From the IMG/VR virus record IMGVR_UViG_3300009370_000065, positions 1-40,327 of that record: a stretch of 40,327 nt of DNA; one strand, given 5' to 3'. Each line of letters begins with the position of its first letter. Positions within the stretch are counted from its first letter, which is position 1. Shown here in pieces: positions 1 through 40,327 of the stretch. The notes under the pieces were generated by a model, which saw nothing but the letters and a program-made list of their open reading frames with translations, had not been told where the DNA came from and made no database searches. The DNA is from a virus. The position numbers and the translations under genes were made by a program.

Positions 1-140
1 GGCGCGGCAGGCTTTGGAGGCGGTGCCTTCTCACCCCAGAGAAAACCTTTTCTACCCATAATAGGAAATCGTGTTCCACTTTGTGGCTGAGAGCGAATCT
101 AGACTAGCTAGATAGTGGCCCGAATCTTGCTTACTAGCTA

Positions 141-165
141 TGTGTCCCTCGCGACACAGCGAGGG
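141..165 (+). promoter_or_regulatory. two-state hairpin (a-b-a'-b') in the leader of the first gene
   Basis: Four adjacent 6-mers occur as TGTGTC, CCTCGC, GACACA, GCGAGG (141-164). The first pairs with the third and the second with the fourth. Each hairpin has a 6-nt loop made of half of the other hairpin, so the two folds exclude one another; the second gains a seventh pair (C146-G165). The element ends 16 bases before the ribosome binding site of the gene at 196. This is what an attenuator or RNA switch looks like, but function is inferred from arrangement only. Just upstream (98-112) is a CTAG-rich inverted repeat, TCTAG-ACTAG-CTAGA. Confidence 0.5.
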
Positions 166-195
166 CTTTAACCTGCCTAATAAGGAGCACTACGC

Positions 196-603
196 ATGTC
201 GTTTTTTTCTTTGTACGAGTCGGACGAGAAGCCTTCGTATACGCCCATCACCAGCAACGAGCTCTTCAACGCCGAGACTTGGTCCGCGCTCGCGGACTCG
301 GACTACGACCTGGCAGAAGAGGATCGCGGCGTCATCTTCAGCTACATGGGATCGAACGCCCGCCTGCTCGAGCGCGCTTTCAACAGCTATCGACGCTGCG
401 CCGATGATGGAGACGTCTTCCGGTGGGTCTGCTTCTGGGGCATCGTGATCGGCTTCTGCCTCATCGACAATCTCGCGACCACGCCCACCCAGAAGAAGAA
501 GAAGAAGAAAGCGGGCCCGCGCCAGGCTGGCGCCGGCCTCCCGGATTCGAGCGAGGCGCTCGACCGCGCGAGCGTTCGCGAGTGGGAACAGGACGATGTC
601 TAG
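196..603 (+). CDS. small single-pass membrane protein, unknown function
   Basis: This is a 135-residue protein of no recognised family. The start is supported by AAGGAG eight bases upstream of ATG. The N-terminal half is acidic and soluble. One hydrophobic segment lies at about residues 76-95 (VCFWGIVIGFCLID core). It is followed by a run of six lysines encoded by an AAG repeat (about 491-508) and an Ala/Gly/Asp-rich tail, so an inside-positive cytoplasmic tail is likely. Codons are clearly GC-richer (many GCG, CGC, CTC) than in the structural operon. It stands alone on its strand, followed by a long gene-free stretch. It may be recently acquired or an early gene. Confidence 0.65.
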   Translation: MSFFSLYESDEKPSYTPITSNELFNAETWSALADSDYDLAEEDRGVIFSYMGSNARLLERAFNSYRRCADDGDVFRWVCFWGIVIGFCLIDNLATTPTQKKKKKKAGPRQAGAGLPDSSEALDRASVREWEQDDV

Positions 604-800
604 CCCGCTCGACTCCGGCGCCGTCGAGCGGATTTTGCTTCGTTTCTCGCTCGCTTGCGCCGTCGTTCTCGTTATCGTCCACACCAGCAGGAGTTGCCTA
701 TAGGGTCGCACTAACTGACGAGTCTTAAGGCGTCGCCCGGCGCGAGTCGGGCGGCGCCAGACCGTCAAAATGTTGACACGCCGCCAAGAATTTTCAAGAG

Positions 801-894
801 GACGCGCTTCGCGCGTCAAGCGTTGCGCGCTGATGCGCGCTCAAGACGCAAGAAACGGCAGGGGCTTCGCCCCATAGCGCCCCTGAAGGGCGCT
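801..894. repeat. left-end hairpin cluster (TTC, TGAT, TTC and CTGAA loops)
   Basis: Four perfect hairpins lie in sequence: GACGCGC-TTC-GCGCGTC (801-817), GCGCGC-TGAT-GCGCGC (825-840), GGGGC-TTC-GCCCC (861-873) and AGCGCCC-CTGAA-GGGCGCT (876-894). The same loop types occur at 40201-40300 with different but still complementary stems. Stem changes that keep pairing point to a maintained structure in RNA or single-stranded DNA rather than chance. Confidence 0.65.
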
Positions 895-974
895 CCCCAT
901 TTCCCACGGGTGCTTCACTCCACGATGTGTTGGCATGCTTGCGCGAGGCGCGCGCGCTGCCCACCACTGTCACT

Positions 975-1013
975 CACGGGCAGGAATCACGGGTGCGCCC
1001 CACGGGCGTGGAT
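975..1013. repeat. three 13-bp iteron-like tandem repeats (left end)
   Basis: There are three contiguous 13-bp units starting at 975, 988 and 1001, each beginning CACGGG. They match in period and core the twelve units at 40030-40185. A single further core (CACGGGTG) lies at 905. Such arrays are typical of initiator-binding iterons, but no binding protein is identified. Confidence 0.6.
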
Positions 1014-1042
1014 GTGCAGTCCGTGCACCACCCTAGGCTGGA

Positions 1043-1345
1043 GTGCCAGAGGCACGACGTTGTGGGCTTGTGGTCGATCCTGACGCGTCTGACGACACGT
1101 TACGCGCCGCTATCGCGTCGCTTACACGCGAAGCGCGTGAGGTACGACCTAGACAGCCGATTCGAACTACGCGGGAGATTCGCCTGGCTTCGAGAAGCAC
1201 AACGGACGGTGGACGGCCCCGTACCCCAGTTGTACCTGCTTCCGGCAGAGAAATGACCATTGCTCTTTGGAAACGAACGCCCCGACCCCACCCCTGTGTC
1301 TTTTTCTCAACACAGTGGAAGATTCCAGGGATGCAGAGGCTCTAG
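1043..1345 (+). CDS. weak candidate ORF inside the hairpin-rich region
   Basis: An open frame of 100 codons starts at GTG and has no good ribosome binding site. Part of the translation looks protein-like (DPDASDDTLRAAIASL near residues 12-27). The rest is Arg/Pro-rich, as expected from GC-rich noncoding DNA. It overlaps several perfect hairpins and the first hairpin of the structured region. I consider it more likely noncoding; it could also be a gene relic. Confidence 0.15.
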   Translation: MPEARRCGLVVDPDASDDTLRAAIASLTREAREVRPRQPIRTTREIRLASRSTTDGGRPRTPVVPASGREMTIALWKRTPRPHPCVFFSTQWKIPGMQRL

Positions 1346-1570
1346 CCCCCTCTTGGGTATCGAGGGGTTGCCACGACAGGGACCGAGGTTTCTCTCTCGG
1401 TGTGTCAGTTCACTGCGTCCAGCCAGTGATCTTGGGTACGCGACTTGGCAGATTGCTGGATCTGCTCTCCCGGGGTTTCGTACCTTCGGCTACCCCTGCA
1501 TCTATGGGAGGCCCCACGGTAGATGCGTTTCCCTCCCGGCCCCGCCGTCTATGACCGACAACCGGGAGGG
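1288..1570 (+). ncRNA. candidate large structured RNA: eight consecutive hairpins
   Basis: Nearly every base lies in a chain of hairpins: 1294-1315 (CTGTGT/ACACAG, extended by CCA/TGG), 1347-1367 (CCCCTC/GAGGGG), 1382-1401 (ACCGAG/CTCGGT), 1410-1429 (TCACTG/CAGTGA), 1448-1465 (GCAGAT/ATCTGC), 1472-1496 (GGGGT/ACCCC, with an inner C-TTCG-G), 1498-1526 (GCATCTA/TAGATGC plus TGGG/CCCA) and 1531-1570 (CCCTCCCGG/CCGGGAGGG). A C-UUCG-G tetraloop forms only on the + strand, which favours rightward transcription from upstream of 196. The last hairpin ends seven bases before the stop of the convergent gene at 1577 and may terminate one or both transcripts. Length and phage setting recall large phage-borne RNAs such as GOLLD or ROOL, but I recognise no family signature. 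Confidence 0.5.
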
Positions 1571-1576
1571 TACTGT

Positions 1577-1789
1577 CTAGTGTTTCGTGATGACTCGCAT
1601 CTCAGGGTAGAGGATCGCTGCGTTCCGTGCAGCGCACACAGGACATATCCGGTACAGAGTGTGTGTTATCCATTGCATGTGGTCACGGCCCCCCACCTTT
1701 ACAGAGCGATAGACGATGAAGACATCGTTACACTGGTGGCATCGGGTATCAATGGGAATCCGTGCCGCCTCGTAGTCTCGTGTGCTCAA
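1577..1789 (-). CDS. small zinc-ribbon protein downstream of the helicase
   Basis: This is a 70-residue protein with two CxxC knuckles (CHQC near residue 17, CPVC near residue 49) spaced about 30 residues apart, the usual layout of a zinc ribbon. It starts at TTG inside a TTGA junction with the stop of the helicase gene, with GGAGAG upstream, so it is probably translationally coupled to the helicase. It is the last gene of the leftward unit. Partner and target are unknown; a nucleic-acid-related role is inferred from neighbour and fold. Confidence 0.7.
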   Translation of the reverse strand: MSTRDYEAARIPIDTRCHQCNDVFIVYRSVKVGGRDHMQWITHTLYRICPVCAARNAAILYPEMRVITKH

Positions 1790-3204
1790 AACCGACTCTC
1801 CGGGTCACCCATGATCTCGGAGAGCTTGGAGTAGCTTCCACCGTTGCTGTACCCATCGGACTCCTCGCCGGGCTCCGGGCCTGTCCAGTCGGAGAACTTG
1901 GCATACCGGCTCTCGAACAGCATCGGCACAGTCCCCACGGGGCCGTTGCGCTGCTTGCCCACAATCAACTCAGCCCGGTCGGGAAACTCTGTCTCCCGGT
2001 GGTACACCACGTCGCGGTAAACAAAACCAATCAGGTCTGCGTCTTGCTCAATAGCCCCCGATTCCCGTAGATCCGAAAGCATCGGCCGCTTGTCGTTGGT
2101 ACCACGGGCCTCCGGCCCACGATTCAACTGACTCAGCGCCACCACAGGGCAATCCAACTCCTTTGCCAGAGCCTTGAGCCCACGGCTGATCTGACTGATC
2201 TCCTGCTCCCGATTCTTTGTGGTGCCGTCCCCCCGGGCCAACTGCAGGTAGTCCACAATCACCAGATCCAGAGGGGCCTGGGCGTGAAGCCGACGACACT
2301 TCGACCGGATCTCTAGGATGCTGGAGCTACCCGAGTCATCGATGAACAACGGAGCCGACTTCAGCTTGTCCGCTGCATCTGAAAGCCGACCGTGGGCGTC
2401 TACCGAAATCACACCCTTGTGGAACGTAGAGAAATCCACACTCGCCTCGGACGAGAGTAGCCGCATCACCAGGGAACGAGTGGTCATCTCCAATGAGAAC
2501 AACGCCACCCGCTTCTTGGAATCGAAGGCCGCATTGCGCGCCATGTTCAATGCCAGCGCCGTCTTCCCCATCGCGGGGCGGGCTGCGATAATCACCAGAT
2601 CCCCGTCCTGTAGCCCGCCCGTGAGGGCGTCGAACTCCCGTATCCCCGTGGTGAGGCCACTCAACTCACCGTTGCGATTCATCATCGCCTCGATGTGATC
2701 GAATGTGGGGGACATCGCAGACTCAAGAGAGGTGAAGTTGCTCAATGACCGGCGCTGCGATACCTCGAAGATCCGAGACTCCACACGATCGAGGAGAAGC
2801 CCGGAGTCGTCCGTTGCCTCGTAGGCATTCTCCGCGATCTCGCTCCCGATCCGAATGATCTCGCGCTTCAGCGATTTGTCGCGCACGATCTTCGAGTAGT
2901 GCTCTACATTCGCGGACGTGGCGGCGTAGTCCGATATCTCGGCCAGCGCAATCGTGCCACCCGCAGACTCAAGCTGCCCGTTTTCCTTCAACCAGTCCGC
3001 AATCACTACCAAGTCCAACGGCTTGTTGGCATTGTGTAGGGATGCCATAGCCGAATAGATCGTTTCGTGTGCGGGACTGTAGAAATCAGTGGGCTTGAGG
3101 TAGTCATACACGACATCAAAGGTCTTGTTGTCCAGCATGACGGCTGCGAGTACAGCCTTTTCGGAATCAAGATCGTAAGGCGGAATACGTCCGGTGGTGC
3201 TCAA
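1786..3204 (-). CDS. dnaB: replicative DNA helicase, DnaB family
   Basis: This is a hexameric 5'-3' replication-fork helicase of 472 residues, normal for DnaB. The N-terminal domain (about 8-110) contains the usual EKAVLAAVM-type segment. The RecA-like motor has Walker A ARPAMGKT near residues 208-215, Walker B LVIVDYLQL, and the C-terminal SQLNRG and DLRESGAIEQDAD motifs. I chose the TTG at 3204 because AAGGGAG lies six bases upstream and the codon overlaps the upstream stop as TTGA; a TTG at 3210 directly abuts the SD. No phage primase or polymerase is seen, so it presumably loads host polymerase. Lesions in the motor motifs are not apparent. Confidence 0.95.
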   Translation of the reverse strand: MSTTGRIPPYDLDSEKAVLAAVMLDNKTFDVVYDYLKPTDFYSPAHETIYSAMASLHNANKPLDLVVIADWLKENGQLESAGGTIALAEISDYAATSANVEHYSKIVRDKSLKREIIRIGSEIAENAYEATDDSGLLLDRVESRIFEVSQRRSLSNFTSLESAMSPTFDHIEAMMNRNGELSGLTTGIREFDALTGGLQDGDLVIIAARPAMGKTALALNMARNAAFDSKKRVALFSLEMTTRSLVMRLLSSEASVDFSTFHKGVISVDAHGRLSDAADKLKSAPLFIDDSGSSSILEIRSKCRRLHAQAPLDLVIVDYLQLARGDGTTKNREQEISQISRGLKALAKELDCPVVALSQLNRGPEARGTNDKRPMLSDLRESGAIEQDADLIGFVYRDVVYHRETEFPDRAELIVGKQRNGPVGTVPMLFESRYAKFSDWTGPEPGEESDGYSNGGSYSKLSEIMGDPESRF

Positions 3205-3425
3205 TGCCAACTCCCTTCGAACGCTGAGCGTTCGGCGTCTGTGAGTACAGGTAACCCAAGGCGGCGGCGCTCCTCAACCTGATGCCGGGGAACCGAATCG
3301 GGAATTTCCCGTGACCCCCCGGTCATTCGCTTCCCCGGCCCAGGCTTTGCACAACGGCACACCCGGAGATTCATAGTGAATCCCGTGGGGTGTTCTTCAG
3401 TGTTGCCGCAGATACATCGTGTCAT
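3201..3425 (-). CDS. small Cys-rich protein upstream of the helicase
   Basis: About 74 residues if the ATG at 3425 is used. The frame is open further upstream to about 3509, so the start is uncertain, and no clear ribosome binding site is seen at either start. The N-terminus carries paired cysteines (CIC, CRC) that could bind zinc; the C-terminus is Arg/Glu-rich. The stop overlaps the helicase TTG start (TTGA), so the two genes are coupled. A replication-accessory role is only a guess from position. Confidence 0.55.
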   Translation of the reverse strand: MTRCICGNTEEHPTGFTMNLRVCRCAKPGPGKRMTGGSREIPDSVPRHQVEERRRLGLPVLTDAERSAFEGSWH

Positions 3426-3555
3426 ATATAGGGCAGGTGGGGATGACGGGCCGGAGCACCACCAACGAACCCGCCACCCCCGGTAATCGCCGCGAGTTGC
3501 GGCAACCACATACTACCATACATGACGGAGGACCGATCAGAAAATATAGGAAATG

Positions 3556-4194
3556 TTAGGGGCGACGAGTAAGTACCTGTCCACGGCCAAAGTCGGACCA
3601 CGTGGCTTTGCGAACGAACGCATTGTTGAACCCGGCTATTTGCCCAGGTAGTACCTCATCGTTTTCGATGAAGGCAAGAGAGTTTGTGTCTTCATCCTTT
3701 GCAAAGACATAGAGCCTATCAGGACGAGAAGCCATAAAGCCGGTGTCTATGGTGCCCCTAATACGATTGGGGAGAGCGTTGTGTGTCCTGAGATTAGAAT
3801 TGTTATCGTTCGTAGAGCTTGTGTTGGTGCCCCATTGGTTCTCGTCATTAGACGCGGTGGTATTGAAGTTGCTGCCCCAACAGTTCTCGTATGCACGTGC
3901 CTTTCCGTTACCGCTCGTTCTTTCGGTTTTGAAGAGGTGTCGAAAGTAGTGCGGACTGTTGCTCTCGGTTCTCTTGTCTTGGATGCAGAGAAGATTTGCA
4001 GGATTGTTCTCATCAGCAGATTCGCTCGGTCCCATTGCTGCGCGGGCAGGAGCTTGTCTTGCTACGAGCCCTAGAGCATTGAGGTGTCCATGGGTGTGAG
4101 ATGATCCGCCGCACTCACGCCCATGCGGAACTCGACGATGGCACATCGAGCGTTGCTTATTGAGTTCTCGTCCGCTAATCGGGTCCCAAGCCAT
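3556..4194 (-). CDS. Asn-rich orphan protein, divergent from terminase
   Basis: The protein has 212 residues. GGAGAG lies four bases before ATG and supports the start. The N-terminal part is Arg/His/Cys-rich. The middle (about residues 104-140) is strongly enriched in Asn, Thr and Ser. The C-terminal part looks folded, with alternating hydrophobic and charged residues (TGFMASRPDRLYVFAKDED region). No family is recognised. It faces away from the packaging/structural operon across only some 50 bases, so a divergent promoter should lie between or inside the gene starts. The gap 3426-3555 downstream holds nothing I can name. Confidence 0.6.
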   Translation of the reverse strand: MAWDPISGRELNKQRSMCHRRVPHGRECGGSSHTHGHLNALGLVARQAPARAAMGPSESADENNPANLLCIQDKRTESNSPHYFRHLFKTERTSGNGKARAYENCWGSNFNTTASNDENQWGTNTSSTNDNNSNLRTHNALPNRIRGTIDTGFMASRPDRLYVFAKDEDTNSLAFIENDEVLPGQIAGFNNAFVRKATWSDFGRGQVLTRRP

Positions 4195-4242
4195 AATACT
4201 CTCCGTTGGTAATCAAGAAACTTGCGGCTATGGTATCACAAT

Positions 4243-4839
4243 ATGGATCAACAACACGATCCCGCAGTCCCGATCAAGCATGGTAAATGGGAGATCGTCG
4301 CTCAGCGTTTGGCGATGGGAGATACCCAGACCGATGCGTATCGGAAGGCGGGCTACAGCGCCACACAGCCATCCATCGATGCCGCTAAGTTATTGAAAAA
4401 GCACCCGGAAATTGCGGAGAGGGCCGAGTACCTCAAGAGCCGGATGTTTGATAGGCAAGTGGATACCAAGCTCATTACCCGAGATGAAGTTCTGCAAGGG
4501 TTGATGCATACGATCAAGCAAGCAATAGACCAGGGAAAGCCACAACTATCCGTCGTACACTCTTGCTACCGAACCATTGCCGAGATGGAAGGGATGCTCA
4601 TCAAGAAGTCTGAAGTAAAACGGATGAAGGAAGATCCGTTTGAGCACGCCTCTCGACAGCAACTTGTAAACATGATCGAGCGAGCAACGAGAGACTTAGG
4701 ACTGGAGATCGATGGACAACTCCTCGACCAATTCCTCGACAGCGGCGCTACGGATTCTGGCCTCCCGGCTGGAGTCGATGCGGACGAAGAAGCTGGCCTT
4801 CTATCGTCCGTATCCGAAACAGGCGGAATTCCACAGTAG
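4243..4839 (+). CDS. terS: terminase small subunit
   Basis: This DNA-recognition subunit of the packaging motor has 198 residues from the ATG at 4243. A TTG 21 bases upstream is an alternative, and neither start has a strong ribosome binding site. Residues about 20-65 show the helix-turn-helix layout of Terminase_2-type small subunits: a DTQTDAYRKAGY turn followed by a KLLKKHPEIAERAEYL helix. The C-terminal half is helical and acidic, as expected for oligomerisation and large-subunit contact. The 3' end overlaps the large subunit gene by 128 bases in another frame. It is the first gene of the rightward operon. Confidence 0.85.
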   Translation: MDQQHDPAVPIKHGKWEIVAQRLAMGDTQTDAYRKAGYSATQPSIDAAKLLKKHPEIAERAEYLKSRMFDRQVDTKLITRDEVLQGLMHTIKQAIDQGKPQLSVVHSCYRTIAEMEGMLIKKSEVKRMKEDPFEHASRQQLVNMIERATRDLGLEIDGQLLDQFLDSGATDSGLPAGVDADEEAGLLSSVSETGGIPQ

Positions 4840-6145
4840 CGGCAAGGAGTTCCGGCTTCGGCTGCTCATGGCCGGGAACCAGTTGGGGAAATCCGAGTGT
4901 GGCAGCGCCGAGATGGCAATGCACTTTACGGGTCTTTATCCACCCGCCTGGAATGGTATCCGGGTTGAGAAGCCGGGTCGGTACTGGGTAGGTGGAGTCA
5001 CCAGCCTCACCACGAGAGATGTAATCCAGAGGAAGCTACTCGGTCCCCCCGGGGAAGAGGGTACAGGTTGGATTCCGAAGGAATCGATTGAGAAGCTGGT
5101 GCCGTCGCGAGGAGTTCCTGGTGCTTACGACTACGCCATGATCCGACACCAGAAGGGCGGCAGTAGTTTCGTGGGGTTCAAGTCCTACGAACAGGGCCGG
5201 GAGAAGTGGCAGGCGGATACCCTCGATGCCATCTGGTTCGACGAGGAGCCCCCGGCAGATATCTGGACGGAGGGGCTTGCCCGTTGTACTGCCACGGGTG
5301 GATTCACGCTCCTGACGTTTACGCCACTAAAGGGCATGTCAGATGTGGTCAGAGGGTTTTACCCCACGCCCGATTCGGCTGAGAAGAAAGTCATTCGGAT
5401 GGGGATCAAGGATGCACAGCACATCTCGGAGGAGATGCGCGAGAAGATCCTGACCCAGTACCCCGAGCACGAGAGGGACGCACGCCTAGAGGGCATCCCC
5501 AAGCTGGGATCGGGGATGATCTACAACGTCCCCGAGAGCATGATTGTCGAGGCACCAATCGAAATTCCCTATTGGTGGCGCAGAATTATAGGCATTGACC
5601 TTGGCGGCGGGGATCACCCCACAGCCGCAGTTGCCATGGCCCATGATACAGAGACAGACGAGATCCACGTATACGCCTGTTACAAGGGGAAGGACCCCCG
5701 TATTGCAATACACGCATCGGCAATCAAGACATGGGGGCAACTACCTGTTGCATGGCCGAAGGATGCGTACACGAGGGACCGCAACAGCGGCACCAGATTT
5801 GCAGATCTCTACCGGGAGGAAGGCATTCGGATGCTCCATGAGCATACCCAGTTCATCGATGGAACCGTATCGGTGGAGCCCGGAATCGCGGAAATCCTGA
5901 ACCGAATGGTCCGAGGGAAGTTCAAGGTTGCTTACCAGTTGTCTGACTGGTGGGATGAGTTCAAGCTGTACCACCGGAGCAACGGGGCAATCGTCAAGAA
6001 GTACGATGACCTCATGGATGCCACCCGGTATGCCATGATGAGTTTGCGTTATGCAACGATAATCCGGCAGAGGAATCGATTTCCCGCTACAGTAGGTGTG
6101 GATTACGACCCGTTGGCTGCGTCCGATGAGGCGAAGTTGCACTGA
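4712..6145 (+). CDS. terL: terminase large subunit (packaging ATPase/nuclease)
   Basis: This protein pumps DNA into the prohead and cuts it. It has 477 residues, normal for the family. The Walker A motif is GNQLGKS (55-61). The Walker B and catalytic acid lie in IWFDEEPP (D177, E178). A coupling-motif segment LLTFTPLKG follows. The RNase H-like nuclease begins with GIDLGGGDHP and ends with a late acidic site in DLMDATRYAMM. The start at 4712 has GGAG four bases upstream but gives a long overlap with the small subunit; ATG at 4778 is an alternative. The stop overlaps the next ATG (TGATG). The deviant GNQLGKS Walker A is common in podoviral terminases. Confidence 0.95.
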   Translation: MDNSSTNSSTAALRILASRLESMRTKKLAFYRPYPKQAEFHSSGKEFRLRLLMAGNQLGKSECGSAEMAMHFTGLYPPAWNGIRVEKPGRYWVGGVTSLTTRDVIQRKLLGPPGEEGTGWIPKESIEKLVPSRGVPGAYDYAMIRHQKGGSSFVGFKSYEQGREKWQADTLDAIWFDEEPPADIWTEGLARCTATGGFTLLTFTPLKGMSDVVRGFYPTPDSAEKKVIRMGIKDAQHISEEMREKILTQYPEHERDARLEGIPKLGSGMIYNVPESMIVEAPIEIPYWWRRIIGIDLGGGDHPTAAVAMAHDTETDEIHVYACYKGKDPRIAIHASAIKTWGQLPVAWPKDAYTRDRNSGTRFADLYREEGIRMLHEHTQFIDGTVSVEPGIAEILNRMVRGKFKVAYQLSDWWDEFKLYHRSNGAIVKKYDDLMDATRYAMMSLRYATIIRQRNRFPATVGVDYDPLAASDEAKLH

Positions 6146-6363
6146 TGCTTAATCCCACCAACCGATATACACGGCGGCGGCTGAACCAAGAGAATGCATT
6201 GAGCAAGGCCAATGGTTCCAAGGGAGCACGAAACGCGCAGCGCCACTTCAATGCGGGAACACTTGGATCTTTGTTTGGCCCCGGGCAGACTGCCCTCTCG
6301 GGAAGGAAATCTTCTCCTGGTGGCACGACAATGATTCGAAAGGAAGCAAGTGATGGGAGCTGA
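6145..6363 (+). CDS. small basic Gly/Ser-rich protein (1 of 3 similar)
   Basis: The protein has 72 residues. Its ATG overlaps the terL stop (TGATG). It is basic, with Arg/Asn-rich N-terminal and Gly/Ser/Lys-rich C-terminal parts (GPGQTALSGRK). The two following genes end in similar basic Gly/Ser-rich tails, so the three may be related small virion or assembly proteins. No family is recognised. The position between terminase and portal argues for a head role. Confidence 0.55.
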   Translation: MLNPTNRYTRRRLNQENALSKANGSKGARNAQRHFNAGTLGSLFGPGQTALSGRKSSPGGTTMIRKEASDGS

Positions 6364-6796
6364 AATACTTGCAGCACTGACCGCCGCTAGCAATACAGTC
6401 TCTAACGTACTGGAGCCTGTTACAAGTTTCTTGGGTGGAGCAGATACTGCGACTTCTGCAACGACAGGGATAAGTGAAGGATTGCACGGATTGACCGGAG
6501 TTCCAGCAACTCCAGCAATCGGGCCAGCAACGCCTGCTGCAGCGGCAATCAAAGGAACAAGTAAGGCTCTTGGGCAGATTGCTGGAATTGGGGGTCAGGC
6601 AATGAAGGCGGTACCCGTGGCTACGGCACTCGCTTCTGCAAAATCTAAGCCCAAGACGCCAAAGATAGAGATGCCTTCTGGTCCTACTGATACAGCAATC
6701 GCGAGATCATCGACGCGCGCGGAAAAAAGAGGGCAGGGCGCCAGCTCGAAACGAGCACCGGCACGACGAAAGGCCGGATACTCCAGCTTTGGATAG
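6353..6796 (+). CDS. Ala/Gly-rich small virion-type protein (2 of 3)
   Basis: The protein has 147 residues. AAGGAAG upstream of ATG supports the start at 6353. A long Ala/Gly/Thr-rich, mildly hydrophobic stretch (residues about 5-100) is followed by a strongly basic tail with KRGQGASSKRAPARR. This composition is typical of membrane-active or DNA-associated small virion proteins, but nothing identifies a family. It overlaps the previous gene by 11 bases. Confidence 0.65.
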   Translation: MGAEILAALTAASNTVSNVLEPVTSFLGGADTATSATTGISEGLHGLTGVPATPAIGPATPAAAAIKGTSKALGQIAGIGGQAMKAVPVATALASAKSKPKTPKIEMPSGPTDTAIARSSTRAEKRGQGASSKRAPARRKAGYSSFG

Positions 6797-6804
6797 GAGC
6801 CAAC

Positions 6805-7269
6805 ATGGGCATTGAAACACTTATCGCAATGGCAGTAACGGCAGCGCAAACAATAGCAGGTGCTGGCGGTGCCGTTGCTAGTACCGTTGCGCAAGGAATC
6901 ACTGGTCTTGTTACCGGAGCGGGCGCTATTCCCGCAGGTGGAACACTTTCGACTAGTGCTCTTGGAGGGTCCGTCGCGGGACCAGCGTCATCCGCAGTAG
7001 CCGCTGCAGGACAGGTTGGTTCAGCGCTAGGAAGTGTAGGGCAACTTGCTGGTTCCATCGCGCCTGCAACAAAATCTGCAGTAGACGCAAAAAATGCAGC
7101 CAAGTCCCTCAAGAAGAAAGCAAAGGAAGCGGCTGCTCCGACAGCGCTCGCACAAGCAAACACAAGACCTAGTTTGCAAAAGCGTGGTGGACAAAGCAGT
7201 CGAACTACTGCGACTGGTGCAAGCGCAGCCGGAGGGAGAAGTACCGCAGGCACCAGTGGGTTGGCGTAA
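6805..7269 (+). CDS. Ala/Gly-rich small virion-type protein (3 of 3)
   Basis: The protein has 154 residues. AGGAG lies seven bases before ATG. The first 95 residues are almost all small or hydrophobic (Gly, Ala, Val, Thr, Ser), resembling glycine-zipper membrane-inserting segments. A Lys-rich hinge (KSLKKKAKEAA) and a Gly/Ser/Arg tail follow. It resembles the preceding gene in architecture, suggesting duplication. It may be an ejected, membrane-inserting protein; this is inference from composition and position just before the portal gene. Confidence 0.65.
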   Translation: MGIETLIAMAVTAAQTIAGAGGAVASTVAQGITGLVTGAGAIPAGGTLSTSALGGSVAGPASSAVAAAGQVGSALGSVGQLAGSIAPATKSAVDAKNAAKSLKKKAKEAAAPTALAQANTRPSLQKRGGQSSRTTATGASAAGGRSTAGTSGLA

Positions 7270-7271
7270 TC

Positions 7272-8894
7272 ATGCTGGATACAGGTCCCCAGATTTGTCA
7301 GAGATTCGATCAGTTGAAGTCTCAGCGTGGGACGTTTGAGAACACATGGCAGGAAATTGCCAATCATGTTCTCGGGCTCAGGGATTTCAATACGACACGT
7401 CACCCTGGCGAACAGAGGATGCGTCGGATCTATGACACCACGGGCCTGATTGCAGGCACACGGCTAGCGGCAGCTCTGCACGGGATGATGCTCAACCCAT
7501 CGAGTAAGTGGTTCTTCCTCAAGATACAGCCGGAGGAGCTGTCTCAAGATCCAGAAGTCTTTGAGTGGCTAGAACACGCAACCAAATCACTGCAGTATGT
7601 CTTTACTGAAGGCCGGTTTGGTTTTACCAATGCTGCAGCCGAGTGGTTGTTGGATCAGGTTTACTTCGGTACGGGAGATCTTTTCGTCGATGATGTTCCC
7701 GGGGTGGGTCCAATGTTCCACTCCCGGCCTCTTGGTGAAATCCACATTGACGAGTCGTGGAATGGGAAGCCGGATACCTTCTATCGCTTCTATAAGATGA
7801 GTGCTCGTCGGGTTATCCAACAGTTCGGAGAAGAGGTAGACGACGAAGTATTCCGGTGGGCACAGAAAGATCCGCTACGGGAAGTCAAGATTCTTCATCT
7901 GATCCATCCACGGTCAGAGTCTCAGACGAAGGAGAGAGATACAAAGCCTTGGCGCTCGGTATACGTTCTATATGAGAAGAAGAAGATCATAAGTCTCGGT
8001 GGTTACTACACTCAGCCACACATGGTGGCTCGGTGGAGTAAGGAGAACCATGAGCTGTACGGTAGAAGTCCTGCGTGGCAGGCTTTGTCCGACTGCAAGA
8101 TGCTGAATGAGATGAGCAAGACGCTCCTCAAGACAGCACAGAAGGCCGCAGACCCGCCCCTGTTGGTACCGGATGACGGCGTTCTATCCATGGTCAGCAC
8201 CAGCCCCGGGAGCTTGAACGTATACCGGGCGCACGTTTTCAAGGATGACCCAATCCGCCAGTTCCCCGTGTCCACCACGACTGTCATTAGTGAGAAGATT
8301 CTGGAGCAGAGACAGATGATGGTGCGTGCGGCCTTCTTTGCCGACGCCATTGCTCTCCCCAATCAGCAGGGTATGACAGCCACGCAGGTGATTGAGCTGG
8401 AAGACAAGATGGCTCGAAGCATGGTGTCTATGCTGGGGCGGTTGCAGCACGAGGGAATCGACCCCCTGCTTCGTAGGACGCTAGACGTGCTGGAGAGGGG
8501 ACGGTTCTTGATCCCCCGGCCACCGCAGATGCGCGGAACCGAGGTAACGGTGGAGTACATCTCTCCGGCTTCGCGGGCACAGAAGCAGACTGAGGCCCGG
8601 TCGATCATGTCTACCTGGGCATCGGTCGCGCAGTTGGGAGAGGTTGCCATCGAGGCGCTAGATAACCTCGACCCGGATGAATCCGTTCGGCTTCTGGCAG
8701 AGAGTCAGGGTGTCCCGCCGGGGATTCTCCGGTCTGTCGGTGAGCGCGAGGGAATTCGGCAAGAGAGAGCGCAGGCTGAGGCCCAGGCCCAGCAGATGGC
8801 CCAGGCCCAGCAGATCGCTGGTATGGCACAGCAGGCTGGTGCTGCCGAGAAATCCATTGCCGAAGCGGCAAATGTCGGTACGGAGACGCCTTGA
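7272..8894 (+). CDS. portal protein (T7-type head-to-tail connector)
   Basis: This dodecameric portal is the DNA channel and the docking site of terminase and tail. Its 540 residues match podoviral head-tail connectors (Head-tail_con family). Recognisable parts are the N-terminal WQEIANHVLG and GTRLAAALHGMMLNPSSKWF segments, the FGTGDLFVDD strand region and the late GMTATQVIELED helix. The C-terminus is a Gln/Ala-rich repeat (AQAQQMAQAQQ) of the kind that forms the barrel. It starts three bases after the previous stop without a strong ribosome binding site. Its TGA overlaps a TTG start of the next gene (TTGA). Confidence 0.95.
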   Translation: MLDTGPQICQRFDQLKSQRGTFENTWQEIANHVLGLRDFNTTRHPGEQRMRRIYDTTGLIAGTRLAAALHGMMLNPSSKWFFLKIQPEELSQDPEVFEWLEHATKSLQYVFTEGRFGFTNAAAEWLLDQVYFGTGDLFVDDVPGVGPMFHSRPLGEIHIDESWNGKPDTFYRFYKMSARRVIQQFGEEVDDEVFRWAQKDPLREVKILHLIHPRSESQTKERDTKPWRSVYVLYEKKKIISLGGYYTQPHMVARWSKENHELYGRSPAWQALSDCKMLNEMSKTLLKTAQKAADPPLLVPDDGVLSMVSTSPGSLNVYRAHVFKDDPIRQFPVSTTTVISEKILEQRQMMVRAAFFADAIALPNQQGMTATQVIELEDKMARSMVSMLGRLQHEGIDPLLRRTLDVLERGRFLIPRPPQMRGTEVTVEYISPASRAQKQTEARSIMSTWASVAQLGEVAIEALDNLDPDESVRLLAESQGVPPGILRSVGEREGIRQERAQAEAQAQQMAQAQQIAGMAQQAGAAEKSIAEAANVGTETP

Positions 8895-9160
8895 AAACCA
8901 AATGGGATGATATTGAAGATCGTCGTACCGAGATCGGCAGGGCGTACGGATATATCTTCACCAGTGAGATGGGGCAGATCGTACTGGAAGATATCAGGAA
9001 ATTCTGCGGAGTGGGGCGTGATGCCTACACGCCGGGTACATTTGACCAAACTGCTTACAACCTGGGTATGCAACGAGTTTGGCTTCACATCGATGCCAAG
9101 ATCAATTCACACCCCATAGCAGAAACACTACACACAACTGAGGAGTCACTTGATGAGTGA
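8891..9160 (+). CDS. small Bbp19-like structural protein
   Basis: The protein has 89 residues. The start is TTG within a TTGA junction, with CGGAG five bases upstream. The segment YIFTSEMGQIVLEDIRKFC followed by a YNLGMQRVWLHI helix fits the small Bbp19-type phage protein family found beside portal and scaffold genes in podoviruses. Its exact role in the virion is not known to me. It overlaps the scaffold gene by eight bases. Confidence 0.65.
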   Translation: MKTKWDDIEDRRTEIGRAYGYIFTSEMGQIVLEDIRKFCGVGRDAYTPGTFDQTAYNLGMQRVWLHIDAKINSHPIAETLHTTEESLDE

Positions 9161-10094
9161 AGCGGTCCCTTCTGGGGGCATTACGGATGTAGGATCATCC
9201 GAAACAACAGAGCCCACGGGTAGCTACGAAGGCAATTCCTTTCAGACTCTAGTGGGGACATTGGACCCTGGACTCGCCAGCAATCCGAATATCCAGCGAC
9301 ATGACAGCATGGATTCGATGGCAAAGGAGTATGTAAACCTTGTCTCGAAGATTGGCGAGAAAGGAATCATCCCTGCAAAGAAGGATGATCCATCAGATCG
9401 TAACCGTTTTTACAATGAACTGGGTCGGCCTGAGACGCCTGGGGGATACGATTTCGGAGACTTTTCCGTTCCCGAAGGACTTCCTTGGGATGATCGAGTG
9501 GGTATGGAACTCGTCAAGGAGATGTGGGAGCAGGGTCTTACACAAGATCAGGTGCCAGCTATTGTAGAGAAATACACACAGATCCAGGCACAGGCATGGG
9601 GACAGCGTGAGCAGGCGTCAGTACAAGCCAATCAGGAGACAGTGAGCACTCTACAGTCTGAGCTTGGATCGGCTTATACCGAAAGGATGAATATGGCGCA
9701 CCGAGCCGTCGTAGAGTTCTTCGGTTCAGATAATGTAGACGATATCCTTTCGACTCGGCTGGAGAGCGGAGTGCAGTTGGGAGACTGGATGCCATTCGTC
9801 AAAGCGATGATGTCAGCAAGTGGCGGTCTACGGGAGGATGATTTGCATACCGATCCTACACAGACCGGGATGGGTGCTAAAACACCCGAAGAGGCCGAGA
9901 GAGAGATGGAAGCCCTCATGGCTGATAAGGAATTCCGAGAGGCTTACTTGGACAGTCAGCATCCAAATCACAAGATGGCGCTCCTGAAGATGGATGAGCT
10001 GTACGCCTATAAGGGTGACAAGGGTTCAGTCGCTTCGGTTGGGATTGGTCCTGGGGTCAGCGTGGCGGTAACGGGGTCTGGTGAGGAGAGATGA
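9153..10094 (+). CDS. scaffolding / capsid assembly protein
   Basis: This is an internal scaffold that guides prohead assembly and leaves before or during packaging. It has 313 residues from ATG 9153, with GAGGAG seven bases upstream. It is acidic and largely helical, with a Gln/Ala/Glu-rich central coiled-coil region (AQAWGQREQASVQANQE) and a late charged segment (KTPEEAEREMEALMADKEF) typical of podoviral scaffolds. It sits between portal and major capsid, the standard place. The sequence similarity I see is architectural, so the call rests on composition plus order. Confidence 0.8.
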   Translation: MSEAVPSGGITDVGSSETTEPTGSYEGNSFQTLVGTLDPGLASNPNIQRHDSMDSMAKEYVNLVSKIGEKGIIPAKKDDPSDRNRFYNELGRPETPGGYDFGDFSVPEGLPWDDRVGMELVKEMWEQGLTQDQVPAIVEKYTQIQAQAWGQREQASVQANQETVSTLQSELGSAYTERMNMAHRAVVEFFGSDNVDDILSTRLESGVQLGDWMPFVKAMMSASGGLREDDLHTDPTQTGMGAKTPEEAEREMEALMADKEFREAYLDSQHPNHKMALLKMDELYAYKGDKGSVASVGIGPGVSVAVTGSGEER

Positions 10095-10459
10095 CCACGA
10101 AGGCAGAACAGAGACTCTTCTGCTGGAAGGTGGCCCATTCCATTGTTCAGATGGATCTGACACTGTCGATACACGAAGTGGGAAACAATTTGTTTCGCTG
10201 GTGTGAATCTGAGAGTGACCCCAAGCTGGCATTCAGATGTCTCGAAACGGCATACGAGCATCGTGGTGGAGCGTTAACAACTGACAGGCTATTGACGAAA
10301 GCGAAAGACGCATATACGTTTTCTTCTACATCGCTTTCGTGGGCAGCCTCACAATCGTCATCTTCAACGGGTAGCTCTCCGAGTCCGACAAAGAAGAAGA
10401 CAAGAGGTCCAGGGAAACGCAAAGGGGTCCAGCGCGTTGCGGAAGACCACTTCCGTTAA
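10091..10459 (+). CDS. small protein between scaffold and capsid, Ser-rich basic tail
   Basis: The protein has 122 residues. It starts in an ATGA junction with the scaffold stop, with GAGGAGAG just upstream. The first 75 residues look folded, with conserved-looking Cys and Trp (FCWKVAHSI, FRWCESES). The rest is a serine-rich linker followed by a Lys/Arg-rich end (TKKKTRGPGKRKG). No family is recognised. The basic tail could contact DNA or a scaffold partner. Confidence 0.65.
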   Translation: MTTKAEQRLFCWKVAHSIVQMDLTLSIHEVGNNLFRWCESESDPKLAFRCLETAYEHRGGALTTDRLLTKAKDAYTFSSTSLSWAASQSSSSTGSSPSPTKKKTRGPGKRKGVQRVAEDHFR

Positions 10460-10469
10460 GATTGGGTAG

Positions 10470-10500
10470 CCCTCCGCTCTAAAACTATTTTAGCAGAGGG
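10470..10500 (+). promoter_or_regulatory. hairpin over the ribosome binding site of the capsid gene
   Basis: The left arm is CCCTCCGCTCTAAAA and the right arm TTTTAGCAGAGGG, with a CTA loop; pairing is near-continuous apart from one mismatch and a two-base bulge. The purine run AGAGGG at the 3' end is the only ribosome binding site for the capsid ATG at 10506, so folding would hide it. Processing or translational control of the most abundant protein is a reasonable inference. There is no terminal U run, so it is not an obvious terminator. Confidence 0.5.
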
Positions 10501-10505
10501 ACATC

Positions 10506-11375
10506 ATGTCTAACGAAATTACTACGCATCGAGTACAACGATTCTTCGACGGAATCACCATTCTGGCGCAGCAGAAGATGTCGCGCCTTCGCCCGATCGT
10601 TCGAAACGAAACGGGCATTTCTGCCAAGCAGGCGTTCTTCGACCAGATTGGCAGCACGACGATGCAGGAGAAGACGACTCGGCATACTGATACGCCGATC
10701 ATCGAGATCCCGCACCGCCGCCGCTCTGTCACCATGAAGTCGTATGAGACGGCTGACTTGGTTGGCAAGCACGACCTGAACACCATCATCAACGACCCGA
10801 CCTCAAGTTACGGTCAGGTCATGGCGATGGCTGCTGGTCGTAAGATTGACGAGATTGTGGCCGATAAGTTCTTCTCGTCTGCCCAGACGGACGAGACGGG
10901 AAGTACTACTACTCCTTGGCCGGGCGCTGCATTCGAAATCGCATCGGGTAGTGTTGGTCTGACGATTGCGAAGGTACTTGCAGCCAAGCGCGTTCTGGAT
11001 GAGAACGAGAACGATCCGTCAGTTCGTCGTCACGGTGTGATGTCGGCAAAGCAGATCGAAGATCTTCTCAATACGACTGAGGTTGCATCAAGCGACTTCA
11101 ATACGGTAAAGGCACTGGCCCAGGGTGAAATCAACTCGTACTGCGGGTTCCAGTTTACCCGTTACGAAGGTCTGCCGATTAGCAGTACCACGAACCGAAA
11201 CTGTCCGTTCTATCTCGAAACCTCGATGCTGTTGGCATTTGGCATCGATGTGACGGGGCAGGTTTCGGATCGTCCCGACAAGAGCCACGACACCCAGATC
11301 TACTACTCGTTCCGTGCCGGTGCTACCCGCATGGATGAGACGGGTGTTATCAATGTCTTGAGCGACGAAGCATAA
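10506..11375 (+). CDS. major capsid protein
   Basis: This is the shell-forming protein, 289 residues long. It has the signature of a small podoviral capsid family: the N-terminal HRVQRFFDGITILAQQ, a basic PHRRRSVTMKSYE strand, and the C-terminal FGIDVTGQVSDRPDKSHDTQ and YYSFRAGATRMDETGV segments near the end, where such proteins converge. Placement directly after scaffold agrees. Codon use is smooth (many GAC, ACG, GGT), as expected for a highly expressed gene. It is flanked by strong hairpins on both sides. Confidence 0.9.
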   Translation: MSNEITTHRVQRFFDGITILAQQKMSRLRPIVRNETGISAKQAFFDQIGSTTMQEKTTRHTDTPIIEIPHRRRSVTMKSYETADLVGKHDLNTIINDPTSSYGQVMAMAAGRKIDEIVADKFFSSAQTDETGSTTTPWPGAAFEIASGSVGLTIAKVLAAKRVLDENENDPSVRRHGVMSAKQIEDLLNTTEVASSDFNTVKALAQGEINSYCGFQFTRYEGLPISSTTNRNCPFYLETSMLLAFGIDVTGQVSDRPDKSHDTQIYYSFRAGATRMDETGVINVLSDEA

Positions 11376-11388
11376 GCTAACGAGTGAC

Positions 11389-11417
11389 GGAGGGGGTGCG
11401 GGGATCGTGCCCCCTCC
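11389..11417 (+). terminator. strong hairpin after the capsid gene
   Basis: A perfect 8-bp GC-rich stem GGAGGGGG / CCCCCTCC with a 13-nt loop begins 13 bases after the capsid stop. No U tract follows, so intrinsic termination would be inefficient; mRNA 3'-end protection or partial attenuation fits as well. A second small hairpin (GTGAC / GTCAC) follows and holds the purine-rich ribosome binding site of the next gene in its loop. Confidence 0.45.
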
Positions 11418-11448
11418 TAGCTCACCGTGACTAGAAAGGTCACAAATC

Positions 11449-11988
11449 ATGGCAACGTATTATTCTAATCTCATTCAGCCGGATCAGACTACTCCGACTT
11501 CCGTGCCCACGATTCGGGCCATTACGAGTGCTGGTCAGCATCGCGGACGACTTCGTTACTCACGAGCGGAAATCAACTTCGCGGCGGCTACCGACCTTGC
11601 TAATGACGAAGTTATCCGATGGGTGACTCTGAAGTCATCTGACCGGATTATCGAGTTGCACGCATCATCCGATGCCGATTGGGGCGCAACCGCAACTTTC
11701 AACATTGGCTTGTATTTGACGGGATCAAACCACGATGGGGCAGTAATAGACGAAGATCTGTTTGCTTCGGCTGTCGATTTCCAGAATGCAGTTGCTCGGA
11801 CTGACGTATTCAAAGAGGCCACGACCCTCACGGATATGGACCGAGGAAAGCCGATTTGGCAACTGCTTGGAGAAAGCGCCGATACGGCAACTTCTTATGA
11901 TTTGGTTTGGCAGGCAACGGCAGACATTTCGGCGACTGCCGGTGCTACCAACTCGGTCATGGAAGTCTATTACGTTTCTGGCGACTGA
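11449..11988 (+). CDS. capsid-adjacent structural protein (head accessory candidate)
   Basis: The protein has 179 residues, with GAAAGG upstream. It is rich in Thr, Ala, Asp and short beta-strand patterns (RLRYSRAEINF, TFNIGLYLTGS, YDLVWQATADI), with few Lys and no Cys, like a beta-sandwich decoration or head-fibre protein. It sits between capsid and tail tubular genes and has hairpins on both flanks, like the capsid gene, suggesting co-regulated high expression. No family is recognised. Confidence 0.7.
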   Translation: MATYYSNLIQPDQTTPTSVPTIRAITSAGQHRGRLRYSRAEINFAAATDLANDEVIRWVTLKSSDRIIELHASSDADWGATATFNIGLYLTGSNHDGAVIDEDLFASAVDFQNAVARTDVFKEATTLTDMDRGKPIWQLLGESADTATSYDLVWQATADISATAGATNSVMEVYYVSGD

Positions 11989-11996
11989 TTGACTAG

Positions 11997-12025
11997 CCGG
12001 GGGGGGGGCGTAAGCTCCCCCTCGG
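11997..12025 (+). terminator. G-tract hairpin between head and tail genes
   Basis: A run of ten G followed by C-GTAA-G and a C-rich arm forms GGGGGGC-GTAA-GCTCCCC with flanking CCG / CGG, i.e. a GNRA-loop hairpin. It lies between the stop at 11988 and the ATG at 12038. It may attenuate or protect the mRNA 3' end. The homopolymer is also a likely site of sequencing error in length. Confidence 0.45.
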
Positions 12026-12037
12026 TGTAGGTGTTAC

Positions 12038-12877
12038 ATGGCGTTTACCCATGAGCGGGACATCATCAATGCCGCGTTGTCTGGTCTTGGTGTCAACCCG
12101 GTAAACGCTGCATACGAGTTGGCTGTACCTGCCGAAACGACAGAGCAGGCAAAGCTGGCCTCTGCCACGTACTCGATGCACCTAGAGCATCTGTTGGCAT
12201 CGCACCCCTGGAACTTTGCACTCAATCATGCTGTGTCAGACATGGCACTTTTACCCACAGGGACATGGCGTTGGGATTATGCCTACTCGCTTCCTAGCGA
12301 CTCACTTCGAGTTTGGGAGGTTGAGAAGCAGAGTGCAAACATCGAAGACGAGTGGACCGTATCGGATGGCCTGCTGCTGACAAATTTGGAACAGACAACT
12401 TCCGCCACCGTTACAGCAATCGATGCAGGGACCGATACATGCACCAGTAACAATCACGGCTTTTCTGCCGGTGATGTAGTGATTGTGAACAACATACCGG
12501 GTCTGACAGACGATACTGTTTTGTATTACGTCATGGCCGCCGGGCTTACTGATAATGATTTTCGGCTATCAACGAGTGCCGTGGGTGCGGCAGAAAACCT
12601 CTCGGTGTTTGTTAGCAACGGAACAGTAACTCGGCGGACAGTAGATATCCGGTATGTCAAGGACGAAACAGCGGTTACAGCTTATAGTCCTCAGTTCATC
12701 ACTGCCCTGGTAGCGAAGCTGGAGTCCGAATGGGCAGAACCCTTGGTCAAGGCAACGACGCTTGGTGAACGGAAAGATCTGAAGTTCATGGACAAGTTGG
12801 CAGAATCTCGCAGCCTAGACGGCCAAGAGGGAACACCAGAACGGCAAGAAGTTCTTACGTGGCTCGATGAGAGGTAA
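12038..12877 (+). CDS. tail tubular protein A-like (head-tail adaptor)
   Basis: This ring below the portal joins head to tail. It has 279 residues. The N-terminus (INAALSGLGVNPVN, and ATYSMHLEHLLASHPWNFAL) is the gp11-type adaptor signature. The C-terminus (ALVAKLESEWAEPLVKATT, followed by a KDLKFMDKLAESRSLDGQEG helix) completes it. Residues about 125-190 are an inserted beta domain with SNNHGFSAGDVVIV, a type common in phage tail proteins and seen again in the next gene. The start has GTAGG upstream. Confidence 0.88.
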   Translation: MAFTHERDIINAALSGLGVNPVNAAYELAVPAETTEQAKLASATYSMHLEHLLASHPWNFALNHAVSDMALLPTGTWRWDYAYSLPSDSLRVWEVEKQSANIEDEWTVSDGLLLTNLEQTTSATVTAIDAGTDTCTSNNHGFSAGDVVIVNNIPGLTDDTVLYYVMAAGLTDNDFRLSTSAVGAAENLSVFVSNGTVTRRTVDIRYVKDETAVTAYSPQFITALVAKLESEWAEPLVKATTLGERKDLKFMDKLAESRSLDGQEGTPERQEVLTWLDER

Positions 12878-12879
12878 CC

Positions 12880-15800
12880 GTGTCGCAAGCCAATATCTCT
12901 CTTCGGTCGTTCAACGGTGGACAGATCGGCCCTAGAAGCGAGGGACGTACTGATATCGAGCAGTACGGTACTTCCGCCCGCCTTATCAAGAACTTGATCC
13001 CCAGAGTCAACGGCTCCATGGTTCGCAGACCAGGGACGCGGTATTCCACGACCGCCCTTCAATCAGACGCAACGACATATCCAAGCCGTTTGATTTCGTT
13101 TGAGATCGGGGATAACGAAAACTATCTCCTTGAACTAAACGAATACAAGATGCGTATCTTCAAGGATACGGGTCCAATGACATATCCGTCTAGGACTCTG
13201 CGTCCTGACGAACTGCTCGTAAATGGAACCCATATCAACAGTATTGGTACCGCCGGTTGCCGATACCTCTTTGCGACGGAGTTCGGTCACGGGTTTTACC
13301 ACGGACAGGGGATTCGGTTTTCTAGTTCGGGTGTTGCTCCCAATGGTCTGAGTACAAACGTGACATACTATGTTGTCCTTCCCAGGACGCTCCACTTCTT
13401 GGATGGTGGAACACATAATAGTAACGAGGTAGAGTTTAGGATTTCAAATCCTGAAAATCTATTCCTTATTCCCGGGCAGGGGCCATACTCGTTACGTGCC
13501 GATTTCAAAAAGAGTGTATTCGGATCGGGTGGTTCTCCTGACGTTGAACACCCCTATGGGGCGCCGCCGAATGGCGGTGGATACTATGTTGACTCAGTTG
13601 ATGCGACCGCTGGCAATCCACACGTTCTTTTTAGGCACGGTCGAGCCCAAGATGCTGCCCACGTCGACGGACATGCGAACCCTACTGTTGCTGAGTTCAG
13701 GATAAATGTAACCGCAGTACCAACAGAAGAGGCATACGCAACTACCTTTCAGCTAGCGACAGACTATAAGGATCTATATGGAAGCGTATTCCAAACAAAT
13801 TTACCCAGTGTTGCAGGTTCGATGGTCATCGAAACATCTTATGGTAATGCAGCAGTTCCAGAAGAGATTGTGATTAACACTCCATGGACAAATGCAGAAG
13901 TGTGGGAGTTGGACTTTTCGCACGGCATTGATCGGATGTTCTTCTACCACGAAAACCATCCACCGTTTGAACTCAATCGGTGGAATGTCGGCGCATTCCG
14001 ATTCGTTCCTGTACCAATCGAGCACACACCCGTGGGGGAGCTGTCACCGGATGGTGTAGACGTAAAGATAGAGCTAAAGGAATACGACAACGCCGGCGCT
14101 GTGACTCCAAAGGGCCTTACTGACTCGCAAACAGAACAGTTAGGAGAAATGTTCTATGCAGTCACACAAAGAGGAAGCGGCGTATTTGATGCTGGGGATG
14201 TTGGACAGAGTTTCCGCTGGCTCAATCCCGCGGGGGTCCCTGGGTCAGTCGCAAATGATGCCGGTGCAGAGAAGGTACAGGTCGTCGGTAGAATCGATCG
14301 TATTGGAGATGAATACGCCGGCGGAATAATTGGACACCGAGCGCAAACAAGGCTCCCGTTGCCCGAAGCATTCTTTGACGCAAGTGATATATCGGGTACC
14401 AACATTACCGTAGACGATGTAACCGGGTTTGCAGTGGGTGATCCGGTTTCGTTCGTGTCAGGCTCGACAGGTCTTGTAGGCAATATCGCAGAAGGACAAG
14501 TCCTTTTTGTCCAGTCTATTGCCGCGCCAGTCATCAATGTGGAAACAACTTCGGGCGGTGGTGCCATCACGGTAACTACGCAAACGGGTGGTGGGGCTAG
14601 ACATAGTCTGATTAGTCACCGTCTTGTACTGGAAGACATAGCTGGAGCGGTTTTCGCCCTCAGTGGAAATTTTGGAGAAGATGAAGGACGAATTGGTTTG
14701 CACATGGATGGCGAGCCTGCAGCGGGTTTGTATCCCGGTCATGTGTATAGACTGAGAGTATTGGATGCAGTGAATGGGCGCTGTTATCTGGAGCTGCACG
14801 GGGGGGACGACGACGGAAAGATTCCTTGGATATCGACCCCGGGTCACGGTTTGGGGTTTCTTTCATCGGATGGTCTTGGCAAGACAAGTTCAGCAGATAT
14901 CCGAACGACGATAGACGGTGGATATCAGGAAGGCAAGATCGGATACCAAACTCCTAATTTCCGATACCATCGAGGAGAATGGGGTCCGCTTCGTGGGTGG
15001 CCCCGCGCGGGTACACAGTACGAGCAGCGTCATATTGCTGCAGGTTCATTTGCATATCCCAATAGAGTTTGGGCTTCACAAACAGGTAACGATGTAAGCT
15101 GGGCGCCCTATAACGATATAGGGGTCATCGGCGCATCAGGAACAAGCGTTGCTTCTCAAGAGCAGAGACAGTACGAAACACTGGATACCTCTGGTTTTAG
15201 TTTTGACCCATTGAGTTCTTCTACATCTCATGTCCAGTGGTGTCACGGACACAACATCTTAATCGTAGCGACACGATCAGAAATCTTTGAGATCGCTGCC
15301 AGTTCCAATAGAGAAGCGCTGACCCCGGCCAATGTGAACGCACGTATCGTATCAACCGTAGGAGCGAATCGTGTCAAGCCTGTTCGGGCTGGCTCGGACA
15401 TTCTCTACATTTCTTCGAGTGGTTCAGAAGTTTCGGCACTATTGTTTGATGGTGTGTCTGCGGCAAGTACGCCGCAGTCTCTAACGGTATGGTCAGAAGA
15501 TACTGTCAACAGTGAGATCACCCAGCTTGCATGGCAAAACGAGCCCTTCCCGATTCTGTGGTTGTGCCGCAAGGATGGTGAACTATGGGGATGCACTTAC
15601 GACCGAGAACAATCTGTGGTGGGGTGGCACAGCCACCAGCTTGGCGGCACAGATTCAATGGTTAAATCGATAGCAACAATTCGTCACGATGCTGCAGATG
15701 CCAGGGATAGCTACGACAGGCTATGGCTCTCCGTGTCTAGGACGATTGACAGTAATCCGGTTCAGTACATCGAATGGATGGACCCCGGCCTTCAGGACTG

Positions 15801-16407
15801 GGAAGATAGTAGAACGGCCCTGTATCTAGACTGTGCTCCGGCACATGCTGGTACAACCAACCCGAACACACCCGCATTTTTAGCAGGCAGTTTGGATTGG
15901 CTTGTTGGGGAAACCGTTACGGCATGGACAAAATTTACATCAGATGACTATGCCAGGGAGGGAACATCAGCGGATACTACCGGTACTGTTCCATTGGTAG
16001 TTGCGGTGGGCGGAAGCCTACCGGCATGGTCGAGCGGTGCACAGTCTACTGTCGTCGGATTGCCATATGAATCACAGTATTCTTCTCTACCACTAGAGTC
16101 AGTCGCCGATACATCGGGCTCAGAAGCTACGATTCAGGGGCTAAGAAAGAGAATTGTAGACGCATGGGTTCGTGTCTACCGATCACACGATGGGGCGATT
16201 AGCTCTCAGTTGGCCGGAGATATCGCGAGCCGTACATCATTGGGAAACGAAGACGACGGAACGAATGAAGTCTTTACGGGTGTTGTCCAAGTCCGAGGTA
16301 TGCAACACGAATGGAACGAAGAGGCCACCCTGGACTTGCTGGTAACAGGTCCGGTGCCATTTGAGTTGCTTTCCATCGTGACCCGGGTAGATTGGTCCGA
16401 AAGATGA
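12880..16407 (+). CDS. tail tubular protein B-like (tail nozzle)
   Basis: This protein forms the tail nozzle. It has 1175 residues against about 800 in T7 gp12, so it carries inserted domains. The N-terminus (SLRSFNGGQIGPRSEGRTDIEQY, read around residues 7-29; LIKNLIPRVNGSMVRRPGTRY) is diagnostic. Residues about 125-190 hold a GHGFYHGQGIRF beta insertion related to the one in the adaptor, and about 505-580 another beta module. The conserved core resumes with GAWGPLRGWPR-type and WSEDTVNSEITQLAWQ segments. The start is GTG with GAGG upstream, two bases after the adaptor stop. The stop overlaps the next ATG (ATGA). Confidence 0.9.
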   Translation: MSQANISLRSFNGGQIGPRSEGRTDIEQYGTSARLIKNLIPRVNGSMVRRPGTRYSTTALQSDATTYPSRLISFEIGDNENYLLELNEYKMRIFKDTGPMTYPSRTLRPDELLVNGTHINSIGTAGCRYLFATEFGHGFYHGQGIRFSSSGVAPNGLSTNVTYYVVLPRTLHFLDGGTHNSNEVEFRISNPENLFLIPGQGPYSLRADFKKSVFGSGGSPDVEHPYGAPPNGGGYYVDSVDATAGNPHVLFRHGRAQDAAHVDGHANPTVAEFRINVTAVPTEEAYATTFQLATDYKDLYGSVFQTNLPSVAGSMVIETSYGNAAVPEEIVINTPWTNAEVWELDFSHGIDRMFFYHENHPPFELNRWNVGAFRFVPVPIEHTPVGELSPDGVDVKIELKEYDNAGAVTPKGLTDSQTEQLGEMFYAVTQRGSGVFDAGDVGQSFRWLNPAGVPGSVANDAGAEKVQVVGRIDRIGDEYAGGIIGHRAQTRLPLPEAFFDASDISGTNITVDDVTGFAVGDPVSFVSGSTGLVGNIAEGQVLFVQSIAAPVINVETTSGGGAITVTTQTGGGARHSLISHRLVLEDIAGAVFALSGNFGEDEGRIGLHMDGEPAAGLYPGHVYRLRVLDAVNGRCYLELHGGDDDGKIPWISTPGHGLGFLSSDGLGKTSSADIRTTIDGGYQEGKIGYQTPNFRYHRGEWGPLRGWPRAGTQYEQRHIAAGSFAYPNRVWASQTGNDVSWAPYNDIGVIGASGTSVASQEQRQYETLDTSGFSFDPLSSSTSHVQWCHGHNILIVATRSEIFEIAASSNREALTPANVNARIVSTVGANRVKPVRAGSDILYISSSGSEVSALLFDGVSAASTPQSLTVWSEDTVNSEITQLAWQNEPFPILWLCRKDGELWGCTYDREQSVVGWHSHQLGGTDSMVKSIATIRHDAADARDSYDRLWLSVSRTIDSNPVQYIEWMDPGLQDWEDSRTALYLDCAPAHAGTTNPNTPAFLAGSLDWLVGETVTAWTKFTSDDYAREGTSADTTGTVPLVVAVGGSLPAWSSGAQSTVVGLPYESQYSSLPLESVADTSGSEATIQGLRKRIVDAWVRVYRSHDGAISSQLAGDIASRTSLGNEDDGTNEVFTGVVQVRGMQHEWNEEATLDLLVTGPVPFELLSIVTRVDWSER

Positions 16408-16838
16408 TTCGACTTGTAGCGACTACAATGGAGCACATTGATAAGTTTGAACCTCAGGAATACCAAAAAGAGGCATGGGGCGAGGCCAAGGATGTACTCA
16501 CAGAGGAACTTCTGGAGAACACCCGTAGTTTAGTGGATGGCGAATATCCGGTTGCTGTAATAGGGGCTGTACATCGCTGGTCTAATCACTGGCAGGGGTA
16601 CACCGTGTATGGGATGAAAATCATAGAGGCACCAGCACGGTATATGCGTCCATTTAAGTACGCAATCGACAGCCTGTTTCACGAGGTAGGCATGGACAGG
16701 TTGGAGATTACGACTCCATGCGACCACCCCAAGGCTGCAAAGTTGGCAGAGTTCTTGGGATTCAAACATGAAGGTCGAGCCCGACGATATGGCAGAGATG
16801 GTGGGGATCACCACGTCTTTGCGATGGTGAGGGAATGA
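16404..16838 (+). CDS. GNAT-fold internal protein (gp13-like)
   Basis: The protein has 144 residues from the ATG in the ATGA junction at 16404. The C-terminal half reads as an acetyltransferase-type fold (HPKAAKLAEFLGFKHEGRARRYG, about residues 107-129), the segment in GNAT enzymes that carries the late catalytic tyrosine. In T7-like phages a GNAT-fold protein at this position (gp13/DUF2833-like) serves in virion maturation. I cannot tell whether it keeps enzymatic activity. Confidence 0.7.
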   Translation: MIRLVATTMEHIDKFEPQEYQKEAWGEAKDVLTEELLENTRSLVDGEYPVAVIGAVHRWSNHWQGYTVYGMKIIEAPARYMRPFKYAIDSLFHEVGMDRLEITTPCDHPKAAKLAEFLGFKHEGRARRYGRDGGDHHVFAMVRE

Positions 16839-17365
16839 TGAGTTTGTACGGCCCTTCAGTTCAGTCGATTGGTGCATTAACTGGTCTTATCGGTGCAAAA
16901 CGAGAAGCACAAGCAGCAAGACGTATTGCCATACAGAGAGCAGCCGGTGAGCGGGCACGAATCGAAAGAAGCTACGAATATCTTCGAGTAAAAAACAGAT
17001 TGAAGCGCGTAAAGCAAGGTATCTCTATGACCAGTCCGGTAGTACAAATACTGGAATTTCAGGGAGAGCAGGATAAGCAAGAAGCGATTGCCGAGTCCGT
17101 AGTAGAGGTAAACAACCAGCTACAGGGAATTGCTGCAGTAGAGCAAGGTCGCAAGTACGCAAGTCTGATCGGAATGGCAGATCCATGGCTTTCTTATGAG
17201 CAACGACAAGGTGATTTGCGTCTTGCTAATAAGCAACGAGAAGATGCTTTGCGGATTAGAAGAGGGACTGACAGAGCAAGACTAGACTTACTCAAAGAAC
17301 AGAACGCCTTCTTGCGTAAGCAATTGAGTGCGTTGGCGAAAGCAGTGCCATCGGGGATTCGTTAA
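16835..17365 (+). CDS. internal virion protein B-like (gp14-like)
   Basis: The protein has 176 residues. It starts in an ATGA junction with GAGGGA upstream. After a short Gly/Ala-rich N-terminus (IGALTGLIGAKREAQAARR) it is one long charged helix or coiled coil rich in Arg, Gln and Glu (DRARLDLLKEQNAFLRKQL at the end). Size, composition and place match the smallest T7 ejection protein, which forms the outer-membrane pore of the DNA-ejection channel. The stop and the next start overlap as TAATG. Confidence 0.75.
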   Translation: MMSLYGPSVQSIGALTGLIGAKREAQAARRIAIQRAAGERARIERSYEYLRVKNRLKRVKQGISMTSPVVQILEFQGEQDKQEAIAESVVEVNNQLQGIAAVEQGRKYASLIGMADPWLSYEQRQGDLRLANKQREDALRIRRGTDRARLDLLKEQNAFLRKQLSALAKAVPSGIR

Positions 17366-20300
17366 TGGCAGAGCGAGATCGTTCAGAACCGTTGGTTCGT
17401 GCACCTGTTTTAGATCGGCCGAGGCAGCTTGTAGAGCCGCCGTCTCCCCTTTCGGGAGCGTCGCGCGCCTTGCAAGAAGCTGGTTACGGGATAGCGCAAC
17501 GAGATGCCGCTGCTAAAGAAGGGGCAGCGCGACGAGATTTCGTTGTTAAAGAAGCAGAAGCGAATCTTGAAGAAGCCAAGGGTCGATCCTCTCTTCTCGT
17601 GGAAGAGTCTGGTCTTAGGAGAGACATTCGCGGACTTTCCGCTCGTACCAGGAAGTACATTCAAGATACCTATGCTAATGCATTTGAGGCGGCTACATCC
17701 CAAACGAAATCGGAAAACGTAAACAAAGCATACGAAGACCATCTAAAACCATTAGGCGATATGTTCGAGTCCCTAGCTGAAACCAACGAAGGGCCGGTTC
17801 TCGAACTGTATGCTGCAAATGTACGTAGTGGTCAGCAGAGAACCCTGTTGAACAGGGAGCGACGACTGCGACTGGCAGAAGATATTGAAGAATACGAGGG
17901 TGTGCTCCAGGGGGCTGTGACCAATGGCATAGCGGTTTCTGCCGAGACATTGAATAGTGGAGACATTCTTCTCGATTCGATGGTTACAGACGCCTTGACC
18001 AATATATTTGCGGAGAGTGCGTTTGAATCAGAAGCAAGCGAAGAAACACGAATAGAACTTGAGAAGTTAAGAACAGGCGCTGCGGAAACGTATTCTACGA
18101 TTGTAGTGAACGATGCTATCGCTGCAGGTTTGAAAACCGGAGACTTTGGAACCGCAAGACGTATTCTGAATTTGCTCAGAAACGGTGGTACATCGGGCGA
18201 TACTGACGAGACACGTCCGATGCTTTTATCTGGCAACAAAATAGGCGAGCTTGGACGCACCCTTCTATTTGCAGAGTCAGAATACGAACGAGATTCCCTG
18301 TGGACACGTCTTGTCGGAATGGAAAACGGTCAAGAACCTTTCCGGCCCGAGCTTATCATCGCTGCGATGGACAATCCCAATTCTAAGATGACTCAGACAG
18401 ACGAGAATCAGTTGGAGCGGGCTGTTTATGGCGCCAAGAGGAAAATAGACAAGGACAATGAACTTGCCTCGCAAGTAGATTTCTTTGCGGCCAGTCAGAC
18501 TGGGCAAATGCCCTGGACGGATAAAGGGAACGAAACAATTATCATTACGAGAGGTTTCCCCAGGAAACAAGAAGATACGATAGAAGGGTTAGGCTTAACC
18601 CCTCCGGGTGGAGACGCTTCCCTTGCGGAACTACTTGAGTACAACAAGGTGTCGCTGAGTCGGACGGATTCGATTCATTACCCTACGTTCCTGGGGATTG
18701 TTGACATCGCCATGTCACCGGACAACGAGGAGTCAGTCCGGGCCGCTGCGGGTATGCTCGGTCTGTTGCAACTTGCAAAGCAGCAGGGTAAGCAAAACAT
18801 AATCCTTAACGAGCTTCCTCCAGAAATGAAGAAGTTCGTTAGTTCAATAAGGGGTACAGTACGAGAGCGCATTTCTAGTACGCGAACACCATCAGGAGAT
18901 CCGTCAGATCAGCCCGTGGCTACCGTTGGTGAGGTTGAGTTTGCTATTGCGAGGTGGCAAGAAGATCAGAATATGTCTTTGAGCGAGAAGGCGTCGTCCA
19001 CACTGGCAAAATCAGAGATGTTCGAGGAACAATGGAGGAGGTTGCCAATAGAAAACCGTAGAGCAATGGCTGAGCGTGCATTTTCTGAATACGGAAACAT
19101 AGAAATGGGAGCAAAGCTACCGTGGGAATCCGTTTGGGAAGCCTTCCCTGGTGTCCCTAGTGATTCTTTTATACCTGGACTCATGGCACAACTCGATCGA
19201 CAGCTACAGGAGAACTGGAATCCGAATGTTCCCATACAGGAACAGGTTGACGCTGCCGCATTTGTCATTTGGGAAGATGCAGGGTACGGAGAGAATCCCA
19301 GTGCGGTAAATCCAGACGGTTCTTCAAGGGTTACAGCAAGATCAGCCGATGTTGCTCGGATCATGGGGAATCCAGGTTTTAATCCATACCTACGAGGGGG
19401 TTTAACCGAGGGTTCACCGTCAAGTTTCACAGCACAAAATGCCCATATCGTAGTTCAAACAGCTCAGACTGTTGCTGAGCGTGAACTCTCGGGAGAGCTT
19501 GAGGAAACGCAGCGTCTCTTTTTTGAAACACTCCGTAACGTAGCGAACGCTCTGAGACAAACAACGGTGTTTGGTAATCGTATTCCATTGGGACCGGACA
19601 GTACCGACTTTTCCAGAGATAGGTTGCCAAACTGGTACTACTCCGAGAACGGCGCTTTGATGGGAGCATTTGGATCTGGTGGACCTGGAAACATGCCGGG
19701 TCACATCTCCAGTCCGGCAGTCGCTTCGTTCACACAGACAATGGGAACCGAGAAGGATTACGCCCAACAAGTACAGAAGTTTGTAGATCTAACTGGTCAC
19801 CCGGCCCCCGAAGACGGTTCGTTCTTGCGAGACTTGCTAGACGGAAATTCTCCGCCGACGATGGATATTTTGCTGAGATATACAGCAGAGCTTCTCGCTA
19901 TTAGAAAAGAGATGCCCGGACCAGATATCGACGTAAGAGTAATCACTGATGAGCAGGGTAGGGTTTGGTTTAATAGTGCTGCCTTCGGTGGCCCGGAGAC
20001 TATGGCACCAGTTGATTTTCAGTTGGACCCAACTGGGGGAGTCCAGGGAGTCATTCGAGACGAAGAGAGTACAGGCCAAGCCCAATTCCCTATGCCGACG
20101 GGTGTAAACGTCTTTAACCCGACGAAAGAAAACTATCCATACGATCCGAATGCCTTCGTAGAGATTATTAATGATGATGGACAGTCGGAATGGACGACTG
20201 ATTGGCGAGATGCAGGACTGGAGGCTGCGAACTGGATCTCCCCCTTCATGAAACAGCGAGAAAAAGAGACACAGGTACAATATACGCGCATGAATGCCGA

Positions 20301-21033
20301 GGTCACTAGTTTTCTGGACAAATTCCCTGAGCGATATCCGGCGGTTAATAAACTGTTAGAAGAGATGTTGCCAGGGTTGTTGATAGGGGAAGGGGAGATC
20401 ACACCATATATAGAAGCTGTACCGATTACACCAGAGTACAAAAAGAAGTCGGACAAGCCCTATAGCCCAGTTATAGAAAAGCCGAGAGAAGAGGTGGCGG
20501 ATCGTGAAGAACAGACTATGCGCGAGAATCTGGAAGCTATTGGGAAAGGAGAGGAACCGCACGCACCAGTTCCCATGAATACATCAGATGATGTATTTCG
20601 CGAAAACGGTATTGAAATTGATAGTGAGGACGGTGTTCAGAAGACTTCCGTAACCAACCTTTCGACCGGTATCGTCAATGCTACGATTGCGGCCTGCAAA
20701 GAAATTAAATCAGTGGCAGGAGAAAATGCTCCATGTGTCGTTACGAGTGGCATGAGGGCAATGGAAGACCTCGGCGTTGATGAAAATGGAAACCTCAAGC
20801 CGTCTCTTCATGTTACGGGTAATGCCATTGATATCCGCGCGAGACATCTTTCTTTCGAGCAGAGGGAAGAAGTAGTAAGGCGGTTGCAGAAATTGCTGGG
20901 CAAAGAATACGACATCCTATGGCGTCCGTATGCAGGTGGATCAAGGGGGAACCACATTCACATAGAGAGGGATACGAAAGAAACGAAAGAAGAGATGCTA
21001 TCTGCAATACTAGAGTACAGCGAACTTGCCTAA
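17365..21033 (+). CDS. large internal virion protein (gp15-like) with C-terminal M15-type murein peptidase
   Basis: The protein has 1222 residues against about 750 for T7 gp15. Most of it is helical, charged and repetitive, as in ejected core proteins. The last 120 residues read as a zinc D,D-peptidase or endolysin of the M15 type: SLHVTGNAIDIRA gives H1149 and D1156, and NHIHIE gives H1197 and H1199, the three metal ligands plus a catalytic-type histidine. A peptidoglycan-cutting head on an ejected protein would open the wall for DNA entry; no separate endolysin gene is seen, so it may also act in lysis. Disordered Pro/Glu/Lys linkers precede it (about residues 1010-1070). Confidence 0.85.
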   Translation: MAERDRSEPLVRAPVLDRPRQLVEPPSPLSGASRALQEAGYGIAQRDAAAKEGAARRDFVVKEAEANLEEAKGRSSLLVEESGLRRDIRGLSARTRKYIQDTYANAFEAATSQTKSENVNKAYEDHLKPLGDMFESLAETNEGPVLELYAANVRSGQQRTLLNRERRLRLAEDIEEYEGVLQGAVTNGIAVSAETLNSGDILLDSMVTDALTNIFAESAFESEASEETRIELEKLRTGAAETYSTIVVNDAIAAGLKTGDFGTARRILNLLRNGGTSGDTDETRPMLLSGNKIGELGRTLLFAESEYERDSLWTRLVGMENGQEPFRPELIIAAMDNPNSKMTQTDENQLERAVYGAKRKIDKDNELASQVDFFAASQTGQMPWTDKGNETIIITRGFPRKQEDTIEGLGLTPPGGDASLAELLEYNKVSLSRTDSIHYPTFLGIVDIAMSPDNEESVRAAAGMLGLLQLAKQQGKQNIILNELPPEMKKFVSSIRGTVRERISSTRTPSGDPSDQPVATVGEVEFAIARWQEDQNMSLSEKASSTLAKSEMFEEQWRRLPIENRRAMAERAFSEYGNIEMGAKLPWESVWEAFPGVPSDSFIPGLMAQLDRQLQENWNPNVPIQEQVDAAAFVIWEDAGYGENPSAVNPDGSSRVTARSADVARIMGNPGFNPYLRGGLTEGSPSSFTAQNAHIVVQTAQTVAERELSGELEETQRLFFETLRNVANALRQTTVFGNRIPLGPDSTDFSRDRLPNWYYSENGALMGAFGSGGPGNMPGHISSPAVASFTQTMGTEKDYAQQVQKFVDLTGHPAPEDGSFLRDLLDGNSPPTMDILLRYTAELLAIRKEMPGPDIDVRVITDEQGRVWFNSAAFGGPETMAPVDFQLDPTGGVQGVIRDEESTGQAQFPMPTGVNVFNPTKENYPYDPNAFVEIINDDGQSEWTTDWRDAGLEAANWISPFMKQREKETQVQYTRMNAEVTSFLDKFPERYPAVNKLLEEMLPGLLIGEGEITPYIEAVPITPEYKKKSDKPYSPVIEKPREEVADREEQTMRENLEAIGKGEEPHAPVPMNTSDDVFRENGIEIDSEDGVQKTSVTNLSTGIVNATIAACKEIKSVAGENAPCVVTSGMRAMEDLGVDENGNLKPSLHVTGNAIDIRARHLSFEQREEVVRRLQKLLGKEYDILWRPYAGGSRGNHIHIERDTKETKEEMLSAILEYSELA

Positions 21034-22093
21034 TAACTTACGGTACAGAAGAGAGATTCTGGGTCGGAATCGGATTGCTCCAAGTCGGTTGTCTCAGGGG
21101 CCGTCAGCTCTTGATATCATCGGCGCAAATGTGATGCTGGAGAATGACATTGTCTCGACTGGGAGGTGGTCGGCTTCTCAGCTTGAGCAGACGTTGATGT
21201 CATCAGACGAAGAGTTCGTCCCGCCGATTTGGGAGCTTCCTCCTGGCATTCCGGCAGAGCGTATGATGGGCGCTCGTTCACGGCAGCAGTGGGATCACCG
21301 TCTTAGCTATTACAATGAAGAGTTAAGGGCTCGCCAAGTACAGGGTGCTAGCGGTTGGGGTTCGTTCCTTTCCGGATCTGCAGCCGGTATGCTCAGTCCG
21401 ACGACCCTGCTCGGTCCAGGTGTTGCTTTGCGGTCAAGTGCTTCAATCCTGAAGGGTGCAGGGATCGGGGCAGGGGTTGGTTTGGCAGGTGTAACAGCGC
21501 AAGAGGCAGCGTTGTATGCCTCCCAGCAGTACCGGACAGGCGCCGAAGTTGCGATGGGAATTGGTACTGGCACATTCCTGAGTGGTGTACTGGGGGCGGG
21601 GGCTGGTGCTTTATCCAAGCGGGCGTATCGTCAGCTACAGGCAGAGACGCACAGGCAGCTTGAGTTCAGCAACCTAGAGATTGCTTTCAAACCGGATGAT
21701 GGTTCTTTCTATCTGTGGAATGACAACGTCAGGCGGATCTTCGAGGAGAGAAACGCCCAGGAGTTCGAAGCAGGAAACCCTAGGGGTATCGCTGAAGAAG
21801 AGTTGAATGACATTATCATTGAGCATGGTGATCGATTCGAAGACCAGAAGGCAGCACAAAAAGAGCTTTTGAAGCGTGGAAGGGTCATGCTCAACCCCGA
21901 AGCGATCGATGTCATTACCTCTGCGGCACAGCCATATGTCAGAGAGATTGGTGTCAATTCTCCACAAGCCAGAATGGATAGAATTCTGGATGCACCGGTT
22001 ACTGTGGACGGTGTCGAGACATCATTGCGTTCAAAGCTGAACGAATTGAGAGAAACGGCAGCGTCTCAGAGTCGCGAGTTGGATGAGGGATAA
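21026..22093 (+). CDS. ejection protein, N-terminal part (ends at an in-frame TAA)
   Basis: The protein has 355 residues. The start is TTG, overlapping the previous stop by eight bases, and no internal ATG gives a better start for about 36 residues. Residues about 110-200 are a Gly/Ala-rich hydrophobic stretch (GAGIGAGVGLAGVTAQEAA, GIGTGTFLSGVLGAGAGAL) suited to membrane insertion. A helical charged region follows. The TAA at 22091-22093 is followed in the same frame, without another stop, by the 1832-codon gene at 22112. This suggests that the two were one gp16-like protein of about 2,190 residues. Confidence 0.75.
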   Translation: MPNNLRYRREILGRNRIAPSRLSQGPSALDIIGANVMLENDIVSTGRWSASQLEQTLMSSDEEFVPPIWELPPGIPAERMMGARSRQQWDHRLSYYNEELRARQVQGASGWGSFLSGSAAGMLSPTTLLGPGVALRSSASILKGAGIGAGVGLAGVTAQEAALYASQQYRTGAEVAMGIGTGTFLSGVLGAGAGALSKRAYRQLQAETHRQLEFSNLEIAFKPDDGSFYLWNDNVRRIFEERNAQEFEAGNPRGIAEEELNDIIIEHGDRFEDQKAAQKELLKRGRVMLNPEAIDVITSAAQPYVREIGVNSPQARMDRILDAPVTVDGVETSLRSKLNELRETAASQSRELDEG

Positions 22094-22111
22094 GACCAGA
22101 CGTTCGAAGAA

Positions 22112-25100
22112 TTGATCCACTCATGGGTCATGGTAGTACAGCGACTTGAGGCGGCGACCAGGGGACACAAAGAGTTCATTGATCCACTCACGGGTAAGCC
22201 ATTTACTGAGGCTGAGCTTTTAGAACAGCGCTTTCTTCAGACTGGTGAGGAAAGTATATCTCAAGCAGAATACGAAGATCGCAGAGGTTTTAATCGTGGT
22301 GAAGTAGCTGACTTGATGGATCAGGCATACGGATTGCTTGTCTCAATGGCTGAGCGTTTTGCCGTGCTGGACGCACCACACACACAAGTGGAAATTCAGC
22401 GAACGATTCGGGAGGTGTTTGGCAGGCGAGTCGCGGACTCGCCAGAGGGACTGAGCAGCACCACTATTGGCAGACATCATGTTCATATACCAATGCCCGA
22501 CATTGGTGGATGGCGACCATTCTTTCGTGAGTTTATCGAACCACTGTCCTCAAGAGAGGAAATCACTGGTGGTGCCCCTGACCTAGAGAACACACTGGGA
22601 AGAATAGTGGAAAGGCAGGAACAGGGTTCTCATCTCGATCCAGACAGTGAAGGAGATATCGATCCTTCGGGTGCAGGGACGGTAGTGATGAACCTCCTCG
22701 TCGGACAAGAGCAAAGAAAGCTCATCCGACTGCCAGTATTCGATGAGCTTACTGCAGAGAATGCAGTAATGCTGGAGCTTGTGGCCCATGTCCGTGCTGT
22801 CGGGGAAGAGACTTTCCCTGATGAAGTACTGCAGGCAGCAGGTGTAATCGAACGGCATCTCCCAAGCTACCAGACTCTCCTGAAAAGATATGAAGAACTA
22901 GGAGAAAGAGATGTAGTGGCAAATCCTCTGAGTGCAGAGGAAACGGCCTACAAGATTGCACTGCGTCGTCAGGTTGAGACGCTGGCTCGTGCATTGTCTA
23001 TTGCATTCCACGAGCTAGACAGAAACGTATCGGGGGTTGGAGCAGTACGCTTGGCCGCACAACGCTCGGATATGTTTTCGGAAATACGCAGACTCTCTAT
23101 GGCACTGGGTGTCAATCTCCCTAGGGCCCGTCAGACAATCATTGACGATCTTGCAGGCCACCTTGTGGAGAAGGGCGAATACAAACCAGACCAAGGCCGT
23201 GGTGTCTATGGGCCGATCTTTACAAAGTACGAGGCAACGAACGCTACACGGGTAGTAGATATCGAAGGTAAGGAGCCAAGTCTTCAGCAAAAGCAGGAGA
23301 TGCTAGAGGCGGGAATCTCTCGATACGAAGAGATATTGGCTAACCCAGAAGATTTGACACTGCGTGATTACCAAGAGGAAATCAGTTTTGGAATTCCGTT
23401 TCGGATTGAGATTGAACCAAGTCAGCAAGAGATTGTAGAACTATTCGAATCTCGCAGGCGTGTATTTCAGGCAGAGTTAGACAGTGTAAAGGCGGAGCGC
23501 GCTGGTTTAGTTCAACCTGTTGGCGCTCGAACCCGCAGCATTCCGGGGCAATTTGCCTATGGCCCTCGTGGTGCCTACTTCTTTCAGCCTGGGATGCACA
23601 TCATTACCATTGATCCAAGGTGGGCACGAGAATCCTTTGAAGCAAAGGTTTGGATGGACCCCAAAGTCGAAGGTGTCCTGCCCATCGGTGATGAGAATAT
23701 GTTCCGAACTTGGTTTGATTGGATGGACTTCGTTACCGAACACGAGAAGGCACACGCCCGACATCGCCCCTACCCCGACGAGAGTGTGGCAGAGTACGAG
23801 AACCGTATCAATCGCATAGGTCTTGCTGCCTATAGAGACAACAAGCGCAACCTCCGAATGGAGGGGAGGGTAATTGAGCAGGCAGAACGTCTGCTTGAAG
23901 AGGCCCGCGACCGCCAGAATCTTCTTGATCCCAAGCCTCCGCCGTTTGATGCCACGTTCTATCACGGTACGCGTAGTGGCGATATCAGCTCATTTGTTGA
24001 CAACGAAGGCAATTTGGTTCTTCGTTCTAGCAGCAATTTTGATGGACGACAGGTTGGAGTTTCGTTCTCTCCAAGAAGAGAAGTTTCCGAAGACTACGCA
24101 TCTAGAATTGCCGAAGATCCGTCACCGCGAAGAGATCGCGCTCAAGGAATGGTGTTTGAAATTGATGCGGACGCGTTGCCGGAAGAGCGAATGCTCGAAA
24201 TGGACAGCACGGAGTTCTTCGCCGAAGGTGCAGATGATGTAGTGATACCGGCTGGTCATTGGCGTGTAACGCGAGATGCTGAAGCTATACGACAACGAGA
24301 CACACCACTGTCCGGTGATGCAGATCGGATTGAGGAACTAGAGTCTAGAATAGACGAGTATCACGAAGATATGGTCTACGATTTTAGCGAGGCAGAAGTA
24401 GATGATTTGAATGAGATGAGAAACGAACTGGAAGTGCTTCGGAACAGGCAACCTGTAGAAACATCCGAAGTAGACGTAGAGCCAAGCCTGGACAAAGTCC
24501 AAAATGACCTGGGCCAGTTGGACAACTTGGAGATGGAGATTGCTCAAAGTCATGGAATGTTGCAGGATAGTCTTGACAAGCTAAAGCACATGGACGCAGT
24601 CTTGCGTTCTGTGGAGAATGGCGCAGAGCTGAGTGACTTTTCTGTCGCCGGTCTTCGTCTCCATGTCGAAGATGCTCGTATCTTCTTAGATCAAGAGAAC
24701 TATCTAGAGTGGCAGGTTGACCTGCAGAACGAAGCTCTTAGTAGAATACAAACCGAGATCGCACTGGAGCGAGAGATCGGTCAAGATCTGCGCCCTGTGA
24801 GTGAACTGCGAGGCATCGGTCAAAAGCTGGCCGGCCGTCTCAAGAATGCAGATATTCATACGGTATCGGATTTGATTTCGTTTCTGACACACGGTGGAAA
24901 CATCCGTGGAATCGGTGTCGGTACCGAAAAATCCAAGGCGTTGCTGACTACAGCAATCGCAAGGCTTGATGTCTTTGAACCCCTCTGGGAAAGAGTTAAG
25001 ACTATCGAGCAGAGACGTGATTCGTTTCGGAAAGAGATCATTCCTCTCCGTGAGGAGAGAGAGAAGAAGCTGTTTGATAGGCTGGAACGTGGAGATCCTA

Positions 25101-27610
25101 TAGACGAGGCTATCGCCTTGTCGGTGCAACGTGCCATAGGTGGTGCGGACAAGTGGCTAGGTAAGTTGTTCTCCACTCCAGAACAAAGGATTCTAAACGG
25201 TTCACCGTTCAGAGAGTCCAAAAGATTCTATCTCAAGCTGGTAGATGCGAATCTCTTATTCGATGAGAACAGTGCCGGTGGCTTTGTCAACCCATATAAC
25301 GTGCAGAATACTATCTCCATAGGCATGTCTCTGGCGACCAAGGCACTAAAGAATGGCCCCCTCTTGCAATGGAAGTATTGGCTTGCAGGCAATAACCCAG
25401 ATGGCACCAGCAAAAACCTCACACCGGAAGTTCTCAATCTACGCAAGGTAAAGATATCGCAGACCGAATTTGATGAGTTGGTCGGGTCGGTATTGCATGA
25501 TAAGAATTACATCAGAAGGGTCGAACCCACTATTGCTCCGTATGTCCAGGCGGCTGCCGATACGATGCGAAGCGAATTCTACTTGCCGATGCTTCATGCA
25601 TGGGAGAAAGCGTACGGTGGTTCGCCTGCACACATTGACCCTCTTAGCTATCTCATGCGTCTATACAAAGTGCAGGATATCCTGGGTAAAGAAAAGGAAT
25701 TTGTCGAACGTGTCTACAAGGATATGTGGACAAAGCTAGAAGCCAAGATCCGCACGAGATCCGAGATCGTAGATGAGCGAGAGATTTATATTGCACAACA
25801 AACACTGAGAGAAAAAATCGACAAGTGGTTGGAAGCAATCCTGACACAGCCGGGATCGCGCTTACCAGAAGATGATGCTAACCCAGGGCGCCCCACGTCA
25901 CCTAGTTCACAAGGCAGACCGGCTCGGGCTAGGCGTGCATTTGAGTTTCGTTGGTACGGTCCAGAGGAAGATACTCCACCGATTGATGTAACTGCTGATT
26001 TCGAGACGCTGAAGCCGTATCTGAACCTCAACGTAACAGAAGTTACTGCTGTATACACAAAGACACGCCTTCCCGATATTGCCCTGGTTTCAATATTCGG
26101 AGATATCAAAGCCTCGAAAGCATTTAAAACTCTTAACACTGAGTATCAGATGAAAGTTCAGGAGATAGAGCAGACCGTATCTCCTGAGAAGCGCGATCAG
26201 GCACTCAAGGAACTGGCATCGGCGTATGCCAGTGACAAGCATGATTTCGAGGCGATCATTGATATCTTACGTGGTGTATATAACGTACCCTCTGACCCGT
26301 ATAGCTTCCCTGCGTATGCTGCCCGTGCAGCAAACGTGTTGAAGAGTGTCACTTACATGCGGCTTGGTGGTTCTTTTGGAATCACAGCACTGGGTGACAT
26401 CGGTAGCAGTATGCTGGTTAACGGTCTTTCCAGAACAGCATCAACTCTATTTGAGGAGTTCCGATCTGGGTTCGTTAGACACATTGACTCTCTTCCCGAG
26501 AAAGATCTTCAGCATCTGCTGATTGATACAGAAGACTATCTTCATTCTCGAATAGGTTCGATCTTCGACTTCGATCCATGGGGTCCTACCCCATCGACCA
26601 TAGAAAAGGCGATCAGTGTCGGGGCAACCGGCATGGCACATGCCAGCCTCCTGATGCCGTGGACAAATTCGGTCAAGCACATTGGAGCAAAGGCCACCAT
26701 TCGCAAGCTGGCGGAAGTATCCACCTTGCACAAGAGAGGCTCTGCTCCACTGTACGAACTGGCGATGATGCGAAGTCGGGGTGGTCTAACAGACGAAGAC
26801 ATCATGCGGATTGCAGATTTGTATGACCAATACGGTACAGGACAGGATGGTGTTGGGGCTGTGTCGCTTGGCGTTGAGTCTTGGGGGACAGAGCATCGAG
26901 CCCTCAAGGACAAGGTTCGGAAGCTCATCATTGCCGATGCTGACCGGACAGCACCCGCTCCGCGAGTCGGGGACAAGCCTATCTTCATGCACAAGACTGC
27001 AGGCAGCCTTCTCTTTATGTTCAAGTCCTTTGGGTTTGGACTCACAAGCAAGCTGCTGATACCAGCCCTTCAAGGCGTGCCCCTCAAGGATTACAGGGTA
27101 TTGAATTATATAGGTGTTTCAGTCGCATTGGGTTCGCTTGTCTACATGCTGAAAGAGATTGTAAACAAGAGAGAGATTCCCGATGACATCGGACGTATCA
27201 TCCAAGAAGGTGTGGTTCGATCCGATGCATGGGGCAAGTTCACTACAGTTGATGAGTTCTCCTCGGTCTTTACGCCCATGCCGTCTGTGCTGGGTACTGT
27301 CGGTCCTGATACAATGTTTGGGTATGAACATTCGTCCTGGCTAACGGACGCACTGGAGACAGTCGCTGGTCCTGCACTGACTACGCCTGTCGAGATGGGT
27401 CGGGCGGTAGGTGGAATCGTCAATGCCTTCGGAGATCCCGAAGGTCTGGGTGCCGCAACCCCACAGCAGATTCGAGCCCTGCGAAAGATCCTGCCATATC
27501 AAAACCTCTTCTATCTTGACTGGCTGTTTGATATGTATCAAAACGGATTACGATACAAATCAGAAATGCAACGACTAAATCAAATTGAACTACAAGGAAA
27601 TGTACAATGA
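22112..27610 (+). CDS. giant ejection protein with HExxH, ART-like and HhH segments
   Basis: The protein has 1832 residues if TTG 22112 starts it; ATG 22130 is the next choice. Neither has a ribosome binding site in reach, and the frame continues that of the gene before the TAA. Segments: HEKAH (544-548) with a downstream Glu-rich helix, a zinc-metallopeptidase motif; YHGTR at 617-621 through GHWRVTR near 715, resembling ADP-ribosyltransferase-fold domains; two helix-hairpin-helix elements (LRGIGQKLAGRL, IRGIGVGTEKSKALL; about 893-953) typical of DNA contact; then a long C-terminal region with amphipathic segments (AGSLLFMFKSFGFGLTSK, LNYIGVSVALGSLVYML) as in gp16-like proteins. It is probably injected with or before the DNA. 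Confidence 0.85.
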   Translation: MIHSWVMVVQRLEAATRGHKEFIDPLTGKPFTEAELLEQRFLQTGEESISQAEYEDRRGFNRGEVADLMDQAYGLLVSMAERFAVLDAPHTQVEIQRTIREVFGRRVADSPEGLSSTTIGRHHVHIPMPDIGGWRPFFREFIEPLSSREEITGGAPDLENTLGRIVERQEQGSHLDPDSEGDIDPSGAGTVVMNLLVGQEQRKLIRLPVFDELTAENAVMLELVAHVRAVGEETFPDEVLQAAGVIERHLPSYQTLLKRYEELGERDVVANPLSAEETAYKIALRRQVETLARALSIAFHELDRNVSGVGAVRLAAQRSDMFSEIRRLSMALGVNLPRARQTIIDDLAGHLVEKGEYKPDQGRGVYGPIFTKYEATNATRVVDIEGKEPSLQQKQEMLEAGISRYEEILANPEDLTLRDYQEEISFGIPFRIEIEPSQQEIVELFESRRRVFQAELDSVKAERAGLVQPVGARTRSIPGQFAYGPRGAYFFQPGMHIITIDPRWARESFEAKVWMDPKVEGVLPIGDENMFRTWFDWMDFVTEHEKAHARHRPYPDESVAEYENRINRIGLAAYRDNKRNLRMEGRVIEQAERLLEEARDRQNLLDPKPPPFDATFYHGTRSGDISSFVDNEGNLVLRSSSNFDGRQVGVSFSPRREVSEDYASRIAEDPSPRRDRAQGMVFEIDADALPEERMLEMDSTEFFAEGADDVVIPAGHWRVTRDAEAIRQRDTPLSGDADRIEELESRIDEYHEDMVYDFSEAEVDDLNEMRNELEVLRNRQPVETSEVDVEPSLDKVQNDLGQLDNLEMEIAQSHGMLQDSLDKLKHMDAVLRSVENGAELSDFSVAGLRLHVEDARIFLDQENYLEWQVDLQNEALSRIQTEIALEREIGQDLRPVSELRGIGQKLAGRLKNADIHTVSDLISFLTHGGNIRGIGVGTEKSKALLTTAIARLDVFEPLWERVKTIEQRRDSFRKEIIPLREEREKKLFDRLERGDPIDEAIALSVQRAIGGADKWLGKLFSTPEQRILNGSPFRESKRFYLKLVDANLLFDENSAGGFVNPYNVQNTISIGMSLATKALKNGPLLQWKYWLAGNNPDGTSKNLTPEVLNLRKVKISQTEFDELVGSVLHDKNYIRRVEPTIAPYVQAAADTMRSEFYLPMLHAWEKAYGGSPAHIDPLSYLMRLYKVQDILGKEKEFVERVYKDMWTKLEAKIRTRSEIVDEREIYIAQQTLREKIDKWLEAILTQPGSRLPEDDANPGRPTSPSSQGRPARARRAFEFRWYGPEEDTPPIDVTADFETLKPYLNLNVTEVTAVYTKTRLPDIALVSIFGDIKASKAFKTLNTEYQMKVQEIEQTVSPEKRDQALKELASAYASDKHDFEAIIDILRGVYNVPSDPYSFPAYAARAANVLKSVTYMRLGGSFGITALGDIGSSMLVNGLSRTASTLFEEFRSGFVRHIDSLPEKDLQHLLIDTEDYLHSRIGSIFDFDPWGPTPSTIEKAISVGATGMAHASLLMPWTNSVKHIGAKATIRKLAEVSTLHKRGSAPLYELAMMRSRGGLTDEDIMRIADLYDQYGTGQDGVGAVSLGVESWGTEHRALKDKVRKLIIADADRTAPAPRVGDKPIFMHKTAGSLLFMFKSFGFGLTSKLLIPALQGVPLKDYRVLNYIGVSVALGSLVYMLKEIVNKREIPDDIGRIIQEGVVRSDAWGKFTTVDEFSSVFTPMPSVLGTVGPDTMFGYEHSSWLTDALETVAGPALTTPVEMGRAVGGIVNAFGDPEGLGAATPQQIRALRKILPYQNLFYLDWLFDMYQNGLRYKSEMQRLNQIELQGNVQ

Positions 27611-28062
27611 GAGTCATCGCAGTAATGGTGGCCCTGCTCTGGTCAGGCATGGCATCAGCAACAATGAATGACTGGACATTCTGTGGTGGCGGTGCCAGCA
27701 CCTCATCCAATGTCGGCGAGATGGTATGTAAAGAACGCACATGGGATAACGTAGAGACTGATGGGTTTTCCATCCGTGTCTCTGCAGACACAGCCTTGAT
27801 TGTGTATCAAGCAGACAAGGCTACGGCTTTGGCTGGTGGTACTGTCCAGTTGTGGCGGTGCCTTGGTGGGTACCTGCCAACCAGTGATGCGACGGCTGCC
27901 AACTCATGTACAAAGATCACCGATGCAGCCTGGGATGGAACAGGTGGTGAGGCTGGAACACAGAAATTTGCAGAGCGAGTGGGTCCTGGTCTGTACTGGA
28001 TTGAAATCGTAACACAGGCTGGTGCTGGCGATGAGCCAGTCCTTCAGGTTCAGGGAGATTGA
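27607..28062 (+). CDS. exported beta-rich protein with Sec signal peptide
   Basis: The protein has 151 residues. It starts in an ATGA junction with AAGGAA upstream. Residues 1-19 are a signal peptide (hydrophobic VIAVMVALLW, AxA-type end ASA). The mature part is beta-rich with four cysteines (CGGG, VCKE, RCLG, SCTK), which could form disulfides in the periplasm. The end (GLYWIEIVTQAGAGDEPVLQ) resembles small beta-domain phage proteins found near host-recognition genes. It is the first of four consecutive exported gene products. Function is unknown. Confidence 0.75.
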   Translation: MRVIAVMVALLWSGMASATMNDWTFCGGGASTSSNVGEMVCKERTWDNVETDGFSIRVSADTALIVYQADKATALAGGTVQLWRCLGGYLPTSDATAANSCTKITDAAWDGTGGEAGTQKFAERVGPGLYWIEIVTQAGAGDEPVLQVQGD

Positions 28063-28063
28063 G

Positions 28064-28990
28064 ATGGGTAGGCTTCTCTCTATTGCAACTGTGATGCTCT
28101 TTCTTGCTAGTACTGCTACTGCCCAGCTTGGCACATGGCCGTTCAAGTCTGGGTCTGGTGGTGGTGGAGACTCAAGCCTTCGCTTGCCTAAGAGCTACGC
28201 CGTTTACGACAACCTGATAGACCAACAGTTTACTGTTGTAAACCTTCCGAGTGTATATGAGCTAACAAACACAGGGACATGGACACTCAGTGCGGCTGGT
28301 TGGACAGGAGGAACTAGTTCCGGTGCAAGCCGCGGCATCTTGACTAGAGACGCAGGTGTTACCACTGAACCATATATGGTGATATTTAGTTTCTGCGGGG
28401 AATTTGAAGCCGTTTTTAACAAAGAACTTCTCGGCTTTATATCTCACAACGGGACAACACAGACCTCCAGTGAGGTAGGTGTTTCTATCCATAACAACTC
28501 CAAGACTGACTGTGGCACAGGGTTCTGGGCTGGTGATATAGCGGCAGGTGACACATTGCGTCTTGTGTTTGCAAATGGTCTTCCTGCGTTTGGTGCATCT
28601 GACGATACGTGGATCTCTCGTGCCCACATCGCAGTGTTTGCCCTTCATGATACGTTTGATTTACCGGTAGCCACAGAGGCTAGTAACAAAACATTAACAG
28701 CTTCACAAATGAGTGGTGGTGTCATTACCAACCGTACTGCAACCGGCAATATCAAGTACATCTTGCCTCCTGCAGTTGCCGGTATGTCTGTAACAATTAT
28801 CAACGAGGCTGCACACACCATCGAGATAGAGCCAGACAGTACAGCACCAGACGATATCGCCAATCTCACAAGCAATGCCGGGGATTCTGTTACTTCGGAT
28901 GGAGCAACGACCAGTGCAATTACTCTTATTTCTACTGCAGCAAATACGTGGTGGGGTATTCCCGTTGGCTCGTGGCCGGATACAAATTAG
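28064..28990 (+). CDS. exported tail-fibre-like beta protein with signal peptide
   Basis: The protein has 308 residues from ATG 28064, with GGGAG upstream, two bases after the previous stop. The signal peptide is residues 1-21 (LLSIATVMLFLASTATA). The mature part has a Gly-rich linker, a jelly-roll-like region (QFTVVNLPSVYELTNTGTW) and a C-terminal domain (YILPPAVAGMSVTIINEA, followed by an IEIEPDS strand) seen in many phage receptor-binding or decoration proteins. A signal peptide on such a protein is unusual. Either it is displayed on the infected cell or this is a moron gene. Confidence 0.75.
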   Translation: MGRLLSIATVMLFLASTATAQLGTWPFKSGSGGGGDSSLRLPKSYAVYDNLIDQQFTVVNLPSVYELTNTGTWTLSAAGWTGGTSSGASRGILTRDAGVTTEPYMVIFSFCGEFEAVFNKELLGFISHNGTTQTSSEVGVSIHNNSKTDCGTGFWAGDIAAGDTLRLVFANGLPAFGASDDTWISRAHIAVFALHDTFDLPVATEASNKTLTASQMSGGVITNRTATGNIKYILPPAVAGMSVTIINEAAHTIEIEPDSTAPDDIANLTSNAGDSVTSDGATTSAITLISTAANTWWGIPVGSWPDTN

Positions 28991-30782
28991 TCTAGCAATC
29001 ATCTTCGCACTGATGCTGCCAGCGGCAGATTCCCATGCCATAGGTGGTAGTGTGGTTGGCGCAGCCATCCCAAACGGATGCGGTGACGAAGTGTTTCATG
29101 TGTCACCATCTGCTGCCAATACAAAGACAGATAGTACAACGATCTATGCACGCACTAGGACGATAGCCGATCTTCGTGTTCGCTATGGCGAAGAGGAGAA
29201 TGCAGACACAGCATGGACAGTAACAGGGACAACAACTACTACAGCAAATGCACTGACTCAGATCACTCTGCCCGCACTGACTCAGAACACACGGTACTAC
29301 TACCGAGTGGACTGCCGACTCCCGGCTTCGGGAGGACAGACACCACCCTGGCGTTCATTGCCTTTGCAGACTTTCAAAACACTGGGAACGGCGGGCACTC
29401 CACGTACATTCACTGATGTTGTAACAGCCGATCCACACTGGGTACCTGCGTTGGGCGATTTCTTTAACTGTAGAAATCCAGGCACAAAGCTCACCTTTGC
29501 GCTCGCAGTTGGAGATCCTTGGGGTGAGATGACCGCCGCTAACAGGCTCGGACTTGAGAAGGCACAGATCGCCATGTCCGAGATAGGTTCAATTCGACCC
29601 GTTAATTACTTTGATCTTGGTGACTTCTATCATACACATAGAGCAAAGGACGATTGTTTCGAGAACAACCTACCTCTATACACTCAGCCTTGGAGTACTA
29701 ACAACGACGATTATTGGGCAGACACAAACGCTCTTGCAGATATTCGTATGCAGTTTGCATTAGACCAGATCAAACCAGCGAGAGCACAGAGTACATTCTG
29801 GTTAGTACGTGGAAACCATGACAATTCATGGGGTCCCAACGTAACAGCTCTTGCTGCTACTAGCAGCACAGCTTCATGCGGACATTCAATCAATGACTCT
29901 GCCATCTCAATAGCCAGACAAGATACAAATCTGCCGAATCACAACAACGCATACCCTGCCTTAGCTCAGGGTGCTACGTCCGGTGGTGCTAACTATGATG
30001 AGAAGGCTGCATTCTACGCATTCAACCAAGCCCAAGTAACATACATTGCAGTGAACGAGTACCACTACGCCTGCGAAAATCCAGGGGCCAGTGGTAATAC
30101 TGTTTCATGTGCATCACTCGGTCTGCCGGATGATGTAGACGATTGGACAATCGGTGCGATCCAACGAGCTTGGCTAGATAATATGGATGCAGGTAATCCA
30201 TCATCGCTAGAGCTTGGAGATGTAGTGGTAGTCATGTCACATCACCCATTTGGTGGACACACAAACGGGACACCAGGAGTTAGTGGTAACTGTTACTTCT
30301 ATGGCCGTGCCCATCCCTATGCAACAACAACCGGACAGGCCGGGGACGATTGGCTTGGCGAAGAAGAATGGCTGCACGACAAGATGAAGACATGGGCAGC
30401 CTCGGGCAAAACAGTCATCAGACTCTATGGTCATGACCACAGATTTGGGTTTCTCGGCACCCGGGAAAACGTGCACTACTTTGTATTGGGACAGCCGGGC
30501 AATGATGGTAGTAACTGGACAGGTGGTACAGTATCGGGTTTCTCACATGACTACATGGTAGATTTTGACGTTGCACCTACCGACACGGTACTAGATTGGG
30601 AAGTGAGTACTAGTGATTACTACGCACCAAAAGAAGGCGACGAAGATTTCTGGGGATTCTTGACATTGAACTACGATGCCGCTGCGGCTACGTCAGTCAA
30701 TCTGAAATGGCATACGTGGTATGGTAGTGATGCATGGGTATACCAGTTAACACCGACCTCAGTTACCAGGATCTCTCCATAG
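28965..30782 (+). CDS. secreted metallophosphatase with Fn3-like N-terminal domain
   Basis: The protein has 605 residues from TTG 28965 (TGGGG upstream), overlapping the previous gene by 26 bases. This start gives a clean signal peptide (ISLAIIFALMLPAADSHA). Residues about 45-145 are a beta domain (LRVRYGEEENADTAW, NTRYYYRVDC) as in purple-acid/PhoD-like phosphatases. The catalytic domain holds the calcineurin-type metal set: D156-x-H158, G-D220-FYH223, G283-N-H285-D286, H426-H427 and G489-H490-D491-H492. All five motifs are intact. It could release phosphate from esters or strip a surface polymer outside the cell; the substrate is unknown. Confidence 0.85.
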   Translation: MARGRIQISLAIIFALMLPAADSHAIGGSVVGAAIPNGCGDEVFHVSPSAANTKTDSTTIYARTRTIADLRVRYGEEENADTAWTVTGTTTTTANALTQITLPALTQNTRYYYRVDCRLPASGGQTPPWRSLPLQTFKTLGTAGTPRTFTDVVTADPHWVPALGDFFNCRNPGTKLTFALAVGDPWGEMTAANRLGLEKAQIAMSEIGSIRPVNYFDLGDFYHTHRAKDDCFENNLPLYTQPWSTNNDDYWADTNALADIRMQFALDQIKPARAQSTFWLVRGNHDNSWGPNVTALAATSSTASCGHSINDSAISIARQDTNLPNHNNAYPALAQGATSGGANYDEKAAFYAFNQAQVTYIAVNEYHYACENPGASGNTVSCASLGLPDDVDDWTIGAIQRAWLDNMDAGNPSSLELGDVVVVMSHHPFGGHTNGTPGVSGNCYFYGRAHPYATTTGQAGDDWLGEEEWLHDKMKTWAASGKTVIRLYGHDHRFGFLGTRENVHYFVLGQPGNDGSNWTGGTVSGFSHDYMVDFDVAPTDTVLDWEVSTSDYYAPKEGDEDFWGFLTLNYDAAAATSVNLKWHTWYGSDAWVYQLTPTSVTRISP

Positions 30783-30791
30783 GGGCAGAGC

Positions 30792-31034
30792 ATGAGATTA
30801 AGTATGCGTATCATATTGGTAGTCTTTGCTATATGCATCAGTGTTGGCTGTGCTAACAAAGACAAAAAGGAATGCAAGAAAAAATTGTGTCCTCCCAAAT
30901 CTATCAAGGAATGCACAACCAGGGTGATTGACAACCTCGGCCGGCCAGCATCAACTGATCCCTTTGTAGATATGAACCATGATGGACACATCACAGGCAT
31001 GGACTTTACAATCTGTCGGGAGCAAAAGTTCTAA
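30792..31034 (+). CDS. small lipoprotein with EF-hand/dockerin-like Ca loop
   Basis: The protein has 80 residues, with AGGGGCAGAG upstream. A lipoprotein signal (RIILVVFAICISVGC) ends at Cys20, which would be lipidated; the lipobox SVGC has an atypical -3 residue. The short mature part has a Lys/Cys-rich start (KDKKECKKKLC) and a loop DMNHDGHITGMD, the DxNxDGxIxxxD pattern of EF-hand or dockerin calcium sites. Candidate roles are outer-membrane spanin, superinfection-exclusion lipoprotein or an anchor for a partner. The stop overlaps the next ATG (TAATG). Confidence 0.75.
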   Translation: MRLSMRIILVVFAICISVGCANKDKKECKKKLCPPKSIKECTTRVIDNLGRPASTDPFVDMNHDGHITGMDFTICREQKF

Positions 31035-31297
31035 TGGGTGGCAATGGCATCAACGGTGAGACACTACGCTACTTGTCTACCCTGTTGCTTCCATTGCTCG
31101 CACTTGCTGTAGCATGGGGGACATTGCATACCCGGCTCGACAATCTCTACTACTCCATCACCAAGATAGAGAGTGACATCAAGGACATGGAGATTGTACT
31201 CATCAACCTACAACTGGAACAACGAGAGTTCCAGGGCTTTCGACAGCAATGGCTTCAGCGTTGGGGTCGATTCTTAGAGGAGAATAGAAATGAATGA
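31034..31297 (+). CDS. membrane-anchored coiled-coil protein (i-spanin candidate)
   Basis: The protein has 87 residues. One N-terminal transmembrane segment (YLSTLLLPLLALAVAWGTL, about residues 12-30) is followed by a long amphipathic helix rich in Leu, Ile, Glu and Arg. This is the plan of an inner-membrane spanin, and a lipoprotein gene lies directly upstream. The usual order is i-spanin then o-spanin, so the pairing is tentative. Another small membrane role is possible. Confidence 0.65.
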   Translation: MGGNGINGETLRYLSTLLLPLLALAVAWGTLHTRLDNLYYSITKIESDIKDMEIVLINLQLEQREFQGFRQQWLQRWGRFLEENRNE

Positions 31298-31481
31298 ACT
31301 GATCGTATGGCTAGCAGGTAACATTGACTGGCTTCTTGAGTCCGTACTCATGGTAGTGGGAGGGTTCGCAGTGCTGGCAACACAAACTCCCAATCAGACA
31401 GACGACAAGATACTGCAGACAATCCTTAGCCTCATCAATTTCCTTGGTGCAAATGTAGGCAAGGCAAAGAACTCCGAATAG
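31290..31481 (+). CDS. small membrane protein (holin candidate)
   Basis: The protein has 63 residues. GAGGAG lies seven bases before ATG. One hydrophobic segment (LLESVLMVVGGFAVLATQTP, about 15-34) is followed by a polar turn and a second amphipathic helix (ILQTILSLINFLGANVG), with a basic tail. It is of the size and shape of a small holin or antiholin and lies beside the spanin-like genes. I recognise no named family, so the holin call is from context. Confidence 0.65.
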   Translation: MNELIVWLAGNIDWLLESVLMVVGGFAVLATQTPNQTDDKILQTILSLINFLGANVGKAKNSE

Positions 31482-31485
31482 AACC

Positions 31486-31752
31486 ATGGATAGTCAACTA
31501 CTTGTACGCATTCGTAACGAAGCGGCGAGTGCTGTCCGAATGCAATCCAAGATTGACTCATGGTTGCGTGCTAACCCAAAAGAAAAGAAGAGATTAGACG
31601 AGGCGGCTCAAGTATTTTTCGAGGTGCGGTCGCACAACTTCGGATGGCGTGGGTTCGCCAAGATACTTTCAGACGAACTCAAAGATTTTCCGGCAGGACA
31701 TCAGCATGTAAAGGCATGGTTCGTACGTAATCACCCGGAGCTATTCGGCTAA
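31486..31752 (+). CDS. small helical protein upstream of the phosphoesterase
   Basis: The protein has 88 residues. It is basic and helical, with a C-terminal part (GWRGFAKILSDELKDFPAGH, then an AWFVRNHPELF segment) that resembles a winged-helix or HTH module. It starts four bases after the previous stop and ends in a TAATG junction with the phosphoesterase gene. The tight coupling suggests that the two act together, perhaps with this one binding DNA. Confidence 0.65.
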   Translation: MDSQLLVRIRNEAASAVRMQSKIDSWLRANPKEKKRLDEAAQVFFEVRSHNFGWRGFAKILSDELKDFPAGHQHVKAWFVRNHPELFG

Positions 31753-32777
31753 TGGGACTAGACAAAAAGATACGTGAGTCTGCCGATGAACAAGACAGGG
31801 TCAAAACCCTGAGCGCACTGGCAAGCCAAGCCAGAACAACGAGAGAGTTGAGACGGTTAGTACGGCTTCTCACAGATGAAGTCGATGAGGTCAAGAGGCA
31901 GCTTGTCATTGCCTTGGGTACCAAAGGGATGGACCCACTCAAACTCAATATCATATCTTCCAGCCGGAAGCCGCACGCCACACCGGTCTGCCTTTGGAGT
32001 GACTGGCATGTGGATGAACCAGTGCCACCCGAGCAAGGGCATGGCAATGAGTACAGTCCCAAGATTGCAGACAAGAGATTCGAACGCCTGCTCTCGCAGA
32101 CTGTCGATCTAGTTAGCGCAACACAAAAGACACACAAGGTAACAGAGCTGGTAGTCTGGTGCGGTGGTGATTTCTTTAGTGGGATGATACACCCCGACCT
32201 CGTTGAGATCGTTCAGGATAGCCCAGCACAAAGCAGCCTCCGTGTCTACGATATGCTGAAGGCCGGGCTTACTTACCTTGCCGATCAAACCAAGCTCAAG
32301 GTTCTCGTCCCATGCTCATGGGGAAATCACGGAAGGCTTACGGAAAAGCCCAGAGTAGCCACGGCCGGAGCCCACAACCTAGAACAGATTGTCTTTCAAT
32401 CACTGGCCCGTGATCTGGATAACCGATTTCAATTTGATGTAAGCAACACAGCATACAAATACCTAGAGCTTGGCAACTTCGTTATCCGATTCAACCATGG
32501 CGATAGAGGATTGAGATACCAGGGTGGAGTGGGTGGTCTGTCAATTCCACTACACAAATGGAAGTCAAGGCTAGATGAGAATCGAATCGCACATCTAAAT
32601 GTCATCGGGCATTGGCATCAGGCACGGAACTTTGGTCACTCTCTCTGTAATGGTAGTATGATTGGCACGAGTGAGTACTCTGCATCCTACGGCCATGAAC
32701 CTCCGACACAACTCGTAGCTTTCATTGATCGGAACCGAGATCGTATCGGTCCAGTATTTCCTTTGTACCTTGACTGA
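31752..32777 (+). CDS. cytoplasmic calcineurin-like metallophosphoesterase
   Basis: The protein has 341 residues. The N-terminus (about 1-60) is a charged coiled coil. The metallophosphoesterase fold has D84-W-H86, G-G-D140-FFSG, GN192-H193, N-H249-GD and G-H287-W-H289, all metal ligands present. There is no signal peptide, unlike the phosphatase at 28965. Phage proteins of this kind are often annotated as SbcD-like nucleases or phosphoesterases; DNA or nucleotide processing is likely, but the substrate cannot be read from sequence. It is coupled to the small gene upstream. Confidence 0.85.
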   Translation: MGLDKKIRESADEQDRVKTLSALASQARTTRELRRLVRLLTDEVDEVKRQLVIALGTKGMDPLKLNIISSSRKPHATPVCLWSDWHVDEPVPPEQGHGNEYSPKIADKRFERLLSQTVDLVSATQKTHKVTELVVWCGGDFFSGMIHPDLVEIVQDSPAQSSLRVYDMLKAGLTYLADQTKLKVLVPCSWGNHGRLTEKPRVATAGAHNLEQIVFQSLARDLDNRFQFDVSNTAYKYLELGNFVIRFNHGDRGLRYQGGVGGLSIPLHKWKSRLDENRIAHLNVIGHWHQARNFGHSLCNGSMIGTSEYSASYGHEPPTQLVAFIDRNRDRIGPVFPLYLD

Positions 32778-32779
32778 CC

Positions 32780-33088
32780 ATGTCTGGTCAGACAAAGCGA
32801 TTGAGATTACAGGAAGTTTTCCAGTGGCTCCGCATGGAGTATCCCGTCCGTCGTCACTGCACTCTGTTCATCAAGAAGATTGACGAACAGTTCCTTGGCT
32901 ATGTACTGTACGACTCAGATGAGATCCATGTGTACATTGACAAACGACTTCCATTGTATGCAGCCATCGAGTGTCTTATCCACGAGTGGGCACACGTCAA
33001 AAGCAGACGAGTTGGACACGGTATTCATTTCCTCGAATGGCTACACAGAATAGAGGAAGGATTTTGGAAGTGGAAAAAGTTGAACTAG
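32780..33088 (+). CDS. SprT-like small zinc metalloprotease
   Basis: The protein has 102 residues. The active-site motif is HEWAH (68-72), with later His80 and His83 as possible third ligands, preceded by a beta strand (IHVYIDKRLPLYAAIECLI) as in SprT/minigluzincin folds. It is short for SprT, so it holds only the catalytic core. It starts three bases after the phosphoesterase stop. The target protein is unknown. Similar tiny HExxH proteins are common in phage operons. Confidence 0.75.
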   Translation: MSGQTKRLRLQEVFQWLRMEYPVRRHCTLFIKKIDEQFLGYVLYDSDEIHVYIDKRLPLYAAIECLIHEWAHVKSRRVGHGIHFLEWLHRIEEGFWKWKKLN

Positions 33089-33303
33089 AATTTGTAGATC
33101 CGATTGCCGCTATCGCAGCGAGACTAGTAGCAGTACGTTCGCTGAGTGGTAGCCTCGAATACAAGTTCAACTCTATCTTGGAACGAAAGTTCAAAGCAGT
33201 TGAACTATGCAACGAGGCTATCGACGAAGCAGTCGATCAACTCATCTATCTCATAGCTTTACGAGAAACAATCAAACGAGAAAATGCTAGAGAATCTACC
33301 TGA
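33070..33303 (+). CDS. small helical protein, unknown
   Basis: The protein has 77 residues from GTG 33070, chosen because AGGAAGG lies nine bases upstream; ATG 33037 would extend it by 11 residues. It is predicted all-helical and amphipathic (DPIAAIAARLVAV, EAIDEAVDQLIYLIALRETI), so a small oligomer or partner-binding protein is possible. It overlaps the protease gene by 19 bases. No family is recognised. Confidence 0.6.
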   Translation: MEKVELEFVDPIAAIAARLVAVRSLSGSLEYKFNSILERKFKAVELCNEAIDEAVDQLIYLIALRETIKRENAREST

Positions 33304-33412
33304 GATCGTACAATCTGGATGGGTAATCATCCTGAACTTCCAATATCAAATCGTTGGAAATGAAATCGAGTTCACGTCATGGCCGACGTTAGCATTCCGC
33401 CTCATTCACTAA
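33284..33412 (+). CDS. tiny ORF, 42 residues
   Basis: An open frame starts at the ATG at 33284, inside the end of the previous gene, and ends at a TAATG junction. The translation is plausible protein (ILNFQYQIVGNEIEFTSWP). The ribosome binding site is weak (AACGAG). It may be a small gene whose stop couples to the next start, or spurious. Confidence 0.4.
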   Translation: MLENLPEIVQSGWVIILNFQYQIVGNEIEFTSWPTLAFRLIH

Positions 33413-33612
33413 TGATGATGGGTGCTATTAGAGGCAGAGAAGAAGCAGGTATAGAATGTCAGGTCTGTCATGAGATATGTCATGACTTCCGTACACTCAT
33501 AGTAGGATGGGCCGATCAGCCCTACGATACCTATGTAGAGCTGACCGGCCACGAGTCCTGCGTCAACAAGAAGAGAAACAAGATGGTCAAGAACCAATCA
33601 CTCGGGGAGTGA
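33379..33612 (+). CDS. small Cys-His zinc-binding-type protein
   Basis: The protein has up to 77 residues. The ATG at 33412 sits in a TAATG junction with the tiny ORF and would give 66; I cannot decide between them. CQVCHEICH followed by HESC near residue 62 could bind zinc. It is the last rightward gene; its end overlaps the end of the convergent leftward gene by 15 bases, and no bidirectional terminator is visible there. Confidence 0.6.
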   Translation: MADVSIPPHSLMMMGAIRGREEAGIECQVCHEICHDFRTLIVGWADQPYDTYVELTGHESCVNKKRNKMVKNQSLGE

Positions 33613-34413
33613 TCCTGTATTCTCGTAGTGTGTAATGGTAGACAACAGCTTGTCGAGATGTGAGTACTTGACGTTGGACATCTTGCCTACACCGATGTGC
33701 TTCAGGATCTTGTCAGCTACCTGGAATTTGTTGACGTTGTCACCCTTTCCAAACTCGTTCTCATTCAGCTTGAACAGCCGGGGCCACACCTTACGATTCT
33801 GCAACTCAGACTTAGAGACAAAATCATCAGACCCTACTCCTTCTTCCGGTGGCTCTTGATCTACTTCTTCAGGCCCTGAATTACGGTAGCTTTGCCCGGC
33901 ACTGGAGGCTGGCTCATCACCAGCCGAACCAGGGTCAACACCCGTATCCAGTAGGGATACAAGCCTTCCTCTCTCATGTGCTGCAATCTGAGCCGAGCGC
34001 CCACGTCGTTCGATAGCCACCCACGGAGCAGGCATCTCGTATAGATAACGAGCGATACCCCAATGCACCGCAGCTCTTTTGATAGCGTCACTGATACCTC
34101 CCTTTTCTCCTTCAATATCTGTTGGTCCAGCACCATCTGTCTTCCAGACCCAGTCTCTATCATGCTCACCCTGTTCCCACACAGGACGGATGCCAATAGA
34201 ACACAACACACGAGGATCATCCTCGAGTAGTGTGATCTTACTCTGCCAGTTGAACGAACCAACCACATCATCAAGCCGCTGAAAGACACAGCGTGCATCA
34301 ATGTAGGCTAGTGCCATCCCCCTAGTCTTGTCTCCATTTGTCGATCCGATACGCCACTTCACTGAGGCAGCAGCAAACGGTTCAGCCAACTGACTGAGGA
34401 CATCGATTGTCAC
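33598..34413 (-). CDS. Rad52-type single-strand annealing protein
   Basis: This is a recombination mediator that anneals complementary single strands. It has 271 residues. GTG starts with AAGGAGG upstream. The core is in the first 150 residues: AYIDARCVFQRLDDVVGSFNW, then DIEGEKGGISDAIKRAAVHWGIARYLYE, the conserved KxxxSDAlKRAavhwGigryLY pattern of phage Rad52/22 proteins. The C-terminal half (about 170-270) is acidic then basic, and probably binds partners or SSB. The start overlaps the previous stop (GTGA). Confidence 0.85.
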   Translation of the reverse strand: MTIDVLSQLAEPFAAASVKWRIGSTNGDKTRGMALAYIDARCVFQRLDDVVGSFNWQSKITLLEDDPRVLCSIGIRPVWEQGEHDRDWVWKTDGAGPTDIEGEKGGISDAIKRAAVHWGIARYLYEMPAPWVAIERRGRSAQIAAHERGRLVSLLDTGVDPGSAGDEPASSAGQSYRNSGPEEVDQEPPEEGVGSDDFVSKSELQNRKVWPRLFKLNENEFGKGDNVNKFQVADKILKHIGVGKMSNVKYSHLDKLLSTITHYENTGSLPE

Positions 34414-34742
34414 TTCTTTCCTCCTTCGATTATGTCACTGATGGATATCAAGTTCCGATCCCCTGCGTCTCTTGATTCCTGTGGTGTCTCATTCCAATAG
34501 GGATCTTTCTCTTTCCTTCTCTTGTCTGCTTCAAACTCTGCCGACCTACGTATCCAGTTTCGAAACGTGGCCTCCCAGTTCACACGCTGAACTCCATTGC
34601 TCAGGTGCCAGTCAATGCACTCGTGCCAGAGATTGCCTAGTGACTTGAACTTGTGCGGATAGTTCTCTTTGCACCAGTTCTTCACTCTCTCTTTCTCCTC
34701 ATCTTCCAAACTCTCGGGCGGGTCTGTCTTTTTAGGAGACAT
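34410..34742 (-). CDS. replication-protein-like small protein
   Basis: The protein has 110 residues from ATG 34742 (AGGGGA upstream); the frame continues upstream but without signals. The segment LWHECIDWHLSNGVQRVNW followed by ATFRNWIRR matches the C-terminal DNA-binding region of phage replication initiators and DnaT-like loaders (WxATFRNWIR). The rest is charged. As no helicase loader is otherwise seen, it may help load the DnaB-like helicase or bind the 13-bp repeats. That is inference. Confidence 0.7.
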   Translation of the reverse strand: MSPKKTDPPESLEDEEKERVKNWCKENYPHKFKSLGNLWHECIDWHLSNGVQRVNWEATFRNWIRRSAEFEADKRRKEKDPYWNETPQESRDAGDRNLISISDIIEGGKK

Positions 34743-34758
34743 TTGTTTTCCCCTGTTT

Positions 34759-34811
34759 GGGACAGAAGCAGTCCGCAGGTAGGAGCAACACCCACGAACC
34801 ACTTCTGTCCC
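34759..34811 (-). promoter_or_regulatory. 10-bp inverted repeat between two leftward genes
   Basis: GGGACAGAAG (34759-34768) and CTTCTGTCCC (34802-34811) are perfect complements separated by 33 bases. This fills the gap between the stop of the DUF932-type gene and the ribosome binding site of the next gene. An intercistronic processing or attenuation structure is likely; there is no U tract. Confidence 0.45.
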
Positions 34812-34821
34812 TGGGTTTCGT

Positions 34822-35658
34822 TTAGTTTACGATCTCGATATCCCCTACTTCAGTCAGTCCAAGTTCCTTGAAGAGACTGGATGCCCCGGTGTACTCGTCA
34901 ATCTTCCTACCTACATGACCGAGCTTCAGACCGTGAGTGAATGCATTGTACAAACCGTATGCATTCTCATGGTACTCATGAAAGTTATGTTCCTCTTTGC
35001 TTGAGTCTTGCCACTCATCCATTGCGACACCCATCTGATTACTGGTCAGTACACCACGACCCCGAGCCAAACCAATAATTTCGTAGCCGCGGTCAGTAGC
35101 CACACCCACCTGCTTCATGCGCTCCTGAAACAACACAGTCTCTACGTAGTTCGCTGCCACACTCCTTACTTTCTGCATGACCAACGGAACTACGTCATCC
35201 CATACATTCTTTGTATGCTTCCGCATGATTGTGAACGAGTCTCCAGTGATAGCCATGTTGTCACAAATGAAAGTCTTGGTACCACCTGCCAGTCCAACGG
35301 ACATGCTCTTGTCGTATGCATTACGCATGACAATACTGAAGCCGTAGTCTTTAAGATGACGACCGTGCAATCCATTCGTCTCGTCAACAAACGCATCGAG
35401 ACTCACTCCGTTGCCTTGCTCTTGAAGAAGATTGTAGGTCAGTGCTCCAAACATCTGCTTGCCTTCACGGTTCAAACCAAACTTCCGTTCAGGTTCACTC
35501 AAACCAAACCGGGCACTCATCTCTTCTTCGACCAGTCGAACCAGGTCACCATGCATGACAGGACAGTACGTATTCGTAGCCGACGGCGGTTCAACTTTGC
35601 AGATATCTTCGAATGAAGCAGGCATTCCGCCACAGTGAAGCATCATGTTACTTGACAT
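34822..35658 (-). CDS. DUF932-family phage/plasmid-like protein
   Basis: The protein has 278 residues. AAGGAG lies nine bases before ATG. The DUF932 signature is visible: FSIVMRNAYDKSMSVGLAGG followed at once by TKTFICDNMAITGD, and late ENAYGLYNAFTHGLK. This family is widespread in phages and plasmids beside replication and recombination genes; its biochemical role is not established. It lies directly upstream of the replication and annealing proteins in one leftward unit. Confidence 0.8.
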   Translation of the reverse strand: MSSNMMLHCGGMPASFEDICKVEPPSATNTYCPVMHGDLVRLVEEEMSARFGLSEPERKFGLNREGKQMFGALTYNLLQEQGNGVSLDAFVDETNGLHGRHLKDYGFSIVMRNAYDKSMSVGLAGGTKTFICDNMAITGDSFTIMRKHTKNVWDDVVPLVMQKVRSVAANYVETVLFQERMKQVGVATDRGYEIIGLARGRGVLTSNQMGVAMDEWQDSSKEEHNFHEYHENAYGLYNAFTHGLKLGHVGRKIDEYTGASSLFKELGLTEVGDIEIVN

Positions 35659-35676
35659 TTGTGGTACTCCTTGAAT

Positions 35677-35892
35677 TCAAATCAATTCAGTTTGTTGGAT
35701 TTCTTTTTCTTCTTCCAATCGACCCAAGCATTCAGAACATAACCCTGCTGTCACTAGATTGTTTGGGTCAAGTCTCATTCCGTTGATGTGTGTGTATACA
35801 TCTCCTTCTGTTTTAGTAAACACTTCGTAGGCTGTGTTGTCACAGTTCGTAGTATGACAACGGTAAGTAACTCTTACTTCTTTAGTGTTCAT
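35677..35892 (-). CDS. small four-cysteine zinc-ribbon-like protein
   Basis: The protein has 71 residues from ATG 35892, with GGAG six bases upstream. YRCHTTNC and a later GLCSEC give two Cys pairs spaced about 35 residues apart, a typical treble-clef or ribbon layout. It follows a strong hairpin (35911-35970), so its expression may be set by that element. The DNA, RNA or protein target is unknown. Confidence 0.7.
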   Translation of the reverse strand: MNTKEVRVTYRCHTTNCDNTAYEVFTKTEGDVYTHINGMRLDPNNLVTAGLCSECLGRLEEEKEIQQTELI

Positions 35893-35910
35893 GATTGCTC
35901 CAACGGTAGG

Positions 35911-35997
35911 TGGGAGATGACGGGCTAGACATAGTTCACGTCGGACTTTGTCTTTACCCGCCATCTCCCAGGGGGGTACTGTACTTCAGTCTCCCCC
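35911..35997 (-). promoter_or_regulatory. two strong hairpins in a leftward leader
   Basis: The first hairpin is TGGGAGATG-x-CGGG / CCCG-x-CATCTCCCA (35911-35970; 9 + 4 bp with one mismatch and a 32-base loop). The second is GGGGGG-T-ACTG-TACTT-CAGT-CT-CCCCC (35971-35997). Both lie in the 156-base gap upstream of the gene at 35892, downstream of the gene ending at 36049. Terminator/leader or mRNA stabiliser are options. I see no gene in this gap. Confidence 0.5.
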
Positions 35998-36048
35998 ACG
36001 TCCTTCCTCCACCCCCAGACGTGTCCTCATCTGTTGAAAGAAGGACGA

Positions 36049-36282
36049 TTAAAACTGACCATGCTTTACCTCATTGTAAAACATCCACCAGTCCTGAAGG
36101 CATACTCTTTTGTTCCAACCACCTCTATAACTAGAGACACAGTGAGTTGGAACTGGCGAAAGGTACACCTTCAACGTGATCTTTTTGAATGCTCGCTTTG
36201 CTTTTCTTTTCTTACGACGCACCAAAAGATCCCGTGGTTCAGCAGGACGTAGCCTCAATGGCTGTCGGTTTAGACCACGCAC
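36049..36282 (-). CDS. small basic protein
   Basis: The protein has 77 residues. GTG starts in a TAGTG junction with the upstream stop. The N-terminal half is very basic (LVRRKKRKAKRAFKK), with Trp/Cys in the C-terminal half (GGWNKRVCLQDWWMF). Nucleic-acid binding is plausible from charge. No family is recognised. Confidence 0.5.
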   Translation of the reverse strand: MRGLNRQPLRLRPAEPRDLLVRRKKRKAKRAFKKITLKVYLSPVPTHCVSSYRGGWNKRVCLQDWWMFYNEVKHGQF

Positions 36283-36632
36283 TACTTTTCGATCGGCTTA
36301 ATGTGATCCCAGGCTACAAGGTACATACGCTCGAAGACAATGCGAAGCTGAAGAGGACAATCTTCCTTGGTTCGAATGTCAGTTTCCAAGTAGCCATCCA
36401 TGTAATACCGACTCGGAGAACTAGCAGAAATGACATACTGATAGTCATTCCACAATTTGTAGAGTCCGTTGTAGTTATCCTTATCCAGCTTATCCAACTG
36501 GAGAGTCCATACTACAACGGGCTCCTCTCGTTCAAGATTACAAAGATCCAGTTTGCCCATCTCTGGACTGAACGACCATTTATTAGAGAACTCAGTAATG
36601 CATTCAGTAACGTAGCCAAGCGTGGTACTCAC
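36282..36632 (-). CDS. unknown protein in the leftward operon
   Basis: The protein has 116 residues. I chose GTG 36632 because AAGGAG lies exactly seven bases upstream, in a context (AAGGAGCACCA) that recurs before the gene at 38912; a frame-compatible ATG at 36656 would put that site inside the gene. It has a mixed alpha/beta composition with many Tyr and Trp (NGLYKLWNDYQYVISAS). No family is recognised. Confidence 0.6.
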   Translation of the reverse strand: MSTTLGYVTECITEFSNKWSFSPEMGKLDLCNLEREEPVVVWTLQLDKLDKDNYNGLYKLWNDYQYVISASSPSRYYMDGYLETDIRTKEDCPLQLRIVFERMYLVAWDHIKPIEK

Positions 36633-36676
36633 AGTGGTGCTCCTTATCATAGTCAATTGAGTTTCAAATAGCGTAG

Positions 36677-36746
36677 CAGAGGCTACCCTTTCGGGGTACG
36701 CCCCTCGACGGAGGAGGGGGCGCTACCCCGCAAAGGGTTGCCTCTG
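36677..36746 (-). ncRNA. three-hairpin cloverleaf-like structure at a gene 3' end
   Basis: A 7-bp closing stem CAGAGGC / GCCTCTG encloses three hairpins: TACCC-TTTCG-GGGTA, CGCCCCTC-GACGGAG-GAGGGG(G)CG, and ACCC-CGCAAA-GGGT. The total is 70 nt. The overall shape mimics a tRNA, but there is no T-arm consensus on either strand, so I do not call a tRNA. It covers the stop and last 20 codons of the gene at 36683-37267. The middle hairpin recurs at 39784-39809. Confidence 0.45.
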
Positions 36747-37267
36747 ATGTCCTCCTCATATACAGCACAAACACTATCATCTCCAGTACTTTCTTCTGTT
36801 TCTTGCGGGAAGTTCCTGTTCCACCATTCCGGTGACACGCCCAACAGAATGAAGTCTCTCCTCTCTGCATCCAGTGTTGGGAATGCCTCTTGGATTAGTG
36901 GATATTCGGATCTCGAACGGATAAACCCAGTCACATGATACGGATCTGCACTCGCAGGCATGACCATCTCATGTGACACTCCCTCTATTGGGTTCATTAT
37001 AACCAGTGACCACTCTCCTTTCGTGTGTTCTACTGCACGTGGCCAAGCGTGGTACTCATCCCAGTAGTAAGATCGAGCAATGCAGTTGAACCGGTACTCA
37101 GGGAAGTTGCCCTTGGTAAACCAGGGTGTTTCATACGGAGATTCTTCTGGTTTGTCAGGGTAGAATGAGTACTGCTCTTTCATTTCAAATCCGCGGTAGA
37201 TATACCCCAACGATCCATTCGTATCCTCGGGCAATTCCAAAAGTGCATTCGGAATCTGTTCGTTCAT
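36683..37267 (-). CDS. unknown protein, C-terminus runs through a structured element
   Basis: The protein has 194 residues. AAAGGAG upstream of ATG supports the start. It is rich in Tyr, Trp, Glu and Pro (FEMKEQYSFYPDKPEESPY, ARSYYWDEYHAWPRA), and the pattern is that of a compact alpha/beta protein. The final 20 residues (RGNPLRGSAPSSVEG) are encoded by the cloverleaf-like repeat and look like read-through of inserted noncoding DNA. No family is recognised. Confidence 0.65.
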   Translation of the reverse strand: MNEQIPNALLELPEDTNGSLGYIYRGFEMKEQYSFYPDKPEESPYETPWFTKGNFPEYRFNCIARSYYWDEYHAWPRAVEHTKGEWSLVIMNPIEGVSHEMVMPASADPYHVTGFIRSRSEYPLIQEAFPTLDAERRDFILLGVSPEWWNRNFPQETEESTGDDSVCAVYEEDIRGNPLRGSAPSSVEGRTPKG

Positions 37268-37281
37268 TTTTCTTTGCTCCT

Positions 37282-37476
37282 TTAGTAGATCACTTTGTCC
37301 CTATGTTCTAGGTATGCATCCAATCCAGGCGGATCGGCCTTCACACAATCACACTCATCTACCTCCTCCTGACATCCCTCGCAGTACTTGTCGTCATGAT
37401 ACAGCTCGTCAATGTCTGACTCACTGCAGCCCGGCGGCAGGTTGTTCATGAACTGGTAGCCACGCTTTCCGCTCAT
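37282..37476 (-). CDS. tiny Cys-rich protein
   Basis: The protein has 64 residues. ATG 37476 follows GGAGG by seven bases. YCEGCQEEVDECDC supplies four cysteines in 12 residues, an acidic metal-binding-type knuckle. It is the last of the run of very small Cys-rich genes from 38182 to 37282. The junction with the upstream gene is GGAGGATGAGTGATG, the same as at 37817. Confidence 0.6.
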   Translation of the reverse strand: MSGKRGYQFMNNLPPGCSESDIDELYHDDKYCEGCQEEVDECDCVKADPPGLDAYLEHRDKVIY

Positions 37477-37479
37477 CAC

Positions 37480-37671
37480 TCATCCTCCTCTTTCCATCAA
37501 ATCACGGAGCCTTTGCGGGATCACGACTGCACTGTTGCAGTAAGAGCAGCATCGATCTTCAGGCCCAGACTTGACTGGTTCTGGGTTGTGGCCCTTCGTC
37601 CACCCCACCTCACCATCGCGTGTGTACTGAACATCTATTTCGCGAGCGCATATGCAGCAAATCATACTCAT
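37480..37671 (-). CDS. tiny zinc-knuckle phage protein (HNPxP type)
   Basis: The protein has 63 residues. AAGGAGG lies seven bases before ATG 37671. An N-terminal CCICAREI knuckle pairs with CCSYCNSAVVIPQRL; between them TKGHNPEPV matches the (E/K)GHNxxPV element of a small phage protein family I know only as hypothetical. The start overlaps the stop of the gene upstream (ATGA). Confidence 0.7.
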   Translation of the reverse strand: MSMICCICAREIDVQYTRDGEVGWTKGHNPEPVKSGPEDRCCSYCNSAVVIPQRLRDLMERGG

Positions 37672-37817
37672 TGCCCATCCTCCTTGTACACTAACACTTG
37701 ATACAAACAACGTACACAGAACCAGATGCCAGCTCTCTCATCTAGCTTATGAGTCTGAGACTGACCGCAATGCTTGCAATCAATCACTTGGGTTACTACA
37801 GGATTTCGATGTTCCAT
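37668..37817 (-). CDS. 49-residue zinc-ribbon protein
   Basis: A very short gene with a strong ribosome binding site (AAGGAGG, nine bases before ATG 37817). The sequence has CKHCGQ near residue 14 and CVRC near residue 38, i.e. two CxxC knuckles 20 residues apart, a minimal zinc ribbon. The start shares a base with the upstream stop (TGATG) and the stop overlaps the next start (ATGA), so it is embedded in the operon. Confidence 0.65.
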   Translation of the reverse strand: MEHRNPVVTQVIDCKHCGQSQTHKLDERAGIWFCVRCLYQVLVYKEDGQ

Positions 37818-38032
37818 CACTCATCCTCCTTCACAGATAAAGAAACAGACCAAGTCTTCTTTGAAATCGAATTGTCCTCCTCATGTAGTCTGATACCACC
37901 ACACACAACACACAACCAGACAGAGGAAGTCAACTCCTCTGCCTTATCCGGCCAGCCCCAAGCAAGCCTGTGCATTGTTGTTGTATGACAGAATGCCATA
38001 CACCTGAACTCACACACATCTCCCTCATGCAT
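37817..38032 (-). CDS. tiny Cys-rich protein
   Basis: The protein has 71 residues. CEFRCMAFC near the N-terminus and CVVCGG in the C-terminal half suggest a zinc fold. The ATG at 38032 lies 15 bases after GGAG, too far for normal initiation; a four-codon frame starts at the better-spaced ATG and ends inside this gene's first codons, so re-initiation is possible. The start is uncertain. Confidence 0.5.
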   Translation of the reverse strand: MHEGDVCEFRCMAFCHTTTMHRLAWGWPDKAEELTSSVWLCVVCGGIRLHEEDNSISKKTWSVSLSVKEDE

Positions 38033-38038
38033 AACACA

Positions 38039-38182
38039 TCACTCATTCTCCATGTCATCACGCCAAGCATCAGGACATCCTGATTCGTGACACAGAACTC
38101 CATTCACAGTCGTCGGACTACATCCATTGCATCCGTTGTAGATAAGATCAATCGGATCACCATTTAGATATTCAGTCCTCAT
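38039..38182 (-). CDS. 47-residue CxxCSP-type phage zinc protein
   Basis: I chose ATG 38182 because it overlaps the end of the upstream gene and the conserved part begins there; the longer open frame upstream overlaps another gene. NGCNGCSPTTVNGVLCHESG followed by CPDAW fits a widespread small phage family (CxGCSPxxxNGxxCHExGCPxAW), presumably zinc-binding, of unknown role. Confidence 0.65.
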   Translation of the reverse strand: MRTEYLNGDPIDLIYNGCNGCSPTTVNGVLCHESGCPDAWRDDMENE

Positions 38183-38372
38183 CGGGTGATGCCTCGCAGT
38201 ATTCAAGATAGCGAAGGAAATCAAACGACTTCTCCCATGCAGCATCAGCTTGTCGCACATGGTAAAGAGTTTTGTTCCAGCCTCCTCCGTGCTTGTAAGA
38301 CTCACGAGCTGCATGTGCGGCAAGTGCTTGATGCACTGCCATGACTAGATCCCAGTAATTGCCATCAATCAT
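38172..38372 (-). CDS. small helical protein
   Basis: The protein has 66 residues, with AAGGAGG upstream of ATG 38372. It is helical, with many Ala, His and Trp (YWDLVMAVHQALAAHAARES, SFDFLRYLEYCEAS). It ends in a short overlap with the next gene. No family is recognised. Confidence 0.6.
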   Translation of the reverse strand: MIDGNYWDLVMAVHQALAAHAARESYKHGGGWNKTLYHVRQADAAWEKSFDFLRYLEYCEASPDED

Positions 38373-38393
38373 ATCAACTATCCTCCTTCATAC

Positions 38394-38912
38394 TCAACCA
38401 GTTTCATTTCGCATGAGCAAGCAGTAGTCAGTGTTCCTTGTGCTTATGTGTATGTGTGCATGTGAATTCTCTACTTTTGATAGAAGCTCAGGGTAGATTG
38501 TAGTTCGATGCAAAGGACACAATCTTCCACCAACCAATCGAACATCATGCACACGAGAGGTTCGCATCATACGTCGATAGTCAATGTCGTAGTCAGTCTT
38601 CAGTGCAGGATCATGATGACCAAGAACGAAAGGCCATGGCTTATCCGCAACAGGCATGACTTCACTGTATCCCGTGGCACACAAGACAGTCCTCTCTATT
38701 CCATTGAGCATGACCGAAACCTCTCGCAAAGCAGGAACCAAACCATTCAGAAAGACATGCTCCGTATCTGGAGTGCGAGGCAACAACTCTCCATCTTTCC
38801 ACTTCAAGTCTCGGTACCACTTCGAAAACGGATGAAGCTCGTTCTCCAAAAGACGATCGATCCCCAACAAGAGAGTCATCTCAACTGTGTAAATACTGTA
38901 TGCGTTGTTCAT
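38394..38912 (-). CDS. unknown protein of the early leftward operon
   Basis: The protein has 172 residues. AAGGAGCACCAGT before ATG is a strong site. It has a mixed fold with many His and Arg in the second half (YDIDYRRMMRTSRVHDVRL, SHAHIHISTRN). No family is recognised. As one of the first genes downstream of the promoter candidate at 39955-39983 it may be an early host-takeover protein; that is inference. Confidence 0.65.
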   Translation of the reverse strand: MNNAYSIYTVEMTLLLGIDRLLENELHPFSKWYRDLKWKDGELLPRTPDTEHVFLNGLVPALREVSVMLNGIERTVLCATGYSEVMPVADKPWPFVLGHHDPALKTDYDIDYRRMMRTSRVHDVRLVGGRLCPLHRTTIYPELLSKVENSHAHIHISTRNTDYCLLMRNETG

Positions 38913-38926
38913 ACTGGTGCTCCTTT

Positions 38927-39343
38927 TTACTGCTTGACCACGCCTTCATGCACGGTCCTGCGACAGAGTTTGTAACCCTTTCGTACCACTGCGTTCTTCA
39001 GCATGTCAATCCGAAACTCACGCAGCCCGTTGAACAAATTGACTGCACATTCATTCGGATCTGCATACCCCTGTTCTTGCCGGAAAGCACTCACTTGAAA
39101 GTAAGACTCGGGCAGTTCGTTCTTTTCTAGAAGAACGTCGATCTTGTGGGCAACCCAACCCATCTGAAGCCCGAGCTTTTGCATTTTGTTTTCGTCTCGC
39201 TTGCTCCCTGTTTCAAGCATTGCTTCTGCTAGACGAGCGAACTTCGCTCGTGTTTCGTCGTTGTCATCCAACCCAAAGTCCTTACGAAAGTATTCAAAGT
39301 ACACTTCCGCAAGTGCTTTGTTGCTCGGCGTTGCTGTTGACAA
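38927..39343 (-). CDS. unknown helical protein
   Basis: The protein has 138 residues. The start is probably TTG 39343, three bases after the previous stop, without a strong ribosome binding site. It is mostly helical and charged (VYFEYFRKDFGLDDNDETRA, REFRIDMLKNAVVRK), with a basic end. No family is recognised. Confidence 0.6.
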   Translation of the reverse strand: MSTATPSNKALAEVYFEYFRKDFGLDDNDETRAKFARLAEAMLETGSKRDENKMQKLGLQMGWVAHKIDVLLEKNELPESYFQVSAFRQEQGYADPNECAVNLFNGLREFRIDMLKNAVVRKGYKLCRRTVHEGVVKQ

Positions 39344-39346
39344 CTG

Positions 39347-39724
39347 TTAGTACCCCGCACTAAGAGGGTATTCCCACCCATCAGGTGCGTTATCCTCAAG
39401 CTGACAGCACAGCATTGAACTCATGAAGCAGACAGGCAGAAGAATCTCGCCGTTGAACGTGTTGAAAGAACTTCCTGAACGAATGATTGCCTCCTCGTAG
39501 CAGTGTGCTGCTTCGTCGATTCGCTGAATGCAGTATGCAATCTGACAGCAGATACTCTTTGCAACTGCCGGGTTGCGTTTCGTTTCCTTCTTTTCGAGAA
39601 GCTCCAACCAAGTGATTGCATTGCGGTGTTCTGCCAAGGCTTTTTTGGTCCGGCGTTCGATGTAATCTTGCACGTTGTCGATGCTGACTTCCATCCCTGA
39701 ACGAGTTCTGATTGTGATGCTCAC
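39347..39724 (-). CDS. first gene of the leftward operon, unknown
   Basis: The protein has 125 residues from GTG 39724, chosen because CAGGAG lies six bases upstream. The N-terminal region (MSITIRTRSGMEVSIDNVQDY) is followed by helices with several cysteines (KSICCQIAYCIQR, MLCCQLED). No family is recognised. As first gene after the gene-free right end it is a candidate early regulator. Confidence 0.6.
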   Translation of the reverse strand: MSITIRTRSGMEVSIDNVQDYIERRTKKALAEHRNAITWLELLEKKETKRNPAVAKSICCQIAYCIQRIDEAAHCYEEAIIRSGSSFNTFNGEILLPVCFMSSMLCCQLEDNAPDGWEYPLSAGY

Positions 39725-39762
39725 CGTTTGCTCCTGTTTAAGAAAGAAACTGGCACCGCAGA

Positions 39763-39829
39763 GATGCGGCGACGGGATGGCGGCCACCCCTCGACGGAGG
39801 AGGGGGTGGACGACAGCCCTAGACGCATC
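39763..39829 (-). ncRNA. second copy of the CCCCTC...GAGGGG hairpin element
   Basis: The core CCCCTC-GACGGAG-GAGGGG with the same single bulged G as at 36699-36722 lies at 39787-39805. The outer pairs differ (CCA/TGG here, CG/CG there) but still pair. The hairpin is enclosed by GATGCG (39763-39768) and CGCATC (39824-39829). It lies in the leader of the first leftward gene. Confidence 0.5.
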
Positions 39830-39934
39830 GAACTACAACTACGAGCAGTCACTACGCTCGACCTTCACCGGCACCATCCCCCCGGTTCAGGTCTTCGCTT
39901 CGTTTTCAGTCTGACTTGTAGTTTGATTTCTAAT

Positions 39935-39983
39935 TGCCAGTCGATTGGCACTCTTCTATATCTTCATAGTCTCTTTATGTCTG
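39935..39983 (-). promoter_or_regulatory. candidate early leftward promoter with operator palindrome
   Basis: Read on the - strand, CAGACA (39978-39983) and TATAGA (39955-39960) are spaced 17 bases, a weak sigma70-type pair. An imperfect 16-bp palindrome centred on TCGA (TGCCAGTCGATTGGCA, 39936-39951 including flanks) lies at the expected start site, where a repressor could bind. The gap 39830-40029 also has hairpins at 39842-39860 and 39867-39886 and no gene. Confidence 0.3.
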
Positions 39984-40029
39984 TCACACTCTCTCTGTCT
40001 GTCTGTCTCAGACAAGCCGGAATGCTACT

Positions 40030-40185
40030 CACGGGTGCTACGCACGGGTGCTACTCACGGGTGTGGCTCACGGGTGCTACTCACGGGTGCTACTCACGGG
40101 TGCAACGCACGGGTGCAACGCACGGGTACAGGTCACGGGTGCTACACGCGGGTGATCCGCACGGGCATAGCTCACGGATGCTAAC
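40030..40185. repeat. twelve 13-bp iteron-like tandem repeats (right end)
   Basis: Twelve contiguous units of exactly 13 bp, core CACGGGTG followed by five variable bases (commonly CTACT, CTACG, CAACG). The last four units are more degenerate. The unit size and core match the three units at 975-1013. Iterons of a replication origin or a protein-binding packaging region are the main options. The period rules out CRISPR. Confidence 0.85.
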
Positions 40186-40200
40186 TAGAAGACTCAGATA

Positions 40201-40300
40201 GGGGCTTCGCCCCAGACCGCTCCGATAGGGGCTTCGCCCCAGAGCCCGCCCTGAAGGCGGGCGCATTGGTGCCGCCCCCTTTACGGTCGCTGACGCGACC
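40201..40300. repeat. right-end hairpin cluster (TTC, TTC, CTGAA, TGAC loops)
   Basis: GGGGC-TTC-GCCCC occurs at 40201-40213 and 40228-40240, then GCCCGCC-CTGAA-GGCGGGC at 40244-40262, then GGTCGC-TGAC-GCGACC at 40285-40300, enclosed by CCCCT / AGGGG. Loop sequences match those at 801-894 while stems differ compensatorily. No gene lies between 39725 and the end of the window. Confidence 0.7.
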
Positions 40301-40327
40301 AGGGGACGACACTTAGTTAGAGTTGCG

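Follow-up and report, generated by a model that had tools for sequence, protein, structure and literature searches.

What kind of element is formed by the dense series of hairpins at 1288-1570 of a 40.3-kb contig from a tailed phage (called the window here, by which we mean the whole stretch of DNA analysed), and on which strand does it lie? This region holds five perfect stems that do not overlap, each 6 bp or longer and with a loop of 3-10 nt (1294-1315, 1347-1367, 1382-1401, 1410-1429, and 1448-1465). Dinucleotide shuffles give 0.53 on average (sd 0.69), and in 1000 of them the count of five was never reached. Longer stems are also present, at 1570-1531 and 1526-1498 (P1 and P2 below). The hairpin cluster, first noticed in a sequence-only reading, is thus borne out. 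That reading had interpreted it as a structured RNA transcribed from the plus strand in a gene-free region, possibly GOLLD- or ROOL-like or a new class, and possibly extending over 604-1570.

A search of the whole window against Rfam at the gathering threshold gave no matches, and the Rfam covariance models of GOLLD, ROOL, HEARO, and OLE did not match. When the search was relaxed (positions 1-1800, E up to 5), the minus strand at 1569-1443 matched RF02932 with 37.1 bits (E 6.3e-5), and this match spans the entire model (positions 1-120). RF02932 is the Betaproteobacteria-1 RNA, which Rfam lists as type "Gene; sRNA" with a gathering score of 49.4 bits; the window copy stays below this membership score, while four representative loci of the family reach 83-105 bits. 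The class is said to have been described in a 2017 paper. In the open-access papers searched, neither the family name nor the accession was found.

To obtain family members, IMG/VR contigs were scanned for the motif CTGTGGGN{14,34}GGGTGGCGAAG, which occurs in at least 120 stretches; among the matches listed, a simple filter on motifs retained at least 87 viral and at least 18 genome loci. A covariance model (model R1) was built from 51 aligned family sequences, with the window sequence left out. It matches the minus strand of the window at 1570-1456 with 37.7 bits and an E-value of 4.5e-9, which is to be taken as rough, background matches in other records topping out at 9-15 bits. In the 125 kb searched there is no other match up to an E-value of 5, and this one occurs on the minus strand only.

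The window copy has the consensus hairpins P1 and then P2 with a GUGGG loop, and also the P3/P4 double pseudoknot and the P2-loop pseudoknot, which covary in the family. In two of the core motifs it departs from the family, with CCGUGGG in place of CUGUGGG and UAGCCGAAG in place of UGGCGAAG. Where the family has the 11-mer core motif GGGUGGCGAAG, which our search pattern included and which is therefore fixed in our own set of sequences, the window has GGGGUAGCCGAAG. As the copy lies below the Rfam cut-off and has altered core motifs, we do not file it as a member of RF02932. Judged from its sequence and predicted fold, the window RNA is a homologous, divergent variant of the Betaproteobacteria-1 RNA, and the idea of a new class was given up.

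The predicted fold is described here in the direction of the minus strand. It begins with the P1 hairpin CCCTCCCGGTTGTCGGTCATAGACGGCGGGGCCGGGAGGG (1531-1570), which aligns to RF02932 and to model R1 and contains the inner family helix GUCGG...ACGGC. The P2 hairpin (1498-1526) is formed by GCATCTA (1526-1520) and TAGATGC (1504-1498) and has the loop CCGTGGGGCCTCCCA, at the place of the family loop motif CUGUGGG. Within this loop, CTCCC (1506-1510) would pair with GGGAG (1467-1471) as the pseudoknot PK, and the equivalent pairing covaries in the family. P3 would be formed by GGGG (1493-1496), which is followed by TAGCCGAAG, a variant of the family motif TGGCGAAG, and by CCCC (1472-1475). P4 consists of GGTACG (1479-1484) and CGTACC (1435-1440), and its counterpart helix also covaries in the family. 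P3, P4, and PK in the order and spacing of the window occurred in only 7 of 20000 dinucleotide shuffles. Such pseudoknots had no place in the sequence-only description of the cluster.

An inserted hairpin, GCAGATCCAGCAATCTGC (1448-1465), separates PK from the 3′ side of P4 in the window; none of the aligned members has it. In this hairpin, TCCAGC (1460-1455) is the complement of GCTGGA (1423-1418) in the loop of the P5 hairpin TCACTGGCTGGACGCAGTGA (1410-1429), so that a 6-bp kissing loop between the two is possible. The chance of a 6-bp loop match is about 0.0016, to be read with the reservation that this match was spotted post hoc and lacks a homologue. We read the P5 hairpin as the positional counterpart of the family P5/R1 hairpin and the P6 hairpin GACACACCGAG...CTCGGTCCCTGTC (1375-1406) as that of the family P6. 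Two further minus-strand hairpins (1347-1369 and 1294-1315, within 1294-1369) are candidate parts of the RNA, and no counterpart of them was found in the family. The RNA probably extends in the 3′ direction to about 1375.

Because near homologues of the window version were not found in three tailored viral scans, which returned chance matches only, the covariation evidence comes from the family and not from the window's own stems or its insert. No close relatives of the window were found by way of DnaB. Through the large terminase subunit (TerL), two near-identical contigs were found that both end short of the RNA, and phages with about 42% TerL identity gave no RNA match better than 9 bits.

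Covariation was counted on the alignment of 51 sequences, with a structure composed of P1, P2, P4, and the two pseudoknot helices. In the family, the P2 loop pairs with a stretch 3′ of P3 (PK), and P3 together with P4 makes up an H-type pseudoknot. Paired bases occupy 92.2% of the cells, compared to 34-43% when the partner column is slid. Compensatory changes, with both sides changed, are found in 372 cells; shuffles have 113 such cells, and a covariation score of 0.168 where the family alignment reaches 0.558. Stem changes in homologous phage contigs, which would speak against a structured RNA if they went uncompensated, are thus in favour of structure, and the proposal of a structured phage RNA gains support from covarying stems. 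A divergent sub-clade on Burkholderiales chromosomes (L225, L228, L230) is present in multiple copies and has the loop CCACGGGG; by eye, it apparently keeps P3 with other bases (CGG/CCG or CGC/GCG). A pattern for this Burkholderia sub-clade retrieved nothing among viral contigs.

Several observations favour the minus strand. Apart from the two covariance models, which match the minus strand only, the minus strand also folds better (z of the minimum free energy -4.1, versus -1.9 for the plus strand). The many U-G pairs on the minus-type strand of the family (columns 18/36, 16/40, and 99/137) favour an RNA of that orientation. Plus-strand transcription had been linked to a C-UUCG-G loop at about 1483-1490, which is the complement of the conserved minus-strand motif CCGAAG and therefore no indicator of strand. 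A plus-strand RNA over 604-1570, perhaps akin to GOLLD or ROOL, is the reading to which we give least credence: the stem enrichment would suit it, as would the palindromes of 604-1287, but the minus-only matches, the better minus-strand fold, and the lack of any match to GOLLD, ROOL, OLE, or HEARO all speak against it. The proposed extension found no backing either, as no homology was detected over 604-1290. The stretch 604-1287 is GC-rich and palindrome-rich, with 6 perfect stems (6 bp or longer) where 1.7 are expected; it folds just modestly better than shuffles and is without match to known RNAs.

The RNA is located just downstream of a gene for a DnaB-type replicative helicase on the same strand (1786-3210, minus; phrog_19, 4.7e-119; PF03796, 2e-100). 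Between the two lies a 70-aa candidate ORF with a CxxC/CxxC pattern (1577-1789, minus), the TTG start of which overlaps the dnaB stop; it has no significant Pfam match (best E 0.026). The region can be called gene-free only in part, since this candidate ORF ends 7 nt before P1. The terminase subunits are encoded on the plus strand (4222-6145), with capsid genes further on. Neither a promoter nor a terminator was found adjoining the window RNA, and there is no convincing minus-strand gene downstream of it.

About 87 viral contigs carry the family, a lower bound among the matches listed. One clear copy is present in 21 of 22 phage records, while the remaining record is without match; a second match occurs in one phage record (15 bits). 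The RNAs are usually intergenic and their neighbours change: 32 upstream and 39 downstream families were encountered at 61 phage loci. The downstream gene is on the same strand at 47 of these loci and on the opposite strand at 14, so that the fixed same-strand downstream gene expected of a cis-acting leader is not seen. In one contig (L063), the RNA lies between scaffold-like and capsid-like genes, as called by eye. Acidovorax phage AP1 (OM049504.1), a cultivable phage isolated on Paracidovorax oryzae, has an unannotated Betaproteobacteria-1 RNA at 11848-12085, where it follows the primase gene and precedes the next ORF. Its layout resembles that of the window, with the RNA directly after helicase and primase genes in AP1 and after dnaB in the window.

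In bacteria the family is rare (among 200 Burkholderiales genomes, 3 have it at E 1e-5, the centre genome included), and plasmids gave no match. Some Paraburkholderia and Caballeronia genomes have 1-5 copies, several of which are partial. The partial copies at three loci on Burkholderiales chromosomes (L227, L229, L231) all start at one point of the P2 loop (GGGA|TAGCCTTGAG), which would be expected if genomic islands integrate in the RNA gene. In L229 there seems to be, in addition, an R1-R2 deletion (these repeats are described below).

Typical members carry two related segments beyond the core, R1 (CUCCG-XXXX-GCA) in P5 and R2 (CACCA-XXXX-GCA) after P6. The variable XXXX is identical between R1 and R2 in 52 of 76 loci and differs between phage lineages. 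The R1 segment may bear some resemblance to a stretch of RNase P RNA, and the core to the T-box motif. When R1 and R2 were tried as antisense seeds against the start regions of phage genes, no consistent signal emerged, and pairing of R1 and R2 within the RNA was no better than in the control (24 of 71 versus 21 of 71). In the window copy, the R1 segment is degraded and R2 is not recognised.

In many phage members, the core is preceded by a 5′ domain, here termed D0, of which the literature searched gives no description. The order is a sigma-70-like promoter, a GUUG...CAAC hairpin, a terminator-like hairpin, a T-run, and then the core. The promoter-like sequence lies 5-8 nt before the first hairpin, and the T-run 15-25 nt before P1. 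Examples are L012 (7466-7560), L033 (6883-6975, minus), L040 (4091-4188), and L063 (4024-4133, minus). In 42 members, with 27 distinct sequences among them, a run of at least 7 bases in the first hairpin's loop (A) has its complement in the 3′ bulge of the second hairpin (A'). The mean match is 7.9 bases for own pairs and 2.6 bases for crosses between different phages, the former being biased upward as a long match was required for selection; the argument therefore rests on the sequence diversity and the cross control. In L008, L081, L109, L112, and L120 the pairing is possibly misassigned, the longest match being maybe the terminator stem or another pairing. The D0 domain of L014 has no Rfam match, and there is no sign of D0 in the window.

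We consider it likely, with a probability of roughly 0.6, that the minus strand of the window at 1570-1435 specifies a divergent relative of the Betaproteobacteria-1 RNA, noncoding, compact, and doubly pseudoknotted, which acts in trans and is made early together with dnaB. The RNA would sit at the distal end of the dnaB transcript and would be made early in infection along with the replication genes. In the window it may be cotranscribed with dnaB and then cut out, while many relatives would make it from their own promoter. Tight folding may let the RNA survive. It could then act in a regulatory or scaffolding role via the exposed C-rich R1 and R2, which flank the last hairpin in typical members. 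Action in trans as a structured RNA is the mode that we favour and the best supported one, because the RNAs are standalone, have no fixed neighbour or orientation, are single per genome, and often have their own promoter.

For promoter-bearing members, the main rival is a cis-acting leader between promoter and operon, which would exert attenuation or put-like processive antitermination on whatever genes follow. The order in many phage members, where promoter and 5′ hairpin are followed by the terminator-like hairpin with its T-run, the core, and a same-strand gene, would suit a leader, as would the same-strand majority of downstream genes and the complementarity between the first loop and the bulge of the terminator-like hairpin. 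Nevertheless, we regard it as unlikely. The downstream gene is on the opposite strand not only at the 14 phage loci but also beside some of the chromosomal copies in Burkholderiales, and the window lacks a convincing gene to be led. In addition, the terminator-like hairpin precedes the core, so that the core could not rescue that termination.

It is improbable that the element matters as DNA, as an integration or recombination site or as a dispersed repeat. The up to five copies in Burkholderiales chromosomes, the common P2-loop start of the three partial copies, and the apparent R1-R2 deletion point in this direction; yet phage genomes have a single clear copy each, and the compensatory changes with many G-U pairs require a folded RNA. 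Genes for tRNA and tmRNA also serve as integration sites, which is not their function. We hold it to be very improbable that the window merely contains unrelated hairpins, such as decayed terminators or repeats, with a chance resemblance to the family. The score below the Rfam cut-off, the GC-rich sequence, and the altered motifs would be compatible with this, but the independently built model finds the locus with an E-value of 4.5e-9, and all three pseudoknot-type helices occur in the right order.

A wider proposal, which we put forward tentatively and with more doubt than confidence, is that the Betaproteobacteria-1 RNA is the core of a widespread, ornate phage RNA of about 400 nt, with a promoter-led D0, a hypervariable loop-bulge pairing within or between molecules, and C-rich end modules. 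The window would then represent a divergent version, the insert of which may kiss the P5 loop. Since the D0 pairing keeps its complementarity while its sequence diverges from phage to phage, it could determine self-recognition; if so, this might serve the assembly of homo-oligomers, as in GOLLD and ROOL, or a self-specific attenuation. An orphan RNA class has proved to be common in phages, with a core that forms pseudoknots and an extent beyond that of its catalogue entry; often it carries a fast-changing yet always complementary loop pairing. The window extends the class to a distant relative that has one more hairpin. As far as the open-access literature searched is concerned, this expanded view of a phage-borne, pseudoknotted family with a 5′ kissing domain is without description. 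The function is directly testable, as the isolate AP1 carries the RNA.

Among known phage RNAs, the P4 CI and P1 C4 immunity RNAs are units in which terminators occur together with short, repeated segments of complementary sequence; the window has no match to C4 in Rfam, and no complementary partner of R1/R2 was found. With GOLLD and ROOL, the family shares being large, pseudoknotted, phage-borne, and of unknown function, but there is no match in sequence or structure, and the core of the family measures about 130 nt. From Betaproteobacteria-1 proper, the window RNA differs by its score below gathering, the CCGUGGG and UAGCCGAAG variants, the extra hairpin that follows PK and precedes the 3′ side of P4, the unrecognised R2, and the lack of a close sequence relative in the scans, while P1 with GUCGG...ACGGC, the GUGGG loop of P2, the GAAG core motif, and the downstream P4 are common to both. 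Typical phage members (L012, L033, AP1) are, like the window copy, intergenic and single; unlike it, many have their own promoter and 5′ domain with the covarying loop-bulge pairing. AP1 and its kin share with the window the position of the RNA directly after genes for replicative helicase or primase.
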